The position numbers and the translations under genes are program-made. Below the pieces are notes generated by a model. The model was given only the letters and a program-made list of their open reading frames with translations. It was not told the DNA's origin and made no database searches. Of a stretch of 64,000 nt of DNA, positions 1 to 64,000 are shown piece by piece; position 1 is the stretch's first letter, and every line of letters starts with the position of its first letter. Location: contig OX638319.1 in assembly GCA_951812655.1 (NCBI GenBank), positions 744,001-808,000 on the forward strand, written 5' to 3'. Source of the stretch: an uncultured Candidatus Nitrosopumilus sp. (GTDB lineage: Archaea; Thermoproteota; Nitrososphaeria; Nitrososphaerales; Nitrosopumilaceae).

Positions 1-306
1 GCTGAATGTAAGGGTGGGTTAGGAACTGAAACCCTTCAGCAATTCGTTGAAGGAAGATTAACTTTAGAACAGCTTCTAAATCCCTCACAATACATTAACG
101 GAATGGAAGATCTGTTGTTTCTTTCGGAAATACAAAAGAGTTTTCAAATTGGATTGATTTCAATTCTGCCTGATTTTTATGTGAAAAAGCTCAACATGAT
201 CTCAATGCCTGGAATAAAATATTCCATGGACTATGTTCTTAAAACACAGGGAATGAGACAAAAAGTTGCTGTGGTTGCAGACGGTGCAAGACTTTTGCTA
301 AGGTAG
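1..306 (+). CDS. larA: LarA-like (DUF2088) nickel-pincer enzyme, C-terminal part
   Basis: The gene runs in from outside the window; the frame is open from base 1 and stops at 304-306, leaving 101 residues. The fragment opens with AECKGGLG and ends with KVAVVADGARLLL. This resembles the last domain of the lactate racemase LarA/DUF2088 family, where an 'AEC..G.G' segment is followed by a short helical region and a 'V.V.PDG' end. LarA enzymes use a nickel pincer nucleotide (NPN) to racemise or epimerise 2-hydroxyacids. The assignment gains weight from larB, larC and larE at 42-46 kb in this window. The substrate cannot be told, and the catalytic His residues and nickel-binding site would lie in the missing N-terminal part. 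It overlaps the convergent protease gene by 9 nt. Confidence 0.6.
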   Translation, partial: AECKGGLGTETLQQFVEGRLTLEQLLNPSQYINGMEDLLFLSEIQKSFQIGLISILPDFYVKKLNMISMPGIKYSMDYVLKTQGMRQKVAVVADGARLLLR

Positions 307-1407
307 GAGACTCGGCAAAAAATTTGATGGGAGTGGAGCACATAATACGGCTAGTCCTATGATTCCAATGTATACTAGTTTTCTACTTTTTGATAGAGGT
401 GAAACATCATCTAAAGGTGATGCACTAGGATTTCTTGAACTTAACACTAGAATCAAAATCGCCATTAGCCAATAATTCAACAAAACTAGAATTCCCATGC
501 TTCCAAATGTTGCATATCTGTGTAGCTTTGATCCTAGTAATGTCCTTGCCATGTGTCCTCCATCTAATTGCCATGCTGGCAGCAAATTCAAAAATGTAAT
601 CAAGAATCCAATCCACGCTGCAAACATTATTGGCGTCATGATGATTTCTGTCCCTGCTCCCCCTTTTCCAAATAATGCCAAACTGGCTGTCATTAGCAGT
701 GGTTCTCCCTGATCCCATTCGATCAATCCCCCTTCAGCAAATAACCCGGCGGCAACTTCCTGATCTAAAACTGGCGCAGTGTATGCACCGTAAACTGAAA
801 CTATTACTGCAATCGCCAATCCTGCAACGGGACCTGCAATGGCCACGTCAAACAAAATTTCTCTATTGATGGTCAATCCACGTGACTGGATGAACGCCCC
901 AAATGTGGGAATTCCTATCACTGGTAGTCCTGGAATAAAATACGGCCATGTTGTCTTTAGACCATGCGCTTTTGCAGCAATAATGTGACCGAGTTCGTGA
1001 ATTCCTAGAATTCCTAGCAATGATAATGTGTAAACTGCTGCCATTTCAAGTGGATCTCCAATTTCAACTATCGAATTTGTTCCTGATGTCCTATAGTACC
1101 CGTCAATCATTACAAACGAAATAACTATTGCAAACATGATCCGTGGAGTCCATGATGTATTCATCCACCTTCTTTGTTTTTTTGGAGAAAACTTTTGAAT
1201 GATGACATATAGTTTTCCATCATCCATTTTTTCTAATTTACAAACATAGCTCATATTTTCTAATTTTCTTGCTAAATCCTCAAACTTTAATTTGAAATCT
1301 TTATCTTCTATCCCAAACTCCAATGAGAATTCCGTTTTTGTAAAATCACTAACGTTGAAAATAGAATTAACTATCGAAATGATGTCTTCTTGAGATGGAT
1401 TTTCCAC
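298..1407 (-). CDS. Site-2-type membrane metalloprotease (M50 family)
   Basis: A 369-residue polytopic membrane protein. The zinc-binding HELGH motif is at residues 137-141 and the partner motif LDGGH, which supplies the third zinc ligand, is at 281-285; both lie in or next to hydrophobic segments, as in S2P/M50 intramembrane proteases. An AGPVAG stretch at 191-196 is also typical. The first 80 residues are soluble and mixed-charge and look like a cytosolic regulatory domain. Family members cut transmembrane anchors of regulators or leftover signal peptides; the substrate here is unknown. The gene stands alone between a convergent LarA-like gene and a divergent acetyltransferase. Confidence 0.88.
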   Translation of the reverse strand: MENPSQEDIISIVNSIFNVSDFTKTEFSLEFGIEDKDFKLKFEDLARKLENMSYVCKLEKMDDGKLYVIIQKFSPKKQRRWMNTSWTPRIMFAIVISFVMIDGYYRTSGTNSIVEIGDPLEMAAVYTLSLLGILGIHELGHIIAAKAHGLKTTWPYFIPGLPVIGIPTFGAFIQSRGLTINREILFDVAIAGPVAGLAIAVIVSVYGAYTAPVLDQEVAAGLFAEGGLIEWDQGEPLLMTASLALFGKGGAGTEIIMTPIMFAAWIGFLITFLNLLPAWQLDGGHMARTLLGSKLHRYATFGSMGILVLLNYWLMAILILVLSSRNPSASPLDDVSPLSKSRKLVYIGIIGLAVLCAPLPSNFLPSLLP

Positions 1408-1480
1408 TCTATGATGATGGATTTTTCCATTAAATGGTCTTTTGGTTTAAAATTAAATATTGATGTCGTCACGATATATC

Positions 1481-1978
1481 ATGCAGGTAATTATTAGACA
1501 ATTGGGGAATTGTAATCTTAGGAGAGCAGAACCTAGCGATCTAATATCAGTAATGGAAATAAATCTAAAAACTCTTCCTGAACACTATTCTGATTATTTC
1601 TATGAGAGCTTACTTGCAGAACTTCCTGAAGCATTCATTGTTGCAGAAATTGAAGGAAAGCATGTTGGTTATATTATGTGCAAGACTGAATTCGGATTTT
1701 CCAATTTTAAAAAACTAGGTTTTGTAAAAAAGGGCCATGTTGTTTCTATAGCGGTTGTGGATGAACATCGAAAGAAGGGTATTGGAAACGCACTTGTTGA
1801 AGAATCGGTTAACGGTGTTAAGTTAAGAAAATGTGATGAGTTCTACTTGGAAGTACGATGTAGTAATACTGATGCCGTAAGACTTTACGAGAAACAGGGG
1901 TTTGTAATTAGACAACAATTAAACGCCTATTATCGAGATGGTGAGGATGCATATCTTATGGCAATCGAATTAAATTAG
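1481..1978 (+). CDS. GNAT N-acetyltransferase, RimI-like
   Basis: A 165-residue acetyltransferase. The acetyl-CoA-binding core follows the RimI/Naa10 pattern: a beta-strand reading VSIAVVDEHRKKGIGNAL carries the R/Q-x-x-G-x-G/A loop, followed by YLEVRCSN and the AVRLYEKQGF segment diagnostic of protein N-terminal acetyltransferases. The archaeal version acetylates N-termini of many proteins. I chose the ATG at 1481 because the TATA-like TTTAAAATTAAATAT at 1446-1460 lies about 25-30 nt upstream, as expected for a leaderless transcript; a TTG at 1460 and an ATG at 1463 are in frame but sit in that promoter. Specificity is inferred from the family only. Confidence 0.85.
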   Translation: MQVIIRQLGNCNLRRAEPSDLISVMEINLKTLPEHYSDYFYESLLAELPEAFIVAEIEGKHVGYIMCKTEFGFSNFKKLGFVKKGHVVSIAVVDEHRKKGIGNALVEESVNGVKLRKCDEFYLEVRCSNTDAVRLYEKQGFVIRQQLNAYYRDGEDAYLMAIELN

Positions 1979-2016
1979 TTCAAACCAATAAATAAGTCAC
2001 AAAAAAATTCTTCGCC

Positions 2017-2235
2017 ATGGACAAACGAAAGGGAATGGGCATTACCATCTTTGTTCTCTGTATCGGTGGTTTTTTTCTTTATGCATATTTACTGATGTTG
2101 TCTGAGTGGAGTCCTATTGTACTGCAATTGTCTGTATTGATGATTGCAGGAGGAATTTTGGGTGTCGTGGCATGGATTGGATATGTAATGGCAACAACAA
2201 AACCATCTCCTGCTTCAATCACTTCTGAAGATTAG
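2017..2235 (+). CDS. Small membrane protein, two predicted helices
   Basis: A 72-residue hypothetical protein with a basic N-terminus (MDKRKG), two hydrophobic segments at about 8-28 and 35-58, and a polar Ser/Thr-rich tail. It starts 38 nt after the acetyltransferase stop. An A/T-rich TATA-like stretch at about 1985-1995 suggests its own promoter. It is convergent with trm5, with one base between the stops. I do not recognise a family. Confidence 0.7.
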   Translation: MDKRKGMGITIFVLCIGGFFLYAYLLMLSEWSPIVLQLSVLMIAGGILGVVAWIGYVMATTKPSPASITSED

Positions 2236-2236
2236 T

Positions 2237-3073
2237 TTATTTGAAAATTTTTACATCCACAACTGTTTGATAATATCTCGGACCTACTGCTCTGACTATT
2301 TTTGAAAATAGAATTTGTGAGCGTACTGGAGAAACTTGAAGAAAATGTTTTTCTGAAAGTTCTCCCGCATCTGATTTTTTATCTGCATGAATGTGGGAGT
2401 AATAATGAATGATTCCTCCATTTTTAGTTGTGCTGATTGCAGATTCTAAAAATTCATCTGATCTTTCAGGCAACAGCATCAGGGTTCTATCTGATTTGTT
2501 CTTTAGCTGCTCATTAATGGTAGTTGTTGCATCTCCATTTATTGAGATGACTTTTCCTACCATCTTGTTTAATCCAATGTTTGTTTGACATAATTCTGAA
2601 GCCACTGGGTTGATGTCTAGACTGTATACGGTACATTTCTTCTTCTTGGCGGCCATAATCGAAAACATCCCGATTCCTGCAAACATGTTGGTCATAATTT
2701 CGTCATTTTGGATCAAATTTGCAATTCTTTCCCTCTCCGTAGATAATCGTGGGGAAAAAAATGCATTTTTTACGTCTACTATGAATCTGCACCCAAATTC
2801 TTTGTATTCCGTCTCTGTGCTATCTTTCCCAGCAAGAATTTCAAGATCTCTTGTTCGAAAATCACCTTCTACATTGGATGCCTGATAGAAAACGCTTCGG
2901 GCAATTTTTACCTGATCTAATAATGCTTCGCCGATAATTTTTTTCTTTGATAGTAATGATTCTGGGATTCTAACAATGATTATGTCTCCAATTTGGTCAA
3001 ACGCTGAAATCAACTCGTCATTTTCTTTTGATGTAAGAACTCCTTCAAGTGCTTTTTTTAACATTCGAGTCAA
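2237..3073 (-). CDS. trm5: tRNA (guanine37-N1)-methyltransferase, Trm5 family
   Basis: A 278-residue class I SAM-dependent methyltransferase. NMFAGIGMFSIMAA is the SAM-binding glycine loop, followed by VYSLDINP, the Trm5/TYW2 version of motif II, and MLLPERSDEFL in the place of the motif IV catalytic loop. Archaeal Trm5 makes m1G37 next to the anticodon, which prevents +1 frameshifting and is the first step toward wyosine. The family also contains the TYW2-like aminocarboxypropyl transferase, so the exact reaction is inferred. The longest start is a TTG at 3073 overlapping the abcE1 stop as TTGA; an ATG three codons in (3064) is the alternative. It is cotranscribed with abcE1, so two translation-fidelity genes share a transcript. 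Confidence 0.85.
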   Translation of the reverse strand: MTRMLKKALEGVLTSKENDELISAFDQIGDIIIVRIPESLLSKKKIIGEALLDQVKIARSVFYQASNVEGDFRTRDLEILAGKDSTETEYKEFGCRFIVDVKNAFFSPRLSTERERIANLIQNDEIMTNMFAGIGMFSIMAAKKKKCTVYSLDINPVASELCQTNIGLNKMVGKVISINGDATTTINEQLKNKSDRTLMLLPERSDEFLESAISTTKNGGIIHYYSHIHADKKSDAGELSEKHFLQVSPVRSQILFSKIVRAVGPRYYQTVVDVKIFK

Positions 3074-4857
3074 TGCTTGTAATAGAAATTTCCAGATGTT
3101 TTTTGATCCTTATCCAATCTGCTCTCAAATTTGTTTACTCGTGGTCTGAGACTTTTTTCATCTCTCCTAAATGACATGTCCAGTGATTTCAAGAATCTGT
3201 TCATTGCATCTGCTTTTGGCATGGGCGATGTCCCTGTACCTGCATGTCCTGATTCTCCTTCAAAAATAACCATTGAGTCTGAAACAAGATCCATTAATTG
3301 CAAGTCATGATCAATAATGATTGCTGATTTTCCAAAAGAACGGACAAATTTTTGTAAAAATTTGGCAACAGCAATTCTATCTTCTACATCTAGAAATGCA
3401 GAAGGTTCATCTAATGCATACAAATCTACTTTTTGCAATAAACATGATGCGACGGCAACTTTTTGTAATTCTCCTCCAGAGAGATTTCTAATTGACTTGT
3501 TGTAGAGTTTTTTAATTTTTAATGGATCAAGAATCTGTTCCTCTTCCATGCTATCTTCAACTGGGCTTCCGTTTGCTTTGTCAAGGATTGAAAGTACTTC
3601 TATGTTGAGATCATTTTGAAGGTATTGTGGCTTGTATGCTATTTTGATTTTTTTATCCACATTCCCAGAGTCTGGTTTTTCAACCCCTGAGATCATTTTC
3701 ATCATGGTTGTTTTACCTAGTGCATTTGCTCCCATTATGCCTAAAACTTCTCCTTTTCTTACTTTTCCAGGCTCAATTGTAACGGAAAATGAAGAATATT
3801 TTTTTTCCAGTTTTGGATATGATACGATTTCACTACCTTCTTGAAAAATGTCTGTAGATGAAGATGATACATCAAAAGAGAATTTTTTGTCTCTAAATCT
3901 AACGTTTTCATTTGGTAAATACCCGTCGAGAAAAACATTGATTCCGATTTTTGTTGAAAGTATATTGGAAACAATTCCATATGCTGATGGTTCTCCATAC
4001 AGCACTTCTATGTAATCGCTCAGAAAATCTAATAGTGTTAGGTCGTGTTCTACTACCATCACACTCTTTCCAATTTTTGCTAGTTTTTGTATGACCCGTG
4101 CAACTCCGGTTCTTTGAAAAACATCATTGTATGATGAAGGTTCGTCAAAAAAGTAAAACTCTGTGTCTTTAGATGCGGCGGCGGCTACTGCAATTCTTTG
4201 TAGCTCCCCACCGCTTAATTCTTTCAAACTTTGTTCCATGGAATTTTCTAATCCTAATTCTCTGATTAATTCTCTTGATGTTCCTCTTTCATCGTATTTG
4301 TCTAGAAGTTCTTTACCTGTACCATCAAATGCTTGTGCAATTTGATGAACCTGTTGCGGTTTGATTGACGCGCGAATTTGTTTTTGTTCAATTTTTTCAA
4401 AGTGTTTTTTTAGCTCTGTTCCACTATAATGTTTAAAAATTTCATTCCATTCAGGAGGATCCTCATATCTCCCTAAATTGGGCTTTAAGTTTCCAGACAG
4501 GATGTTGACTACTGTACTTTTACCCATTCCGTTTCTTCCTAATAGGCCGACGACTTCCCCTTTTCTTGGAGTTGGTAACTTGTATAGTCGAAATGAATTA
4601 ACGCCATATTGATGAATTTTATCTGATGCAATTTCACTAGCTAAATTTACGATTGTTATTGCATCAAACGGGCATACTTTGACACATATCCCACATCCGT
4701 TACAAACATCCTCATCGATTTGAGCCTTTTTGGATTCTTCATTAATGGTGACACATTCTGCTCCTGATTTGTTTACTGGACAATATTTTATACATTCCAG
4801 TCCACATTTTTGTGGCTGACACAGATCTTGATCTAATACAGCTACCCTGTGTGTCAT
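3070..4857 (-). CDS. abcE1: Ribosome recycling ATPase ABCE1 (Rli1)
   Basis: A 595-residue ABCE1. The N-terminal iron-sulfur domain has eight cysteines at 13, 18, 22, 26 and 52, 55, 58, 62, enough for two 4Fe-4S clusters. The first ATPase domain has Walker A GRNGMGKS at 107-114 and signature LSGGELQRIAVA; the second has GANALGKTT and LSGGELQKVAVA. No membrane segments are present, as expected for this soluble ABC protein, which splits 70S ribosomes after termination with aRF1 or aPelota. Length and domain order are normal. It is the first gene of a two-gene operon with trm5. The promoter region faces the 5S rRNA gene on the opposite strand. Confidence 0.97.
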   Translation of the reverse strand: MTHRVAVLDQDLCQPQKCGLECIKYCPVNKSGAECVTINEESKKAQIDEDVCNGCGICVKVCPFDAITIVNLASEIASDKIHQYGVNSFRLYKLPTPRKGEVVGLLGRNGMGKSTVVNILSGNLKPNLGRYEDPPEWNEIFKHYSGTELKKHFEKIEQKQIRASIKPQQVHQIAQAFDGTGKELLDKYDERGTSRELIRELGLENSMEQSLKELSGGELQRIAVAAAASKDTEFYFFDEPSSYNDVFQRTGVARVIQKLAKIGKSVMVVEHDLTLLDFLSDYIEVLYGEPSAYGIVSNILSTKIGINVFLDGYLPNENVRFRDKKFSFDVSSSSTDIFQEGSEIVSYPKLEKKYSSFSVTIEPGKVRKGEVLGIMGANALGKTTMMKMISGVEKPDSGNVDKKIKIAYKPQYLQNDLNIEVLSILDKANGSPVEDSMEEEQILDPLKIKKLYNKSIRNLSGGELQKVAVASCLLQKVDLYALDEPSAFLDVEDRIAVAKFLQKFVRSFGKSAIIIDHDLQLMDLVSDSMVIFEGESGHAGTGTSPMPKADAMNRFLKSLDMSFRRDEKSLRPRVNKFESRLDKDQKTSGNFYYKH

Positions 4858-4953
4858 GCTATAGTCCGATATTCTCGTTGTTTTATACTTATTTTGAGTA
4901 TTTTTTAATGTCTGGCGTTACGTTAATAGATGAGAATTTTACATCAGATTTCA

Positions 4954-5069
4954 AGCCGGCCATAGCGTTAGGGTGCGACCCAATCCCTTTCCGAACTTGG
5001 AAGTCAAACCTATCGTCGCTGTTGTGTTACTAAGATGCGAGAGCTCTTGGGAAGCAACAGTGCTGGCAT
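4954..5069 (+). rRNA. rrf: 5S ribosomal RNA
   Basis: The ends pair as helix I: GCCGGC at 4955-4960 with GCTGGC at 5062-5067 (one G-U pair). The internal CCGAACTTGGAAGTCAAACC at 5008 onward is the highly conserved 5S loop B/C signature. About 116 nt, ends uncertain by about 3 nt. It stands alone with no 16S or 23S gene nearby, a common arrangement in Nitrososphaerota, and is followed by a T-rich stretch at 5068-5087 that could terminate transcription. Confidence 0.95.
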
Positions 5070-5108
5070 TTTCAATCAATCTTTTAATATTGAGTCGATT
5101 GGGTTGAT

Positions 5109-5246
5109 ATGAATTCGATGCCTAATTGCAGTGTTTGTGGAGAAATTTGTGATAATGATATTAGATTGCTAAATCACATGATGGACAAGCATGGTTGGAG
5201 AAATCCCGATGCTGGTACTCCTGATAGGAATAGTAGGGGATATTGA
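5109..5246 (+). CDS. 45-residue C2H2-like zinc-finger microprotein
   Basis: A 45-codon gene with ATG at 5109. The protein has a single finger-like pattern: C-S-V-C near the N-terminus, then LLNHMMDKHG, giving C-x2-C-x~14-H-x4-H, close to the classical C2H2 spacing; a third Cys lies between. The tail is polar (RNPDAGTPDRN). TTTTAATATT at about 5082-5091 is a TATA-like box about 25 nt upstream, consistent with a leaderless transcript. It lies between the 5S rRNA and pepA, stops two bases before the convergent pepA end, and may bind nucleic acid. No function is known to me. Confidence 0.7.
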   Translation: MNSMPNCSVCGEICDNDIRLLNHMMDKHGWRNPDAGTPDRNSRGY

Positions 5247-5248
5247 TT

Positions 5249-6718
5249 TTACATATTTTGTAAGTAGTCTAAGATTAGCCTTACCCCAAAACCCGTGGCT
5301 CCCTTTGGGTTGTAAGATTTTTCCTTTGTAGAGGCTTGTGTCCATGCAACTCCTGCGATATCAACATGTATCCACGGTGTTGTTTCTATGGCATTTTTCA
5401 AAAACGCTGCTGCAGTTATTGTTCCGGCTGCTCGTCCAATGCCAACATTTTTCATATCGGCAACATCCGACTTTATCATGTCCATGTAGTCTTGATTTAA
5501 TGGAAGTTCCCACACTTCTTCGGTTGTTCTCTTTGACGCTTCGTTAATTTTCCTCGTAAGTTTTTCATCATTTGATGTGATTGCAGCTACGTTGGTGCCA
5601 AGTGCTACAATGCATGCTCCTGTCAGGGTGGCAAAGTCAATTATTGCCTTTGGAGAATATTTTTTCTCCCCATATGCTAATGCATCTGCTAAAATCAATC
5701 TGCCTTCGGCATCTGTATTTAGGATCTCAGCAGTTTTTCCGTTGTAAAGCTTGATGATGTCTCCTGGTCTGTATGATTCACCGCTTGGCATATTTTCAAC
5801 AGATGGGATAATACCTATGACGTTTATGGGTAGTTTTAATTCAGAAACTGATTTCATGATTCCAAGAACTGTACATCCACCACATTTGTCGAATTTCATT
5901 TCATCCATTGCCGCTCCAGGTTTTAATGAAATGCCTCCTGTGTCAAATGTAACAGCTTTCCCTACCAACACAATGGGTTTTTCATTCTTCCTCCCTCTAC
6001 TGTGTTCCATAACAATTAACTTTGGTTCATTTTTACTTCCTTTGCCTACTGCTGATATTCCTCCAAAACCCTGTTTTCTTAATTCTGGTTGAGAAATAAT
6101 CTTACATTTCATTTTATTGTTTTTTGAAATAGATTTTGCAAAATTAGCTAAAGTTGTGGGAGTGCATTCGTTAGGGGGCAGGTTGGCAACACTCTTGGTG
6201 AATATTGCGCCGTCTGCAATCACTTCCGCTTTTTTTGCACTCTCTAAAATATTGCTTGATTTTGAAACAATGATTGTAAGTGTGATGACAACATCCGACT
6301 TTTCAGACTTAAATTTATCAAATCTATAGAGAGACATTTTAGCTCCCTCTATGATTTGTGCTACTCCTGAATCTGGTTCAGAGACAAAACTTGGAGGAAC
6401 TATGATTGAAAATTCCTTCATTTTCAATTCTCTTGCTTTTTGGGCAATTTTACCTGAAACTGCTCTGATGGTGTCTTTTGTAATTTCTTCTTTTTTTCCT
6501 ATTCCTGCAAGCAAAATCCTTTTAATCGGTTTTTTCCCTGATGTGTGAATAACACTCAATTTGCCTAGTTTGCCATTTGTGTCTTTTAGTGATTGATTGA
6601 TTGATAATGCAGTATTCGCGTCAAATTTTGGCAGTCCAGTTATCTTATTGGAATTCTCTAATGTGAATGCACAAAGAAGTTCTGTTTTCTTTGTAGAATG
6701 TTCAATTCTAATTTTCAT
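5249..6718 (-). CDS. pepA: Leucyl aminopeptidase, M17 family
   Basis: A 489-residue cytosolic aminopeptidase. The metal and active-site signature NTDAEGRL is intact, as is the upstream VGKAVTFDTGGISLKP segment carrying the catalytic lysine and metal-binding Asp. The N-terminal macrodomain-like half is present, so the length is normal for M17. It removes N-terminal residues in peptide turnover. I take the ATG at 6718: a TATA-like AAATAAT lies about 25 nt upstream, whereas the in-frame TTG at 6736 falls inside that spacer. Monocistronic. Confidence 0.95.
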   Translation of the reverse strand: MKIRIEHSTKKTELLCAFTLENSNKITGLPKFDANTALSINQSLKDTNGKLGKLSVIHTSGKKPIKRILLAGIGKKEEITKDTIRAVSGKIAQKARELKMKEFSIIVPPSFVSEPDSGVAQIIEGAKMSLYRFDKFKSEKSDVVITLTIIVSKSSNILESAKKAEVIADGAIFTKSVANLPPNECTPTTLANFAKSISKNNKMKCKIISQPELRKQGFGGISAVGKGSKNEPKLIVMEHSRGRKNEKPIVLVGKAVTFDTGGISLKPGAAMDEMKFDKCGGCTVLGIMKSVSELKLPINVIGIIPSVENMPSGESYRPGDIIKLYNGKTAEILNTDAEGRLILADALAYGEKKYSPKAIIDFATLTGACIVALGTNVAAITSNDEKLTRKINEASKRTTEEVWELPLNQDYMDMIKSDVADMKNVGIGRAAGTITAAAFLKNAIETTPWIHVDIAGVAWTQASTKEKSYNPKGATGFGVRLILDYLQNM

Positions 6719-6749
6719 AATGCTTCTTTTTTTCAAGTATTATTTAGCT

Positions 6750-7130
6750 TTACTTTAGGTCAATCTTTCTACTATTCGTAAGTAGGCTTGATGATCTCAC
6801 AAATACAGCTTTGAGTGTTTTACAATCTTGGTGACAACTTTCATCAATCTTGACAATTTGAGATTTTCTAATATTCTTTGACAGGATTGATTTTACTAAT
6901 GGAAATATGGCTGCTCTTCCACCGCTGGCTCTTTTTTTATCTATAAACCAAAACATCTCTAATGCAAAGTCGTCTAAAATTTCATTTCTAATTTTTAGCC
7001 CCAGATTGGAATAATGACCTACCATCATTATTTTACCTCTTGCAAATAAGTTGACAATTTTTGCAAACTTTGTGCACAGGTAGCACTGATTATCAAATAA
7101 TACGATTGGTGTGATCTCTTTAATTTCCAT
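6750..7130 (-). CDS. DUF393 (DCC family) thiol-disulfide-like protein
   Basis: A 126-residue protein beginning with the family hallmark: IVLFDNQCYLCTKFA, the aspartate-containing CxxC motif of the DUF393/DCC family in a thioredoxin-like setting. The middle has FWFIDKKRASGGRAAIFPL, where the family usually has a '.....S.A.l.i...l' segment. Function in the family is not established; redox chemistry is inferred from the CxxC. It lies just upstream of pepA on the same strand, with 31 nt between them that hold the pepA promoter. It is divergent from the transketolase operon. Confidence 0.75.
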   Translation of the reverse strand: MEIKEITPIVLFDNQCYLCTKFAKIVNLFARGKIMMVGHYSNLGLKIRNEILDDFALEMFWFIDKKRASGGRAAIFPLVKSILSKNIRKSQIVKIDESCHQDCKTLKAVFVRSSSLLTNSRKIDLK

Positions 7131-7207
7131 GATGTGTGATACACATCGATCAAATTAAAATTTTCTAGAAATAGATTTTTATTCAATTTGAAAGGCTAAC
7201 GATCCAG

Positions 7208-8875
7208 ATGGGGTTGAACTATTATCAAATTAAGAAAAATATTCTTAGAGCTCGTAAATTGGTTATTAAGGGAACGAATACAGCCGGCTCAGGTCATCCT
7301 GGGGGCTCATTTTCCATGGCTGAAATATTGGGATGTTTATTTAAAAACCATCTGACTTTTGATCCTGCAAATCCTAGATGGGAAGACAGAGATCGCCTAG
7401 TTCTGTCCAAAGGCCATGCAGCCCCTGGTTTGTTCTCTAACATGGCTGTTGCTGGCTATTTTCCAGAATCTGAAATTGAAACCCTACGAAAATTTGGTAG
7501 TAAATTGCAAGGTCATCCTGATCTTAAATGTCCTGGAGTGGAATTCTGTGGAGGTTCATTGGGTACTGGACTATCCTATTCTATTGGAATCGCACTTGCA
7601 GCAAAAATTAATTCTCAAGATCATCATGTTTTTACAATAATTGGGGATGGTGAATCTGATGAGGGTCAGGTTTGGGAGGCTGCAATGACTGCAGCAAAAT
7701 ACAAGGTTGATAATCTTACCGCATTTCTAGATAGAAATTTCATCCAACAAGATTCCTATACTGAAAGAGTCATGCCTCTTGATGAAAAATTAGAGGGTGA
7801 TGATATTTCTGAAATGTGGAAAGATGCATCTCGTTGGAAAACTGGTGACAAGTGGAGATCTTTTGGATGGAATGTGATTGAGATCGCTGGACATCGGGTT
7901 GAACAAATTGATGCTGCAATTAAAAAAGCAAAAGCGACTAAAGGCGTACCTACAATGATAATATCCAGAACCGTAAAAGGCAAATCTGTTGAACACATGG
8001 AGGATAACCCACAATGGCACGGAAAAGCCCCCGATTCTGATGTGGTGCCTATAATCAACCTTGAACTGGATTCACAATTCATGATTGCCCCTTCCATTAT
8101 TGCAGGGGATATGACAAACTTAGAAAACGAAATTCGAAAATGTGTTTCTGGCCGGGCTAATTTCATTCATCTTGATGTAATGGATGGAAAATTTGTTCCA
8201 AACAAAACTTTTGACGATAATAAAATCAAAGAATTGAGATCGCTTACAAGTATCCCATTTGATACGCATTTGATGATAGATGAACCATTAAAACATGTTA
8301 AAAATTACATTGATGCAGGTAGTGATATCATCACCGTTCATGCTGAAGTGACTGACGAATCTAGTTTTGGAGATATACATGATATCCTTAAGCAAAATCA
8401 AGTAAGTGTTGGCTTGGCAATAAATCCCGATACTGAATTGCCCAGATGGTCTTACAAATTCTTAGATTCGTTAGACCAACTAATTGTCATGTCCGTGGTT
8501 CCTGGAAAGTCCGGCCAAAAATATATCGAAGAAACCCATGAAAAAATGACAAGATTAAATTCAATTCTGCAACAACATAATTTTTCTGGTTACATTGAAG
8601 CTGATGGGGGAATAAATCTCGAAAACATAGGTTCTGTATTTACTGACGGTGCTCGTGTTTTTGTTGGTGGCGGTGCAATAATTGGACAACCAGATGTTAA
8701 AACAGCAATTAAGGATTTTCAGGACGAAGTACTACGTTCAAGACGACTTAGTTTGCTTGAAAAAGCCAATCAGTTAGGCGGGGTTGATCTTGTTAACAAG
8801 TGGATTGGTCTACACGTCATTGGAGAAAAACAAGAACAACTGAAAAAAATTGCTAGGGAGATTGGGTATCTATGA
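7208..8875 (+). CDS. Fusion: transketolase N-terminal subunit and ribulose-phosphate 3-epimerase
   Basis: A 555-residue fusion. Residues 1-275 are a complete transketolase pyrophosphate-binding subunit: SGHPGG at 28-33, SKGHAAPG at 67-74, and the thiamine diphosphate motif GDG at 146-148 with DRN at 175-177. Residues 291-505 are a complete ribulose-phosphate 3-epimerase barrel: APSIIAGD, HLDVMDG at 321-327, HLMI at 354, VMSVVPGKSGQ at 427-437, EADGGI at 464-469 and a phosphate-binding GGGAI. A 50-residue tail (506-555) matches neither enzyme. No stop or frameshift separates the parts, so one chain should interconvert ribulose-5-P and xylulose-5-P and help transfer C2 units. The partner transketolase subunit overlaps by 4 nt. 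A TATA-like TTTTTATTC lies at 7178-7186. Confidence 0.93.
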   Translation: MGLNYYQIKKNILRARKLVIKGTNTAGSGHPGGSFSMAEILGCLFKNHLTFDPANPRWEDRDRLVLSKGHAAPGLFSNMAVAGYFPESEIETLRKFGSKLQGHPDLKCPGVEFCGGSLGTGLSYSIGIALAAKINSQDHHVFTIIGDGESDEGQVWEAAMTAAKYKVDNLTAFLDRNFIQQDSYTERVMPLDEKLEGDDISEMWKDASRWKTGDKWRSFGWNVIEIAGHRVEQIDAAIKKAKATKGVPTMIISRTVKGKSVEHMEDNPQWHGKAPDSDVVPIINLELDSQFMIAPSIIAGDMTNLENEIRKCVSGRANFIHLDVMDGKFVPNKTFDDNKIKELRSLTSIPFDTHLMIDEPLKHVKNYIDAGSDIITVHAEVTDESSFGDIHDILKQNQVSVGLAINPDTELPRWSYKFLDSLDQLIVMSVVPGKSGQKYIEETHEKMTRLNSILQQHNFSGYIEADGGINLENIGSVFTDGARVFVGGGAIIGQPDVKTAIKDFQDEVLRSRRLSLLEKANQLGGVDLVNKWIGLHVIGEKQEQLKKIAREIGYL

Positions 8876-9846
8876 ATGATCCAATTATGACTGATATGCG
8901 TTCAACATACTCAAAATCTCTTATTGAACTGGGAAAAAAAATTTCTGATGTTGTTGTTTTAGGTGCTGATACCACTGATTCGCTCAAAACTTCAGGATTC
9001 GGAAAAGAGTTTCCTGATAGGTTTTTCAACGTGGGTATTGCTGAAGCAAATCTCGTTACCGTTTCAGCTGGTTTGGCTGTTTCTGGAAAAATTCCATTTG
9101 CAAGTACTTATGCAATATTTCTACCTGGTCGTGCAGTTGATCAGATAAGAAACAACGTGGCCTACCCTTCTCCACCTGGAAAAAACGGCCTAAATGTAAA
9201 ATTGGTTACATCTCATGGTGGATTGTCCGTAGGACCTGATGGCGGCTCTCATCAAACAATTGAGGATATTGCGATAATGAGAGTAATTCCAAACTTCCGA
9301 GTCTTTATACCTGCTGATACAGTTGCCGTTTCAAAACTGGTTCCTTTGATGGCAGAAAAATACGGTCCATTTTATATGAGAATGGCAAGATCGAAAACTC
9401 CTTTGGTTCATTCTGAATCCCAAGATTTTCAAGTAGGAAAAGGTATTACTCTGAGGGATGGCTCTGATTGCACTATCGCTGCCTGCGGTATTACTGTAAG
9501 AATGGCTCTGGAGGCAGCTGAACTGTTACAACATGAGGGTATCTCTTGTAGAGTGCTTGATATATTTTCAATAAAGCCAATTGATGATGAAATTTTGGAA
9601 AAAGCGGCCAGGGAAACAGGCTGTATTGTAACTACTGAGGAACACAATATTGTTGGAGGGATGGGTTCTGCCGTTGCAGAATCAGTTTCTGAATCTTACC
9701 CTGTTCCTATTAAGAGAATTGGGGCACAAGACATGTTTGGAGAATCTGCTCGAGATAATGAAGTTCCTTTACTATTTGAGAAACACGGAATTACATCTAT
9801 TAATATGGCAAAGCAAGTCAAAGAGCTCAGGAATAAAAAACTATGA
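8872..9846 (+). CDS. Transketolase C-terminal subunit
   Basis: A 324-residue split-type transketolase subunit holding the pyrimidine-binding and C-terminal domains. [19 protein letters not shown] carries the glutamate that activates thiamine diphosphate, and [18 protein letters not shown] is the conserved loop with catalytic histidines. The C-terminal domain ([17 protein letters not shown] onward) is typical. It forms the active enzyme with the upstream fusion protein, producing ribose-5-P and erythrose-4-P in the non-oxidative pentose phosphate pathway. The start overlaps the upstream stop as ATGA, implying translational coupling. Confidence 0.95.
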
Positions 9847-10511
9847 AAATTTTTCTAGATACCGCAAATCTTGATTCCATTAAAAAATTCAACGATATGG
9901 GATTGTTGGATGGAATTACGACAAATCCTTCACTCATGTCCAAAGAGGGTGGAAATCCCAAGAGTGTGATGGGCGAGATTACACAAATTATCCAAGGTGA
10001 TGTGAGTTTAGAGGTTGTAAGCACTGAATATTCTGGAATGATGGAAGAAGGCAAGCGTCTTTGTGAATATGGAGATAATGTTGTGGTTAAAGTTCCGATG
10101 ACTCCTGATGGATTGAAAGCCTGCAAGTCTTTTTCTTTAGATGGAATTCCTGTCAATGTGACTCTGATTTTTTCTGCGAATCAAGCTTTACTTGCAGCAA
10201 AGGCTGGTGCAAAATATGTTAGTCCATTTATTGGAAGACTTGATGATATAGGACAAGATGGCATGCGTCTAATACAGGATATCAGACAGATTTTCAATAA
10301 TTATCCTGAGTTTAAAACACAAATACTTGTTGCGAGTATTCGTCATCCTGTTCATGTTGTCGATGCTGCAAAAATAGGGGCCGATGTTGTAACTTTGCCT
10401 CCTGCAGTATTGGAAAAGATGTTGCAACATCCCTTGACAAAAATTGGTCTAGAAAATTTCCTTGCAGATTGGGAAAAATTCAAAGAAGGAAATCCTGATG
10501 TTTCAATTTAG
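9843..10511 (+). CDS. tal: Transaldolase, TalC/fructose-6-P aldolase-type
   Basis: A 222-residue small transaldolase. The start [16 protein letters not shown] and [13 protein letters not shown] are family signatures; the Schiff-base lysine lies in VVVKVPMT, and [12 protein letters not shown] follows. The length fits the small TalC/MipB subfamily, which contains both transaldolases and fructose-6-phosphate aldolases; the operon context favours transaldolase. It overlaps the transketolase C-subunit gene by 4 nt (ATGA). With the two upstream genes it completes a three-cistron, four-activity unit for interconverting pentose, tetrose, hexose and triose phosphates. Confidence 0.93.
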
Positions 10512-10557
10512 GAAAAATTTAGTTTAGAAATGTTAAAAATTCAAAATTAAAGTTTCA

Positions 10558-10830
10558 CTATTGTGAACCTTTGTTTCTACTTTTTCTAGAACTAGTGCCC
10601 CTGCCTGTGCTTCTTGTCATTCCTTCGGTTGAAGGTCTTGCTTTCGGTTCAGGCATATCTTTTAGTTTTCTTGAACCGGTACCACGACCTGTATGAACCA
10701 TTCTGTTTCCAGTTGCTTTCTTCCTGGCTGCCTGTATTTTCTTAAACTCATCTCCAGACCACTTTGACGCATCTTCATCGACTTCTATAGTCCCTGTGCC
10801 TCTTCCAGTTCTTATTCTGATTTTCCCCAT
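10558..10830 (-). CDS. Basic hypothetical protein with three GRGT repeats
   Basis: A 90-residue, strongly basic, low-complexity protein without membrane segments. The motif TGRGT occurs three times, at about residues 8-12, 47-51 and 74-78, each followed by a charged spacer; the last two share T/S-GRGT-x-SRK. Its RG and K richness resembles intrinsically disordered nucleic-acid-binding proteins, but I recognise no family. The start follows a TATA-like stretch at about 10848-10858. It is convergent with the transaldolase gene. Confidence 0.65.
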   Translation of the reverse strand: MGKIRIRTGRGTGTIEVDEDASKWSGDEFKKIQAARKKATGNRMVHTGRGTGSRKLKDMPEPKARPSTEGMTRSTGRGTSSRKSRNKGSQ

Positions 10831-10913
10831 GTTTTAGGTTAGAATATCTGGTATTTATCTAGTCTTATTGAATTCGTTTGAAGAAAAACACACGTTCAAA
10901 ATTGAGAGTTTTC

Positions 10914-11948
10914 TTAACTGCTAATCCAGCCCAGTTTCTTGAAGTATGTGAACATCATTATTGCAGGTATTGCTGAGGCCACGATGATCAGAATGAATGT
11001 CGTAAATGGCCCTAAAAACATCAGATCTACCCCCATTCCTCCTGGGAGATTTACATTCATTCCATAAAATGTTCCAATTACTGTTGATGGAATTGCTAAT
11101 GTAAAAATAATCGTTAGCATTCCAAGTACCTTGTTTGTTTTTTCAGTACTCAATACAAAATCAGTATCTTTGTAAATTTCCATGGTTTCTCTAGATTCTT
11201 CTAATGTTTCAATTACCTTGTCAATGTGATCAATTACGTCATCATAGTACAATGTCAGCTCATCGTCTTCTCTATCCGAAAATCTTTTGACATTTTTTGC
11301 TATTTCTAAAACAAACTTCTTTAACGGGTTGGCTATTCTTCTCAACCGATTTATTTCTCTTCTGAATAGGGCAATGTTCCTTGCTACTGGCTTTACTTCA
11401 TCAAACACCCTGTCTTCTATTTCATCTAGGTTGGCGATGATTTTTCTTGATGTATGTAAAAGATCGTCTACCAGTACGTCGATAATCTCATGAACCAATA
11501 ACCCTGACGATCTTCCTAGCAGTCTGTCCCTTCTTTGCTGATCTGAATTCGTTTTACATATGTCTACTAACTCTACTAATGGTTTCAGATCTCCCTGATG
11601 CACTGTTACCAGAAAATTCTTCCCAATGAATATTGACAGTTGACTATTTTTTAATATTCCAGTTTTTTGCGCTAATGGTGGAAAATGTAGAATTACAAAG
11701 AAATGATCATCATAACTATCTAGTTTTGGAAGCTCAAATTTGGTCATACAGTCTTCTATGTTCAGTGAATTGAAATTATACTTTTTTGCCAATTTCTCTA
11801 CGTCGTTTCTATCTGGATTTTGCAAGTCAATCCAAACAAATTTTTCTCCTTGGATGGTTTCTATCTTATTTTCAATAGGCACCTCTGGAATTTTTCTATT
11901 TGAACGCAATCTGTTTGTGATGAATCCTTTCCTCAAGTCGAAAAACAC
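10914..11948 (-). CDS. corA: CorA-type magnesium/cobalt transporter
   Basis: A 344-residue CorA. The long N-terminal cytosolic domain and stalk helix are followed by two C-terminal membrane helices, with the ion-selectivity motif YGMN (GMN at 296-298) at the end of the first. The loop after it, VNLPGGMG, resembles the usual acidic/MPEL loop only loosely. It makes a homopentameric Mg2+ channel; some members also pass Co2+ or Ni2+. The start is a GTG at 11948, with TTTAAATTT at 11960-11968 upstream; no ATG lies in frame nearby. No regulator is adjacent. Confidence 0.94.
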   Translation of the reverse strand: MFFDLRKGFITNRLRSNRKIPEVPIENKIETIQGEKFVWIDLQNPDRNDVEKLAKKYNFNSLNIEDCMTKFELPKLDSYDDHFFVILHFPPLAQKTGILKNSQLSIFIGKNFLVTVHQGDLKPLVELVDICKTNSDQQRRDRLLGRSSGLLVHEIIDVLVDDLLHTSRKIIANLDEIEDRVFDEVKPVARNIALFRREINRLRRIANPLKKFVLEIAKNVKRFSDREDDELTLYYDDVIDHIDKVIETLEESRETMEIYKDTDFVLSTEKTNKVLGMLTIIFTLAIPSTVIGTFYGMNVNLPGGMGVDLMFLGPFTTFILIIVASAIPAIMMFTYFKKLGWISS

Positions 11949-12059
11949 CCTGATACAACAAATTTAAAGCGATCGTTGAGAAGCGATTAAAAAATGTGCT
12001 GAAAACGAAATTGCACATCTCACTAAATGTGAGGGATTGTTTCTAGGAAATGAAATTAT

Positions 12060-12143
12060 TTAATGTACCCATGGTAAAAGATAGTTAACCCCTACCCATA
12101 CAACTGCTATTGATAAGCCCATTCCTACCCACCATAAACGCAT
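12060..12143 (-). CDS. 27-residue single-helix membrane microprotein
   Basis: A 27-codon ORF with ATG at 12143 and TAA at 12060-12062. After a short basic N-terminus (MRLWW), nearly the whole chain is one hydrophobic helix rich in Val, Leu, Gly and Trp, ending PWVH. A TATA-like TTTATTATT on the same strand (12165-12173) lies about 25 nt upstream, so a leaderless transcript fits. Very short single-helix proteins are often accessory subunits of membrane complexes, but nothing here says which. Support is the promoter spacing and composition only. Confidence 0.5.
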   Translation of the reverse strand: MRLWWVGMGLSIAVVWVGVNYLLPWVH

Positions 12144-12236
12144 AATCTTATTGCCATTTAGTCAATAATAAATCTACGGGATAATTCTCAGATCAATGTT
12201 AAAGATTATTACTGGATACACTCGTTTCTTTTTTGT

Positions 12237-12309
12237 GGCCCTCGTAGTACAGTGGTTAGTATAGAGGATTGTGGATCCTCGGACAGGAGTTCGATTCCCC
12301 TCGAGGGCC
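12237..12309 (+). tRNA. tRNA-His (GTG anticodon)
   Basis: The acceptor stem GCCCTCG (12238-12244) pairs with CGAGGGC (12302-12308). The anticodon stem GAGGA/TCCTC encloses the loop TTGTGGA with anticodon GTG at 12271-12273. G at 12237 (position -1) faces C at 12309 (position 73), the histidine identity pair, here encoded in the gene. The T arm contains TTCGATT; its stem has one A-C mismatch (12288/12298). No intron; CCA is not encoded. A T-rich run follows. Confidence 0.96.
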
Positions 12310-12319
12310 CTTTATTATT

Positions 12320-12667
12320 TTAAAAAATCCCAAATTTGCTTGATTCCATCTCTTCTTTTATTGCAAGCTTGAATCTGGGCGATTTGCTTTCTATATTTTT
12401 TGTCAGCCATGACAGGAATTTCTTTTCAATTCCTTTACCTTTCAACTTCTCAAAATCAGGTCCCATTGTCTCTACTAGCTTTTGCACTAGTGACTTGTTG
12501 ACACTTAGTACAAAAAAGTGCCAACCAAAAGCAAATTCTGAATCAGTCATGACAAAATCTTCTTGACTGTGAACCATTTCCTCTAAAAGTGTAAGTTGCT
12601 GAATCAATGCTTTGCTGGTCTTATCATAGTCTACTGCAGAAACATTGATGTTTACTCTAGATTCCAT
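12320..12667 (-). CDS. Hypothetical protein, 115 residues
   Basis: A 115-residue soluble protein, helix-rich and charged, with an N-terminal strand pattern (RVNINVSAVDYD). I recognise no family. I take the ATG at 12667, with TTTTATTTTG about 25-30 nt upstream; an in-frame ATG at 12715 would add a hydrophobic 16-residue leader (MNNLCNPFILFFCIV) and overlap the methyltransferase gene by 8 nt, so a signal-anchored form is possible but less likely. It lies downstream of the methyltransferase and ends just before the tRNA-His end. Confidence 0.7.
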   Translation of the reverse strand: MESRVNINVSAVDYDKTSKALIQQLTLLEEMVHSQEDFVMTDSEFAFGWHFFVLSVNKSLVQKLVETMGPDFEKLKGKGIEKKFLSWLTKNIESKSPRFKLAIKEEMESSKFGIF

Positions 12668-12707
12668 GCTGACTATACAGAAAAACAAAATAAAAGGATT
12701 ACACAGA

Positions 12708-13469
12708 TTATTCATCTAATAGATATTCAAAATCTATGTCAAAATGCATTTTCATTATGCTGATGTACGTTTTGATGGATTCTGGAATTTCGTCCCCGCA
12801 TGCTATCCCGAAGTTCTTTGCGTTAATCCAAATTGTCAAGGTTTGGATGATGGTCAAAAATCGATCATTCTTAATTTCAGAAGTTCCGAGAGACTTGGTA
12901 TATCTTTCTGCAAACTCCCATGCGGTAACAAAATCTACACATTTAACACCAAAAATTGCTAAAAGTTGTTCTTGAATGCTTTTTGCTTTTTTAAAAGGAA
13001 CCTTGTTTGCAATGTATGGAAAATTGACCCTGTCTGGAAGATAATCTGGAAGTGGTCCCCAAATTGTTATAATTCTAGTTCCTGATTTCAATTTTTCAAA
13101 CTTTTCCACCATCTTGTTTATCACGTCTTCATCGGTAAACCAGAACAAGATGATCGTGGCATCCGAAATATCCGATTCTTTAATGTCCTGACAAATTAAT
13201 TCCGCTTGAATTTTATTATCTTCAAGATTGTTTTTAGCTTTTTCAATCTTTTCAAAATTATTATCTATGCCTACTGACTTCTTAACCTTAAATTCATTAA
13301 TTGCAATCTCGATTCCTTTTTCGTCACCACAGCCTAAATGATAGAAAACATCATTTTCGTTTAGTTCAACAAACTTGAAAATTTCCCTAAATGACTTTTC
13401 TGAAAGTTGAACGTCTTCGCCATTGATAACGTTAGTGGGAAGTTTTTCTAAAAATTCTTCAATTTTCAT
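12708..13469 (-). CDS. Class I SAM-dependent methyltransferase-like protein
   Basis: A 253-residue protein with a Rossmann methyltransferase core in its first half: VFYHLGCGDEKG is the SAM glycine loop, VGIDNNFEKIEKAKNNL is motif II with the acidic residue that binds ribose, and AELICQDIKESDISDATIILFW is motif III/IV. The pattern (E/D-L-G-x-G-x-G-K, D-x-x-x, then a FF/FW step) is close to the DOT1-like archaeal protein lysine methyltransferases, but here the glycine loop reads LGCGDEKG. The C-terminal 100 residues are helical and unassigned. The target is unknown. Confidence 0.75.
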   Translation of the reverse strand: MKIEEFLEKLPTNVINGEDVQLSEKSFREIFKFVELNENDVFYHLGCGDEKGIEIAINEFKVKKSVGIDNNFEKIEKAKNNLEDNKIQAELICQDIKESDISDATIILFWFTDEDVINKMVEKFEKLKSGTRIITIWGPLPDYLPDRVNFPYIANKVPFKKAKSIQEQLLAIFGVKCVDFVTAWEFAERYTKSLGTSEIKNDRFLTIIQTLTIWINAKNFGIACGDEIPESIKTYISIMKMHFDIDFEYLLDE

Positions 13470-13474
13470 AAGTG

Positions 13475-13690
13475 CTATTCAATTAACAAGAATTTATTCT
13501 CTTTTACATGAACCATTTCGTCTGAATACCTGCCTGCATTCTTTAAATTGGCAATTTTCAATAGGTGACAATTTCCCCCAAATCTGGGCAAACTGAGGCA
13601 AATATACGTGCCTGGAATTTTGCATAATCTGTACTGAGATAATGAAAAAATAATGTTCGATGATTTCACTGAATTCCAATTTTTGTGCAA
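13475..13690 (-). CDS. Doubtful small ORF upstream of the methyltransferase
   Basis: A 71-codon open frame starting with TTG at 13690, with an in-frame GTG at 13669, ending five bases before the methyltransferase start. The C-terminal 45 residues look protein-like (GTYICLSLPRFGGNCHL, then a charged tail ending NKFLLIE), but there is no ATG and another frame is open over the same bases. It could be a short gene read with the methyltransferase, a gene remnant or noise. Confidence 0.25.
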   Translation of the reverse strand: MHKNWNSVKSSNIIFSLSQYRLCKIPGTYICLSLPRFGGNCHLLKIANLKNAGRYSDEMVHVKENKFLLIE

Positions 13691-13835
13691 CCTTTTTCTA
13701 TTATCATTTTTTGGTTTGTGGGTTTTCTATGTAGGTGCTTTGGTAATTATGATGGAAAACATACATCAGTAAACCTTTGCATGTTGGTAGATTGTAATGT
13801 TTGAATGATGAAATGGATGATGTGTATTGAATTCT

Positions 13836-14468
13836 TTAACTGATGGCAAGCGTACATAGCACTGAATTAATTGCAGAGATTTCTGCTACAAATGGATCAT
13901 CTGAAGAAGAAGTAATTATTACCGTATCATTTTCCCCCGGCTTTAATTTTTCCAATAATGTTTTTTTTGTTTTTGAATCATCTGCTAGTGCATCTTTGCT
14001 TTCATTAGGAAAAACAAAATGATCACTCTCAAACAGTAATGTTGTTGCACTTTTTGCTCCGTATAGTATGGCGAAGTCTCGTTGATCCATCCCGTTGCAT
14101 ATGATTCCTGCATGATTCTTTATGAGAAATGCATGGTTGTATTTTTCTCTAGCGATGTTGCATGACTCAATGACACATTGAGATGGAATCACATCAGAAA
14201 ACTTTTTTGTAAATCTTTCCCCCTTTGGTGTGAGAAATGTTCCGGATCGAATAGAATCTATCATTCCGTCTTGTTTCAGATGTGAAATCATTGTTCTTAC
14301 TGCTCCTTCACCAATGTGTAACTCACTACAAAAAGAAATCCTGCTGACATACCTTTGCTTGGTTAACATCTGTAATGCCTTGAATACGTGAGGTGTGCTA
14401 AACGTCAAAATTTTATTTGAGCCTTTTCTTGTTACGATGTTTAACAGTTTTTTGACTTCCTTTTGCAT
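13836..14468 (-). CDS. DUF4443 transcriptional regulator with N-terminal winged helix
   Basis: A 210-residue protein. Residues about 25-85 form a winged helix-turn-helix (VFKALQMLTKQRYVSRISFCSEL, GEGAVRTMISHLKQDGMIDSIRSGTFLTPKGERF). The remaining 120 residues match my recollection of the DUF4443 domain of Nitrososphaerota, a probable ligand-sensing part (NHAGIICNGMDQRDFAILYGAKSATTLLFE). Cysteines lie around 97 and 102. It is divergent from cbtB-cbtA across 82 bp holding a TATA region and a palindrome, so I infer that it regulates cobalt/B12-linked transport and itself. The ligand is not shown by the sequence. Confidence 0.8.
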   Translation of the reverse strand: MQKEVKKLLNIVTRKGSNKILTFSTPHVFKALQMLTKQRYVSRISFCSELHIGEGAVRTMISHLKQDGMIDSIRSGTFLTPKGERFTKKFSDVIPSQCVIESCNIAREKYNHAFLIKNHAGIICNGMDQRDFAILYGAKSATTLLFESDHFVFPNESKDALADDSKTKKTLLEKLKPGENDTVIITSSSDDPFVAEISAINSVLCTLAIS

Positions 14469-14489
14469 TGTGCGTAATTATGTAATTTG

Positions 14490-14513
14490 TTATATAAATT
14501 GGATGTATCATCC
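14490..14513. promoter_or_regulatory. Shared TATA region and palindromic operator between DUF4443 gene and cbtB
   Basis: TATATAAAT at 14491-14499 reads as a TATA box on both strands: about 25 nt before the DUF4443 ATG (14468, leaderless) on the minus strand, and about 25 nt before a likely start near 14518 for cbtB on the plus strand. The perfect 5+5 palindrome GGATGTATCATCC at 14501-14513 abuts it, placed where a bound repressor would block both promoters. The arms extend imperfectly to ATTGGATG/CATCCATT. Confidence 0.6.
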
Positions 14514-14550
14514 ATTGGTTTATTATCTCTGCTCGATTTCTAACAACCAC

Positions 14551-14766
14551 ATGTCCAGTCCGACACAAATCGTAAAGAATGACTCTCAAGTTCCCGTCTT
14601 TGCAATTGCCATGCTAGCTATGATCTTTGCAGTAGGATTGTTTGTTGTAGGATATGATCAGGGTCACATCTTCAGTGTTGTTCTAGGCGAGTCGGCATAC
14701 GAGGACTTGTACATACATGAGCTAACCCATGACATGCGACATGCAGCGGGATTTCCTTGTCATTAG
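14551..14766 (+). CDS. cbtB: CbtB, small subunit of predicted cobalt transporter
   Basis: A 71-residue protein with one membrane helix (about 16-36, VFAIAMLAMIFAVGLFVVGY) and a histidine-rich C-terminus: YIHELTHDMRHAAGFPCH. This His-rich end after a single helix is the hallmark of CbtB, whose histidines are thought to bind Co2+. CbtB and CbtA genes are linked to B12 riboswitches in bacteria, hence the predicted cobalt role. The ATG at 14551 was chosen because it follows the TATA region by a normal distance; longer readings have no promoter room. The cbtA gene starts 14 nt after its stop. Confidence 0.92.
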   Translation: MSSPTQIVKNDSQVPVFAIAMLAMIFAVGLFVVGYDQGHIFSVVLGESAYEDLYIHELTHDMRHAAGFPCH

Positions 14767-14779
14767 GCGATGATGTGGT

Positions 14780-15514
14780 ATGAAGACGATTTTATTTTTG
14801 GCAATAGTTTTGGTTTCGGGTGCTTTGGCTGGTACGATACATGGTGTTGCAAACTTGGCAATTGTAGAGCCCTATCTTGATGAGGCAATAGGAATTGAAA
14901 ATCAAAATCTCTTTGCATCAGGCGAAGAAGAAGACACCCCTCAGTTTCAGGCAGAGTACAAAAATTATCGTGACTGGCAAAAAGGTGGACAAGTGTTAGC
15001 TGGTACAATCTTAGGTACATCCATTGGGGCGTTGTTTGGAATTGTTTATGCATATGCCCGAGATTCTCTTCCAGGTGATAGTGATCTAAAAAAAACGTTT
15101 GTTCTGGCAGGGATAATGTGGCTTACAATCTATTTGATTCCATTTCTGAAATACCCTGCAAATCCTCCCACTGTTGGTGATGGTGAGACAGTAGTCCTGC
15201 GCGCAATCTTGTATTTGTCGTTTATTGCAATTTCGGGGTTTGGTGCCTTAGGATTTTATCAACTATACAAGAGATTACAACCAAAGTCAAAAATTGTGGC
15301 GTTTGTAGGATATGCTGCTTTTATCGGAATTGTATTTGCACTGATGCCTCCCAATCCTGATGAAGTAACGGCTACAATGGAACTGGTAAACGGCTTTAGA
15401 GCAATGTCTGTAGTTGCAGTTAGTGTGTTTTGGGTTTCTGTTGCATTTATTCTGGGCATCTTTTGGCACAAATTTAGACCTGATTCTCAAATATCTATGT
15501 CGAAAAATCGATAA
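14780..15514 (+). CDS. cbtA: CbtA, membrane subunit of predicted cobalt transporter
   Basis: A 244-residue polytopic membrane protein with about five or six hydrophobic segments. The N-terminal GALAGTIHGVANLAIVEPYLDEAI matches the start of CbtA, where a helix is followed by conserved acidic residues. A His is at about residue 22, and a Glu/Asp-rich loop (GEEEDTPQF) follows. Length is normal. It should work with CbtB in cobalt uptake. The sequence offers no ATPase, so energy coupling is unclear. Co-transcribed with cbtB under the shared regulatory region. Confidence 0.93.
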   Translation: MKTILFLAIVLVSGALAGTIHGVANLAIVEPYLDEAIGIENQNLFASGEEEDTPQFQAEYKNYRDWQKGGQVLAGTILGTSIGALFGIVYAYARDSLPGDSDLKKTFVLAGIMWLTIYLIPFLKYPANPPTVGDGETVVLRAILYLSFIAISGFGALGFYQLYKRLQPKSKIVAFVGYAAFIGIVFALMPPNPDEVTATMELVNGFRAMSVVAVSVFWVSVAFILGIFWHKFRPDSQISMSKNR

Positions 15515-15608
15515 AGATGCTCTGTTTTATCTATTAGATGTGTTTCATCACTGTTCAAACGAGGTGGAAATAATACCATAATAGAATCAACTCAGTGGAT
15601 GGCTTGGC

Positions 15609-15743
15609 TTGTCTTCGCATGTTTTTGAGCAGTTATCAAAGGCCATTACTAAAACAAACATTCAGGCAGATGAAAACTATCTAAAAAATATTGATGAGTT
15701 AAAGGCCAAATTGGACATGATAAAAAAAAATATTTCAAAATAA
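15609..15743 (+). CDS. Possible 44-residue helical microprotein
   Basis: A 45-codon frame with a TTG start at 15609 (reading SSHVFEQLSKAITKTN after the start) and TAA at 15741-15743. The chain is charged, Lys/Asp/Glu-rich and amphipathic (NYLKNIDELKAKLDMIKKN), suggesting a short coiled coil. AAATAATACC at about 15568-15577 is a possible TATA box, about 35 nt upstream. There is no ATG, so this is a candidate only. The rest of the 360-nt stretch 15515-15875 shows nothing else I can support. Confidence 0.35.
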   Translation: MSSHVFEQLSKAITKTNIQADENYLKNIDELKAKLDMIKKNISK

Positions 15744-15875
15744 CCCAAATAGATTTTTTCCAATCTCTGCTTTCATAATCTCCATTAGGATTACGCAAAA
15801 ATCAGAAAAATGTATGATTGAAATAGTAAAAAATATGCTTTTGGATTTTAATTCTTACACTTATAGCAGAACTTT

Positions 15876-16100
15876 CTATTTCATGTTCTGATGCATGAGA
15901 ATGTTTTTCATCAGGGGAAGATACAGCTCATTTGACTTGTACTTTGATTTGGTATGTGACAGTAGCCTTTCACAATACTTTCTTTCTTCCAATGATAATT
16001 GAGAAGAATGCCCATAGTTCTTCTTGATTGTCAAATCATAAAGAAACGAATAGTATTCTTCCATGATTGTCTTTTCCTTCATTTCTTGATGTGTGTTCAT
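15876..16100 (-). CDS. Hypothetical protein, 74 residues
   Basis: A 74-residue charged, soluble, mostly helical protein with a Met/His-rich end (LPLMKNILMHQNMK). No family recognised. The ATG at 16100 is preceded by a strong TATA-like GATATATAAT at about 16131-16140 on its strand. It is divergent from the Lrp-type regulator, with 154 bp between starts, and the same intergenic region holds a GTTCA-N5-TGAAC palindrome, so it may share that control. Confidence 0.6.
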   Translation of the reverse strand: MNTHQEMKEKTIMEEYYSFLYDLTIKKNYGHSSQLSLEERKYCERLLSHTKSKYKSNELYLPLMKNILMHQNMK

Positions 16101-16195
16101 TTGACTTCAAGACCATTCTTTATCCAAATTATATATCATTCATCATACTTTCAAGGACATTCTTGTTCAAATTATGAATTTTTTTAACAAGATTG

Positions 16196-16210
16196 GTTCA
16201 CTTTTTGAAC
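16196..16210. promoter_or_regulatory. Palindrome GTTCA-N5-TGAAC upstream of the Lrp-type gene
   Basis: GTTCACTTTTTGAAC, a perfect 5-bp inverted repeat with 5-bp spacer, 45 nt before the regulator start. A looser TTCA-N5-TGAA (16166-16178) lies 18 nt further upstream. The same 15-bp pattern recurs at 16971-16985 just after the gene. Dyads of this size suit dimeric Lrp/AsnC proteins, so autoregulation is the simplest reading. Confidence 0.5.
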
Positions 16211-16254
16211 ATTTGCCAATATCATCAAATTAACTGAATTTAGTTGTTCAAACC

Positions 16255-16869
16255 ATGACCATGACCCAGCCTGTGCCGATAAAAAATCAAAAAGAAATCG
16301 TAATTGACAATGTTGACAGGCAGATACTTAACTTGCTTATTGCAAACGCTAGAGATTCTACGCGAACGATCGTGAAGAAACTGGCGGGTTTGGGAATAAG
16401 CATGTCCGAAAGAGGAATAGGAAAAAGAATCGCGAGACTGGAAAAACTAAACGTAATTCATGGCTACACTGCAATGGTTGATCTGAATTTGGTGAACATG
16501 CCAATACTGCGTCTTGTCACCGTAAAATTTACATCGCCAAAAGATTTCGTGTCCAGAGTTGAGGCAATGAAAGAATATCTGACGGATGCCCCGTATTGTG
16601 ACTTTTCGGCCAGAACCAATGGCAACATTGATTGGATAGAGTTAAAATTTTTTAATAATCACCAGCAGGCACAACAGGAAGAGGATCTTTATCGAGCCTG
16701 GTTTGGAGACATCATAGAGGATTACAGGTCATACGACCTTGACATTCATAAAATGGGATGGCAATTATTTGACGAATTTGATTTTGATAGATTCATTCAA
16801 ACTACCTGTAAGAAAGAAGGAACAGAAACATGTCCAAATATCGTAAATAAGATGTCATCGGGAAAATAG
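16255..16869 (+). CDS. Lrp/AsnC-family transcriptional regulator
   Basis: A 204-residue regulator. Residues about 15-75 form the Lrp helix-turn-helix: VDRQILNLLIANARDSTRTI, then a wing-linked SMSERGIGKRIARLEKLNVIHGYTAMV, which ends in the classic Lrp 'GY.a.v' linker. The remainder is longer than the usual RAM ligand-binding domain and Trp/Asp-rich (IDWIELKFF, MGWQLFDEFDFDRF), ending with a Cys-containing tail. The effector is unknown. ATG 16255 and ATG 16261 are both possible. Two identical-pattern palindromes flank the gene. Confidence 0.85.
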   Translation: MTMTQPVPIKNQKEIVIDNVDRQILNLLIANARDSTRTIVKKLAGLGISMSERGIGKRIARLEKLNVIHGYTAMVDLNLVNMPILRLVTVKFTSPKDFVSRVEAMKEYLTDAPYCDFSARTNGNIDWIELKFFNNHQQAQQEEDLYRAWFGDIIEDYRSYDLDIHKMGWQLFDEFDFDRFIQTTCKKEGTETCPNIVNKMSSGK

Positions 16870-16970
16870 TCTGAAAACACAGAATGAAAACCAAGTCCTG
16901 TTTTTTGACTGTGATTTTTGCATAATTTTTCAAATTCTGCGTTTTCTAAAAATTCGCATATGTCAAAAAA

Positions 16971-16985
16971 GTTCATTTAGTGAAC
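16971..16985. promoter_or_regulatory. Second GTTCA-N5-TGAAC palindrome
   Basis: GTTCATTTAGTGAAC, the same 5-5-5 dyad as at 16196-16210 with a different spacer. It lies 102 nt after the Lrp-type gene and about 97 nt before the small membrane protein at 17082, so it could be the operator of that gene. Between 16870 and 17081 I see no gene. Confidence 0.45.
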
Positions 16986-17081
16986 CTGAGTATCGTGACT
17001 CCATTCAACTTCTGAACGAACTGTTGTCAAAAAGTTAGATCCATTCTAAGTACTTCTTTCACATTATACTGTTTGATTAAG

Positions 17082-17306
17082 ATGAGCACATACAGCATAC
17101 AAGAAAACGTTGTCTCTGAAAAGAGCAAAAGAAAACTCGTGGTAGCAGGACTGGTAGTCTTACCTGTTGCAGCAGCAATGTATTACAGTGGAAGCCTTGC
17201 CTTGGAGCAAGTACCACAGATATTGACAAGTGGAATATTTCCAATTGGATTGACCTTGATTTCCTGGGGATTGGCTGCAAAATTGGCATTGAAATTGAGA
17301 AAATAG
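17082..17306 (+). CDS. Small membrane protein, 74 residues
   Basis: The protein has a polar N-terminus (MSTYSIQENVVSEKSKRK), then two hydrophobic segments at about 19-37 and 48-68, and ends KLALKLRK, giving a hairpin with positive ends. The ATG at 17082 is taken rather than the in-frame TTG at 17073 because CATTATACTG at 17062-17071 could serve as the promoter. Family unknown. It lies downstream of the second palindrome and may be a target of the Lrp-type regulator. Confidence 0.65.
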   Translation: MSTYSIQENVVSEKSKRKLVVAGLVVLPVAAAMYYSGSLALEQVPQILTSGIFPIGLTLISWGLAAKLALKLRK

Positions 17307-17815
17307 GAAATAATCTATTTTCTTCTTTTCAATATTTTTCTAATCTATTTTTACATCGATTTCTCTGACTCCCGTTTACTTCTTTTTGAGATATGCGTTC
17401 ATTTTTACTCAATTAGTGTGATGCTGCGAACGAAAATGACAAGAAATCATTTTTACAAAAATTGTGTTAGATCTTAAGACCTACAACGGTTAGTTGTTTG
17501 GTGACAGTTCTAATACGATCTTGATTTTACATGCTTTGTATTTAGATCCTACTGCTGATTCGTATGAACAAATCCTTCGTACTGGTTATATGCAAAAATC
17601 AAGTATGGTTATCGTGCAATGGTGCAATAACAATACGTGTTCATCGTTTACCGACCATGGAATTCATAACAATTAATGCGTCAACCTGCCATAGGAATCA
17701 TTCTTGGCACCATTGTATTTTTCTAATTCTCAAATGACGTCGTCTTTTGACGTGATACGTGAATCTGGCAACTTTTCATTCATTTACTAGTAAAAATACA
17801 GGCAAAAAAGTCCGT
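17307..17815. other. 509-bp stretch without a supported gene
   Basis: No convincing gene. A 60-codon TTG frame at 17494-17676 lacks a promoter and protein-like composition. Two very short frames look like truncated gene starts: 16 residues on the plus strand from ATG 17676 (MRQPAIGIILGTIVFF, helix-like) and 17 residues on the minus strand from ATG 17784. ACGTC/GACGT at 17737-17752 could form a small hairpin, and AGATCTTAAGACCT at 17469-17482 is an imperfect dyad. Possibly decayed genes or a noncoding RNA. Confidence 0.5.
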
Positions 17816-18085
17816 TTATTCTCTTATGCTTTCTAATTTTGAAACTGCTTGCCATAACTGTGTCCTTACATATGATGGCATGTTGGGATCTTGTGTTACG
17901 TCATCTAGAAGGCTAATTGCATTTGCTGCTCTAACCGACAGCGAGTATTCTTGGTTGGTGAGACTTTCAATCAAATCTGAAATTGATTTTTTTATTGTTT
18001 TTCGAGTAGAATTACTGGAAACAATCTGGTTAAGCGTGTCAATAGCTTCTTTCATCGATTCTTTATTTTGAACATCATCTGTCAT
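17816..18085 (-). CDS. UPF0147 family protein
   Basis: An 89-residue helical protein. LTNQEYSLSVRAANAISLLDDVTQDPNMPSYVRTQLWQAVSKLE is the conserved core of the archaeal UPF0147 family, small helical-bundle proteins of unknown function found across archaea. Length and composition are typical. It lies 34 nt downstream of the Rieske gene on the same strand and may be read with it. Confidence 0.9.
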   Translation of the reverse strand: MTDDVQNKESMKEAIDTLNQIVSSNSTRKTIKKSISDLIESLTNQEYSLSVRAANAISLLDDVTQDPNMPSYVRTQLWQAVSKLESIRE

Positions 18086-18119
18086 ATTACACCTAGTCTT
18101 AAAAATTAGAAGTATATAG

Positions 18120-18428
18120 TTACATCTCTACGAATACGTTGTCAGATTCAACTGTAACATTATATGATGTCAAATCTCTGATTTTTGCTGGAAATTTGAT
18201 CAATTTCCCGGTCTTACAATCAAATTCTGCAGCATGCCATCCGCATGTAATTTTACATCCGTCTAACTTTCCTTCAGACAGACTTGATCCTGAATGTGTA
18301 CATGAATCATCTGTTGCACAATATTCTCCATCTATGTTTGCAACCAAAATGTCTCTTCCATCTATTGATACCTTGATCATTTTTCCCGGTAAGATGTCTG
18401 CAGTTTTTCCTGCGATGATTTTTCCCAT
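18120..18428 (-). CDS. Rieske-type 2Fe-2S ferredoxin
   Basis: A 102-residue soluble Rieske protein. The cluster ligands are C-T-H in CTHSGSSL and C-G-W-H in CGWHAAEFD, the two standard C-x-H and C-x2-H boxes. There is no membrane anchor, so it is a ferredoxin of the dioxygenase/nitrite-reductase small-subunit type rather than a cytochrome bc subunit. It should carry one electron to an unknown oxygenase or reductase. Divergent from an acetyltransferase gene. Confidence 0.93.
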   Translation of the reverse strand: MGKIIAGKTADILPGKMIKVSIDGRDILVANIDGEYCATDDSCTHSGSSLSEGKLDGCKITCGWHAAEFDCKTGKLIKFPAKIRDLTSYNVTVESDNVFVEM

Positions 18429-18466
18429 AATTTTTTTACCTGAACATTCTTAATATTTTTTCGTAT

Positions 18467-19255
18467 ATGGAATCTGTGAAAATTAGAAAAGCAAATCCTT
18501 CAGATAGGGAATCTGTTTTAAAATTCTGCCAAAATACTTTTTCATGGGGAGACTATATAGATCATGTTTGGGATTATTGGTTAGATGAAGGTCATTTATT
18601 CATAAGTGAAAAACAGATTCCAGTTGGAATGTGTCATGCATTTTATTCAGAAAACCAAGTTTGGATTGAAGGAATTAGGATTGATTCAAATTTCCGTCAC
18701 CAAAAGATTGCTTCTCAACTAGTTAGACACGCTGAAAATATTGGAAAAGAAATGAATGCTGTGTCATGCTATATGCTAATAGATGTTGAAAATTCACCAT
18801 CTTTCTTAATGTCCCGTTCCTTAGATTATGATGTCTTTCAAACTTGGAATTTTTACTCGCTTGAGCCTAAGATCACCACAAATTATGATGTAGAGTTTGA
18901 AAAATGCCTCAATCGGAAATTATACTCACAATATGTTAAATCTTGGAGATGGCTTCCAATTGATAACGATACGTTGCTGTCGTTATACTTGCAAAAAAAT
19001 ATTGTCCTATCTGGAACTGGGAATGAACAATCATTAGCAATACTTTCAGCTTCAGATCATTTTGAACGAACTTTAATTGTCACCTTGTTTTCAAATTTTG
19101 ATAATTCTACATTGCAAATACTTTCATTCTTACAAAACTATTCGGTCAAAAATAAGTATGAGCGAATTCAAATCTTGACTCAGGAAAAACTGCCCATTTT
19201 TAATTCATTAGAATATAGAATTTCATTTAATCTGATGAAGAAGTCTTTAGTTTAG
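18467..19255 (+). CDS. GNAT-family N-acetyltransferase
   Basis: A 262-residue protein. The N-terminal 140 residues carry the GNAT fold: IRKANPSDRESVLKFC at the start, then VWIEGIRIDSNFRHQKIASQLVRHAE, where the acetyl-CoA loop R/Q-x-x-G/K-x-A appears as RHQKIAS, slightly degenerate. The C-terminal 120 residues look like a second, unconserved GNAT-like half. Substrate unknown. The stop overlaps the convergent fumarylacetoacetase-family gene by 4 nt. Confidence 0.82.
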   Translation: MESVKIRKANPSDRESVLKFCQNTFSWGDYIDHVWDYWLDEGHLFISEKQIPVGMCHAFYSENQVWIEGIRIDSNFRHQKIASQLVRHAENIGKEMNAVSCYMLIDVENSPSFLMSRSLDYDVFQTWNFYSLEPKITTNYDVEFEKCLNRKLYSQYVKSWRWLPIDNDTLLSLYLQKNIVLSGTGNEQSLAILSASDHFERTLIVTLFSNFDNSTLQILSFLQNYSVKNKYERIQILTQEKLPIFNSLEYRISFNLMKKSLV

Positions 19256-20121
19256 TTTGACTTGATGATTTTAATTGTATTGTTTAAAGTTCCCAAACTC
19301 TCAATTTCCATCTCCACTTTATCCCCGTCTTTCAAGAATACTGCATTAGGTTTGTTTAACATCACTCCGGCAGGTGTGCCTGTAGAAATGATGTCTCCTT
19401 TTTCCAAAGTCATTACTTTGGATAATTTTGAAACTATTTCGGGAATTTTTATGAACATGTTGCTTGACGAAGAATTTTGTCGTATTTCACTGTTGATTTT
19501 TGTAACCATTTTTAGGTCTTGAGGATTATGAATTTCGTCCGAAGTGGTTATCCATGGCCCACACGGTGCAAATGAATCAAAGCTTTTTCCTCTTGTAAAT
19601 TGCTTGTCTTTAAACTGAATGTCTCTTGCAGATACATCATTGAGTATCATGTATCCAAATATTGCATCAGTGGCATTTTCCACGCTAATGTTTTTACAAT
19701 TTTTCCCTATGATTAAGGCTAATTCAATTTCATAGTCCAGTTGAGTAACAAAATCTGGACATGTGATGTCTGAATTAGTGCTGTTTAATGCAGTACGTGG
19801 TTTGATGACTATTGCTGGATCTTCTGGTGCCTGCAGCCCTTGTTCTCTTGCGTGGTCTACATAGTTAAATGCCAAACAAATTATCTTGTTGGGGTTGGGA
19901 ATGGGTGGGAGCAATTTGTACTTTGAAATGTCCACTCCATATGGCAAATCTTTAATCTTATTTTTAATCTCGTCATACCATCCATCAAAAAGAAAGTCCT
20001 TTACGTTTTGAGGAATTGGGACGCCTGTTAGGTAAGTGATTTCATCTTTTGTTGACACCTTGTCTCCTTTAATGAAACCGTATGTTTCGTTGTTATTGAA
20101 AGATAATCTCGCTATTTTCAT
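19252..20121 (-). CDS. Fumarylacetoacetate hydrolase family protein
   Basis: A 289-residue FAH-family enzyme. The C-terminal domain has the metal-binding pattern E-x-E in LDYEIELALIIGK and a downstream Asp in GYMILNDVSARDIQ, with KSFDSFAPCGPWI and GDIISTGTPAGV as family marks. Members hydrolyse or decarboxylate acylpyruvates and related 2-oxo acids using Mg2+; oxaloacetate decarboxylase, acylpyruvase and HpcE-type isomerase are all possible. It lies 6 nt downstream of gltX on the same strand. Confidence 0.9.
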   Translation of the reverse strand: MKIARLSFNNNETYGFIKGDKVSTKDEITYLTGVPIPQNVKDFLFDGWYDEIKNKIKDLPYGVDISKYKLLPPIPNPNKIICLAFNYVDHAREQGLQAPEDPAIVIKPRTALNSTNSDITCPDFVTQLDYEIELALIIGKNCKNISVENATDAIFGYMILNDVSARDIQFKDKQFTRGKSFDSFAPCGPWITTSDEIHNPQDLKMVTKINSEIRQNSSSSNMFIKIPEIVSKLSKVMTLEKGDIISTGTPAGVMLNKPNAVFLKDGDKVEMEIESLGTLNNTIKIIKSN

Positions 20122-20127
20122 AATTGA

Positions 20128-21837
20128 TCACTTGTGTGTAAAAATTGCCTGGTTTTGTGAATCTTTTCTACAGTATCCATATCTAACAAACTGCACCTCT
20201 TCACCTTCTTTTAATTGTAGATAATGTGGTTCAGTATAGACTTCTATTTCCTCCAGACTGTCTTCATTAAACTCATCTCCGTTGAATAACGTTTTTGGAA
20301 TAATCATCTTTATCTTGTGTGCTGTTTTTTGAGGCACCCACTGTATTTTTGGAATGTCTTTGGCATCTCCATTTTCAATAAACTCTCCTCCCAATTCGAT
20401 TCCATCATTTGTTATGTTTACATTACCTAAATTCAAAAGACGAACTTGCATTCCATTTTTGATGTTTTGTGCGTCATCCCCTGAAATGTAAAAATCTCCA
20501 TCAATCTCTACTCTTCTTTTTCCCAGATCATTAACTGGATGATTTGGAATTTCAACTGTTGAAATTGGCAAATTTTTTACTGTTATCTTTTTTGCATTAT
20601 TTACCATGTGTAGTCTTATACTGTTTGCATCCACTAGTTTTCGATTAAATGCTTCGAGTGTGTCAAACGGTGCTAAGGTATTGGCTTTAGTTAATCCTAA
20701 AGACATGATGAATTTTTTTATCGCCTCAGGTTTTATTCCTCTTCTACGTAAGGCCTCAAGTGTTGGCAGTCTAGGATCATCATACCATGAAACTTTGCCT
20801 TCCTCAATTAGGGGTTTGATGATTCTTTTTGAGATTGGCATTCCTTTGAATTCAAGTCTAGAAAAAAAGTCTTGTGCAGGTTTTCTCATGTTTAGTGCAT
20901 CTAAGATTGCATTGATAAGCTCTTTTCTTAATTCAAATTCCTTTGAACGAAAAGCATGGGTTACTCCATCAATACTGTCTTCTATTGCAACTGCCATGTC
21001 ATAGCTTGGCCAAATTCTATACTTCTCACCTAGTGTGTAGTGTTTCCCATCGATAATTCTGAACAATACTGGATCTCTCATTACCGCATTGTCTGCTTTC
21101 ATGTCTCCGCGAAATCTCACGATGGCGTCACCAGGTTTAAATTTTTTATTCATTTTTTCCCAATTTTTCTTATTCTTGACTATGTCGTCTGTACTGCATT
21201 TACATGCCCTTCTCTCTCTTCTGTTTTGACTGATGTCTTCCCTTTTGCACGTACAGATGTATGCCATGTTTGAATCAATTAATTCAATTCCTTTTTCATA
21301 AAATAATTCCATGTCATCAGATGTATTTTTTACTGTGTCAAACTCAATTCCTAACCATTCTAATCCAACCTTGATGGCTGCATGATACTCCATGCGTTCT
21401 GCTTCTGGATTGGTATCATCCATTCTTAAAATGAATTTTCCACCATACATTTTGGCGTATTCAGAATTAATGATAGCAGCTTTTGCATGACCGATGTGAG
21501 GATAACCGTTAGGTTCTGGTGGAAATCTTGTTATGACTTTTCCATGCTCGGCATTTTTTAATTCTGGTAATCCTTCTCTCTCCACAATCTTTTCTTTTGG
21601 TGTCAAAAGTTCTGGAAATTTCTCTTTAATTTCAATTTCTTGTTCATCTAAAGATAATTTATTTACCATGTCCACAATTTCAGAAATGTCCTTTGTGATC
21701 TCTTTTACTTTGCTTCTAAATTCAGGTTTTGTACCGAGAATTTTCCCTAAGACTATTTTATCTCTAGTTTCTCCTTCGTGCTCAAATGCATTTTGAAGGG
21801 CCATTTTTCTAATCGTTTCTCTCAACTCATCATTCAT
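20128..21837 (-). CDS. gltX: Glutamyl-tRNA synthetase (archaeal type)
   Basis: A 569-residue class Ib synthetase. PPEPNGYPHIGHAKA contains the HIGH motif and GMPISKRIIKP the KMSKS equivalent. A cysteine-rich insert (YICTCKRED...RRACKC) is a probable zinc site. The C-terminal beta-barrel anticodon-binding domain is of the archaeal/eukaryotic GlnRS-like type, and the N-terminal 90-residue helical extension is typical for archaea. If GlnRS is absent, it would also charge tRNA-Gln with Glu for later amidation. Last but one in the minus-strand isoprenoid and translation cluster. Confidence 0.96.
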   Translation of the reverse strand: MNDELRETIRKMALQNAFEHEGETRDKIVLGKILGTKPEFRSKVKEITKDISEIVDMVNKLSLDEQEIEIKEKFPELLTPKEKIVEREGLPELKNAEHGKVITRFPPEPNGYPHIGHAKAAIINSEYAKMYGGKFILRMDDTNPEAERMEYHAAIKVGLEWLGIEFDTVKNTSDDMELFYEKGIELIDSNMAYICTCKREDISQNRRERRACKCSTDDIVKNKKNWEKMNKKFKPGDAIVRFRGDMKADNAVMRDPVLFRIIDGKHYTLGEKYRIWPSYDMAVAIEDSIDGVTHAFRSKEFELRKELINAILDALNMRKPAQDFFSRLEFKGMPISKRIIKPLIEEGKVSWYDDPRLPTLEALRRRGIKPEAIKKFIMSLGLTKANTLAPFDTLEAFNRKLVDANSIRLHMVNNAKKITVKNLPISTVEIPNHPVNDLGKRRVEIDGDFYISGDDAQNIKNGMQVRLLNLGNVNITNDGIELGGEFIENGDAKDIPKIQWVPQKTAHKIKMIIPKTLFNGDEFNEDSLEEIEVYTEPHYLQLKEGEEVQFVRYGYCRKDSQNQAIFTHK

Positions 21838-21858
21838 GCTCAGTCACCCATGCGGCAT

Positions 21859-22839
21859 TCATACACTTCGTTTAACCACAAAGTCCAACAAGGAGATCAT
21901 TTCCATTTTTGCAGAGCCTTGGTATTTTTCAAGTGATTTTTCGGCCTTATCTGCATATTTCAAAGCATGTTTTCGAACATTCTCTTCTATTCCTAATGTC
22001 CTAATTACATCTACGGCCCTCTTGAGATCTTTCTTCGATACTTTGGAATTTCCAAATGCTTTTAGAATAATTGTTTTGTCTTTGCCTCTGGCCAATTTGA
22101 TTGCCATTAAAATTGGTAGTGATTTCTTCCCTTCTCTAAGATCATTTCCTACTGGCTTTTTTGTAATTTTGGGATCTCCCATGACTCCGATTAGATCGTC
22201 TGTAATTTGAAATGCAATTCCTAAATTTTTTCCAAATGAAGAAAGATTTGCTATGTCTCTGACTTTGTTTGTTGCACAAATCGCCCCCATCGCACATGAT
22301 ACATCAAATAATGCCGCTGTTTTTTTTCCAATCATTGTAATGTATTCAGTTTGTGACGGAATTTTTCTCTCTTCGGCCATTTTGGTGTCCAGCAGTTGTC
22401 CTTCACATACATCAACGCAAGCTTTTGCAAGTCTAGAAACTAATTGAGCGGTTGCATTTGCTGATAACTTTGAATTTGTAATTACCTGAAACGCCTTTGA
22501 AAATAGAACATCTCCTGCAAGAATTGCAATTGGCACACCAAATTTTTTGTGCACTGTTGGGACTCCGTGACGCATTTCATCATTGTCCATGATGTCATCG
22601 TGAACCAATGTAAAATTGTGCACCATTTCTACTGCACTTGCAGCTGGCATTGCATCTGAAACTTTACCCTTTAGGATTTGACAGCTTCTGATTACCATGT
22701 ATGGTCTTAGTCTTTTTCCACCATTTGTGATTAGATGTCCTGCGGCATCATAGAGTTTTTTGGGATTTCCCTTTAGTCTTGATTTCAAGTGTCTGTTTAC
22801 AATTTTCGCATTTTTTTCTATTTGCCTAGTTTTTTTCAT
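21859..22839 (-). CDS. idsA: Geranylgeranyl diphosphate synthase (polyprenyl synthetase)
   Basis: A 326-residue all-helical prenyltransferase. The first aspartate motif DDIMD is at 81-85 and the second is in QITDDLIG; GGKRLRP binds isopentenyl diphosphate. Phe76, five residues before the first motif, matches the residue known to set C20 length in archaeal GGPP synthases. It makes the C20 chain for ether lipids. The start lies 14 nt inside the end of the isomerase gene, so the two are coupled. Confidence 0.94.
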   Translation of the reverse strand: MKKTRQIEKNAKIVNRHLKSRLKGNPKKLYDAAGHLITNGGKRLRPYMVIRSCQILKGKVSDAMPAASAVEMVHNFTLVHDDIMDNDEMRHGVPTVHKKFGVPIAILAGDVLFSKAFQVITNSKLSANATAQLVSRLAKACVDVCEGQLLDTKMAEERKIPSQTEYITMIGKKTAALFDVSCAMGAICATNKVRDIANLSSFGKNLGIAFQITDDLIGVMGDPKITKKPVGNDLREGKKSLPILMAIKLARGKDKTIILKAFGNSKVSKKDLKRAVDVIRTLGIEENVRKHALKYADKAEKSLEKYQGSAKMEMISLLDFVVKRSV

Positions 22840-23476
22840 TTATTAATCTCCATTTATCATTGGACAGGTGATTTTTAATTGCTTCATCCAGCTCTTCACG
22901 AGTTTCATCATTCATCCATGTGGATAATACATTGCCATGTTTTTCAAGCATGGTTTTTTTAGACTTGTCCAGTAATTTTAGCGCTATTAACATCCATGGA
23001 CAATAAATTTGTGGATTTGTCTTTACATCTTCAATGAGTTCTGATGCTGAAATCCATTTAATCTCGTCAATTTCCCCCTCAATTTTCTTCAGTTCTGTGG
23101 ACCTGTCAATTATTCCTATTAGAGTTCCACAAATTTCATTTTCAGAACCTATCTCCTTGTATGGTACATGATATTCAAATTTGTGTAAGTAATCTAATGT
23201 TCCGCTGATTCCTAGTTCTTCAGGCATTCTCCTTTCTCCTGAAGAGATGTATGTTTCTCCTTCTCTTGGATGACTTGCAAAAGTTCCGTCCCAATCGCCT
23301 GGCCATAGCATTTTTTCTTTTGCCCTTCTTGTAATTATCAGTCTGCCTTCATTATCAAACAGCAACGCTGTAAATGCTCGGTGTAATTTCCCATTAGGTA
23401 AATGACACGTTACTTTTTCTTCACTGCCAATAGGATTATCGTTTTCATCTACTAAAATTACAAATTCTTCGGACAC
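22826..23476 (-). CDS. idi: Isopentenyl-diphosphate delta-isomerase, type I (Nudix), cysteine replaced
   Basis: A Nudix-fold IPP isomerase that should interconvert IPP and DMAPP. LHRAFTALLFDNEGRLIITRRA, WPGDWDG, and ERRMPEELGI (degenerate Nudix box) identify type I; SENEICGTLIG keeps the active-site glutamate. The segment usually holding the catalytic cysteine (NSVCGHP in E. coli) reads GTFASHP, with Ala at residue 67. I chose the GTG at 23476: GAGGT seven bases before it is a good ribosome-binding site, and the gene then starts just past the kinase stop. The ATG at 23506 would add 10 residues and overlap the kinase by 29 nt. Most archaea carry the unrelated flavin type II enzyme in this position. 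Confidence 0.9.
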   Translation of the reverse strand: MSEEFVILVDENDNPIGSEEKVTCHLPNGKLHRAFTALLFDNEGRLIITRRAKEKMLWPGDWDGTFASHPREGETYISSGERRMPEELGISGTLDYLHKFEYHVPYKEIGSENEICGTLIGIIDRSTELKKIEGEIDEIKWISASELIEDVKTNPQIYCPWMLIALKLLDKSKKTMLEKHGNVLSTWMNDETREELDEAIKNHLSNDKWRLINEKN

Positions 23477-23477
23477 T

Positions 23478-24221
23478 TCATTTACCTCTGAATAATGTAC
23501 CTTCAAATGTCTTATTTTTAATGGCTTTTACAATTCTTTCTGGTTTGTTTCCATTAACAAAAAATACGTTCAATCCCATCTTTGAAATTTTTGATGCTTC
23601 ATCAACCTTTCTTTTCATCCCTCCTGTGACGTCCATTTTATTTTCAGAAATTGATGGTTTTTGACCGTGTAACTCGAAAATTAATTTCTTTGATTTTAGA
23701 TCAGAATACAATCCATCTTCATTCAATGCAAAAATACACAGTTTGGGCTTCAGTATTTTTGCAAGATGAGTCATTATCTTGTCTCCTGACAAAATGTATG
23801 TTTTTTTTTGACCAAACCACAGTGCATCCCCAAATGTTACTGGAACTAAATCTGATTTGGAAATTTTTTCAATTTCCTTTACTTTTTTTGCAATTGGTAC
23901 ATTCCCAGACATAAAATCTGTGGGTGGAAGGCTGTATGGATTTATTCTATTTTTTATCATCGAGTCTAAAATTATTTTATTTAGTTCAATCATTGAATTT
24001 TTAACAATGGAAACTCCTTTTGGATTGTATTTTTTTTCTTTGGTGTGCATATCGTACTTAACTGACCAGTAGTGTCCATATGAGCCACCTCCATGAACGA
24101 TTATCAGCGGTTCCTTGATCTTCTTCAAGCTTTTTGACAGATTATCGATTGCTTTTTTCCTAGCTGATAGCGGTTTCTCTTTGTTTGTGATGATGGACCC
24201 TCCAAGTTTAATCAAAATCAT
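23478..24221 (-). CDS. ipk: Isopentenyl phosphate kinase
   Basis: A 247-residue amino-acid-kinase-fold enzyme. IKLGGSIIT is the ATP-binding start, and IVHGGGSYGHYWS carries the histidine (His50) that defines isopentenyl phosphate kinases. It phosphorylates isopentenyl phosphate to IPP in the archaeal modified mevalonate pathway, so a phosphomevalonate-decarboxylating route is implied. ATG 24221 was chosen over an in-frame TTG at 24230. It lies 23 nt downstream of mevalonate kinase and directly before the isomerase. Confidence 0.94.
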   Translation of the reverse strand: MILIKLGGSIITNKEKPLSARKKAIDNLSKSLKKIKEPLIIVHGGGSYGHYWSVKYDMHTKEKKYNPKGVSIVKNSMIELNKIILDSMIKNRINPYSLPPTDFMSGNVPIAKKVKEIEKISKSDLVPVTFGDALWFGQKKTYILSGDKIMTHLAKILKPKLCIFALNEDGLYSDLKSKKLIFELHGQKPSISENKMDVTGGMKRKVDEASKISKMGLNVFFVNGNKPERIVKAIKNKTFEGTLFRGK

Positions 24222-24244
24222 GTTGTTCAAAATTCTCTGATCAA

Positions 24245-25186
24245 TTAAAAAGTATCCAGTCCCTGAAAATCGATTTTAACCGAAAAACACTCAATTTTTT
24301 TGTCTTTAAATTCGTTGATTGTTTGATCAAGGTTTGATTCATCTGTGAGGGCAAAGATGCATCCTCCGCCTCCTGCACCTGTGATCTTAGCACCAAATGA
24401 TTTGTTTTGTCCTGTTTTGATCATTTCTCTTAGTATGTCATTTGATATTCCAATTGTTTCAAGAAATTCTTGGTTCTGTTTTACCTTTTTCCCAATCTCT
24501 ACAATGTTATCCTCCTTCAGTAGTTCAAAGACGTCCTTCACCAGCTTTGATTCCTTATCGCATAAAGTGGTAAATCTTGATTCGTTTTTGTCCTTGAATT
24601 CTTTTACACTTGCAACCACCGATTTTGTTGAGTGCTCTATGTTTGAATTTGCAATTACTAGATGGAAGTTTGGTTTGGATTTCATTATATTAAATCCGTT
24701 TTCTTTGTCAAATTCCATTATTCCTCCATATGTACACACAGTACAATCTGCCCCTGATGTATTTTCAAAAATTGTTTTTTCGGCCTCTATTGCAAGTTTG
24801 AGGATGTCTTCCTTTGATGTTTCATCAAATAACCTTGAAATCGCCGCAGCACTTGCGACGCAACATGCCGAAGATGAGCCCAGTCCTACTCCTAGTGGTA
24901 TGTCCGATTCAACCACCACTTCAATTCCTGTATTGTGATTTTGGATAATTTTATTTGCTAAATAGTAAAATGGTCTTAACGGTGATTTGATTTTTGAAAT
25001 GGGTTCGTTTGGATGTGATGTTAAATTACCTATGTTTGATTTAATGGAGATTTTACCATCTGATTTTTTTTCTGCAGTGACTGTGATTCTTTTATTAATT
25101 GCACAAAGAATTGCTTTTACTCCATATACTACAAAATGTTCTCCAAAAAGAATTACTTTACCTGGTGCAGAAGCTCTGGATTTCAA
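24245..25186 (-). CDS. mvk: Mevalonate kinase
   Basis: A 313-residue GHMP kinase. The N-terminal ASAPGKVILFGEHFVVYG is the mevalonate kinase opening; PLGVGLGSSSACC is the phosphate-binding GHMP motif, and KITGAGGGGCIFAL is the C-terminal motif. It phosphorylates mevalonate, the entry to isoprenoid diphosphates. The start is a TTG at 25186; no ATG is in frame before residue 100. Second half of a cluster shared by many archaea (eno-rps2-mvk-ipk-idi-idsA). Confidence 0.95.
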   Translation of the reverse strand: MKSRASAPGKVILFGEHFVVYGVKAILCAINKRITVTAEKKSDGKISIKSNIGNLTSHPNEPISKIKSPLRPFYYLANKIIQNHNTGIEVVVESDIPLGVGLGSSSACCVASAAAISRLFDETSKEDILKLAIEAEKTIFENTSGADCTVCTYGGIMEFDKENGFNIMKSKPNFHLVIANSNIEHSTKSVVASVKEFKDKNESRFTTLCDKESKLVKDVFELLKEDNIVEIGKKVKQNQEFLETIGISNDILREMIKTGQNKSFGAKITGAGGGGCIFALTDESNLDQTINEFKDKKIECFSVKIDFQGLDTF

Positions 25187-25209
25187 TTAAAACCCTTGAA
25201 GTATTGAGT

Positions 25210-25833
25210 TTATTCGATTTCCTCTTCGGTTATCTTAGTTTCAAAATCATCTATGGCTTCTTTCATAGGCTCGTTTTCATTTAGTTCACCCCTTTCGATT
25301 AGAACCTGACGTACCAATAACCAATAGACTGTTGCTAAAGCTTTTCTTCCTCTATTATTTGCAGGAATTATCACATCTAGATTTGATGTTATGTTATCTG
25401 TATTTGCAATTCCTATAATTGGAATGCCTGCATTTGTAGCTTCAATAATGGCTTGTTCATCCACCTGCGGATCTGAAATCAATACTAGCTTTGGTTCGAT
25501 GTAGTATGGCAGTGATGGATTTGTTAATGTACCGGGCATAAATCTTCTTAGTAATTTCTTTGAACCTAGTGTGTCGCAAAATTTTTCAATAGGCATCTCT
25601 GCATATTGTCTGCCTGAACACACAATGAGATTGTCTGTTCCTAGTCTGTTGATGAATTTTGCCGCTGTCTTAATTTTCTCTAACGTGATATCTAGATCTA
25701 GCATGTAAAGGCCCTCTGGACTTGCCCTTGTGATGAATGGAATCATGAATTTTGTCTTAACTTGGGTGCCTACTCTGATCCCTGTTGCTAGGACTTGCTT
25801 TTTGATGTCCATTCCTTCTGTTTGTTGGCTCAT
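25210..25833 (-). CDS. rps2: Ribosomal protein S2 (uS2)
   Basis: A 207-residue archaeal uS2. VGTQVKTKFMIPFI at the N-terminus, GTLTNP in the RRFMPGTLTNPSL segment, and LVLISDPQVDEQAIIEATNAGIPIIGIANTDN are diagnostic. The C-terminal tail is acidic (TKITEEEIE). It lies 7 nt downstream of enolase in the same order as in many archaea. Confidence 0.97.
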   Translation of the reverse strand: MSQQTEGMDIKKQVLATGIRVGTQVKTKFMIPFITRASPEGLYMLDLDITLEKIKTAAKFINRLGTDNLIVCSGRQYAEMPIEKFCDTLGSKKLLRRFMPGTLTNPSLPYYIEPKLVLISDPQVDEQAIIEATNAGIPIIGIANTDNITSNLDVIIPANNRGRKALATVYWLLVRQVLIERGELNENEPMKEAIDDFETKITEEEIE

Positions 25834-25840
25834 GACGATT

Positions 25841-27079
25841 TTAAATCTCCGCCATACCGCGTATTAAATCATGCTCTGATAAGCGTAATAACTCATTAAG
25901 CTTTGCCACTCTCTCGCCTCCAACTACCCCTACCTTTAGCATCTTTGACTTGGTAGCTAATCCTATATGTGATATTTGTGAATCTGTGGATTCTCCAGAT
26001 CTATGAGATGTAATTAATTTGATGTTGTTTTTATTTGCCTCTTCAGCAAACTCTAGGGCATCAAAAAGGCTCCCTGCTTGATTAACTTTTAGTATTGATG
26101 CATTACATGATTTTGCTTCAATTGCTTTTTTCAAAATGCCTGTGTTTGTAACTGTCAAATCATCTCCCGTGATCAAAGTCTTTGGGAATTTTGCTGTGAG
26201 TTCCGCCATGTCTCCAAATGCTTCTTCATGAACCGAATCTTCTGCATAAATTAGCTTAAATTTTTCAATAATGTCTGCGGCAAAATCAATTTGCTCTCCC
26301 GTGGAATTCTCGAATCCAGCTCTATCGTAAATGTACTTTCCTTTTTCTTCATTCCATTGTGTTGATGATGCAAAGTCTACTCCTAGGGCAACTTCTTTAC
26401 CTAAAGTAAATCCCAAGTTCTCACATGCCTTTGCAGAAGCTTCTAAAGCTTTATGATTTTCTAGTTTTGGAGCCCATCCTCCTTCGTCACCTCTGCCGTT
26501 CGTGAAATTGGGATCATCGTTTTCTAAAACTTGACGCAATTCTTTGTGTACAGCTAAATTAGTCTCGATTGACTCTTCAATTGTTTTTGAACCTATGGCG
26601 CAAATCAATATTTCTTGAATATCTGGGGTTCCAGGTCCTGCATGAGCGCCTCCTCCCAAAATATTTCCAATCGGAAACGGAAACTTGAATGATGATTCTG
26701 ATGAAAGCGTTTTAAATAATGGTTGGTCTGTTGATTTTGCTGCTGATTCCATTGATGCAATTGTTACTGCAAAAGCTAGTGCTCCGCCAATAATTGAATA
26801 ATTTGTAGAGTTGTCCAAGCTTTTTAAAATTTCTTGAATTCCTCTAAGATCCGACGATTCTAAACCGATGAATTTTTGAGCATTATCTCTTAAAATTTTA
26901 AGACTTTCTTCTGGACTATTATTAGGAAAACTAACGGCCTCATATTTTCCTACGCTTGCACCTGACGGAGCACAAACTCTGCCTAAAAACCCTCCATCTG
27001 ATTTCACATCTACTTCTATGGTTTTACTGCCTCTACTATTGTATAGAATTCGTCCTTCGATTGATGAAATTTTGGCCAA
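25841..27079 (-). CDS. eno: Enolase
   Basis: A 412-residue enolase converting 2-phosphoglycerate to phosphoenolpyruvate. GGGAHAG in the substrate loop, ITGDDLTVTN with a Mg2+ ligand, SILKVNQAGSL with the catalytic lysine, and LITSHRSGESTDSQISH with the substrate-binding Ser-His-Arg are present. Length is normal. In Nitrososphaerota without complete glycolysis it serves gluconeogenesis. One base separates it from the RpoN gene. Confidence 0.97.
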   Translation of the reverse strand: MAKISSIEGRILYNSRGSKTIEVDVKSDGGFLGRVCAPSGASVGKYEAVSFPNNSPEESLKILRDNAQKFIGLESSDLRGIQEILKSLDNSTNYSIIGGALAFAVTIASMESAAKSTDQPLFKTLSSESSFKFPFPIGNILGGGAHAGPGTPDIQEILICAIGSKTIEESIETNLAVHKELRQVLENDDPNFTNGRGDEGGWAPKLENHKALEASAKACENLGFTLGKEVALGVDFASSTQWNEEKGKYIYDRAGFENSTGEQIDFAADIIEKFKLIYAEDSVHEEAFGDMAELTAKFPKTLITGDDLTVTNTGILKKAIEAKSCNASILKVNQAGSLFDALEFAEEANKNNIKLITSHRSGESTDSQISHIGLATKSKMLKVGVVGGERVAKLNELLRLSEHDLIRGMAEI

Positions 27080-27080
27080 G

Positions 27081-27317
27081 TTACTCTAACTCTGCTTGAA
27101 CTTCTTGTTTTCTCTTCTGAATTGCTTCGTAAAATGGAATAACTTGTTGAATGGTCTCAACTGTGGTCAAAAGCATTCTTCTGCAACAATACCTGTCAAA
27201 CCCTAAAGAATCAAGAACTTCTGTTGGCTCTTCTCCTGATTTCATTTTATTTTGATATTCGTTATACTTATCAGCTATTAATTTTCCACATGTCAAACAC
27301 CTGACAGGAATTAACAT
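27081..27317 (-). CDS. rpoN: RNA polymerase subunit N (Rpb10)
   Basis: The protein begins MLIPVRCLTCGKLI, the invariant Rpb10 start with the CxCG-like zinc site, and continues with DRYCCRRMLL, the paired cysteines completing it. At 78 residues it is slightly longer than usual, with a Lys/Glu tail. The ATG at 27317 is chosen because Rpb10 always starts at this Met, and a TTTATAAT box lies about 25 nt upstream (27338-27345). First gene of the cluster down to gltX. Confidence 0.96.
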   Translation of the reverse strand: MLIPVRCLTCGKLIADKYNEYQNKMKSGEEPTEVLDSLGFDRYCCRRMLLTTVETIQQVIPFYEAIQKRKQEVQAELE

Positions 27318-27367
27318 GAACGAAAAAACAGTCAAGGATTATAAAAACCATGCAAGAATGTTCCATT

Positions 27368-27452
27368 GCGGACGTCGCCCAGCCTGGCCAAAGGCGCTAG
27401 CTTGAGGGGCTAGTCTCTTAGGAGTACGTGGGTTCAAATCCCATCGTCCGCA
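27368..27452 (+). tRNA. tRNA-Leu (GAG anticodon)
   Basis: The acceptor stem GCGGACG (27368-27374) pairs with CGTCCGC (27445-27451). The anticodon stem CTAGC/GCTAG encloses TTGAGGG with anticodon GAG at 27404-27406, and a long variable arm follows, as in class II leucine tRNAs. The T loop has TTCAAAT. Discriminator A at 27452 is followed by CCA, so the 3' end may be encoded. No intron. It lies divergent to rpoN. Confidence 0.96.
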
Positions 27453-27459
27453 CCATTAA

Positions 27460-28074
27460 CTATCTTTCAAGTTTTTGGAAAATTTTGATTAATTCAGTTC
27501 GTCTTTTCTCTTCAGTAATTACAGATCTGACATCATCTACTAGGATTCTATTTACGTCGATTTTTCTTCTAGCTTCTTTTACGACTTTATCATACATTGA
27601 AAAAGTATAAAGCTGAAGATACAAATTTTCCATTATTTCAAAAATCCTCATCGCCTCGTCGATCTCACCGATCCTTATTCTATCAAAAACCTGTCTTTTC
27701 AGTTCTCCTATGCAGTCTAGTAATCCCAAAATATATGATTCAGGCATCACTGACAGTTTTGTATCTGAAGGTATTTCTTTATGCTCTACAATTGCAATTA
27801 AGCATGCGGCTTCTACAAATTCTTGTTCGGGGGTAATTAGATATCTTCTTAAACCTCCTGTTGCTTTTTTCTTGTATATTTTTAACAGGGAACCTGCTTC
27901 TTTTAGATTTTTTTTCCCTGTTGATAAATCCCCTCTGTGAACTGCAATGATTGATTTACTACATAGAATAATAATTTCTCTGGTATTTTTTATGAGAAAT
28001 TCTCTGGCATCTTGAGTTTTTCCCAAGTCTTTTGAAATCTTATTCAGTGATAATTTTACATTCTTTAATGTCAT
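27460..28074 (-). CDS. Translin family protein
   Basis: A 204-residue all-helical protein of the translin/TRAX family. DAREFLIKNTREIIILCSKSIIAVHRGD at the N-terminus and FDRIRIGEIDEAMRIFEIMENLYLQLYTF at the C-terminus match the family. Archaeal members form octameric shells and cut or bind RNA; eukaryotic translin-TRAX (C3PO) removes nicked tRNA leaders and passenger strands. Acidic residues in the last helices (IDEAMRIFEIME) could be catalytic. It ends 8 nt beyond the convergent tRNA-Leu. Confidence 0.88.
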   Translation of the reverse strand: MTLKNVKLSLNKISKDLGKTQDAREFLIKNTREIIILCSKSIIAVHRGDLSTGKKNLKEAGSLLKIYKKKATGGLRRYLITPEQEFVEAACLIAIVEHKEIPSDTKLSVMPESYILGLLDCIGELKRQVFDRIRIGEIDEAMRIFEIMENLYLQLYTFSMYDKVVKEARRKIDVNRILVDDVRSVITEEKRRTELIKIFQKLER

Positions 28075-28157
28075 ATTTACGAATGCATTGAAGCTAGGAT
28101 AAAGTCGTTTGCTAAAAACTTATGAAGTATTCGGAATCTCTTTCCAAAATAGAACTT

Positions 28158-28586
28158 TTAGGCTTGAAATTTTGATTTACAATCGCTACAATAGCCAGAT
28201 AATTCAAAACTACTTTTCAGAATTAGATATTTTGATTTTCTAGCCGCTTTTACTTGAATTTCTCTTAGTGATTCCTCATCAATATCCTCTATTTTTCCAC
28301 AATTCATGCATACCAGATTGATATGTTCGTCAGTGTGGGCATCAAACCTTGCTTCTCCGTCCACGTCCATCTCATTTACTAGCTTCTTGTCTTTAAGAAG
28401 ATCAAGTGTCTTGTATACCGTTGATAGACTTACCATTGGGTATCTTTTTCTAATGACCTTGTGAATTAGTTCTGCACTTGGATGATCTTCTGTCTTAAGT
28501 AAATAATCTACTATTGCCATTCTCTGAGGTGTGATTCTAAACCCTTCTTCTCTTAACGATGAGACGATCTGTTCCATCTGCTGCAT
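28158..28586 (-). CDS. Fur/PerR-family metal-dependent regulator
   Basis: A 142-residue Fur-superfamily repressor. The winged helix carries FRITPQRMAIVDYLL and the recognition segment MVSLSTVYKTLDLL. His35, then FDAHTDEHINLVC and the two CxxC pairs (93/96 and 133/136) form the sensing and structural zinc sites. The spacing is closer to PerR than to Fur, so peroxide or Mn/Fe sensing is possible. A TATA-like ATATTAAATAG lies about 25 nt upstream. It is divergent from three microprotein genes across 94 bp with two inverted repeats, suggesting control of both sides. Confidence 0.93.
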   Translation of the reverse strand: MQQMEQIVSSLREEGFRITPQRMAIVDYLLKTEDHPSAELIHKVIRKRYPMVSLSTVYKTLDLLKDKKLVNEMDVDGEARFDAHTDEHINLVCMNCGKIEDIDEESLREIQVKAARKSKYLILKSSFELSGYCSDCKSKFQA

Positions 28587-28637
28587 GTTATATTTTCGGC
28601 ATTATACTATTTAATATCTATTCCTTATTGATAACAA

Positions 28638-28679
28638 TTCCTAATTAAGAACAACATTTAATTAGGAATAGTTCCTAAT
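28638..28679. promoter_or_regulatory. Fur/PerR-type operator region between divergent genes
   Basis: ATTAGGAATAGTTCCTAAT at 28661-28679 is a perfect 19-bp dyad (8+3+8), the size of a Fur-family box. TTTAATTA at 28657-28664, the probable TATA box of the plus-strand gene, overlaps its left edge, and the gene starts 2 bp after the dyad, so binding would block a leaderless promoter. A second imperfect dyad TTCCTAATTAAGAA (28638-28651) shares the TTCCTAAT arm and lies toward the regulator gene. Confidence 0.7.
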
Positions 28680-28680
28680 A

Positions 28681-28857
28681 ATGAATATGCAAATACAATC
28701 ATTTGAAGACAGCCAATTGGAATCAAATAAAAAAACTGTAAATGATGCAATTAGAATTTGTGTCAATTGTGGCAACATAGCAGTCAAAATACAAAACCGT
28801 GGTATATTCTGCAAGGATTGTGGCACGTTTTTTGATGTTGAGGTAAAAGATGAGTAA
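28681..28857 (+). CDS. 58-residue zinc-ribbon microprotein (Fur-linked, first of three)
   Basis: ATG at 28681. The protein has a polar, Gln/Asn-rich N-terminal half and then one zinc ribbon: ICVNCG, then FCKDCGTFF, i.e. two CxxC knuckles 18 residues apart with aromatic residues after the second, as in transcription-factor and ribosomal zinc ribbons. It starts 2 bp after a perfect 19-bp dyad and overlaps the next gene by 8 nt. No catalytic domain. I infer a nucleic-acid or protein adaptor or a metal-responsive peptide under Fur/PerR control. Confidence 0.7.
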   Translation: MNMQIQSFEDSQLESNKKTVNDAIRICVNCGNIAVKIQNRGIFCKDCGTFFDVEVKDE

Positions 28858-29023
28858 TGATCCCTGCAGAAGCATATGCCGTTACTATGATGCCCAGTCT
28901 GAACATAGAATCTTACAAAATGACATATTCAGAAAGTATTGCTCTTTATGTGATCTTGAACTGATTTCAAGATATTCTGTTTGTCCTTGCTGTCACAAAC
29001 AATTTGGAGGCATTAGAAAATAA
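28850..29023 (+). CDS. 57-residue cysteine-rich microprotein (second of three)
   Basis: ATG at 28850 overlaps the preceding gene by 8 nt; the stop TAA at 29021-29023 overlaps the next ATG by one base. It has three cysteine clusters: CRSIC near the N-terminus, CSLC in the middle and CPCC with a following His (CPCCHKQFGG). The order C-x3-C, C-x2-C, CPCC is the same as in the next protein, so the two are paralogs. Seven cysteines in 57 residues point to one or two zinc sites or to metal binding. Confidence 0.72.
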   Translation: MSNDPCRSICRYYDAQSEHRILQNDIFRKYCSLCDLELISRYSVCPCCHKQFGGIRK

Positions 29024-29223
29024 TGGGATTTGTCTGTAAAGGTGTGTGTGAGAGTGTGAAAGGCAAAAAAATACCAAATGGTTCCAGATATGAATACGGC
29101 CAAAAAAGATGCTCTATGTGCAGTATTTTCATGACTGTTTCTGGAATTCGATGTCCTTGCTGTAGTGCTCTTTTGAGAACAAAATCAAGGGGCAGAAAAC
29201 TACGTTCCTCAGAATTGGAATAA
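29023..29223 (+). CDS. 66-residue cysteine-rich microprotein (third of three)
   Basis: ATG at 29023 overlaps the upstream stop (TAATG). The cysteine order matches its neighbour: CKGVC, CSMC, then CPCCSALLR, with a basic C-terminus (KSRGRKLRSSELE) that the neighbour lacks and which could contact nucleic acid. No family recognised. Likely translated by coupling in the Fur-linked three-gene unit. The 69 nt to the next gene contain a TATA-like stretch, so the unit probably ends here. Confidence 0.78.
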   Translation: MGFVCKGVCESVKGKKIPNGSRYEYGQKRCSMCSIFMTVSGIRCPCCSALLRTKSRGRKLRSSELE

Positions 29224-29292
29224 TATTGGACAGTTCTAGATTATTTTAGCCACATTCCCTATTTTCAAAGCTCTTATTTTGGATATAATTTC

Positions 29293-29949
29293 ATGATTGA
29301 TATGGAAATAACTGTAGATCAAATGTACAATATCGAAAACAAGGGTCATGATATGGGCTTTTTAAAAAAATTCATGATGGAAAATGCCGGAGCTGCTGCG
29401 GTTCGACGATTGCTTGAGAGAACTGGTAATGTAAAATCTAAGAATATCTTGATTTTTGTTGGGTTGGGAAACAATGGCGGTGATGGATTAGTAATGGCAC
29501 GGCATCTTGCTGGATATGATGCAAATGTTACGGTTATGCTTCTTGGCAGTCCTGATAAAATTAAAACTGAGGAAAGTAACTGGAATTGGAAAATCTTACA
29601 AAAGATGCCCTCGATTAAATTAGTATATGGAAGCTCTTTGAAATTTGATTTTAAACCCGATGTCTTGATTGATGCAATTTTGGGCACTGGAATATCTGGT
29701 GAAATTCGAGAACCATATTCATCTGCAATTAATTTCATAAATGATGCGAATTGCTACAAATTTGCTGTAGATGTTCCATCCGGATTGGATCCTCAAACTG
29801 GAGAAACAGCAAACATCTTCACAAAATGTGACATGACTGTGACATTTCATAAAATGAAACAAGGAATTCCAAAACGAAAAGATTTGACCGGTGAACTGTT
29901 TGCTGAAAAAATCGGAATTCCGCCTGAAGCTGAAGAGGGAATTCTATGA
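29293..29949 (+). CDS. nnrE: NAD(P)H-hydrate epimerase (YjeF N-terminal type)
   Basis: A 218-residue YjeF_N Rossmann-like protein. VGLGNNGGDGLVMARHL is the signature nucleotide-binding loop, DAILGTGISGEIREPY follows, and DVPSGLDPQTGE carries the active-site aspartate. It converts R-NADHX and R-NADPHX to the S forms for repair. The usual dehydratase (YjeF C-terminal) domain is absent from this chain and from the window. Coupled to the next gene by a 4-nt overlap. Confidence 0.93.
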   Translation: MIDMEITVDQMYNIENKGHDMGFLKKFMMENAGAAAVRRLLERTGNVKSKNILIFVGLGNNGGDGLVMARHLAGYDANVTVMLLGSPDKIKTEESNWNWKILQKMPSIKLVYGSSLKFDFKPDVLIDAILGTGISGEIREPYSSAINFINDANCYKFAVDVPSGLDPQTGETANIFTKCDMTVTFHKMKQGIPKRKDLTGELFAEKIGIPPEAEEGIL

Positions 29950-30554
29950 AAGTTCACCAAATTCAAGTAGGAACAATGCATAACTTTTCATATATTGTAG
30001 AGGATGAAGCCACAAGAGAATCAATCATTATTGATCCTTCTTGGGATTTGATAGAACTAGAAATGGTAATTAAAAAAAATAACTTGAAAATTAAATATAT
30101 CGTAAATACACATCATCATTTTGATCATACCTTGGGGAATGATGCTATGGCTGAATTTACCAAAGCACCAATTATCCAACATGAGTCATCCGAATTAAAA
30201 CATGATATTTCAGTAAACGATGGGGATTTTATTGAATTTGGAGACTCTAAGTTTAAAGTTCTTCACACCCCCGGTCACTCCCAGGATAGTATTTGTTTAG
30301 TTGGCGATGGAAAGATCATTTCTGGTGATACTCTATTTGTTGGAAATTGTGGCCGAATTGATTTGCCTGGAGGTAGTGCCAAAGACCTCTATCATAGTAT
30401 TTTTGATGTTTTGTATAACTTAGATGAAAATCTTGTAATGTATTCGGGACATAATTATGGAAATTCTGAAACTTCTACACTTGGACAAGAAAAAATCACT
30501 AACCATGTTATGCAAAAATGTACTGAACAACAGTTTGTTGACATGATGGGTTAA
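29946..30554 (+). CDS. MBL-fold metallo-hydrolase, glyoxalase II-like
   Basis: A 202-residue metallo-beta-lactamase-fold hydrolase. THHHFDH holds the HxHxDH metal motif, followed by HTPGHSQDS, ISGDTLFVGNCGRIDLPGG and MYSGHNYG, the remaining ligands in the order seen in glyoxalase II and persulfide dioxygenase (ETHE1). GRIDLPGG is typical of this branch. Substrates could be thioesters or persulfides. The start overlaps the epimerase stop by 4 nt. Confidence 0.92.
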   Translation: MKVHQIQVGTMHNFSYIVEDEATRESIIIDPSWDLIELEMVIKKNNLKIKYIVNTHHHFDHTLGNDAMAEFTKAPIIQHESSELKHDISVNDGDFIEFGDSKFKVLHTPGHSQDSICLVGDGKIISGDTLFVGNCGRIDLPGGSAKDLYHSIFDVLYNLDENLVMYSGHNYGNSETSTLGQEKITNHVMQKCTEQQFVDMMG

Positions 30555-30555
30555 T

Positions 30556-31629
30556 GTGGCATTAATGAATAATTTTGAATTATTTGGAAATATTGTTCAG
30601 GCCCAAAATTTTCTTAAAACTGCAAAATTTAAAAATTTTCTTTTTTCATTTGTCATTTCGTATACTGAAACTTGTCAAATTCCTGGAATTACTTTTGCTG
30701 GAGAAGACAAGGATTTAATACAATTCACTCCTCCAGCTGATGCAGAATATCTTCACTATGGGAGTTGTAAGTCTATCAATGAAATTCCTATGACTCCCGA
30801 TGGAAAACCTACTCCTGGACTACTTACGAAATCAGCATTGGAATCTGCTAGTATACCTCATTTGACAATTAATGCTGGAAGCAAAATTGCTCCTCAATTG
30901 CCATTCATTGAAACCAATTTGTCCTTTGGAAAAAATATTTCTGTTGAAAATGCCATGACCGATTCTCAAGTATCATGTGCTGTTGATTATGGCAGAATTG
31001 TGGGACGAAATATGGCTTCTTTAACTGATTGTTTGGTGATTGGTGAAAGTATTCCCGGTGGAACAACTACTGCATTAGCTGTCTTGCGGGCCCTGGGATT
31101 TGATGCCAAAGTCAGTTCAAGCATGCCTGATAATCCCACTGAATTGAAAAATCAAATTGTAAACAGTGCTCTCAAAAGAATTGATTCAGAACATCCTTAC
31201 AGTATTCTTGCGAAAGTTGGAGATCCTATGATACCTTTTGTTGCTGGAATGTTGAGTTCTGCTTCCAATGTGTCTAATGTGATGTTGGCTGGTGGAACAC
31301 AAATGGCTGCTGTACTGGCATTTGCATCAAAAATCGGGTTTAATGTGGAGAATACTTTGATTGGAACAACTTCATACATAACAGATGATAGAAATTCAAA
31401 TTTCATTAATCTTGTAGAACAAATTTCGGAAATACCCATAATTTCTGTAGATCCTGGATTGAAAAACTCGAAGTTCTCAGGTCTGAAAGCATATTCTCAA
31501 GGATTTGCAAAAGAGGGGGTGGGAGCTGGTGGCAGTATAATTTCTTCCATGGTTAAAACTGGCAATGATTCGACAAAATTTCTAGATGTGGCGGAAAAGG
31601 AATATGAGAGATTATTCTCTTCATCATGA
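30556..31629 (+). CDS. cobT: Archaeal CobT-like nicotinate-nucleotide phosphoribosyltransferase
   Basis: A 357-residue member of the archaeal CobT family. VIGESIPGGTTTALAVLRALG is the phosphoribosyl-binding region, and the C-terminal GVGAGGSIISSM segment is also family-typical. It activates the lower ligand base (dimethylbenzimidazole) as the alpha-ribotide for cobamide assembly, linking the window to B12 synthesis along with cbtBA. The start is either GTG 30556 or ATG 30565. The upstream MBL gene ends 2 nt before, so it is likely in that operon. Confidence 0.9.
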   Translation: MALMNNFELFGNIVQAQNFLKTAKFKNFLFSFVISYTETCQIPGITFAGEDKDLIQFTPPADAEYLHYGSCKSINEIPMTPDGKPTPGLLTKSALESASIPHLTINAGSKIAPQLPFIETNLSFGKNISVENAMTDSQVSCAVDYGRIVGRNMASLTDCLVIGESIPGGTTTALAVLRALGFDAKVSSSMPDNPTELKNQIVNSALKRIDSEHPYSILAKVGDPMIPFVAGMLSSASNVSNVMLAGGTQMAAVLAFASKIGFNVENTLIGTTSYITDDRNSNFINLVEQISEIPIISVDPGLKNSKFSGLKAYSQGFAKEGVGAGGSIISSMVKTGNDSTKFLDVAEKEYERLFSSS

Positions 31630-31871
31630 TTTTTTAGATTTTTGATAGATGTTCAATTTTTTCATCTGACTCCGGACTTAATCACTCATGATTTATTTGA
31701 GAAATGTTGATTAGATTTTTAAATTCGTGATATTTTTTTAACAAGTTTTCTTTTTTTGTTTGTGATAAATTCAAACATACATCTCTTTTTTTGTTAGAAA
31801 TTATTTTGTTTCTTTTTGTTGATGCATATTTTGAAATCTATGAAAATTTTATTATTAACATTTGACTTGAA

Positions 31872-32579
31872 TTATGATGATTTTGCTTCAGCTGCGCCTT
31901 CAGCAGGTGCTTCAGCTGCGCCTTCAGCAGGTGCTTCAGCTGCGCCTTCAGCAGGTGCTTCAGCTGCGCCTTCAGCAGGTGCTTCAGCTGCGCCTTCAGC
32001 AGGTGCTTCAGCTGCGCCTTCAGCAGGTGCTTCAGCTGCGCCTTCAGCAGGTGCTTCTACAATTACGTCCTTTTCTTTACTTTTTTCTAATAATTCTGGA
32101 ATTTTTGACTCTGGTGTAAAATGGATATTCTCTTCTTCTTCAACTTTTACTGTATATGATGGAATGTTTATTTTTCTATCTCCTATCATGATGTGGCCAT
32201 GAATAACAGCCTGCCTTGCTTGATATGGTGTTTTGAATCCTAATTTTTTTGTAACAATGCTTTGAAGTCTTCGTGAGAGCAAATCATCCGCATTCAGATT
32301 AAGTACATCGTCTAATGTTGCTTCAGAATTAACTAAACCAATTCTTGCAAGAGATTTCATCAAAATTGGTTCTTTTTCCTCTCTGATTTCTTGTCTTAAT
32401 GCCAGTAGGGATCTGGCTTGATGTCTAACCCTTGATAATTCAGTGTGTGCTTTCCATAATTCTCTCTTTGTTCTTAATCCAAATGTTCCTAGTGTCTTTA
32501 ACTCATCCATCTTTAATTCATAATTAAGAGGTCTCTTCGGCTTTTTCCAAACTCTACGTGGATATTTTGGATCTCCCAT
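31872..32579 (-). CDS. rps4: Ribosomal protein S4 (uS4) with repetitive C-terminal tail
   Basis: A 235-residue uS4. The first 170 residues are normal: [42 protein letters not shown] and the S4 RNA-binding [19 protein letters not shown]. After that comes a short charged segment and seven perfect copies of the eight-residue unit APAEGAAE, ending KSS. The tail is disordered and acidic and is encoded by exact 24-bp repeats, so its length is probably variable. It directly follows rps13, as in other archaea. Confidence 0.96.
31885..32052. repeat. Seven perfect 24-bp tandem repeats in rps4
   Basis: Seven identical units of 24 bp (168 bp) inside the 3' end of rps4. Each encodes the eight residues of the acidic Ala/Glu tail. 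No sequence difference exists between copies, which points to recent expansion by slippage or recombination. The frame is preserved because 24 is a multiple of three. Confidence 0.98.
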
Positions 32580-32588
32580 TCAGAACAC

Positions 32589-33146
32589 CTATTTTTTCTC
32601 CTCTGCTGCTGCTGCTGCTGCTGCTGATTCTGCTGATTCTGCTGATTCTGCTGCTGCTGGAGGTGCTCCCGCACTTCCTTTCTTAACTGGTGCTGCTAGT
32701 CCTCCTTTGGCGACTCCTACTGCTCCACCTTTTCTGCCAGAAGTTCTTGTTCGCTGTCCTCTAACCTTGAGTCCGCTCATATGTCTATAACCTCTCCAAC
32801 TTGCGGCAACTCTTTCTCTTTCAATATCATTTCTTAATGTAAATGGGATGTCTGATGTTAGTAAATGCAAATCTGCTCCAGTTTCAATGTCTTTTCTTCT
32901 GTTGAGAAACCATGTTGGAAACTTGGCACTAATTGGATCTAAAATTAATTTTTCAATTGCCTGTACATTCTCTTCAGTAAGATTGCCTATGTTGGAATTT
33001 ATGTTTATTTTGAGAGTATCTAGGATTGCTGTAGCGAAACTATGTCCTATTCCTTTGATTTGAGTTAGTCCTACGACCATTTTTTTCTCGCCTAGAATGT
33101 CGTTTCCAACAATTCTTACAATGTGTCTATATTCTTGAGTGCTCAA
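32589..33146 (-). CDS. rps13: Ribosomal protein S13 (uS13) with Ala-rich tail
   Basis: A 185-residue uS13. [30 protein letters not shown] and [13 protein letters not shown] are diagnostic, so the body is complete. The last 35 residues are an Ala/Ser/Glu tail (three SAE units, then seven Ala and EEKK) written largely with GCA/TCA/GAA-type triplet runs. The start is a TTG at 33146. It is the first gene of the rps13-rps4 pair. Confidence 0.96.
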
Positions 33147-33257
33147 GTATTTGAAAATTCGAGGAATCCCAGATAAAAACCATACTAGGCATCAAAATTC
33201 TTGATTTTCAAATTCCCAATTGTTTCAATTCTTATGCTCAAATTTCGTTGAATTCAT

Positions 33258-33410
33258 TCATCTAAAGTCCTCATCACTAGTCCAGTCATTGCCCTGAACA
33301 TTCCATTGATTGCATTTACAGCATTTTTTGATTCCACGTTGAATATCTATGTTCACACAGAAACAATGTACTCCTTTGCCTGTAGGATCTTGACTGCAAA
33401 GCTTCTGCAT
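33258..33410 (-). CDS. 50-residue cysteine-rich microprotein
   Basis: ATG at 33410, stop at 33258-33260. Six cysteines in 50 residues: one near the start, CFC in the middle, and KKCCKCNQWN, where C-x2-C spacing is available; a His precedes CFC. The end is acidic and Trp-containing (GNDWTSDEDFR). This composition suggests a zinc-binding peptide. A TATA-like AAATATTTAAA lies 10-20 nt upstream, closer than ideal. The rest of 33147-33497 holds promoters for rps13 and the next plus-strand gene only. Confidence 0.55.
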   Translation of the reverse strand: MQKLCSQDPTGKGVHCFCVNIDIQRGIKKCCKCNQWNVQGNDWTSDEDFR

Positions 33411-33497
33411 GCTTTTTTTTAAATATTTGATTCTTAATTATCTTATTGTAGCGATCTGCTAAAAGTTATAACTTTCTATATTTTTAATTTTATTGAA

Positions 33498-33809
33498 ATG
33501 AGTGAAGCTTTTGATAGAGAAAAAATTGTAGATTGCATGTTTGATCCTGTCACATCTTCAATTTTGGCCGAATTGGAATATGGAGAAAAACAGTGCTCGT
33601 TTTTAGCAAAACAAGTATCTATTTCAGAATCCGAAGTTCTTGAAAGACTCTCATATTTGATCTTACATGATTTTGTATCGAAGAGTTTTATAGATGGAGA
33701 ATGTTTACTTGTAGCAAATTCTGACAAGCTTACAAGTATAATTGAAGACAGTGATAATTTTGATGCAGCCATTAGCGAATTGGAAAAAATGGATAGTTAT
33801 CTAAACTGA
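33498..33809 (+). CDS. Winged-helix-like hypothetical protein
   Basis: A 103-residue protein. FDPVTSSILAELEYGEKQCSFLAKQVSISESEVLERLSYLILHDFVSKSF is laid out like an ArsR-type winged helix (helix, helix-turn-helix, wing), and the rest is an amphipathic helix ending ISELEKMDSYLN that could dimerise. No metal site is evident beyond two cysteines. TTTTTAATTTTATT lies about 20 nt before the ATG. DNA binding is inferred. The stop overlaps the convergent membrane protein gene by 9 nt. Confidence 0.72.
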   Translation: MSEAFDREKIVDCMFDPVTSSILAELEYGEKQCSFLAKQVSISESEVLERLSYLILHDFVSKSFIDGECLLVANSDKLTSIIEDSDNFDAAISELEKMDSYLN

Positions 33810-34307
33810 TCTTTTTCTATTTTTGATCTCGTATGCTCCCACCACAAGTAGTCCTATCATGCCGATAACTAGAGTTGACGTGGAAACGATGGAAATGATG
33901 AATTTTTTACTTGCGTCAGGAAGTGGACCTATCGCACCTGTTACGTAAATTCCCTCATCATTAGAACCGTGAATGATCAGTTCGTGAATTCCTGCTTCTA
34001 ACACATCAAACTTTTCTTCAACAGTATCATCATTTACATATCGAGATGTAATTTCTATACCTGAAGGGTCTAGTAATTTCATACGTATCGTATTTTCTTT
34101 CAAATCCATTACTTGAACCGCAAAAATTCCTATCGGTGTTTCATCCTTATCCAAATCTGCTGAAATTGTAACCGTCTGTGAAGAGCTGACTTCCCCATTT
34201 CCTTGGATTATTCCGTCTAACGTAAACTGGTTTCCAACAATTGATACCACCAGTCCTGAGACAATCAATAATCCAAAAACAATTACTACTGAACCTAATT
34301 TCTGCAC
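33801..34307 (-). CDS. Membrane-anchored hypothetical protein
   Basis: A 168-residue protein with a membrane helix at each end (about 5-25 and 137-160) and a beta-rich extracellular middle: SSSQTVTISADLDKDE, IRMKLLDPSGIEI and GIHELIIHGSNDEGIYVTGAIG. This two-helix, single-beta-domain layout recurs in Nitrososphaerota envelope proteins. Function unknown. The 272 nt upstream to the CDF gene hold no supported gene. Confidence 0.78.
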   Translation of the reverse strand: MQKLGSVVIVFGLLIVSGLVVSIVGNQFTLDGIIQGNGEVSSSQTVTISADLDKDETPIGIFAVQVMDLKENTIRMKLLDPSGIEITSRYVNDDTVEEKFDVLEAGIHELIIHGSNDEGIYVTGAIGPLPDASKKFIISIVSTSTLVIGMIGLLVVGAYEIKNRKRSV

Positions 34308-34579
34308 AGATTATTACTAATAGTCTTTAGTTTAAACCTAATTTTTTAGATAATCTGTAGAAGAAGAAAATTAGATTGGACCAAAAAAGTTAGCTCCAAT
34401 TAAATTTAAAATAGAAATTTACATTTTTTAGTTTTATTGAAACCAGTTGTTTATTTTTCAGGTGATTATGGTAATGATGAAATTGATTCAAGATGACAAT
34501 AAAAATAACATTCCTAGTTTCACCGTATTTTTGGCTTTGCGACGGGAGTGTTGGTGATATATTTGACAAGTATCTTGCT

Positions 34580-35953
34580 CTAATTTGGTTCTGGATGTAT
34601 GGTAATTACAGAATTTTTAATTTCAAGTCTAATCACGTGTTCAATTTCTGAAGTCAAATCGTGAACTTTTTCAATTGACAGCTCCTTGTTAAACGAACAA
34701 TCAATGTCTATTTTCAAAATATTTTCAAACTTTAGGGATAGGATGCGACCGATCTTCTTAATTTCTGAGTATTTTTCCAGAATTTTTTTAATCTTTTCTT
34801 CGGTTTCAACGTCTTCGATGTTGAAGTTCTCAGGAACTGTGACAAAAGGTTCTAGATGAATTGTTGCATGTGTTATGTCTGGCAATTGCTCTTTAATCTT
34901 TTCTTCAATTATTTCTGATATTTTATGGGCTGATAGAAGATTGATCTCTCTATCAACCATAACGTGCAAATTACAATATGTCTTACCTTTTGTTTTATGA
35001 GTAATCACATTGTGTACTCCTTTTACTCCGTCAACACTCTTTGCGATTTCTGAGATTTTTGCATCCGGTGGAATGTCTTTCCAATTTGGTTCAAAATGAA
35101 TGGTTGTGGCCGCATTAGACATGTGATTTTTAATATTTTTCTCAACATTTGCACTAATTTCATGAGCCTTTTCAAAACTTGTATCTCCCCTTAACGAAAT
35201 GGTGATATCTGCAAAGATTGTATCTCCAGATCTTCTCATGAGAATTGGGCCTGCATCAATTACTCCTTCTGTTGATTTAGAAATTTCTCTTACGTTTTTT
35301 ACAGTCTCTGGAGATATTACATCTGTCAGGTCTAACGCTGTTTTGTAAACTAGTTTTATGCTCAGTATTGCTAACAGTCCACCTAAAATCAACGCCGCAA
35401 CAAAATCTCCGAAATATACTCCATATGAGACCAGCATGATTCCTACTATTGCAACCATCGTAGAACCAAGATCCATAAATGCATGATAGAAATCTGCTTT
35501 TAGGGTAGAACCTCCAATTTTTTTAATAGATCTTCTCAAAATTATTATTCTGAAAAAATCCACTCCGATTGTATAGAGCCCTCCGATAATTGCAAACAAT
35601 CCTGGTAAAACATTTGGTGGGGGACTCTGCAACCTATTGATGGATTCATAGATGAAAAAACACGCAATAATGAAAATTGCAATGCCTCCGAACAATCCTC
35701 CCAGAGATTCAATTTTACCATGTCCATAGGTATGCTCTGCATCAGGTGGCTTGATTGCCAATCTTGCAGCCAATATCAGAATGAGAGTGACCACACTGTC
35801 CAACAAAGCATGGATGCTGTCTGTGATGAGAGCTAGGCTGTTTGAAACTAGACCAAAAATCAGTTCCACCAAAAATGCTGAAAAAATAGCTAAGAGTGAT
35901 ATCTGTAAAACTCTGGTTCTCTGAACAAACATTTTCCTTCTTTTTGATGACAT
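34580..35953 (-). CDS. Cation diffusion facilitator with a double C-terminal domain
   Basis: A 457-residue CDF metal exporter. The six-helix membrane part has the metal site residues in ALITDSIHALLDSVV (D/H) and FYHAFMDLGSTMVA (H/D), plus HTYGHGKIESLGG. The soluble part is about twice the usual length: two or three tandem ferredoxin-like metal-binding domains, each ending with TIHFEPN, TIHLEPF or TIHPEPN. It exports Zn2+, Fe2+, Mn2+ or Co2+ in exchange for protons; the metal is not fixed by sequence. Confidence 0.92.
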   Translation of the reverse strand: MSSKRRKMFVQRTRVLQISLLAIFSAFLVELIFGLVSNSLALITDSIHALLDSVVTLILILAARLAIKPPDAEHTYGHGKIESLGGLFGGIAIFIIACFFIYESINRLQSPPPNVLPGLFAIIGGLYTIGVDFFRIIILRRSIKKIGGSTLKADFYHAFMDLGSTMVAIVGIMLVSYGVYFGDFVAALILGGLLAILSIKLVYKTALDLTDVISPETVKNVREISKSTEGVIDAGPILMRRSGDTIFADITISLRGDTSFEKAHEISANVEKNIKNHMSNAATTIHFEPNWKDIPPDAKISEIAKSVDGVKGVHNVITHKTKGKTYCNLHVMVDREINLLSAHKISEIIEEKIKEQLPDITHATIHLEPFVTVPENFNIEDVETEEKIKKILEKYSEIKKIGRILSLKFENILKIDIDCSFNKELSIEKVHDLTSEIEHVIRLEIKNSVITIHPEPN

Positions 35954-36027
35954 GAATCACGTATTACCGTTTTCCAAGAAACAATTATGCGACAACATTA
36001 TTTGTTAGATAAATCGATTTAACGAAC

Positions 36028-39000
36028 ATGATGTATTCAAAATATCTTGTTTTACTAGTAGTTTCCTCATTTGTTACAATTCATTCAATTATTGACATTG
36101 ATGCCTCTGACAATCCAGACTTGTTTGTATCTGCTGAAAATTCACAATTTAGCAATCATTTTTCTGGCTCTATGGTAATTGAGGTGGTGATAACTGATCA
36201 AAATTTGCGTGATACTGATGAAGGAAAGGGTGAACCTGATGTAACAATTAATGGAGAATTGTTACGAATGGTTCAAGCCAATGATGGCAACTGGTATGCC
36301 TATTTTGCCAACGTCAATTTTGCTAAGCAGGCTGATTCTACAGTGGGTTTACCTGGTAATGGATTAGATTTTGGAGTGTTCTGCAGTAGGGAGACGGACT
36401 CATCCGTAATTGGAATTGATCTTTCTGAGACTGACGGGTTTGCTGTGCCTCGGAGTATCTCTGGCTCAACCGATGGAAATTCTTCTTTTACTCAGTGTAC
36501 TAATTCTCCTTCTGGACCAATAATTAACAATGTTGTTAGAAATGCAAAATCGATTAACAGTAATCCTAACGTACCTTCTGGGCAAATTGGACTAAATCCT
36601 GCAGCTTGGCCATTGATCCAACTCTATTCATTTGATGATGTTGTAATCCAATACAATCCTGGCGGTCAACCACAACAAGTTTTTCTGAAGTATGACGAAA
36701 TTCAAAACATCTCTTTTGGTCTTGACCGAGATGTATATCCAAACAATTCTGAAGTATTTCTAACTTTGAATGACATTCAACTAAATCAGGATCCTACCGA
36801 TGAGGATTCATGGACTTTTGGTATTGGTTCAACACCATCAACATTTTATCAAGCATTTGACAATTCTGGAAATAATGCTGCAAATGGAAATATGGGACTG
36901 GTAAATTTAATTCCACATCTTTCAAATCTTGGTTTTGAAAAAAATGGTAAACTTTCGTTAGATCTAGGTAATGTATTGGAGTTAAAAACAAACCGTGATC
37001 AGCCTGCTTCTTCAGTTTCAAATAACATGGCCTCAAACTCCTACTCAGAAATTGTGACTCTAGTGGAACGAGGGCCAAATTCTGGACTTTTTGAAAGTCA
37101 TGATTCCAATGACGAATCTGTTATTGGAATACTGAATGATGCCCCAAGAGGTCAAACTGGACAAATTACCTACAATAAAAAATCTGTTTCTGTCTTAACC
37201 GGTTCATCAACAGCTTCAGTTTCTCTAAATAACATGGCCTCTATAACAATTGGAAATAACGAGTTGTTGCGTCCTGGAACCGAGTATCCCGTACTGTTGA
37301 TAGATCCTGATCAAAATTTAAACACAGGTGCACGTGATCACCTAGATGTTTTTCGCACTACTGCCATTATCCCTTCAATTTCTATAGGAAATCCTCTGAC
37401 TTTGGAGGATGCCCGTAATGTCTCATTTCATACAACCTCTTCGGATGGACTTGGAGTTGCAGCAAATTCATCTGTACCTAATTCTAATTCAGATCGATTG
37501 ATTATCGACACGTCTACTGTACAGAATGGATCATTTGAAATGGTTTCAGTCGACTTGGGAGTCTCTGCATCCTCTTTATCTTCAATTTTGTTGGATGTGT
37601 CTGAATCCGATACTCGTGGAACAAACTGGATAAATTATGATTTGAGTTCATTTGAAAATGATTACGGAATTTTTGATTTCAGTGACACTTCTTTTGTTCT
37701 TTCTTTTGGTTCTCTGGGGGTATCTCCAATAACAATAATTGAGTCCGGAGATATCTCATCCTCCAAAGGATTAGTCCAAATTGACGATTCTGACGTGATG
37801 GATATCTTGGTAGAAAGTGATTATGTATTTCTTGCAATTGATTTTGATTCTTCTGATGATGATGTCGGAATGCTAACTGTTGCGAATGAACAATATACTC
37901 AGCCCGTTGTCTTTGACATCTTTTCTTTTGGATTAAAAAATGATCAAAGTATACAAAATGCTATTTATCGTTTTGAGCTTGAAGAGACTCGTGATGATTC
38001 TTCTGCTTTTAAAGGCACTTTTGAATATGCAATTGCCAATCAATTAAACATACTTGATCCAGATTTCATTCAAACACTTCGAGCCATTGACGATGAGGTA
38101 AAGATCATAGTCACAAATAGGCTAATTGATGATGACGGCGTATCCATATCTTACTCAGATCTTGATGGTGTAGGCGTGCCAACAATCACCTCTACAAAAT
38201 CCGACATTGCTACAAATTCCGGAACAGTGTCAACTTCTTCTCCGACCTATCGATTTGGTCAACCTGTAACTGTTACTCTAAATGATCCTGATCTTAATTT
38301 GAAAAGCGATGTTGTTGAGATATACTCGATCATCCAAGATTCCAATTCCTCTAATCTTGACACTATAGGAAAAGACGGACAAATTCTGTTGGAAATCAAA
38401 CTGAAGGACATTCGATACAAACGTTGCACAATTGACGGCGTTGAACATGGTGGATTAGGTGCGACAGGATTCACTCTTGTTGAAACTGGGCCTGGTACTG
38501 GAATCTTTGAGGGTGTGTTCAAAATGCCTTCAAAAATTTGCAACAAGTTTGGAACTGAACTGATTTCTCCTGCTGGTGGAAGCCTTGATGTCCGATACTA
38601 TGATTCGCGAGATAGTTCTGGCAATTCTAACATTTACAGCTTATTGAAAAACAAATCTGTCTCAACTTTTGACAATGCTCCGAAACTAACTTCTTATGAT
38701 GTCATCAAGCCAAATTTGGGAAAAACTAAAGAAATTATACTTTCTGGAAGTGTTGATAACCATAAAAGAGGCGTGCCATTGTCTGTGACCATAACCGCTC
38801 CTGATGGCAATTCTCAGAGTTTTGGAGCTGTTATTGCCAATAACGGAAATTACAAATCTATAATTTCAATCAATGAGGATTCTTTGATTGGAATATATCA
38901 TATTGAGCTGACTCATCACAATTCACATGAAAGTGTGATCACATTCCAAGTTTCCAACCCTGAAATTCCTGATTGGATTAAAAACAATGTCAAAAACTGG

Positions 39001-39228
39001 TCTTATGATGATGATAAATCATCAGACTCTGAATTTATTGATGGAATTAATTATATGATTGATGAGGGGTTGCTAATCAGATCTAACACGCCTTTTTCTT
39101 TCTCTGAACAGATAATTCCTGATTGGATTAAAAACAATGCAAAATGGTGGTCAAATGATGATATTTCTGATGAAGATTTTGTTAAATCACTTCAATACTT
39201 GATTAAAAAGAATATTGTCAGAATCTGA
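36028..39228 (+). CDS. Large secreted surface protein, S-layer-like
   Basis: A 1066-residue secreted protein with an N-terminal signal peptide (YLVLLVVSSFVTIHSIIDI). The body is beta-rich with recurring Asp/Asn-rich 'DPD.NL' motifs (LIDPDQNLNTG, LNDPDLNLKSD) and 'ETGPGTGIFEG' edges, as in archaeal surface proteins built of Ig-like domains. Two copies of IPDWIKNN start at about residues 980 and 1030, each followed by W-rich and 'DFV..L.YLI' segments, a repeat common at the C-terminus of thaumarchaeal secreted proteins. There is no PEFG sorting tail. Its size suggests a major envelope component; the S-layer role is inferred. Confidence 0.8.
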   Translation: MMYSKYLVLLVVSSFVTIHSIIDIDASDNPDLFVSAENSQFSNHFSGSMVIEVVITDQNLRDTDEGKGEPDVTINGELLRMVQANDGNWYAYFANVNFAKQADSTVGLPGNGLDFGVFCSRETDSSVIGIDLSETDGFAVPRSISGSTDGNSSFTQCTNSPSGPIINNVVRNAKSINSNPNVPSGQIGLNPAAWPLIQLYSFDDVVIQYNPGGQPQQVFLKYDEIQNISFGLDRDVYPNNSEVFLTLNDIQLNQDPTDEDSWTFGIGSTPSTFYQAFDNSGNNAANGNMGLVNLIPHLSNLGFEKNGKLSLDLGNVLELKTNRDQPASSVSNNMASNSYSEIVTLVERGPNSGLFESHDSNDESVIGILNDAPRGQTGQITYNKKSVSVLTGSSTASVSLNNMASITIGNNELLRPGTEYPVLLIDPDQNLNTGARDHLDVFRTTAIIPSISIGNPLTLEDARNVSFHTTSSDGLGVAANSSVPNSNSDRLIIDTSTVQNGSFEMVSVDLGVSASSLSSILLDVSESDTRGTNWINYDLSSFENDYGIFDFSDTSFVLSFGSLGVSPITIIESGDISSSKGLVQIDDSDVMDILVESDYVFLAIDFDSSDDDVGMLTVANEQYTQPVVFDIFSFGLKNDQSIQNAIYRFELEETRDDSSAFKGTFEYAIANQLNILDPDFIQTLRAIDDEVKIIVTNRLIDDDGVSISYSDLDGVGVPTITSTKSDIATNSGTVSTSSPTYRFGQPVTVTLNDPDLNLKSDVVEIYSIIQDSNSSNLDTIGKDGQILLEIKLKDIRYKRCTIDGVEHGGLGATGFTLVETGPGTGIFEGVFKMPSKICNKFGTELISPAGGSLDVRYYDSRDSSGNSNIYSLLKNKSVSTFDNAPKLTSYDVIKPNLGKTKEIILSGSVDNHKRGVPLSVTITAPDGNSQSFGAVIANNGNYKSIISINEDSLIGIYHIELTHHNSHESVITFQVSNPEIPDWIKNNVKNWSYDDDKSSDSEFIDGINYMIDEGLLIRSNTPFSFSEQIIPDWIKNNAKWWSNDDISDEDFVKSLQYLIKKNIVRI

Positions 39229-39272
39229 TTTCTGAAGTAGAAATTGATTGAAAATATAAATACTCTTAGTTC

Positions 39273-40271
39273 ATGAAAACAATGAAAATGAAAGTAATGG
39301 GATTTTTGGCTTTTGCATTGTTATCTGTGTCGATTATGTCTTATGGAATTAGTGGCTCCGCTTTTGCTACAAGTGATCCTAATCCTGCTTTGCCCATATC
39401 TTCTGAATTAGAGAATTATTCTAGTGGTGCACTGGTAAAAGTCTCTGGCACCATACCTGATTATGATTCTTCATCTGGAAAAGGGCTTACTGTTGTTATT
39501 GTATCTCCTGACAACAATATTGTGGGGATTGATCAGTTAGTTCCAAAATCTGATGGTTCATTTGTCAAGAGCTTTGTTGCTGGTGGTCCTTTGTGGAAAT
39601 TAAATGGAGATTATAAAGTTGAATTTCACTATGGTGCTGATTCATCAGAAGTGACCATTTCGTATACTGCTGGTGATGTGGTTTCAGAACCCACACCTGA
39701 GCCAGAACCAGAACCCACACCTGAGCCAGAACCAGAACCAGAACCCACACCTGAGCCAGAACCTGAGCCAGAACCAGAACCCACACCTGAGCCAGAACCA
39801 ACGCCAGAACCAACATGTGGAGCTGGAACTGAATTAGTTGATGGAATTTGTCAGGTCATTAAGAATAATGAACCAGCAGACAATGGTGGTGGTGGCTGTC
39901 TAATTGCAACTGCCGCATATGGTACTGAACTTGCACCACAGGTCCAGTTCCTCAGAGAAATCAGGGATAATACAGTAATGAGTACATCTTCTGGTACAGC
40001 ATTTATGACTGGGTTTAACCAATTGTACTATTCGTTCTCACCAACAATTGCAGATATGGAACGAGAAAATCCCATGTTCCAGCAGGCAGTTCGAGCATTC
40101 ATCACTCCTATGGTTTCCACTCTGTCAATAATGACATTGGCTGATACCGGTTCAGAGGCAGAAGTCCTTGGACTTGGAATTTCAGTAATTGCATTGAACT
40201 TGGGAATGTATATTGCTGCCCCTGCACTAATCGGGTTTAAAATCAACAAACACCTCCAATCTAGAAAATAA
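39273..40271 (+). CDS. Secreted protein with Pro-Glu repeat and CFI-box C-terminal domain
   Basis: A 332-residue protein. A signal peptide ([24 protein letters not shown]) leads into an Ig-like domain ([17 protein letters not shown]). Residues about 139-181 are a PEPEPTPEP hinge, followed by [28 protein letters not shown] (Cys at 209) and [14 protein letters not shown] make the CFI-box C-terminal domain, a putative anchoring unit with hydrophobic segments after it. An ATATAAATAC TATA lies about 20 nt before the ATG. The anchoring mechanism is inferred from the family. Confidence 0.82.
39687..39815. repeat. Pro-Glu hinge repeats
   Basis: Imperfect 6-18-bp tandem repeats (gaaccc, cctgag, ccagaa units) inside the surface-protein gene, coding for an alternating Pro-Glu/Thr spacer of about 43 residues. 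Such stretches are rigid, extended and prone to length change. Confidence 0.9.
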
Positions 40272-40321
40272 ACAGTTACTTTTCTAGTAGGTTATTATAC
40301 TCAAACGCATGGTGAAACGTT

Positions 40322-40645
40322 ATGAATGTTGAGTACGAGGAATTTGAATCGATAGAAGACTTTCTAATGTATATGGCGTCTGCTGCACCACCTATGAAAA
40401 ACACTATGCCTATTAACTCTTACAAAGGATATGTTATGTCATTTATTCCACTCAGTCCTGCAACTGGAGAGACATACCTTATGCTTTATGCGAAGGGATC
40501 TCTAGATTCTGGAATCTATGAATTCGATGTTGCGTCCAAGTCTTTTAAGAAAGTTGAAAGTGTGGAGAGGGCAGATAAAATATACTTCATATCAATTTCG
40601 CCTAAACGTAACACCATTGCTGATGCTGCTATTGAAAAACTGTAA
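40322..40645 (+). CDS. Hypothetical protein, 107 residues
   Basis: A 107-residue soluble protein of mixed alpha/beta character: an acidic N-terminus (MNVEYEEFESIEDFLMYMAS), then strands GYVMSFIPLSP and TYLMLYAKGS, and KIYFISISPKR near the C-terminus. I recognise no family or motif. It follows the CFI-box gene by 50 nt and might be read with it. The 167 nt after its stop hold nothing I can support. Confidence 0.65.
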   Translation: MNVEYEEFESIEDFLMYMASAAPPMKNTMPINSYKGYVMSFIPLSPATGETYLMLYAKGSLDSGIYEFDVASKSFKKVESVERADKIYFISISPKRNTIADAAIEKL

Positions 40646-40812
40646 GACCTATTTTTGAATCCAATTTGTTGAATTTGCTTATCATTTCTGTCGATAATTT
40701 TTTCAAGATGTATTCGTTGTCTTCATATTATATTAAATATGATAATTGTGAAACATAATGGTTTAGATCAAACTTTCCGCAAAATTATACAATGAAATCA
40801 CATTAATGTTAA

Positions 40813-42393
40813 CTATAATTTTTTAGTTTGGATCTTAGGTGCAGACACTGATCTACTCCTTGCATATTTGTCAATAATTTCATCTGGGGTTCTACCATTA
40901 AACAAATCCTTGCACAATCCTCTGAGGTATCTCATAATTGCCCAAGTACCTGCTTTTAGAATTCCATACATGAACACTTTCATTGGTGGACCGTATGTTT
41001 TATTTCTAAGAATTATTGGTATGATGTCATTAATCACTCGTAAATTATTTTCCCAACATTTCCAAAATAGTGTGAATTGTGCCTCATTCAAGTTTCCAAA
41101 GTGCATTGAATTCTTTTCACTGAAATCTTGATACAACAAAGGCGCGACTAGTCCTCTGAAATCCATTTTTCTAAAGTCACTCATCATGTCTATGGTGAAT
41201 TGAATATCATCTGGTGTTTCATCTGGCCAGCCTATGATGATTGTAGCAGCTGGGAACCAATGGTTGTCATTGAGAATTTTTGCACCTTCTCTTACCACAC
41301 TGCCCCATTCTTCTGAGGAAAAAGGCTTGGTCTTTACACCCAGATGTTTTTTAACCATGTCTGGTGCGACCGTCTCAATTCCCAAATTCGTAGCGAGCCA
41401 TCTGCCTGTTCTGTCTTGTTCATTTATGTGTGATATTTGCTGCATTAGAATCGGGTCTGCAGCAACGGCAGAAAATGTCATATGTGTCGTTCCAATGAAG
41501 TTTGCCCCTAGTCCCTTGAGACCTTTCCACAAGTCTACTATGGCATCTCTGTTTGGAATAAAGTCTCTATTATCACAACCATATAGTAGCATTTCATCCG
41601 AATGCAGCCAAATAGAATCAAATCCGTAGTCTAGATTTGTTTTTGCCTCATGCTGTAATCTGTCTAACGGCAAATCTTTCTTTGATCTTTTATTGACATC
41701 ACAAAAGTCACAACCTCTTCCACATCCACGCATTGCTTCAATTAGTGAATTAATTGTAGGCCCTTCTATTACCGGGATATTTTCAAGATTTCTTACAAAA
41801 CAATGCATTAGTTCTGGAGCATCGTTTTTTTCTAAATCTTGGAACAAGTCGACTGCAAGTTCATCAGCTTCACCTACGACCACAGTATCAATACCATGTA
41901 TCTTCATTCTGTCTGATTTTGCAAGTTCCCATGCCCCATTGCCTCCTACGACCACCTTGAAATCATGTTTCTTTTTTAGCTGAATGATGCTTGCACACAT
42001 CCTTTTGAATTTCATTGCCACATATGACAATTTTTCTGGAGACATTGTTGTTGTTACCGGTGCCATGCCGAGTGGATCCATAACATTAATTCCCACAACC
42101 TTAGTATCTGGCCCAATTGATTTTTCAAGCATTTCAGGATGTGCCATGAACACATCCTCTTTTTTGTATCCTCCTTGAATTAATGAACTCTCGATTCTTC
42201 TTAATCCTATTTGAGCAACTTTAACTTCTCCTGTGATTGGATCCGTTTCCACTGAAGGACAGAAGACCTTATCAAAAACCCATTCTGGAAGCACTTCATA
42301 TGGTCCACAGGCGATAAATCCGTAAAGAAAATTTCCTCTGTAATTTGTCATTAAACTACGATCAGCAGTAAGTACAATGCGTTTGCCAGCCAA
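40813..42393 (-). CDS. B12-binding radical SAM protein; candidate GDGT ring synthase (Grs-like)
   Basis: A 526-residue radical SAM enzyme. A cobalamin-binding-like Rossmann domain comes first (KVVGINVMDPLG, FKVVVGGNGAWELA, DTVVVGEADELA), then MRGCGRGCDFCDVN, the CxxxCxxC 4Fe-4S site, and HSDEMLLYG and ATIIIGWPDETPDD in the barrel. B12 radical SAM enzymes methylate or form C-C bonds at unactivated carbons. The N-terminal TADRSLMTNYRGN and overall layout recall the GrsA/GrsB proteins that add cyclopentane rings to membrane tetraether lipids; crenarchaeol of Nitrososphaerota needs such enzymes. I am confident of the fold, less of the substrate. The start is a TTG at 42393, with a TATATAAC box about 25 nt upstream. 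Confidence 0.85.
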   Translation of the reverse strand: MAGKRIVLTADRSLMTNYRGNFLYGFIACGPYEVLPEWVFDKVFCPSVETDPITGEVKVAQIGLRRIESSLIQGGYKKEDVFMAHPEMLEKSIGPDTKVVGINVMDPLGMAPVTTTMSPEKLSYVAMKFKRMCASIIQLKKKHDFKVVVGGNGAWELAKSDRMKIHGIDTVVVGEADELAVDLFQDLEKNDAPELMHCFVRNLENIPVIEGPTINSLIEAMRGCGRGCDFCDVNKRSKKDLPLDRLQHEAKTNLDYGFDSIWLHSDEMLLYGCDNRDFIPNRDAIVDLWKGLKGLGANFIGTTHMTFSAVAADPILMQQISHINEQDRTGRWLATNLGIETVAPDMVKKHLGVKTKPFSSEEWGSVVREGAKILNDNHWFPAATIIIGWPDETPDDIQFTIDMMSDFRKMDFRGLVAPLLYQDFSEKNSMHFGNLNEAQFTLFWKCWENNLRVINDIIPIILRNKTYGPPMKVFMYGILKAGTWAIMRYLRGLCKDLFNGRTPDEIIDKYARSRSVSAPKIQTKKL

Positions 42394-42452
42394 TTACCAA
42401 ACAACGTTTAGACATGTTATATATGATTTACGAGATTGTATATGTTGTAATC

Positions 42453-43235
42453 CTACTTGGAATAATTTTTTTTAATTGCTCTGTTGGCTATATTTGAAGC
42501 AATTCCCCCAGCCGCAATCCCGTTATCAATATTCACAACTGATAGTCCCAACGAACAACTCTGAAGCATTGATGCTAGTGCCGCAATACCTTTTTCTCCG
42601 TAACCGTACCCTATTGATGTCGGTACTCCTATGATCGGAATATCTACCAATGTGGAAACCAATGTGGCTAATGCACCTTCCATTCCAGCTACCACGATTA
42701 TACAGTCTACATCATGATTAATCATTTCTTTCAAAACTGGAAAAATTCTCTGTATGCCTGCAACTCCTACGTCGTATCTTGTGATGCATTTGCAATTCAT
42801 TGATTCACACATGAGTCTGGATTCTTCTGCAACTCCTATGTCTGATGTACCTCCTGTAATGATCCCGATTTTTCCTCCTTGAAATTTAATTGGTTTTTTG
42901 AACAGCAACAATGATGATGAATTTTTACCTGTCTTGATTTTGACCTTCAATCTTTTTGCATATGTGATGATTTTAGGATAATCCTCTTTTTTAATTCGTG
43001 AAATAATGATTGAATTTGTTTTTTCTAGAGTTTTTTTTGTAATTTTCTTTATTTCACTTAACTCCTTGGTTTCTGCAAAAACTACTTCGGGAATTCCCCT
43101 TCTTTTCCTCCTGTTGATGTCAATTTTGACAAAATCTTCTACTTCCTCAATTGAATACAGTGACAAAAGCTTTTTAGCACTGTTGACGGAAGTGTTTCCT
43201 TTTTTGACTGATTCTAATATTTCGTGAATTTCCAA
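42453..43235 (-). CDS. larB: LarB, pyridinium-3,5-biscarboxylic acid mononucleotide synthase
   Basis: A 260-residue LarB. A helical N-terminal segment with RRKRRGIPEVVFAE precedes an AIR-carboxylase-like domain (GIITGGTSDIGVAEE, YDVGVAGIQRIFP, VAGMEGALATLV, GVPTSIGYG). LQSCSLGLSVVNIDNG contains Cys227, equivalent to the cysteine that forms the covalent adduct in LarB. It carboxylates and hydrolyses nicotinic acid adenine dinucleotide, the first step to the nickel pincer nucleotide. The start is a TTG. It is on the opposite strand to larC-larE, with malate dehydrogenase between them. Confidence 0.93.
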   Translation of the reverse strand: MEIHEILESVKKGNTSVNSAKKLLSLYSIEEVEDFVKIDINRRKRRGIPEVVFAETKELSEIKKITKKTLEKTNSIIISRIKKEDYPKIITYAKRLKVKIKTGKNSSSLLLFKKPIKFQGGKIGIITGGTSDIGVAEESRLMCESMNCKCITRYDVGVAGIQRIFPVLKEMINHDVDCIIVVAGMEGALATLVSTLVDIPIIGVPTSIGYGYGEKGIAALASMLQSCSLGLSVVNIDNGIAAGGIASNIANRAIKKNYSK

Positions 43236-43268
43236 TATTGGATTTTATGTTATTGTCTAAAAAAAGGC

Positions 43269-44183
43269 TTAGATTTCAATTCCTGATATGGCACTTTTCA
43301 CATTCTCGACTCCTTTGTCAAATGATTGTTTCTCTTCACCGTTTAGATCTAATTCAATTATTTTTTCCACTCCTTTCTTTCCAATGATTGCAGGAACCCC
43401 TATAGTAACGTCAGAATGACCATATTCTCCATCAAGATATGTTGCAACTGGAATCACTTGTTTTCTATCTCTCACGACTGATTCAACTATTGCAGAAATT
43501 GCATTTCCTGGCGCATGAACTGTGGCACCTTTTAGCTCAATTACTTTGGCTGCAACTTGTTTTGTATTTTGAACTAACTCATCTAATTTTTCCTTTGGAA
43601 GAAATGATGATAGTGGAATTCCTGAAACCGATGAAAATCTTGGCAATGGTAACATGTTTTCTCCATGTTCTCCAATGACGAGTGATCTAATAGAATCTCG
43701 TGAATGCCCTGTTGCCTCGTGGATAAATTGTCTAAATCTGGATAGATCTAACATTCCTCCCATACCGAACACTCTGCTTCTGTCAAATCCAGACACTTTG
43801 TACGTGATGTATGCCATTGGATCTAGTGGATTAGTAACTGGAATAATCATAGAATCATCTGCATATTTTTTAACATTTTCAACTACGCTTTTTACAATTG
43901 ATGCATTAATTTTCAAAAGATCCATTCTTGTCATTCCTGGTTTTCGTCCAGAACCTGCAACTACCACCACAACGTTGGAACCCTTCATATCTGCAAAATC
44001 GTTGGAACCCTTCACTTCTACGTCAATTCCTTGTTCTGATAACATGTGATTGATGTCCATTGCTTCTCCTTGTGGGAGTCCTTTAGCTACATCCAGCAAC
44101 AAAATTTGATCATCCAATCGTTTTAACGCAGAAAATAACGCTGCGTCTCCGCCTACTTTTCCTGAACCAATGATAGTTATCAT
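43269..44183 (-). CDS. mdh: Malate dehydrogenase (LDH/MDH superfamily)
   Basis: A 304-residue enzyme of the LDH-like MDH group. [15 protein letters not shown] binds [18 protein letters not shown] carries the Arg at the substrate-specificity position that marks malate rather than lactate, and [10 protein letters not shown] has the catalytic histidine. It interconverts malate and oxaloacetate. ATG 44183 was chosen because a TATA-like TTTAATTATC lies about 25 nt upstream; an in-frame TTG at 44195 is within the spacer. Confidence 0.93.
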
Positions 44184-44272
44184 GAAAACTTGCACTTATT
44201 TTAGATAATTAAATCTAATGGAAATCGTGATGTATTAGTCGAATTTATAAGCATTTTTTATGATTTTTAATC

Positions 44273-45511
44273 ATGGTTCTGATCATTGATCCTCAAATTG
44301 CTGGCATCTCTGGAGATATGCTTCTTAGTTCGTTAATCGACCTGGGTGCTGACAAAAATAAGGTGTTGACAGGTATTTCTAAATCTGCAAAATTCCTTTC
44401 AAATTCAACCATTGAAAAAATTGATTTTGAACAAATCACAAAACATGGGATTAGGTCTTTTCAATTGATTCTGGAGGTTGAAGAGGGTGTTCATGAAAGA
44501 AAAGGTTCCGAAATCAAAAAGGCTATTTTTAATTCTGTCACTGAGATTGGATTGTCCCAAAAGGCAAAAACTTTTGCCGAATCTTGTATAGATACGTTGA
44601 TTTCTTCAGAGTCTGCCATACATGGGATTTCTGACGAATCTGTTCATTTTCATGAAGCTTCTGGAATTGACACACTCGTGGATATAGTTGGGATATCCAT
44701 TGCACTGGATGACTTGAAATTATTTGATGAGATGGTATTTTGCTTGCCTGTTTCTGTTGGAGGTGGATCAGTTACATTTTCACATGGTACGATGTCCAAT
44801 CCTGCGGGAGCGATTCTTGAGATTTTTAAAAACTCAAATTTGATAATTAGAGGAAATAATGCTAATGAGGAGCTTACTACTCCTACTGGGGCATGTATTT
44901 TAGTAAATTTGGTACATGAGTCTGTAAAATTTTATCCTTTGATATCAATTGGCTCTGTTGGGTACGGGGCAGGTCAAAAAGACTTTGAACATTTTTCTAA
45001 TGTTTTAAAAATTGTTAGAGGTGTTGCTAGTGACTTTGAAACTGATTCTGTTAAAGTACTTGAAACTAATGTGGATGATATTTCTGGTGAGGTGTTGGGA
45101 AATCTAATTGAGAAAATAATGGAAAAGAATGCATTGGATATTTCTATATGTCCTGGTATAACAAAGAAGGGTAGGCCAACAAATTGTATATCTGTTATTT
45201 GTTCTCACACTAGCATGAATGATATTCTTGATACTTTAGTATTGGAAACTGGGACCCTGGGAATTCGAATTTTTGACTCAAATCGGTTCATTGTTCCAAG
45301 GACCACACATTCTGTTGAACTCACTATACAAGGCTCACCCTTTCAAGTAAATTATAAAGAATTTTCTTTTAAAGATAAAGCTAGTTTTAAGATCGAGTTT
45401 GATGACTTGAAGAAAATATCTAATTCTTTGGATAAATCTATTAAGGAAACTGATGCTTTGTTGAGAAAAGAAATTGAACAATTGAGGAGTTATAATCATG
45501 ACAAATTTTAG
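44273..45511 (+). CDS. larC: LarC, nickel insertion enzyme of the NPN cofactor
   Basis: A 412-residue full-length LarC in a single uninterrupted frame. IIDPQIAGISGDMLLSSL at the N-terminus, SVHFHEASGIDTLVDIVG, and VKVLETNVDDISGEVLG are family signatures. LarC inserts Ni into the pincer ligand in a CTP-dependent reaction. In some bacteria it is made by a programmed frameshift as LarC1/LarC2; here the two parts are fused normally. ATTTATAAG is 20-29 nt before the ATG. It overlaps larE by 14 nt. Confidence 0.95.
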   Translation: MVLIIDPQIAGISGDMLLSSLIDLGADKNKVLTGISKSAKFLSNSTIEKIDFEQITKHGIRSFQLILEVEEGVHERKGSEIKKAIFNSVTEIGLSQKAKTFAESCIDTLISSESAIHGISDESVHFHEASGIDTLVDIVGISIALDDLKLFDEMVFCLPVSVGGGSVTFSHGTMSNPAGAILEIFKNSNLIIRGNNANEELTTPTGACILVNLVHESVKFYPLISIGSVGYGAGQKDFEHFSNVLKIVRGVASDFETDSVKVLETNVDDISGEVLGNLIEKIMEKNALDISICPGITKKGRPTNCISVICSHTSMNDILDTLVLETGTLGIRIFDSNRFIVPRTTHSVELTIQGSPFQVNYKEFSFKDKASFKIEFDDLKKISNSLDKSIKETDALLRKEIEQLRSYNHDKF

Positions 45512-46295
45512 TGATCTTGTAAATTGGTTTGATGATAAGAATAGTGTGATGATAGCGCTTTCTGGAGGTGTTGACAGTGCTCTTGTTGCGTATGCGGCAT
45601 TTCAAAAATTGGGGGATTCTGCTATTGCGGTCACTGCTGATTACAAAACTTTATCTGAAGAAGAACTTAGTACTGCAAAGCAGGTTTGCTCTGAGATTGG
45701 AATTCAACAACTTCTGTTAGATTATGATGAACTTGCAAATGAAGAGTTTGTAAAAAATGACTCAAATCGATGCTTTCATTGTAGAGTTGAATTGGGAGAT
45801 CATCTAATAAAATTGGCCAAAGAATACAACGTTCAGGTAATTGTTGACGGTACAAATGTTGATGACTTGGGTGAATATCGACCTGGAATTGAGGCGTTAA
45901 GATGCTATGGTATACGTAGTCCTCTTTTGGATACGAATTTTTCAAAATCTAAAATCAGAGAAACTGCACAATCTGTGGGTTTATCAGTTTTTGACAGACC
46001 TTCAAACTCATGTTTGGCTTCCCGAATTCCTTGGGGACAAAGAGTGACTGCAGAAAAGCTAACCCGAATAGAACTTGGTGAAACTATAGTCAAGCAGCTT
46101 TCAAAAATCAGAAACGTCCGGGTTCGTGACATTGACGGATCCGCTAAAATTGAAGTGGACAAAAAAATGATTTCTACATTTGATGATTCTCTTTTGAAAC
46201 AAGTAACTGAGAAATTAAAGATGATTGGTTTTACTGCTGTTTATCTTGATCAAGAAGGATATAAACCTGGAAAAATTAATGTGATTGTAGATTGA
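45498..46295 (+). CDS. larE: LarE, ATP-dependent sulfur transferase for NPN
   Basis: A 265-residue PP-loop protein. SGGVDSA is the ATP-binding loop; NRCFHCRVEL (Cys92, Cys95) and PSNSCLASRIPWG (Cys172) are conserved LarE positions. LarE adenylates and thiolates the biscarboxylate precursor. Some LarE proteins sacrifice one cysteine per sulfur, others bind a 4Fe-4S cluster on three cysteines and deliver external sulfide. Three spatially plausible cysteines plus an adjacent cysteine desulfurase favour the second type; that is inference. Linked to the desulfurase by a TTGA overlap. Confidence 0.94.
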   Translation: MTNFSDLVNWFDDKNSVMIALSGGVDSALVAYAAFQKLGDSAIAVTADYKTLSEEELSTAKQVCSEIGIQQLLLDYDELANEEFVKNDSNRCFHCRVELGDHLIKLAKEYNVQVIVDGTNVDDLGEYRPGIEALRCYGIRSPLLDTNFSKSKIRETAQSVGLSVFDRPSNSCLASRIPWGQRVTAEKLTRIELGETIVKQLSKIRNVRVRDIDGSAKIEVDKKMISTFDDSLLKQVTEKLKMIGFTAVYLDQEGYKPGKINVIVD

Positions 46296-47461
46296 TTTAC
46301 CTGGATAATGCAGCTTCTACACAAATTCATGAAGACGTTCTCAATTCAATGTTGCCTTATCTGAAGCAACAGTATGGTAATCCGTCATCAATCCATAGAT
46401 ATGGCAGAATGGCCCGTAAAGCAATTGAGAAAGCCAGGAAACAAATTGCTGCCTTGATTAATGCAGATCCTTCTGAAATCTTAATCACTTCGGGGGGTAC
46501 GGAATCTAACAACACTGTGATGGAAGGACTATCAGGAACAAGTAATGGTGACAAAATAATTACGTCTCTAATAGAACATGATGCCGTTTTGGAGCCTTGT
46601 AAGCGATTAACTCGAGATGGTCTTATTGTAGATTATCTTTCTGTTGATCGTTTTGGTCTGATAAGTGCATCTGATCTGAGAAGTCATTTGTCTGATGGCA
46701 CTCTCCTTGTTTCCATAATGTTTGGAAATAATGAAGTTGGTACAATTCAAAAAATTTCTGAATTTGCTAAAATCTGTAATGCAAAAAACATTCCTTTTCA
46801 TACTGATGCTGTTCAAGCAGTTGGCAAAGTTAAGATCGATGTGAAGGCATTGAATGTGGATTTTCTGTCCATTTCCTCTCACAAGCTTCATGGTCCAAAG
46901 GGGATAGGCGCACTATACATCAAAAATGGTTCTAATCTAGATCCTGTGATGTTAGGTGGTGGTCAGGAACGTGGTATGCGTTCTGGAACTGAAAATGTTG
47001 CTAATATAGTTGGATTTGGCAAGGCGTGTGAAATCGCACAAACTAATTTGATTGAAAATATGTCTTATGTAGAGAATCTTCGAGATCTTTTGATTGAAAA
47101 AATATTGCGTGAAATTCCTGAAGTCACTTTGAACGGTGATCCTCGATCCCGATTACCTCACAATGCACACTTCACATTTCTTGGAATCAATGGGGAAGAT
47201 CTAATTATCAAACTTGATGAGTATGGTATTGCAGCTTCCACTGGTTCAGCTTGTTCTGTAAATACACAGAAAGCCTCTCATGTTTTACAAGCGATGGGTT
47301 TCTCACATGAACAAATAACTGGTTCTTTGAGGTTGACACTGGGAGTTTTTAATACTGTGGATGAGATTGAAAAAACAGTTGATTCCTTAAAAATCATAGT
47401 CAAAGAACTGAGATCGTTTTCTCCTTTCAAGGAAAAATACTCTTTCGGCGTTAAACACTAG
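46292..47461 (+). CDS. iscS: Cysteine desulfurase, IscS/NifS type
   Basis: A 389-residue PLP enzyme. IYLDNAASTQIHEDVL at the start, TSGGTESNN, FHTDAVQAVGK, SISSHKLHGPKGIGALY with the PLP lysine, and STGSACSVNTQKASHVL with the persulfide-forming cysteine are all present. It mobilises sulfur from cysteine for Fe-S clusters and thio-cofactors. The start is a TTG inside the larE stop (TTGA). Its place in the lar operon suggests it feeds LarE, though it may also be the general desulfurase. The end overlaps a convergent surface gene by 11 nt. Confidence 0.95.
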   Translation: MIYLDNAASTQIHEDVLNSMLPYLKQQYGNPSSIHRYGRMARKAIEKARKQIAALINADPSEILITSGGTESNNTVMEGLSGTSNGDKIITSLIEHDAVLEPCKRLTRDGLIVDYLSVDRFGLISASDLRSHLSDGTLLVSIMFGNNEVGTIQKISEFAKICNAKNIPFHTDAVQAVGKVKIDVKALNVDFLSISSHKLHGPKGIGALYIKNGSNLDPVMLGGGQERGMRSGTENVANIVGFGKACEIAQTNLIENMSYVENLRDLLIEKILREIPEVTLNGDPRSRLPHNAHFTFLGINGEDLIIKLDEYGIAASTGSACSVNTQKASHVLQAMGFSHEQITGSLRLTLGVFNTVDEIEKTVDSLKIIVKELRSFSPFKEKYSFGVKH

Positions 47462-48260
47462 CGCTGATTTGAAATCTGTTTCTAGTTAGTATGACAATAC
47501 TTGTAATGCCTGCAATTAAGATCATCAAAGTGATCGTTCCAAATTCTGGAACGACGTACGTCCCAATGATTTCTATTTTGGAGTCTCCCTGTTCAAAATT
47601 CATTGTTATTATTCTGGACTCTGAGTGTATCGCTTTTTCTGTATAATCCACCTCGATACCGTCTATCAGGATAATGAAAGTATCATCTTTTCCATCTTGT
47701 TTTTCTGCACCTATGAATTCTCTTGGTAACTCTAATGTGATTATTCCTTCATCAGCAGACTCGATAAGTACTGTTAACCCAAAGATGTCTGAATTCACTT
47801 CCATGTCTTTAATCGTTGCCCCCTTTATGGTGTATTTTACATCAAATGTTCCGTGATCTCCTGCATCCACCTCGAAGTTGGTAGTTTTTTCTATTGTTGC
47901 CGTTTTGGGAGAATAAGCAAATTCTGATTCTGCAATGTTTCCTTCTCCATATGATACCCTGATTGTGTAGTTCCCTTGGGTTTGCCATAATGGACCTTCT
48001 GCAATAACCGTGTGGGAATAGCTTCCGTCTTGTGCAATGGTGATTTGTGCAATATCTATAAGATTGCCCTCTGAAAACAGCTGTAATGTTGCTGGTGTAC
48101 TGCCTACAATGGTGGTTACGTGTCCTGAAATTACAATGGTGTCTCCTTCATCGTATATTTTATCATCTGTCTGAACTGAAATCAAGGATTCCTGGGCAAA
48201 TGCTGTTCCTGTTGAAATTATTAATAGTACTGCAAGACTGTAAACTATTCTTGTACTCAC
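47451..48260 (-). CDS. PEFG-type surface protein, diverged member
   Basis: A secreted protein of about 269 residues. GTG 48260 starts a signal peptide (RIVYSLAVLLIISTGTAFAQ). An Ig-like domain follows (IYDEGDTIVISGHV, GPLWQTQGNYTIRVSYG), then a second beta domain, and VVPEFGTITLMILIAG with a hydrophobic run and basic end, a PEFG-type C-terminal sorting signal processed by an archaeosortase. The longer frame upstream, back to 48377, would overlap the next gene and adds no signal-like start. Its tail sequence differs from the three neighbours, so it was not part of the recent duplication. Confidence 0.85.
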   Translation of the reverse strand: MSTRIVYSLAVLLIISTGTAFAQESLISVQTDDKIYDEGDTIVISGHVTTIVGSTPATLQLFSEGNLIDIAQITIAQDGSYSHTVIAEGPLWQTQGNYTIRVSYGEGNIAESEFAYSPKTATIEKTTNFEVDAGDHGTFDVKYTIKGATIKDMEVNSDIFGLTVLIESADEGIITLELPREFIGAEKQDGKDDTFIILIDGIEVDYTEKAIHSESRIITMNFEQGDSKIEIIGTYVVPEFGTITLMILIAGITSIVILTRNRFQISASV

Positions 48261-48330
48261 AAATTTCTTTGTGCATATTTGTATATCTCCTTTACTATCA
48301 AAAATGAAAAAATGAAAAAGTTGTGTGATT

Positions 48331-48481
48331 TTAGTATCTTGGAATAATGCTAAGTCTTGATTTTGCAGATACTGCAATTATTGAGATAATTGCTACTGCT
48401 AGAATCATGGCTGCGATTGTACCAAACTCCGGAATCACATAGGTACCAATTATTTCAATTGTTTCAGCGCCTGCTGGGAAC
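48331..48481. repeat. 151-bp PEFG module, copy A
   Basis: Bases 48331-48481 match 50210-50360 without a difference by eye, covering the 3' ends of two surface genes (end of the last beta domain, PEFG motif, transmembrane helix, stop). The rest of the two genes is diverged, so the match marks recent gene conversion or duplication. Confidence 0.95.
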
Positions 48482-49221
48482 ATTACTGTTACTTTGTTTG
48501 CAACAATTTCTACATCATCCCATTCTTCTCCGTCAACCAGTACCATGAAGATACCTTCTTGGGTTGTCTTTGATGGGGTAACTGTTAGTGTTCCATCATC
48601 TTCAGCGTTGATACTAATGACAATAGAATTATCATTAGTGTTGAGAGTTGCATCAGTTACCATTCCACCTGAAATACTAAATGGTATGCATTGATCATTT
48701 GCAGATAGATCATTTTCACCACATTGTTTAGTTGGTGTAGGTGTTGAGTAACTTGGTGTATATCCAACTCCACCAGTTAGTTCAACTAAGGCCTTGTTGC
48801 TTTTTTCAGCACTGCCATAGTTTACTTTAATGGTGTAGGTACCGTCGTATTTCCACATTGCACCTGCTGTGTTTAGTGTTGTCATAAAGCTGCCATCTTG
48901 AGCCACGGTGATTTGATCAACTGTGACGATGGAGTTCAATGGACTCACAACAGTCATTGTAACTGGAAATCCAGAAGCTACATTTGCTACTTGTCCTTCT
49001 ACAATGATCATGTCATTGTGACCATATTCTGTTTTTTCTGTCCAAACAGATACTGGGATTGCATTCATCAGTGCTTCTGATGCCATCATTTTGGCATCTT
49101 CCATGGTGCAACCTACACATGCTGGTGAAGTAGATGTTTCTTCAGCATATGCTGATGTCATGGTTAATGTACTGACTGCAGTCAAAAAGGCTAGTAGTGC
49201 GAACGACGTACGGCTGTTCAT
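48331..49221 (-). CDS. PEFG-type surface protein, array member 2
   Basis: A 296-residue secreted protein. Signal peptide MNSRTSFALLAFLTAVSTLTMTSA is followed by a CVGC motif, an Ig-like domain (HNDMIIVEGQVANV, GAMWKYDGTYTIKVNYG), a Pro/Thr/Ser linker, a second domain (GGMVTDATLNTND), and the C-terminus VIPEFGTIAAMILAVAII with Arg-containing end. Its last 151 bp are identical to those of the gene at 50210. A TATA-like CATAAATAG about 28 nt upstream lies inside the repeated module. Confidence 0.87.
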   Translation of the reverse strand: MNSRTSFALLAFLTAVSTLTMTSAYAEETSTSPACVGCTMEDAKMMASEALMNAIPVSVWTEKTEYGHNDMIIVEGQVANVASGFPVTMTVVSPLNSIVTVDQITVAQDGSFMTTLNTAGAMWKYDGTYTIKVNYGSAEKSNKALVELTGGVGYTPSYSTPTPTKQCGENDLSANDQCIPFSISGGMVTDATLNTNDNSIVISINAEDDGTLTVTPSKTTQEGIFMVLVDGEEWDDVEIVANKVTVMFPAGAETIEIIGTYVIPEFGTIAAMILAVAIISIIAVSAKSRLSIIPRY

Positions 49222-49244
49222 CTTGTTGCGATTTGCATCTGTCT

Positions 49245-49387
49245 CTATTTATGTATATTTAAAAATAGAAAAAAGTTGTGAACTTAGTATCTTGGAATAA
49301 TGCTAAGTCTTGATTTTGCAGATACTGCAATTATTGAGATAATTGCTACTGCTAGAATCATGGCTGCGATTGTACCAAACTCCGGAA
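49245..49387. repeat. 143-bp module with PEFG end and next gene's promoter, copy A
   Basis: Identical by eye to 50171-50313. It runs from the TATA box of the downstream gene (minus strand, gene at 48331) through the stop and PEFG-CTERM coding end of the gene at 49284. Thus the repeated unit joins the end of one gene to the promoter of the next. Confidence 0.95.
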
Positions 49388-50147
49388 CTACGACACCATC
49401 TTTGATATCTACCTCTGTTGAAGCAGTATATTTTGAATCGTCATATTGTTGTACAGTTACGGTATACAGACCATCTTGTTTCCACAATGATCCTCCTACC
49501 ATAATCTCGGCAGCAAATTCTCCATCAAGATTTGGTGATATTTGATCAACTGTCATCACATTTCCATTTGGTGCACTCACCGTTAATGTGATGTCTTGAT
49601 TTACTCTATCCGTCATTCCTGTTACCTCAAACATTGTAGAACCATTTTCGACAATTATTGCATCGAGCATTAGTCCTGCATCCACTGTGACGGTGTTCTC
49701 ATTAGTCTTGAAAATCCCTTCCATGTTTGATTCGCTTACAGAAGTTCTTTCAGTCATACTATTTGTCACTTCAACAAGAACACTCAGTGTGTACAAAGAA
49801 TTTTTTCCTACACCTTGCATTGAAGTAATCTCATAAAATCCATTTTCAGTCCATGTTGGTCCTACTTTGAATTCTTTTACAAAATTTCCTTCACCGTCTG
49901 GTGATATTTGACCTACAGCCACTACGTTATTGCCGCTTGGGGATGTTACTCTGAATGTAACATCAGTGATGTTTGAAATTGTCTTACCTGTAACGGTAAT
50001 TGTGTCTGATCCCTTGTCGGCTGCTGCTGTGATCATCATTCCTTGATTTTGTTGTGCAAAAGCATCTTGTTGAATTGAGGTCATTGAAATTAATGACAAT
50101 GCCATAAATGCTATCGCCATTGATGTTGTAGAACGTTTAAAATTCAT
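49284..50147 (-). CDS. PEFG-type surface protein, array member 3
   Basis: A 287-residue secreted protein. The signal peptide (MAIAFMALSLISMTSIQQDAFA) is followed by two related Ig-like domains: DTITVTGKTISNITD...GPTWTENGFYEI and STMFEVTGMTDRVNQD...GSLWKQDGLYTVTVQQY. It ends VVVPEFGTIAAMILAVA. No catalytic motif. The two domains look like a duplication of the same unit found once in its neighbours. The promoter lies in the repeated module just 5' (50171-50180). Confidence 0.87.
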   Translation of the reverse strand: MNFKRSTTSMAIAFMALSLISMTSIQQDAFAQQNQGMMITAAADKGSDTITVTGKTISNITDVTFRVTSPSGNNVVAVGQISPDGEGNFVKEFKVGPTWTENGFYEITSMQGVGKNSLYTLSVLVEVTNSMTERTSVSESNMEGIFKTNENTVTVDAGLMLDAIIVENGSTMFEVTGMTDRVNQDITLTVSAPNGNVMTVDQISPNLDGEFAAEIMVGGSLWKQDGLYTVTVQQYDDSKYTASTEVDIKDGVVVPEFGTIAAMILAVAIISIIAVSAKSRLSIIPRY

Positions 50148-50170
50148 ACTAGTTTCATCCAGTATTATTG

Positions 50171-50313
50171 CTATTTATGTATATTTAAAAATAGAAAAAA
50201 GTTGTGAACTTAGTATCTTGGAATAATGCTAAGTCTTGATTTTGCAGATACTGCAATTATTGAGATAATTGCTACTGCTAGAATCATGGCTGCGATTGTA
50301 CCAAACTCCGGAA
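50171..50313. repeat. 143-bp module, copy B
   Basis: Second copy of the module at 49245-49387. It spans the TATA box used by the gene starting at 50147 and the PEFG end of the gene at 50210. Confidence 0.95.
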
Positions 50314-50360
50314 TCACATAGGTACCAATTATTTCAATTGTTTCAGCGCCTGCTGGGAAC
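50210..50360. repeat. 151-bp PEFG module, copy B
   Basis: Second copy of 48331-48481, overlapping the 143-bp module. The gene end here therefore shares DNA with both other recent members and could be the donor. Confidence 0.93.
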
Positions 50361-51064
50361 GATATGGTGATTTTTCTGTCTGTTGATGATATCATTTCAT
50401 CAAAGGATACTTCTTCTCCATCTATCAAGACGAAAAAGTCTTCATCTTCACCATTATTTGTTGCGTCCAATACAGATCTGGGAACTGTGAGTGTAATTGA
50501 ACCATCGCTAGATGCATCAATTGATATGATGAGCGAATTTGCGTCAACATCGGGAATGACACCTACTATTTTTCCACCCGTAATCTCGTATCCTATCAAA
50601 TCACTGGAACCTTGAATAGAGACTGTAGTGCCTGTAATCTTTGATGTTTCTACAGGTTTTGTTGGTGTAGTATTGTTATTGTTGTCTACCGATGTGTCAA
50701 ATTCAAATGCGGTGATTGCTGAACGATTTTCTGTTCCATACTGAACGGTAATTGTATACGATCCTTCTGTTTTCATAAGGGCACCGCCAGCTGTTACTTC
50801 AGTACTGAATTTTTTGTCAGAACCAACTGTAATTTGTGCTATTGATACTAAATTTCCGTTAGGAGCTTTAACAATTACACTTACTGGGGTTTGTGAATAC
50901 AGATCTCTTACTTCGCCAGTCACTAGAATTATCTCACCTTCTGAATATGATGACTTGTCTGTAGTGACAACAATCGAGCCTTGTACTTGTCCAAATGCTG
51001 GTGTCATGCCTATACTCGCAATAAACATCACAGATAGGGTGAACACCAATAGATGAGCTTTCAT
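50210..51064 (-). CDS. PEFG-type surface protein, array member 4
   Basis: A secreted protein of 284 residues from ATG 51064. Signal peptide MKAHLLVFTLSVMFIASIGM; Ig-like domain (SYSEGEIILVTGEVRD, GGALMKTEGSYTITVQYG); Asn/Thr-rich linker; a second beta domain (GGKIVGVIPDVDANS); and VIPEFGTIAAMILAVA at the end. A CTTAAATAGG TATA lies about 25 nt before ATG 51064, which rules out the longer in-frame start at 51118. First gene of the minus-strand array, divergent from the RNA polymerase operon. Confidence 0.87.
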   Translation of the reverse strand: MKAHLLVFTLSVMFIASIGMTPAFGQVQGSIVVTTDKSSYSEGEIILVTGEVRDLYSQTPVSVIVKAPNGNLVSIAQITVGSDKKFSTEVTAGGALMKTEGSYTITVQYGTENRSAITAFEFDTSVDNNNNTTPTKPVETSKITGTTVSIQGSSDLIGYEITGGKIVGVIPDVDANSLIISIDASSDGSITLTVPRSVLDATNNGEDEDFFVLIDGEEVSFDEMISSTDRKITISFPAGAETIEIIGTYVIPEFGTIAAMILAVAIISIIAVSAKSRLSIIPRY

Positions 51065-51156
51065 GAGTTTTACGCCCAAATTTATCCTATTTAAGGTTGA
51101 GAAAAAATTTGTTGACAAAATAGAAAAAAGACTGGTTTTTAACTGATTTCAGATTA

Positions 51157-51168
51157 GATATATATTAA
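51157..51168 (+). promoter_or_regulatory. Probable promoter of the rpoH-rpoB-rpoA operon
   Basis: GATATATATTAA is the strongest TATA-like element upstream of rpoH. It would start transcription near 51190 and leave a leader of about 50 nt, unlike the leaderless genes around it. GGGGAT at 51233-51238 is a possible ribosome-binding site before ATG 51244. Confidence 0.55.
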
Positions 51169-51243
51169 CCAGAAAGTAAATTTTTGACAGTTTGTGTGTA
51201 TTATTTTCTTTTACATCTAATGTTGAGTGTCGGGGATCTGTAG

Positions 51244-51495
51244 ATGGCAACTAAGAAGAATCAGGTTCTTGTACCTGATCATGTTTATGTTCCAAAACAT
51301 GAAATAATTCCTAAACAAGAGGCTGAAGATGTTTTAAAAAAGTATAATTGTAAACCTACTGAGTTACCATTAATCTTTGTAAATGATCCTGCAATTCTGG
51401 GACTTGGAGTGAAACCAGGTGACATGATAAAGATCACTCGAAAAAGCTCAACTGCAGGTGAAAGTCTCTATTATAGATACGTGGTGGAAATCTAA
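51244..51495 (+). CDS. rpoH: RNA polymerase subunit H (Rpb5 C-terminal type)
   Basis: An 83-residue archaeal Rpo5. VLVPDHVYVPKHEII at the start and LPLIFVNDPAILGLGVKPGDMIKITRKS with the C-terminal YYRYVVE are diagnostic. It lies at the downstream DNA entry of the polymerase. Its stop is directly followed by the rpoB ATG without a spacer. First gene of the classical archaeal polymerase operon. Confidence 0.97.
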   Translation: MATKKNQVLVPDHVYVPKHEIIPKQEAEDVLKKYNCKPTELPLIFVNDPAILGLGVKPGDMIKITRKSSTAGESLYYRYVVEI

Positions 51496-54400
51496 ATGGT
51501 ACATCCTTCAATTAAGCGTTGGCCAGTTGTTCAAGATATTTTAAAACGTGAAGGAATTGCGCGTCAGCATCTCAATTCCTTTGATGAGTTTTTGGAGCGT
51601 GGACTTCAAAGTATAATCAATGAAGTTGGTCAGATTGAAATTGAAAATGCAGAATATCCTTATAAAATTCAATTAGGTAAAGTCAAGCTTCAACAACCAC
51701 GAATGATGGAGCTAGATGGCTCTATCACCCATATTACTCCTGCAGAGGCAAGATTGAGAAATGTTTCTTACTCTGCACCTGTGATGATGGAGGCCAGTGT
51801 TATTGAAGACGGGAAAATACTAGAATCCAGGTTTGTACATATTGGAGATGTTCCAGTTATGGCAAAATCAAATGCTTGTATATTAAATAATTTCTCTACT
51901 CAAAAATTAATTGAACATGGTGAAGACCCAAGTGATCCCGGAGGTTATTTCATAATTAATGGTTCAGAACGAGTAATTGTGGGATTGGAAGATCTTTCGT
52001 ACAACAAAATTATTGTTGATAGGGAGACTGTAGGTGGAAATATTGTTTTTAAAGCAAAAGTCTATTCGTCAATAGTTGGGTATCGTGCAAAATTAGAGCT
52101 TGTAATGAAAAATGATGGATTGATTGTTGCTAGAATTCCTGGTTCTCCTGTAGATATACCTGCTGTTACATTAATGAGAGCTCTGGGATTGGAATCTGAC
52201 AGAGAAATTGCTTCTGTGGTTTCATTAGTAGATGATATTCAAGATGAGCTTGAGGGCTCATTTGAAAAAGCTGGTGATGTCCCAACATCTAAAGACGCTA
52301 TCATCTATATCAGTAAAAGAATTGCTCCTGGAATGTTAGAGGAATTCCAGATTAAACGTGCTGAAACTTTACTTGATTGGGGTTTGTTGCCTCATTTAGG
52401 CAAACATCCTGAAAATAGAAAAGAAAAGGCACAATTTTTGGGTGAGGCAGCTTGCAAGTTATTGGAGTTAAAACTTGCCTGGATTTCTCCAGATGACAAG
52501 GATCATTATGGAAACAAAGTGATCAAATTTGCAGGACAAATGCTGGCAGATCTATTCAGAACTGCATTTAGAAACTTGGTGAGAGATATGAAATACCAAT
52601 TAGAAAGATCTGGCCAAAAACGTGGAATCAATGCAGTTGCTGCAGCAATTCGTCCTGGAATTATTACTGATAAGTTAAACAATGCTATTGCAACTGGTAA
52701 CTGGGGAAGAGGAAGAGTTGGGGTAACTCAATTACTTGACCGAACTAATTATCTTTCTACAATTAGTCATCTGAGAAGAATTCAATCGCCTCTTAGTAGG
52801 ACTCAACCCAATTTCGAGGCCAGAGACTTACATGCTACTCACTTTGGAAGAATTTGTCCAAGTGAAACTCCTGAAGGTTCTAACTGTGGCTTGGTAAAGA
52901 ATTTAGCTCTCTCTGGAATCATTTCTGTAAATGTTGCATCTGAAGAAATTATAGAAAAGCTTTATGATCTTGGTACAGTTCATTTCTTTGATGCTAAGGA
53001 AGACTTGAAAAAAGACGGTACACGAATATTTGTAGATGGACGTCTTATTGGATATTATAAAGATGGTGCTGAACTAGCTGAGTCTGTTAGGGATCTTAGA
53101 AGAAATTCAAAAATTCATCCTCATGTTGGAGTTTCATTCCATAAATCCGATATTGAGGGCTCTACAACAAGGTTGTATGTTAATTGTAATGCAGGTAGAG
53201 TATTGCGTCCATTGATTATAATTAAAGATAACAAGTCGTTGTTAACTTCTGAATTATTGGATAAAATTTCTAAGAAATTACTTTCCTGGACTGATCTTTT
53301 GAGAATGGGGATATTGGAAGTAATTGATGCCAATGAAGAAGAAAATTGCTATGTCACTTTGGATGAAAAAGATACAAAGAAACATACTCACTTGGAAGTA
53401 TTCCCACCTGCAATTTTAGGCGCAGGAGCTTCTATAATTCCATATCCTGAACATAATCAATCTCCTAGAAATACATACGAGTCTGCAATGGCAAAGCAAA
53501 GTTTAGGATTTTCAACACCTATGATGAATACCAGTACATATGTGAGACAACATCTGATGCTTTATCCTCAAGTCCCAATAGTAAATACGAAAGCAATGAA
53601 TCTTTTGGGGTTGGAAGATAGGCCTGCCGGACAAAATTGTATTGTTGCTGTATTGCCATTTGATGGTTACAATATTGAGGATGCGATTGTTCTTAGTAAA
53701 GCGTCTGTTGACAGAGGGTTGGGTAGAACATTCTTCTTTAGAATTTATGATGCTGAGGCAAAACAATATCCTGGTGGAATGCGTGACAGTTTTGAGATTC
53801 CAAATGCTGAAGACAACATAAGAGGTTACAAGGGGGAGCGCGCGTATAGATTACTTGAGGATGATGGAGTTGTTGCATCTGAGTCACCTGTTAAAGGTGG
53901 TGATATTTTGATTGGAAAAACTAGTCCTCCAAGATTTATGGAAGAGTATAGGGAATTCGAATCATCTGGACCATATAGAAGAGATACATCTATTGGTGTT
54001 AGACCTTCTGAAGCAGGTGTTATTGATACTGTAGTTATGACTCAATCAAATGAAGGTGGGAAAATGTATAAAATTAGAGCAAGAGACATGAGAGTTCCTG
54101 AAATTGGTGATAAGTTTGCATCACGACACGGACAAAAAGGTGTACTTGGAATTTTAGCTAAAGCCGAAGATTTGCCATATACTGCAGAAGGAATGTCTCC
54201 TGATGTATTGATCAATCCCCATGCATTTCCATCAAGAATGACAGTTGGAATGATGATGGAGTCTGTGTGTGGGAAAGCTGCAGCATTTCGTGGAAAACGA
54301 TTTGACGGTTCAGCGTTTGTCGGAGAAAAAATGGATGAAGTTAAAGAAGTAATGGATGCACACAATTTCAAATATTCTGGTAAAGAAATTATGTATGATG

Positions 54401-54843
54401 GACGTACTGGAAAATCTTTCCCTGTTGACGTCTTTATTGGAGTTGTATATTATCAGAAACTTCATCATATGGTCGCAGATAAAATCCATGCAAGAGCTCG
54501 TGGACAAGTTCAGATGTTAACTAAACAGCCAACCGAAGGAAGAGCTCGAGGAGGTGGATTAAGGTTTGGTGAAATGGAGAGAGATTGCTTGATTGCATAT
54601 GGAGCTTCTATGATTCTAAAAGATAGGTTGTTGGACGAATCTGATAAGTCTGACATATTCGTATGTGAAAGATGTGGATTAGTGGCTTATCATGATGTTA
54701 AACAGAGAAAATATGTATGTAGAGTTTGCGGTGACAAATCCAAGGTGTCATCTGTATCTGTTGCTTATGCGTTCAAATTACTTTTGCAGGAAATGCAAAG
54801 TCTTAATGTTGCTCCTCGTTTACTGATCAAGGAGAAGATCTAA
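51496..54843 (+). CDS. rpoB: RNA polymerase subunit B, unsplit
   Basis: A 1115-residue full-length Rpo2, with both halves in one chain (some euryarchaea split it into B' and B''). FGRICPSETPEGSNCGLVKNL, FDGYNIEDAIVLSK, KFASRHGQKG and GGLRFGEMERDC are catalytic-core motifs. The C-terminal zinc site CERCG...CRVCG lies near residues 1056-1080. It forms one side of the cleft and the catalytic centre with A. Its stop overlaps the rpoA ATG by one base (TAATG). Confidence 0.98.
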   Translation: MVHPSIKRWPVVQDILKREGIARQHLNSFDEFLERGLQSIINEVGQIEIENAEYPYKIQLGKVKLQQPRMMELDGSITHITPAEARLRNVSYSAPVMMEASVIEDGKILESRFVHIGDVPVMAKSNACILNNFSTQKLIEHGEDPSDPGGYFIINGSERVIVGLEDLSYNKIIVDRETVGGNIVFKAKVYSSIVGYRAKLELVMKNDGLIVARIPGSPVDIPAVTLMRALGLESDREIASVVSLVDDIQDELEGSFEKAGDVPTSKDAIIYISKRIAPGMLEEFQIKRAETLLDWGLLPHLGKHPENRKEKAQFLGEAACKLLELKLAWISPDDKDHYGNKVIKFAGQMLADLFRTAFRNLVRDMKYQLERSGQKRGINAVAAAIRPGIITDKLNNAIATGNWGRGRVGVTQLLDRTNYLSTISHLRRIQSPLSRTQPNFEARDLHATHFGRICPSETPEGSNCGLVKNLALSGIISVNVASEEIIEKLYDLGTVHFFDAKEDLKKDGTRIFVDGRLIGYYKDGAELAESVRDLRRNSKIHPHVGVSFHKSDIEGSTTRLYVNCNAGRVLRPLIIIKDNKSLLTSELLDKISKKLLSWTDLLRMGILEVIDANEEENCYVTLDEKDTKKHTHLEVFPPAILGAGASIIPYPEHNQSPRNTYESAMAKQSLGFSTPMMNTSTYVRQHLMLYPQVPIVNTKAMNLLGLEDRPAGQNCIVAVLPFDGYNIEDAIVLSKASVDRGLGRTFFFRIYDAEAKQYPGGMRDSFEIPNAEDNIRGYKGERAYRLLEDDGVVASESPVKGGDILIGKTSPPRFMEEYREFESSGPYRRDTSIGVRPSEAGVIDTVVMTQSNEGGKMYKIRARDMRVPEIGDKFASRHGQKGVLGILAKAEDLPYTAEGMSPDVLINPHAFPSRMTVGMMMESVCGKAAAFRGKRFDGSAFVGEKMDEVKEVMDAHNFKYSGKEIMYDGRTGKSFPVDVFIGVVYYQKLHHMVADKIHARARGQVQMLTKQPTEGRARGGGLRFGEMERDCLIAYGASMILKDRLLDESDKSDIFVCERCGLVAYHDVKQRKYVCRVCGDKSKVSSVSVAYAFKLLLQEMQSLNVAPRLLIKEKI

Positions 54844-57800
54844 TGTCTGTTCAAGCAATCAAAGCAATTGATGGGATTCAATTTTCTATATGGTCTCCTA
54901 CAGAAATTAGAAAATACTCTGTAGCAGAAATCACTGCTCCTGAAACATATGATGAAGATGGAATGCCTGTTCAGGGAGGTTTAATGGATGGTAGACTGGG
55001 GACGCTTGAACCTGGTCAAAAATGTCTAACCTGTGGAAATACTGCGGCGAGGTGTCCTGGACATTTCGGTCATATTGAACTTGCAGAACCAATTCTGCAC
55101 ATTGCATTTATTGATAATATTTACAAGCTATTGCAATCAACATGTCGTTCTTGTGCAAGACTCAAGGTTCCACAGGATGATCTAAATTCATTCCAAAAAA
55201 TCAAAGACAAGCATGCTGCATATACTGCAATTTCTCAAAAAAGGATTCCTGAGCAAATCATAGAAAAAGCCAAGAAAGCTAAAGAATGTCCTCATTGTGG
55301 AAAAACACAGTACGAATTAGTTTTTACAAAACCTACAATTTTTGTTGAGAAAACTGAAATTGGAGAACATAGATTATTGCCAATTACAATTAGGGAAAGA
55401 TTTTCACAAATTCTAGATGACGATCTAAGACTATTGTCGTATGATCCTGCAACTGCTAGACCTGAATGGTTTATTCTGCAGGCGTTGCCCGTCCCTCCTG
55501 TTACAGTCAGGCCTTCAATTATTCTTGAAACTGGAATTAGATCTGAAGATGATCTAACTCATAAAATGGTCGATATCATCAGGGTTAATCAAAGACTAAA
55601 GGAGAGTAAAGAAGCTGGAACTCCACCATTGATTGTTCAAGATTTGGTTGATTTACTGCAGTATCACTCAACAACCTATTTTGATAACGAGGTTTCTGGA
55701 ATTCCACAGGCACATCATCGTTCTGGACGTCCTCTCAAAACTTTGACTCAAAGATTAAAAGGAAAAGAAGGGAGATTTAGAGGGTCATTATCTGGAAAAA
55801 GAGTTGATTTTTCAAGTAGAACTGTCATTTCACCTGATCCAAATTTGGATTTGTCTGAAGTAGGTGTACCTGAACAAATTGCAATGAAATTAACCATTCC
55901 TGAAATTGTCACTGAATGGAACATTGCTCGAATGAGAAAACTTGTAATCAATGGACCTGAAAAATTCCCTGGCGTTAATTATATCGTTAGACCTGATGGT
56001 GTAAAGATTAGATTAGATTTTGTAGAAGATCGTTCGATTATTGCTGAATCTCTTGAAATTGGATATTTGATTGAGAGGCATCTTGCAGATGGTGATATAG
56101 TGATGTTCAATAGACAACCTTCTCTTCACCAGATGTCTATCATGGCTCATTATGTGCGTGTACTTCCTGGTAAAACATTCAGATTACATCCTTCTGTATG
56201 TCCTCCTTACAATGCTGACTTTGATGGTGATGAAATGAATCTTCATGTTCCTCAAAGTGAGGAAGCCCGAGCCGAAGCAATTCTCTTAATGAGGGTTCAA
56301 GATCAGCTGATTTCACCAAGATATGGAGGTCCAATAATTGGAGCACTGAGAGACTTTGTAACTGGAGCATATCTTTTGACTAAAGATGACACTGTTTTGT
56401 CTATTCAAGAATTTTCAAATTATGCAATGCTTGGAGGATATGCTGATGTGCTTCCAAAACCTGGCACTAAAACAAAAGATGGTCCTGCTTATACTGGAAA
56501 ACAATTGTTTTCTCTTTTCCTTCCAAAAGATTTCAATTACGTTCTTACATCAAAGTGGTCTAAAGGAACAAATGGTCCACAAAAAGACGTGGTAATTAAA
56601 AATGGAGAATTGATCAGTGGCGTAATTGACAAGACATCGATTGGTGCAGAAGAGCCTGAGAGTGTTTTACACCGGATTACAAAGGATTATGGGAATACAA
56701 TAGGGAAAAATTTCCTAAACTCTATTTTGATCATGGTCAAGCAGTTTATCACTCATTATGGATTTAGCTATGGTTATGGTGACCTTGTTGTGCCTGAAAA
56801 GAATGTACAGCAGATTTTGGATGACATTCAAGAAACTTATGATGTTGTCTCAGATCTAACAAATCAATATGAAAAAGGTACTTTGAAACTTACAAGAGGT
56901 ATGAAGGCTGAGGAAGCTCTTGAGGCATATATTGTAAACGAATTAGGTAAGGCAAGAGAAAAGGCAGGATCTACTGCCAATGAATCCCTTGATGATGGCA
57001 ATGCTGGAAAAATCATGGCTACTACTGGTGCCAGAGGTTCAGCACTTAACGTAGGACAAATGGCCGGTGCATTAGGCCAACAGTCAAGAAGGGGTAATAG
57101 GATGAATGACGGATATAGTAATCGTGCATTAACGCATTATAGAGAACATGATAGCAATCCTGATGCACATGGTTTTGTAAAGTCTAATTATAGAACTGGT
57201 CTTACCACTCTTGAATTTTTCTTCCACGCTATGGGTGGCCGTGAAGGACTCGTAGATACTGCGGTAAGAACACAACAGAGTGGTTACATGCAACGTAGAT
57301 TGATTAACGCATTAGAACATATCCGATTAGAATATGATGGAACTGTAAGAGATCCGCATGGGCATATTGTCCAATTTTTGTATGGTGAAGATGGAATCGA
57401 TGTGCAAAAAAGCGATCACGGTGAAGCATTTAACAGTATAAGGTTGGCAGAGTCCCAAACAATGGTTGATTCTGGAAAGAAGGCTACCAAAGATGAGATT
57501 GATACTTTGACAAAGAAGTATACAAAGACATTCAATCCAAGGCTTACAACTTTAGTATCTGAAGCGTTGCAAAAGTCTGGTCTGAGTAAGGCCGGTGTGG
57601 AGTCAGTATGTAAGAAGGGACTTTTACTTTACAACAAAGCAAAAGTGGAACCTGGACAAGCAGTGGGGATAATTACTGCCCAGTCTATTGGAGAACCTGG
57701 AACTCAGATGACCTTAAGGACATTCCACTTTGCAGGAATTAAGGAAAGAAACGTCACTTTGGGGTTGCCAAGATTGATTGAATTGGTAGATGCAAGAAAA

Positions 57801-58640
57801 AAACCCGTAACGCCTACTATGGATATCTATCTTGATGAAGAATCAAAGAAGTCTAGAGAGAAGGCAATTGAAGTTGCAAGAAATGTGCTGCAAACTAAAG
57901 TAAGTGCATTGGTTGCTGATACTGAAACAGATTATTCTACAAACATCAAACTAATTCTTAGTTCTAATAGGCTTAGAGAAAGAGGATGTTCTATTGCTGA
58001 AGTAGAAGCCGCACTTTCATCAAACAAGAAATTCAAGATGGAAATCACTGGAGAATTAATTACTTTGAACTTGGTTGATGAGGCTGATACCGCAACTGCG
58101 ATTGCAATCCGAAACAAGGTTCTTAATACTACTGTTAAAGGAGTTCCAGACATTGAGCGTGTAACGTTGGTTCAAAAGGAAGATGAATGGGTAATTCAAA
58201 CAACTGGTTCTAACATAGCAAAATTGCTTGAAGTCAAGGGTATTGACAAAAGAAATGTTAGGACAAATAATGTGTTTGAAATTGCAGGAACTTTGGGTAT
58301 TGAGGCTGCAAGAAATGCATTGATTAATGAGCTCAACCACACTTTAGGTGACCAAGGCCTGGAAGTTGATGATAGATATATTATGTTAGTTTCTGATTTA
58401 ATGTGTTCTAGAGGTTACATGCAGCAGATTGGTAGACATGGTATTGCAGGTACCAAAGACAGTGTTCTTGCAAGGGCTGCATTTGAAATTACGGTGCCCA
58501 CAATTGCACACGCTGCACTGGCTGGTGATGTTGAACAGCTCAAGGGTATTACTGAAAATGTGATTGTCGGTAGTAACATTCCAATTGGAAGTGGTACAGT
58601 TGATTTGTATATGCAAGTCAGCAAGAAAAAAAAGGAGTAA
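54843..58640 (+). CDS. rpoA: RNA polymerase subunit A, unsplit A'-A'' fusion
   Basis: A 1265-residue Rpo1. The N-terminal zinc region CLTCG...CPGHFGH is near residue 60; the catalytic Mg-binding NADFDGDEMN is at 457-466; the bridge helix region LTTLEFFFHAMGGREGL is near 785; the A'' part begins before VEPGQAVGIITAQSIGEPGTQ near 935. Most archaea split this gene into A' and A''; a single gene is a known feature of Nitrososphaerota. No inteins. Cotranscribed with rpoB and probably with the LSm gene. Confidence 0.98.
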   Translation: MSVQAIKAIDGIQFSIWSPTEIRKYSVAEITAPETYDEDGMPVQGGLMDGRLGTLEPGQKCLTCGNTAARCPGHFGHIELAEPILHIAFIDNIYKLLQSTCRSCARLKVPQDDLNSFQKIKDKHAAYTAISQKRIPEQIIEKAKKAKECPHCGKTQYELVFTKPTIFVEKTEIGEHRLLPITIRERFSQILDDDLRLLSYDPATARPEWFILQALPVPPVTVRPSIILETGIRSEDDLTHKMVDIIRVNQRLKESKEAGTPPLIVQDLVDLLQYHSTTYFDNEVSGIPQAHHRSGRPLKTLTQRLKGKEGRFRGSLSGKRVDFSSRTVISPDPNLDLSEVGVPEQIAMKLTIPEIVTEWNIARMRKLVINGPEKFPGVNYIVRPDGVKIRLDFVEDRSIIAESLEIGYLIERHLADGDIVMFNRQPSLHQMSIMAHYVRVLPGKTFRLHPSVCPPYNADFDGDEMNLHVPQSEEARAEAILLMRVQDQLISPRYGGPIIGALRDFVTGAYLLTKDDTVLSIQEFSNYAMLGGYADVLPKPGTKTKDGPAYTGKQLFSLFLPKDFNYVLTSKWSKGTNGPQKDVVIKNGELISGVIDKTSIGAEEPESVLHRITKDYGNTIGKNFLNSILIMVKQFITHYGFSYGYGDLVVPEKNVQQILDDIQETYDVVSDLTNQYEKGTLKLTRGMKAEEALEAYIVNELGKAREKAGSTANESLDDGNAGKIMATTGARGSALNVGQMAGALGQQSRRGNRMNDGYSNRALTHYREHDSNPDAHGFVKSNYRTGLTTLEFFFHAMGGREGLVDTAVRTQQSGYMQRRLINALEHIRLEYDGTVRDPHGHIVQFLYGEDGIDVQKSDHGEAFNSIRLAESQTMVDSGKKATKDEIDTLTKKYTKTFNPRLTTLVSEALQKSGLSKAGVESVCKKGLLLYNKAKVEPGQAVGIITAQSIGEPGTQMTLRTFHFAGIKERNVTLGLPRLIELVDARKKPVTPTMDIYLDEESKKSREKAIEVARNVLQTKVSALVADTETDYSTNIKLILSSNRLRERGCSIAEVEAALSSNKKFKMEITGELITLNLVDEADTATAIAIRNKVLNTTVKGVPDIERVTLVQKEDEWVIQTTGSNIAKLLEVKGIDKRNVRTNNVFEIAGTLGIEAARNALINELNHTLGDQGLEVDDRYIMLVSDLMCSRGYMQQIGRHGIAGTKDSVLARAAFEITVPTIAHAALAGDVEQLKGITENVIVGSNIPIGSGTVDLYMQVSKKKKE

Positions 58641-58660
58641 ATTAGAATTAGGTGTTTGAT

Positions 58661-58891
58661 ATGGCTGATGAAATTTCTACATTGATGAACAATAGCAAAA
58701 ACAAAATCGTTCTACTTAGGTTGAGGAACACCAAAACCGTTCAAGGGATTCTGAAAGACTTTGACATTCATATGAATTTGACCTTGGATGACGCAGAAGA
58801 CATCTCTGATGAAAAATCTGTAAAACTTGGAAAAATCTTGTTACGTGGAGATAATGTATTATCTGTTTCTCTACCTGATGAGGATGACTAG
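58661..58891 (+). CDS. LSm (Sm-like archaeal) RNA-binding protein
   Basis: A 76-residue single LSm domain. NKIVLLRLRNTKTVQGILKDFDIHMNLTLDDAED is Sm1 and GKILLRGDNVLSVSL is Sm2 with the RNA-contacting RGD/N. Archaeal LSm proteins form heptameric rings binding U-rich RNA. ATG 58661 was chosen: AGGTG six bases before it is a ribosome-binding site, which overlaps an in-frame GTG at 58652. It lies 20 nt after rpoA, in place of the usual L30e. Confidence 0.93.
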   Translation: MADEISTLMNNSKNKIVLLRLRNTKTVQGILKDFDIHMNLTLDDAEDISDEKSVKLGKILLRGDNVLSVSLPDEDD

Positions 58892-58936
58892 AAGTTATTC
58901 GTTAAACATTAAATTAAATCTCTACTCATTTTAAGT

Positions 58937-60118
58937 ATGTTTTATCTTTCATTTTTTTTACCTTTGTTGCTATTTTCAGCATATGGGGAATCTGCTCCAG
59001 TTTATGATGCACCGTACTCTCCGATTTTCACTGATAAGTCTGTTTATTCATGGACGGACAAAATCAAGATTACAATAGTTTCTCCTAGTTGGAATGCCGA
59101 TAAATTTTCTATTGATTCGATAGGAAATCTGGATAGTCATCCAATCAAAGTATCAACATCCGAGCATTCGTTAAAATCATACAAGCTTACTGAAACTGAT
59201 GTAAATTCGGGCATTTTCACAGGCGAAGTAATTCTGACAGGTTTCGCTCATGATGCTGATGGGGATGGGGATGTAGACACAATTCCTAAAACAACTGGCC
59301 ACGGTCCTACCAATGGATTTTTAGAATCTGAACGAGATTCCGCAGTAACCATCTCATTTGAATTTGCAGATGGACTCGTATTGACGGAATCAGTTCCTGT
59401 AAGTTGGAATTTGGGAACGATTAGTTTCTCTAAAGATGTGTTCTTTTTAGATGAATCTGTAGTTGTTCGAGTAATTGATTTTGATATGAATCTGAATCCT
59501 GAAATGTTGGATGTAATTCCAATACATCTTTTTTCAAACTCTGATATTGCAGGAATTGAAGTCAATGCTGTTGAAACCTCTGAAAGTTCTGGTTCCTTTA
59601 TCGCCACAATTTCCACATCTCAAAAATCACCTTCTAGCGGAAATAGATTGTATGTGCTTCCTGGTGATGAAATATTTGTCAAGTATGAAGATCATACATT
59701 GCCAAAACCGTTCTCACATAATGATCACTTGGAAATTAATTCTTTGGCAAAGGTAGATTCGTCAATTCCATATGTCGAAAGACTGTCAATCTTACAACCT
59801 ACTTTTTCTGATGGTGTTGGGGATGGTTTGGAATTGATATCATCTGATTCCCAAATTCAAATTGTTGGGTCTGTCAAAAACAATCACGAGCTGAAACAAA
59901 AATTTGTCTATCTGTTTCAAGTGAAAACCCATGATAATTATGTTGAATCCATTTCGTGGATTCAAGGTGATCTTTTAAGTTATCAGGAGTTGGATGTATC
60001 TCGTTCTTGGATTCCAAAATTACCTGGAAAATATATTGTTGAAACATTTGTTTGGAATTCAATTGAAGATCCTAATGCATTATCAGATTGGACATCTGTT
60101 GTGGTGTCAGTTGAATGA
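58937..60118 (+). CDS. Secreted beta-domain protein
   Basis: A 393-residue secreted protein. A short signal peptide (MFYLSFFLPLLLFSAYG) precedes Ig-like domains with the same 'D.D.NLNPE..D' (IDFDMNLNPEMLD) and 'ESSGSFIATI' motifs as the large surface protein at 36 kb, and an aspartate-rich DADGDGDVD, a possible Ca2+ site. The C-terminal part has an extended W-rich beta stretch (DWTSVVVSVE). No C-terminal anchor, so it may be shed or bound to other surface proteins. TTAAATTAAATC about 22 nt upstream is the promoter. Confidence 0.78.
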   Translation: MFYLSFFLPLLLFSAYGESAPVYDAPYSPIFTDKSVYSWTDKIKITIVSPSWNADKFSIDSIGNLDSHPIKVSTSEHSLKSYKLTETDVNSGIFTGEVILTGFAHDADGDGDVDTIPKTTGHGPTNGFLESERDSAVTISFEFADGLVLTESVPVSWNLGTISFSKDVFFLDESVVVRVIDFDMNLNPEMLDVIPIHLFSNSDIAGIEVNAVETSESSGSFIATISTSQKSPSSGNRLYVLPGDEIFVKYEDHTLPKPFSHNDHLEINSLAKVDSSIPYVERLSILQPTFSDGVGDGLELISSDSQIQIVGSVKNNHELKQKFVYLFQVKTHDNYVESISWIQGDLLSYQELDVSRSWIPKLPGKYIVETFVWNSIEDPNALSDWTSVVVSVE

Positions 60119-60169
60119 AAAGTATAATTTGTTAGTGGCCGTTAAATAGAAAATTATGTTATCGCTTGT

Positions 60170-62371
60170 GTGTTAGGATATGTGCTAGGCTTTACCTTAG
60201 TGTTATCTGTATTCGTTCCAATATATTTTACAGATGCTTTTGCTGATTCATTCGTTGTACATTTTGAGGAACAACTTTTTGATGTTGGTGATTCTCTTAC
60301 CATCTCGGGTGAAATTCTGGATGTAAGTATGCCTGTAATAGCAATGAGCATCTATGACCCTGATGGAAAAATAATGTCTGCAAATAACTTGGAAATTTCT
60401 CCTCAACAAACATTCTCAAAGACTATTGTCCTTGATTCTTCAATTTATGAAAAAGTTGGGGATTATGATGTAAAACTAGAATATGGACAGATTTCTAAAA
60501 ACTACAGTTTTGTTATAGGTGACAAACTTGTTGAATCTGAAATAATTGATGAATTTGCTGATAAACCCTCAATTCTTCAAATTGATACTGATAAAAGACA
60601 TTATTCTGATAATGAAATTATTGAAGTCCATGGTATAGTTTCAGAATTAGATTCTCCCTCTGTTTTGATTGGAATCTATGATCCTTTTGGAATGCCAGTT
60701 GGATTTTATTTTGGTATGATTGAAACTGATTTGACATTTAGCACAAGTTTTCTTGTAAAAGATGGCGTAAATTTTAGAGTAGATGGAACATACTCTGTAA
60801 AAGCTCATTATGCAGAGTATGAAATAATATCCTTCTTTGATTATTCTAAAGTTTCAAACATTGTTGTCAAGGACGATGTTGTCAAGGACGATGTTGTCAA
60901 GGACGATGTTGTCAAGGACGATGTTGTCAAGGACGATGTTGTCAAGGACGATGTTGTCAAGGACGATGTTGTCAAGGACGATGTTGTCAAGGACGATGTT
61001 GTCAAGGACGATGTTGTCAAGGACGATGTTGTCAAGGACGATGTTGTCAAGGACGATGTTGTCAAGGACGATGTTGTCAAGGACGATGTTGTCAAGGACG
61101 ATGTTGTCAAGGACGATGTTGTCAAGGACGATGTTGTCAAGGACGATGTTGTCAAGGACGATGTTGTCAAGGACGATGTTGTCAAGGACGATGTTGTCAA
61201 GGACGATGTTGTCAAGGACGATGTTGTCAAGGACGATGTTGTCAAGGACGATGTTGTCAAGGACGATGTTGTCAAGGACGATGTTGTCAAGGACGATGTT
61301 GTCAAGGACGATGTTGTCAAGGACGATGTTGTCAAGGACGATGTTGTCAAGGACGATGTTGTCAAGGACGATGTTGTCAAGGACGATGTTGTCAAGGACG
61401 ATGTTGTCAAGGACGATGTTGTCAAGGACGATGTTGTCAAGGACGATGTTGTCAAGGACGATGTTGTCAAGGACGATGTTGTCAAGGACGATGTTGTCAA
61501 GGACGATGTTGTCAAGGACGATGTTGTCAAGGACGATGTTGTCAAGGACGATGTTGTCAAGGACGATGTTGTCAAGGACGATGTTGTCAAGGACGATGTT
61601 GTCAAGGACGATGTTGTCAAGGACGATGTTGTCAAGGACGATGTTGTCAAGGACGATGTTGTCAAGGACGATGTTGTCAAGGACGATGTTGTCAAGGACG
61701 ATGTTGTCAAGGACGATGTTGTCAAGGACGATGTTGTCAAACCAACAAATAACGAAAATCCAAAATTGGATAATTTGTCTATTGAAGATTTGGAATTTGG
61801 AAAATCTCTAAATCAAATCAATCTGAAATGTGATTCAGGACTTTTCACTGATATTGTTTCCTATTCTGATGGGATGGGTCCAGCTTTGTATCGTCTATGT
61901 GAGTTTGATAGTGCGCTGAATTTCTTTGATGAAATATTGGTTGATAACCCTGATGATATCAAAACACTTGTTAACAAAGGTTCAACATTGGGAAAATTAG
62001 GTTATTTTTATGAGGCTCTAGTTTATTATGATTATGCGATTGCTATAGATCCAAATTTTTTACCTGCTAAAAATAATAAAGCTAATGTTCTTGCAACTTT
62101 AAGAGATCTTGATTCTGCTATTTTGTTATATGATGAAATTTTAATGCAGGAGCCTGATAACAAAACCGTTCAAACAAACTTTGTAATTGCACAATCGCTA
62201 ATGGATGAAATTTATTCTAAACCCTCTTCTTCAATTGCCACTGATACAAGCAAACTTGTATCTGACGAGATCATGATTGATAATTTTGAAAAACAGAAAC
62301 CAAGTAATTTTCTTGATGAAGTGTCTGTGGTATTTTCAACTTTGGGATCGTTATTCAATTTTCTAAACTAG
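60170..62371 (+). CDS. Secreted Ig-like/TPR protein with a giant (VVKDD)n linker
   Basis: A 733-residue protein. A signal peptide (VLGFTLVLSVFVPIYFTDAFA) is followed by two Ig-like domains (GDSLTISGEILDVSMPV...YDPDGKI; NEIIEVHGIVSELDSPS...DPFGMPV), the family used in the PEFG proteins. Residues 232-521 are 58 copies of VVKDD. Then comes a domain with three TPR-like units (about 555-680: LRSL-type helices such as FDSALNFFDEILVDNP, YEALVYYDYAIAIDP). Start GTG 60170 fits the TATA box GTTAAATAG at 60141-60149; an ATG at 60156 is in another frame and stops after six codons. The linker presumably spaces the TPR domain from the cell. Confidence 0.82.
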   Translation: MLGYVLGFTLVLSVFVPIYFTDAFADSFVVHFEEQLFDVGDSLTISGEILDVSMPVIAMSIYDPDGKIMSANNLEISPQQTFSKTIVLDSSIYEKVGDYDVKLEYGQISKNYSFVIGDKLVESEIIDEFADKPSILQIDTDKRHYSDNEIIEVHGIVSELDSPSVLIGIYDPFGMPVGFYFGMIETDLTFSTSFLVKDGVNFRVDGTYSVKAHYAEYEIISFFDYSKVSNIVVKDDVVKDDVVKDDVVKDDVVKDDVVKDDVVKDDVVKDDVVKDDVVKDDVVKDDVVKDDVVKDDVVKDDVVKDDVVKDDVVKDDVVKDDVVKDDVVKDDVVKDDVVKDDVVKDDVVKDDVVKDDVVKDDVVKDDVVKDDVVKDDVVKDDVVKDDVVKDDVVKDDVVKDDVVKDDVVKDDVVKDDVVKDDVVKDDVVKDDVVKDDVVKDDVVKDDVVKDDVVKDDVVKDDVVKDDVVKDDVVKDDVVKDDVVKDDVVKDDVVKDDVVKDDVVKDDVVKDDVVKDDVVKDDVVKPTNNENPKLDNLSIEDLEFGKSLNQINLKCDSGLFTDIVSYSDGMGPALYRLCEFDSALNFFDEILVDNPDDIKTLVNKGSTLGKLGYFYEALVYYDYAIAIDPNFLPAKNNKANVLATLRDLDSAILLYDEILMQEPDNKTVQTNFVIAQSLMDEIYSKPSSSIATDTSKLVSDEIMIDNFEKQKPSNFLDEVSVVFSTLGSLFNFLN
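60863..61740. repeat. 58 perfect 15-bp tandem repeats
   Basis: The unit GTTGTCAAGGACGAT is repeated 58 times (60863-61732) plus eight further bases, with no base change in any copy by eye. Each unit codes VVKDD. It keeps five of six frames open, so long frames on both strands here are artefacts. Perfect identity implies recent expansion; long repeats also invite assembly error, so the copy number may not be exact. Confidence 0.98.
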
Positions 62372-62446
62372 TTTGTTATTGCTATAAATCATCTTTTTCA
62401 ATAAACCTATAAGGCCCTGTCAAGACGATCGACTTAAGGTAAACAC

Positions 62447-62770
62447 ATGAGCAAGATACTTGAAAAATCATTAAAAGATGCCCGCAAAGAGGATAATCTT
62501 ACTATGGGTGCTAAACAAGTTTTAATCTCTGTAAAGAATTCCAAGCTGATTATCTTGTCTCAATCTATCAAAAAAGAGATGTTTGAGAAAATTGAATTCG
62601 ACGCAAAAAAAGAAAAAATACCATTGGTAAACTTTCAAGGAACCTCAGTCGCGTTAGGTAGATTATGCGGCTTACAATTTAGAATTTCAACTATTTCATT
62701 TACATCCATTGATGATGCAAGCATCAAATCAATTTTGAAAGATACTGAGGTTGAGAAAAAAAATGATTGA
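62447..62770 (+). CDS. rpl30e: Ribosomal protein L30e (eL30)
   Basis: A 107-residue eL30. LTMGAKQVLISVKNSKLIILSQ carries the G-x-K-x-x-x-x-x-x-x-x-A/G-K/S core and IPLVNFQGTSVALGRLCGLQFRIS is the conserved RNA-binding loop of the L7Ae/L30e fold. It follows rpoA in most archaeal polymerase operons; here the LSm gene and two surface genes sit between. It restarts the operon order L30e-NusA-S12-S7. Confidence 0.95.
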   Translation: MSKILEKSLKDARKEDNLTMGAKQVLISVKNSKLIILSQSIKKEMFEKIEFDAKKEKIPLVNFQGTSVALGRLCGLQFRISTISFTSIDDASIKSILKDTEVEKKND

Positions 62771-62833
62771 TGGTTATTTGTTTAATGAAAGTTTAAATGA
62801 GACATTTTTTGTCGGAGATAAATAGGAATTCTA

Positions 62834-63298
62834 ATGGCACAATCTATCAAACTTACAACTGATCAAATGCGTATGATGTCTTTGTTTCAGAATGTGACTG
62901 GTGCAACTGCTCGTGATTGTGTTGAAGATGAGAAACAAGATAGAGTAATTTTTGTGGTCAATACTGGTAAAATGGGACTTGCAATAGGTAAGGGTGGTGT
63001 TCATATAAAATCTCTCCAGAATATTGTTAAGAGAAATGTGGAATTGGTAGAGTTTGATGATGATCCTGCAAAATTTTTGACTAATTTACTAAATTCTAAA
63101 CTTATTTCTGAAGTAAAAATAAATAAACGAGCAGACGGTACAAAGCAGGCAATCATTATGGTAGATCCAAGAAAGAAAGGAATTGTTGTTGGTCGTGAAG
63201 GTAGAAATGCTGAGAAAGCTAGATTGCTCGCGAAACGATATTTTGATATTGGTAGTGTGTTGATAAATAGTCCTGAACGTGCAACTTTGGAGCTGTGA
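62834..63298 (+). CDS. nusA: Archaeal NusA-like transcription factor (two KH domains)
   Basis: A 154-residue short NusA lacking the bacterial N-terminal and S1 domains. IGKGGVHIKSLQNIV and VVGREGRNAEKARLLAKRYF are the two KH GxxG loops (GKGG, GREG). Binds RNA and is thought to act in elongation or termination. A 63-nt spacer with ATAAATAGG lies upstream, so it may have an added promoter. rps12 starts 3 bases past its stop. Confidence 0.95.
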   Translation: MAQSIKLTTDQMRMMSLFQNVTGATARDCVEDEKQDRVIFVVNTGKMGLAIGKGGVHIKSLQNIVKRNVELVEFDDDPAKFLTNLLNSKLISEVKINKRADGTKQAIIMVDPRKKGIVVGREGRNAEKARLLAKRYFDIGSVLINSPERATLEL

Positions 63299-63301
63299 GA
63301 T

Positions 63302-63739
63302 ATGAGAAAGTCACCTCTTGGATTATTTGCTGGCCGAGTTCTTACAAACAAGAAGAAGAAACAAAGATGGGCGATCTCGACATTTAAAAGACGAAAATTG
63401 GGTATTGATAAAAAATCTGATCCTTTAGGTGGTGCTCCACAGGCACGTGGTATTGTGTTAGAAAAGGTCGGTATTGCTGCAAAACAACCAAACTCTGCTA
63501 TTAGAAAATGTGTGAGAGTGCAATTGATTAAAAATGGAAAAACAGTTACTGCGTTTTTGCCTAGAGACGGTGCCATGAACTTTATTGATGAACACGACGA
63601 GGTTCACATTCAAGGTATGGGTGCAACTCAAGGAGGTGCAATGGGTGATATTCCAGGAGTTCGATTCAAGGTTTTCAAAGTAAATGGCACTGCATTACAT
63701 GAATTGGTTATTGGAAAGAAGGAGAAACCAAGGAGATAG
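63302..63739 (+). CDS. rps12: Ribosomal protein S12 (uS12)
   Basis: A 145-residue archaeal uS12. [59 protein letters not shown] and [17 protein letters not shown] are standard, including the decoding-site KQPNSA loop. Located four bases before rps7. Confidence 0.97.
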
Positions 63740-63743
63740 TGAA

Positions 63744-64000
63744 ATGGCTCAGACAAAGAATCTTTTGCTCTTTAGAAAATGGGATTTATCTGATATTGAA
63801 GTAAAAGATCCTGGTCTAAAGACTGCTATTTCTTTAAGAAAACAAATTTTACCTTACACTTATGGACGTTCAGCTTTAAAACGATTCAATAAGGCTGATG
63901 TGAATATTGTTGAGAGACTAATCAACAAAACAATGCATTTTGGAAAAAAATATGCAAAGAACACTGGTAGAATGACTGGTAAGAAAACTAAATTGCTCAA
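63744..64000 (+). CDS. rps7: Ribosomal protein S7 (uS7), N-terminal part
   Basis: ATG at 63744; the gene continues past the window end. The first 85 residues include LLLFRKWDLSDIEVKDPGLK and ALKRFNKADVNIVERLINKTM, the archaeal uS7 N-terminus before the conserved 'TGKK' loop (NTGRMTGKK). Follows rps12 as in most archaea. Confidence 0.95.
   Translation, partial: MAQTKNLLLFRKWDLSDIEVKDPGLKTAISLRKQILPYTYGRSALKRFNKADVNIVERLINKTMHFGKKYAKNTGRMTGKKTKLL

Follow-up and report, generated by a model that had tools for sequence, protein, structure and literature searches.

The 64,000-nucleotide stretch of DNA analysed here (the window) belongs to the genome of a Nitrosopumilus-type archaeon, a single contig of 1.67 Mb. 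It appears to contain a self-contained, horizontally moving cassette in which a PerR-type repressor serves a single leaderless operon that encodes three cysteine-rich stress microproteins, a reading to which we give a probability of roughly 0.6. Comparison between genomes indicates that the four genes and their paired DNA switch recur in about 30 related species. What emerges is apparently a real, conserved and undescribed stress module, namely a Fur/PerR-controlled operon with effectors from a family that lacks a database model. The regulation of this operon is well supported by comparison, and the biochemical function of the three microproteins (p1, p2 and p3) is one that we infer. The features involved are as follows.

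28158-28586, minus strand: Fur/PerR-family regulator (fur), 142 aa, PF01475, divergent to p1-p2-p3
28608-28616, minus strand: putative TATA box of fur, TATTTAATA on the plus strand, 22-30 bp before the fur ATG
28628-28644, centre 28636: box 1, TTGATAACAATTCCTAA, a weaker putative Fur-type 7-1-7 operator, 12/16 to consensus
28657-28664, plus strand: putative p1 TATA box, TTTAATTA, lying 23-30 bp upstream of the conserved ATG
28662-28678, centre 28670: box 2 (the dyad of the first-pass annotation), TTAGGAATAGTTCCTAA, 15/16 to consensus
28681-28857 (58 aa) or 28687-28857 (56 aa, conserved ATG), plus strand: p1, zinc-ribbon microprotein, CxxCG ... CxxCG
28850-29023, plus strand: p2, cysteine-rich microprotein of 57 aa, C-x3-C ... 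C-x2-C ... CPCCH
29023-29223, plus strand: p3, 66 aa, CPCC microprotein family, C-x3-C ... GQKRC-x2-C ... CPCC ... basic tail

The microprotein genes

Three frames of 58, 57 and 66 residues, overlapping by 8 nt and 1 nt, had been reported in the first-pass annotation and are present in exactly that form. The order C-x3-C, C-x2-C, CPCC that was said to be common to the second and third frames is also seen, whereas the first differs in being a classical CxxCG...CxxCG ribbon. The start of p1 at 28681 had to be revised: the second ATG, at 28687, is the better choice and gives 56 aa, because most congeneric relatives start at the corresponding codon. Among 19 orthologues, C25, C28, C42 and C45 of p1 are invariant, as are, again in 19 orthologues, C6, C10, C31, C34, C45, C47, C48 and H49 of p2. 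Conserved residues other than cysteine include Y12, Y13, D14, R20, F27 and K29 in p2 and the GQKR and LRTKPR stretches in p3. All three frames are conserved across about 30 genomes, and their median dN/dS values of 0.12 (p1), 0.13 (p2) and 0.15 (p3), compared with 0.07 for fur, are rough, with synonymous sites near saturation (median pS of about 0.65), and clear in sign; they indicate that p1, p2 and p3 are real genes under purifying selection. Frames as short as these may be missed by standard gene calling. In one genome (G081, L092:2350-2450), an additional tiny cysteine-rich frame, MKRYNCTVCNCLIHPYHSDCGTCECKLYAEIKS, has been detected between p2 and p3.

The two CxxCG motifs of p1, which is shorter than 70 aa, are CVNCG and CKDCG, and the protein gives weak zinc-ribbon matches in Pfam; no C(P)XCG motif occurs in p2 or p3. 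The family databases searched returned nothing above cut-off for any of the three proteins, Pfam and NCBIfam being those concerned for p2 and p3.

The CPCC family

Over a dozen paralogues of p3 are encoded in the window genome, where one search returned 15 matches and another 16, p3 included, and an alignment with 12 of these paralogues revealed a shared C-x3-C ... C-x2-C ... CPCC pattern. A profile of the family matched 111 of 150 genomes of the class, with up to 23 copies per genome. Within this set of 150, the profile detected the family in every listed genome of four taxonomic families (f1, f2, f3 and f8), and it found none in f10 or in the other listed families of the class. The CPCC family is present in all sampled mesophilic ammonia-oxidising archaeal genomes. 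The second microprotein, p2, is a divergent member, aligned to the p3 family by hhalign with a probability of 96.4 and an E value of 1.4e-9. It has no sequence match in the PDB, and the AlphaFold2 model of p3, which is of moderate confidence (pLDDT 73), has no Foldseek match below E 0.001. A viral origin of p2 was rejected, no relative having been found among the viral contigs scanned, and matches in PHROGs and PADLOC were marginal only and were taken as chance. Seven cysteines occur in p2 (57 residues) and seven in p3 (66 residues), or about 11-12%; assignment to the metallothioneins, a class marked by a very high cysteine content and no folded core, was rejected in view of this percentage and of the many conserved positions other than cysteine.

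A longer member of the p3 family, of about 150 aa (G000:C1:358363-358554(-), L326:4706-5179), has a second, C-terminal CxxC ... H ... C part resembling a zinc finger. It adjoins PAC4-like and UbiD genes, with NAC, PUA and Trm56 genes nearby, and a member with a similar top score is found in almost every sampled ammonia-oxidising archaeal genome.

The regulator

The divergent gene had been named as Fur/PerR, and the protein is confirmed as a member of the Fur family by its match to PF01475 (107 bits, cut-off 23.1, E 7e-31). Among solved structures it is closest to PerR of B. subtilis (2FE3, E 3e-31) and also to that of S. pyogenes. Its named relatives come from Nitrosopumilus, Nitrosarchaeum and Nitrosomaritimum MAGs. 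Sequence comparison thereby places the regulator closest to PerR. The best NCBIfam model, NF052545, gives 136 bits against a PerR equivalog cut-off of 180, and the name therefore stops at "PerR-like". In 20 orthologues, the cysteine pairs of the structural zinc site (C93, C96, C133 and C136) are invariant.

The regulatory ligands of B. subtilis PerR are His37, Asp85, His91, His93 and Asp104 (PMC4866751). Four of the five are retained in the regulator as His35, Asp82, His88 and Asp101, which are invariant in the 20 orthologues, and the fifth, His93, is replaced by Asn90. An asparagine (N101) stands at the same place in Streptococcus PerR, where it is not a ligand and where extra N-terminal histidine ligands are used (PMC3931707); histidines of this type are absent from the regulator. 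It has been said that an aspartate at position 104, which has been linked to H2O2 reactivity, separates peroxide-sensing PerR from Fur (PMC4866751), and the regulator carries Asp101 where Fur proteins have a glutamate. Zur proteins are recognised by a cysteine ligand instead of Asp85 and by the lack of a His37 equivalent (PMC4866751). A Zur identity was rejected, with both Asp82 and His35 present and invariant in the orthologues.

Operator boxes and promoter elements

The intergenic region had been described as containing a single, perfect 19-bp dyad. This description needed correction on two points, as the dyad pairs at only 8 of 9 positions (ATTAGGAA-TAG-TTCCTAAT) and two boxes are present, centred at 28636 and 28670. 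Taken alone, the dyad is weak evidence because dinucleotide shuffles of the intergenic region often match it, an equally good palindrome having appeared in 992 of 5000 (about 20%), and its significance comes from conservation only. Across 31 loci, the consensus of both boxes is TTAGGAATnATTCCTAA, of the 7-1-7 form (AAT-n-ATT). An AAT-n-ATT core within a 7-1-7 inverted repeat is the usual form of Fur-family boxes. The two centres lie exactly 34 bp apart in 30 of the 31 loci, and box 1, the weaker of the two in the window, reaches 16/16 to consensus in some relatives. Box 2 overlaps the TATA/start region of p1, with its centre 17 bp upstream of the ATG, and in most congeneric loci the corresponding distance is 16-17 bp. 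The presence of two putative Fur-type 7-1-7 operators at the target promoter region, with box 2 as the promoter-proximal one, is well supported by these comparisons.

The putative TATA element of fur is conserved across 31 aligned intergenic regions and that of p1 in most loci. Their position, 22-30 bp before the start codons, suggests that the transcripts would be leaderless or nearly so.

No site in the window genome other than box 2 comes within one mismatch of the consensus. Elsewhere in the Fur-bearing genomes, 83 box matches were counted against 2 for a reversed control. A wider Fur regulon was considered and rejected, since 27 of the 28 further matches that were examined and correctly placed in these genomes fall inside open frames of at least 90 codons (a match in L318 is a possible exception), several of them being consistent with in-frame GGA-ATn-ATT-CCT codons (Gly-Ile-Ile-Pro). 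No uptake gene was found under boxes among the matches examined, and a scan of the whole genus at one mismatch gave little excess over the control besides the module sites. Because the further matches examined are mostly intragenic and box 2 is unique in the window genome at one mismatch, the regulator looks dedicated to one divergent promoter region, and its regulon looks limited to the module alone.

Linkage, distribution and mobility

Orthologues of the regulator have been detected in 20 of 95 congeneric genomes. The first-pass annotation had proposed conservation of the frames and the dyad next to Fur as a check, and the comparison bears this out: p1, p2 and p3, or recognisable remnants of them, adjoin Fur in all 20 congeneric loci, and the paired boxes occur at 30 of 31 loci. 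In 11 loci of other genera fur is always divergent to p1-p2-p3, two of these having an insertion (Dps). Among 400 genomes of the class, a p2 profile matched 34, which all come from one family (Nitrosopumilaceae), and linkage was inspected in a subset of the p2-bearing genomes. There are exceptions to the linkage: G063 has p2 without this Fur, G097 carries an additional Fur copy that lacks an operon, with the full cassette elsewhere in the genome, and no operon accompanies two more distant relatives of the regulator (L228 and L234) on the sequence examined. The additional copy in G097 (L100 / L235, G097:C4:31086-31466) is N-terminally shorter and 65% identical. As to the neighbours of the loci, DUF302 genes are recurrent among them, and in eight genomes fur is followed by a gene for a membrane-anchored protein of 105-118 aa that belongs to no Pfam family (L134:8208-8564 and seven further loci); a relative of it was recognised by eye in the G067 dps island (L369:18-293).

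The window cassette sits between translin and yjeF (28080-29290), a gap that is empty and 64-74 bp long in most congeners. Other congeners hold different cargo there, such as a reductase-like frame (L203), with similar end sequences. Genomes G097 and G086 have the cassette at this same place, and G067 and G092, with a Fur close to that of the window, have it elsewhere and an empty translin-yjeF site. The fur and yjeF trees conflict, with the Fur clade rejected on yjeF (p-AU 1.4e-5) and the reverse rejected as well (2.9e-5), values which are optimistic because the groups were chosen after the trees had been seen. These data indicate that the module moves horizontally. In the window and seven loci of other genomes (L182, L186, L190, L191, L195, L203 and L207), the translin-yjeF gap resembles an insertion hot spot. 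Signs of decay include a stop codon in p2 (G067), a broken p3 (G092) and, in G018, a lost cysteine in p1 together with a truncated p3. Since fur is retained in some genomes in which p1, p2 or p3 has decayed, the cassette is accessory and dispensable, and sometimes lost. A separate frame at 31872-32579 (minus strand), uS4-like by eye, ends in a C-terminal tail (31884-32057) in which a 24-bp unit is repeated perfectly in tandem 7.2 times and encodes (EAPAEGAA)n. Its counterparts in L133 and L138 are shorter frames.

Association with Dps

In two Nitrosarchaeum MAGs (L232 and L236), a gene for the mini-ferritin Dps is the first behind the double box, again with 34 bp between centres, followed by p1 and other microproteins, and L232 has an additional p3-like copy between p1 and p2. 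The Dps protein is 157 aa long, matches PF00210 with E values of 3e-32 and 3e-29, and has Dps-type proteins as its closest PDB entries. A different layout, with neither this Fur nor these boxes nearby, is seen in G063 (L368), where the cluster reads dps-p1-COX15/CtaA-like-p3-p2, and in G067 (L369), where it reads dps-p1-COX15/CtaA-like-p3. The microproteins accompany Dps in at least two arrangements, given that the Nitrosarchaeum and G063/G067 layouts differ. Genome G067 contains two dps-p1-p3 stretches identical at 3474 of 3474 bases compared (C1:25012-25485 and C1:1909944-1910417; L344 and L367), which would reflect a duplication of recent date or an artefact at the assembly ends. There is no Dps match in the window genome. 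The idea that the boxes also control dps genes outside the module was rejected, no good box having been found near dps in Nitrosopumilus genomes.

In Streptococcus, binding of PerR to the promoter of the Dps-like gene dpr has been observed by EMSA (PMC12911349). The linkage to Dps is the best evidence on the signal, which it suggests to be peroxide and iron. A metal or peroxide signal for the unit is supported by the PerR-type ligands and by Dps standing first in the operon of the two MAGs, from which we infer it.

Proposed mechanism and alternative explanations

In the mechanism that we favour, the metal-loaded dimeric regulator would bind the two 7-1-7 boxes, 34 bp apart. As box 2 spans the interval from the p1 TATA element to the start codon, the bound regulator would block the transcription machinery, and the repressor would be released by peroxide, through histidine oxidation at the regulatory iron site, or by metal loss. 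Translational coupling at the overlapping stop and start codons would then produce p1, p2 and p3 together. The first is predicted to be a zinc ribbon, and p2 and p3 to be thiol proteins that hold zinc (or another metal) and belong to a family confined to ammonia-oxidising archaea. All three may be effectors of the stress response in which Dps takes part, and most likely bind metal through thiols and contact a nucleic acid or protein partner. Against this explanation stand the replacement of His93 by Asn90 in the regulator, a module without peroxidase, catalase or metal transporter, a window genome with no Dps match, the dispensability of the cassette, the moderate p3 model with no significant fold match, and Haloferax microproteins that carried no zinc (PMC11241148).

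In a tentative but credible alternative, the microproteins are zinc ribbons that bind nucleic acids, the ribosome or RNA polymerase and retune transcription or translation during stress, much as small haloarchaeal regulatory zinc-finger proteins do. The weak resemblance of p1 to Rpb12/L37a-type ribbons (E 0.03-0.3) and the basic tail of p3 are consistent with such a role, although all similarities to known ribbons are below significance. In the window genome, the almost ubiquitous member of the family has NAC, PAC4-like, PUA and Trm56 genes close by, but genomic neighbourhood is weak evidence. Gene regulation by a small protein of the zinc-finger type is reported from Halobacterium (PMC2253796).

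A second and somewhat less probable reading concerns the regulator, which would sense iron or manganese sufficiency in the manner of Fur or Mur rather than peroxide, with the microproteins made under metal limitation, for instance as zinc- or thiol-based stand-ins or as metal chaperones. The change of the fifth PerR ligand to asparagine fits this reading, as does a window module without a peroxide-detoxifying enzyme, and the Dps and COX15-like neighbours are as much iron and heme genes as peroxide genes. It is opposed by Asp101, the residue linked to H2O2 reactivity (PMC4866751), standing where Fur has a glutamate, and by the lack of an uptake gene under the boxes among the matches examined.

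It is unlikely that the microproteins buffer zinc or thiols in the manner of a metallothionein, in which case their cysteine clusters would hold zinc (or iron or copper) and release or sequester it in stress with no macromolecular partner. Co-production of three such proteins, with seven cysteines each in p2 and p3 and vicinal CPCC thiols, could serve this purpose, and iron and zinc homeostasis are linked by PerR through Dpr in Streptococcus (PMC12911349); nevertheless, a cysteine content of about 11-12% is low for a metallothionein, and the conserved residues of p2 and p3 other than cysteine point to a fold and a binding surface. These residues, together with the basic tail of p3, are the reason for rating binding to nucleic acid, ribosome or polymerase somewhat above metal buffering. 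Chance open frames beside an ordinary Fur gene, which the length of all three (under 70 aa) and their absence from family databases above cut-off might suggest, are refuted by conservation in about 30 genomes, dN/dS of 0.12-0.15 and invariant cysteines, and have practically no likelihood left.

Beyond the favoured mechanism of a dedicated PerR-type repressor, a speculative extension is that the CPCC family constitutes a novel group of microproteins, switched by redox state or metal and able to adjust transcription, translation or iron chemistry, of which the cassette would be a peroxide- or iron-controlled branch working with Dps.

Comparison with known systems

The cassette offers a concrete candidate for a PerR-type circuit in ammonia-oxidising archaea, with regulator, putative operator and target operon all defined, and it brings out a microprotein family that occurs in every sampled mesophilic ammonia-oxidising archaeal genome and has no Pfam or NCBIfam model. 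In the open-licence literature, no description was found of the p3 family or of a PerR-type/Fur circuit in Nitrosopumilus or ammonia-oxidising archaea. Marine ammonia-oxidising archaea mostly lack catalase (PMC6593220).

The bacterial PerR systems, namely PerR/dpr of Streptococcus and PerR of B. subtilis, share several properties with the cassette: a Fur-family protein nearest PerR in sequence, 7-1-7 inverted-repeat boxes, four of the five ligands, the Cys4 structural zinc site and, as seen in the two Nitrosarchaeum MAGs, a Dps gene behind the double box. In contrast, the archaeal box is TTAGGAATnATTCCTAA, whereas the bacterial Per box is AT-rich, and the fifth ligand is an asparagine. The archaeal regulon is also apparently limited to the module, with microproteins, not enzymes, as its main targets.

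Within the archaea, the Brz and Brb proteins of the bop region of Halobacterium salinarum (PMC2253796, PMC3184054) are likewise tiny, one of them being a zinc finger, and have a place in a small regulatory circuit. The likeness is one of description, and the systems differ in their signal and in that Brz is itself a regulator, while the regulator of the cassette belongs to the Fur family. The C(P)XCG zinc-finger micro-proteins of Haloferax volcanii (PMC11241148, PMC10716476) resemble the microproteins of the cassette in their size of less than 70 aa, their cysteine pairs and their predicted zinc binding, p1 being the closest in motif with its two CxxCG motifs. Five of 14 such proteins purified from Haloferax carried no zinc (PMC11241148), and by this precedent the cassette's microproteins may hold zinc, another metal or none. 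The likeness is one of motif and size; p2 and p3 have CPCC and C-x3-C instead, and the cassette stands apart from the Haloferax proteins in that three microproteins are gathered in one operon with what appears to be a dedicated PerR-type repressor.
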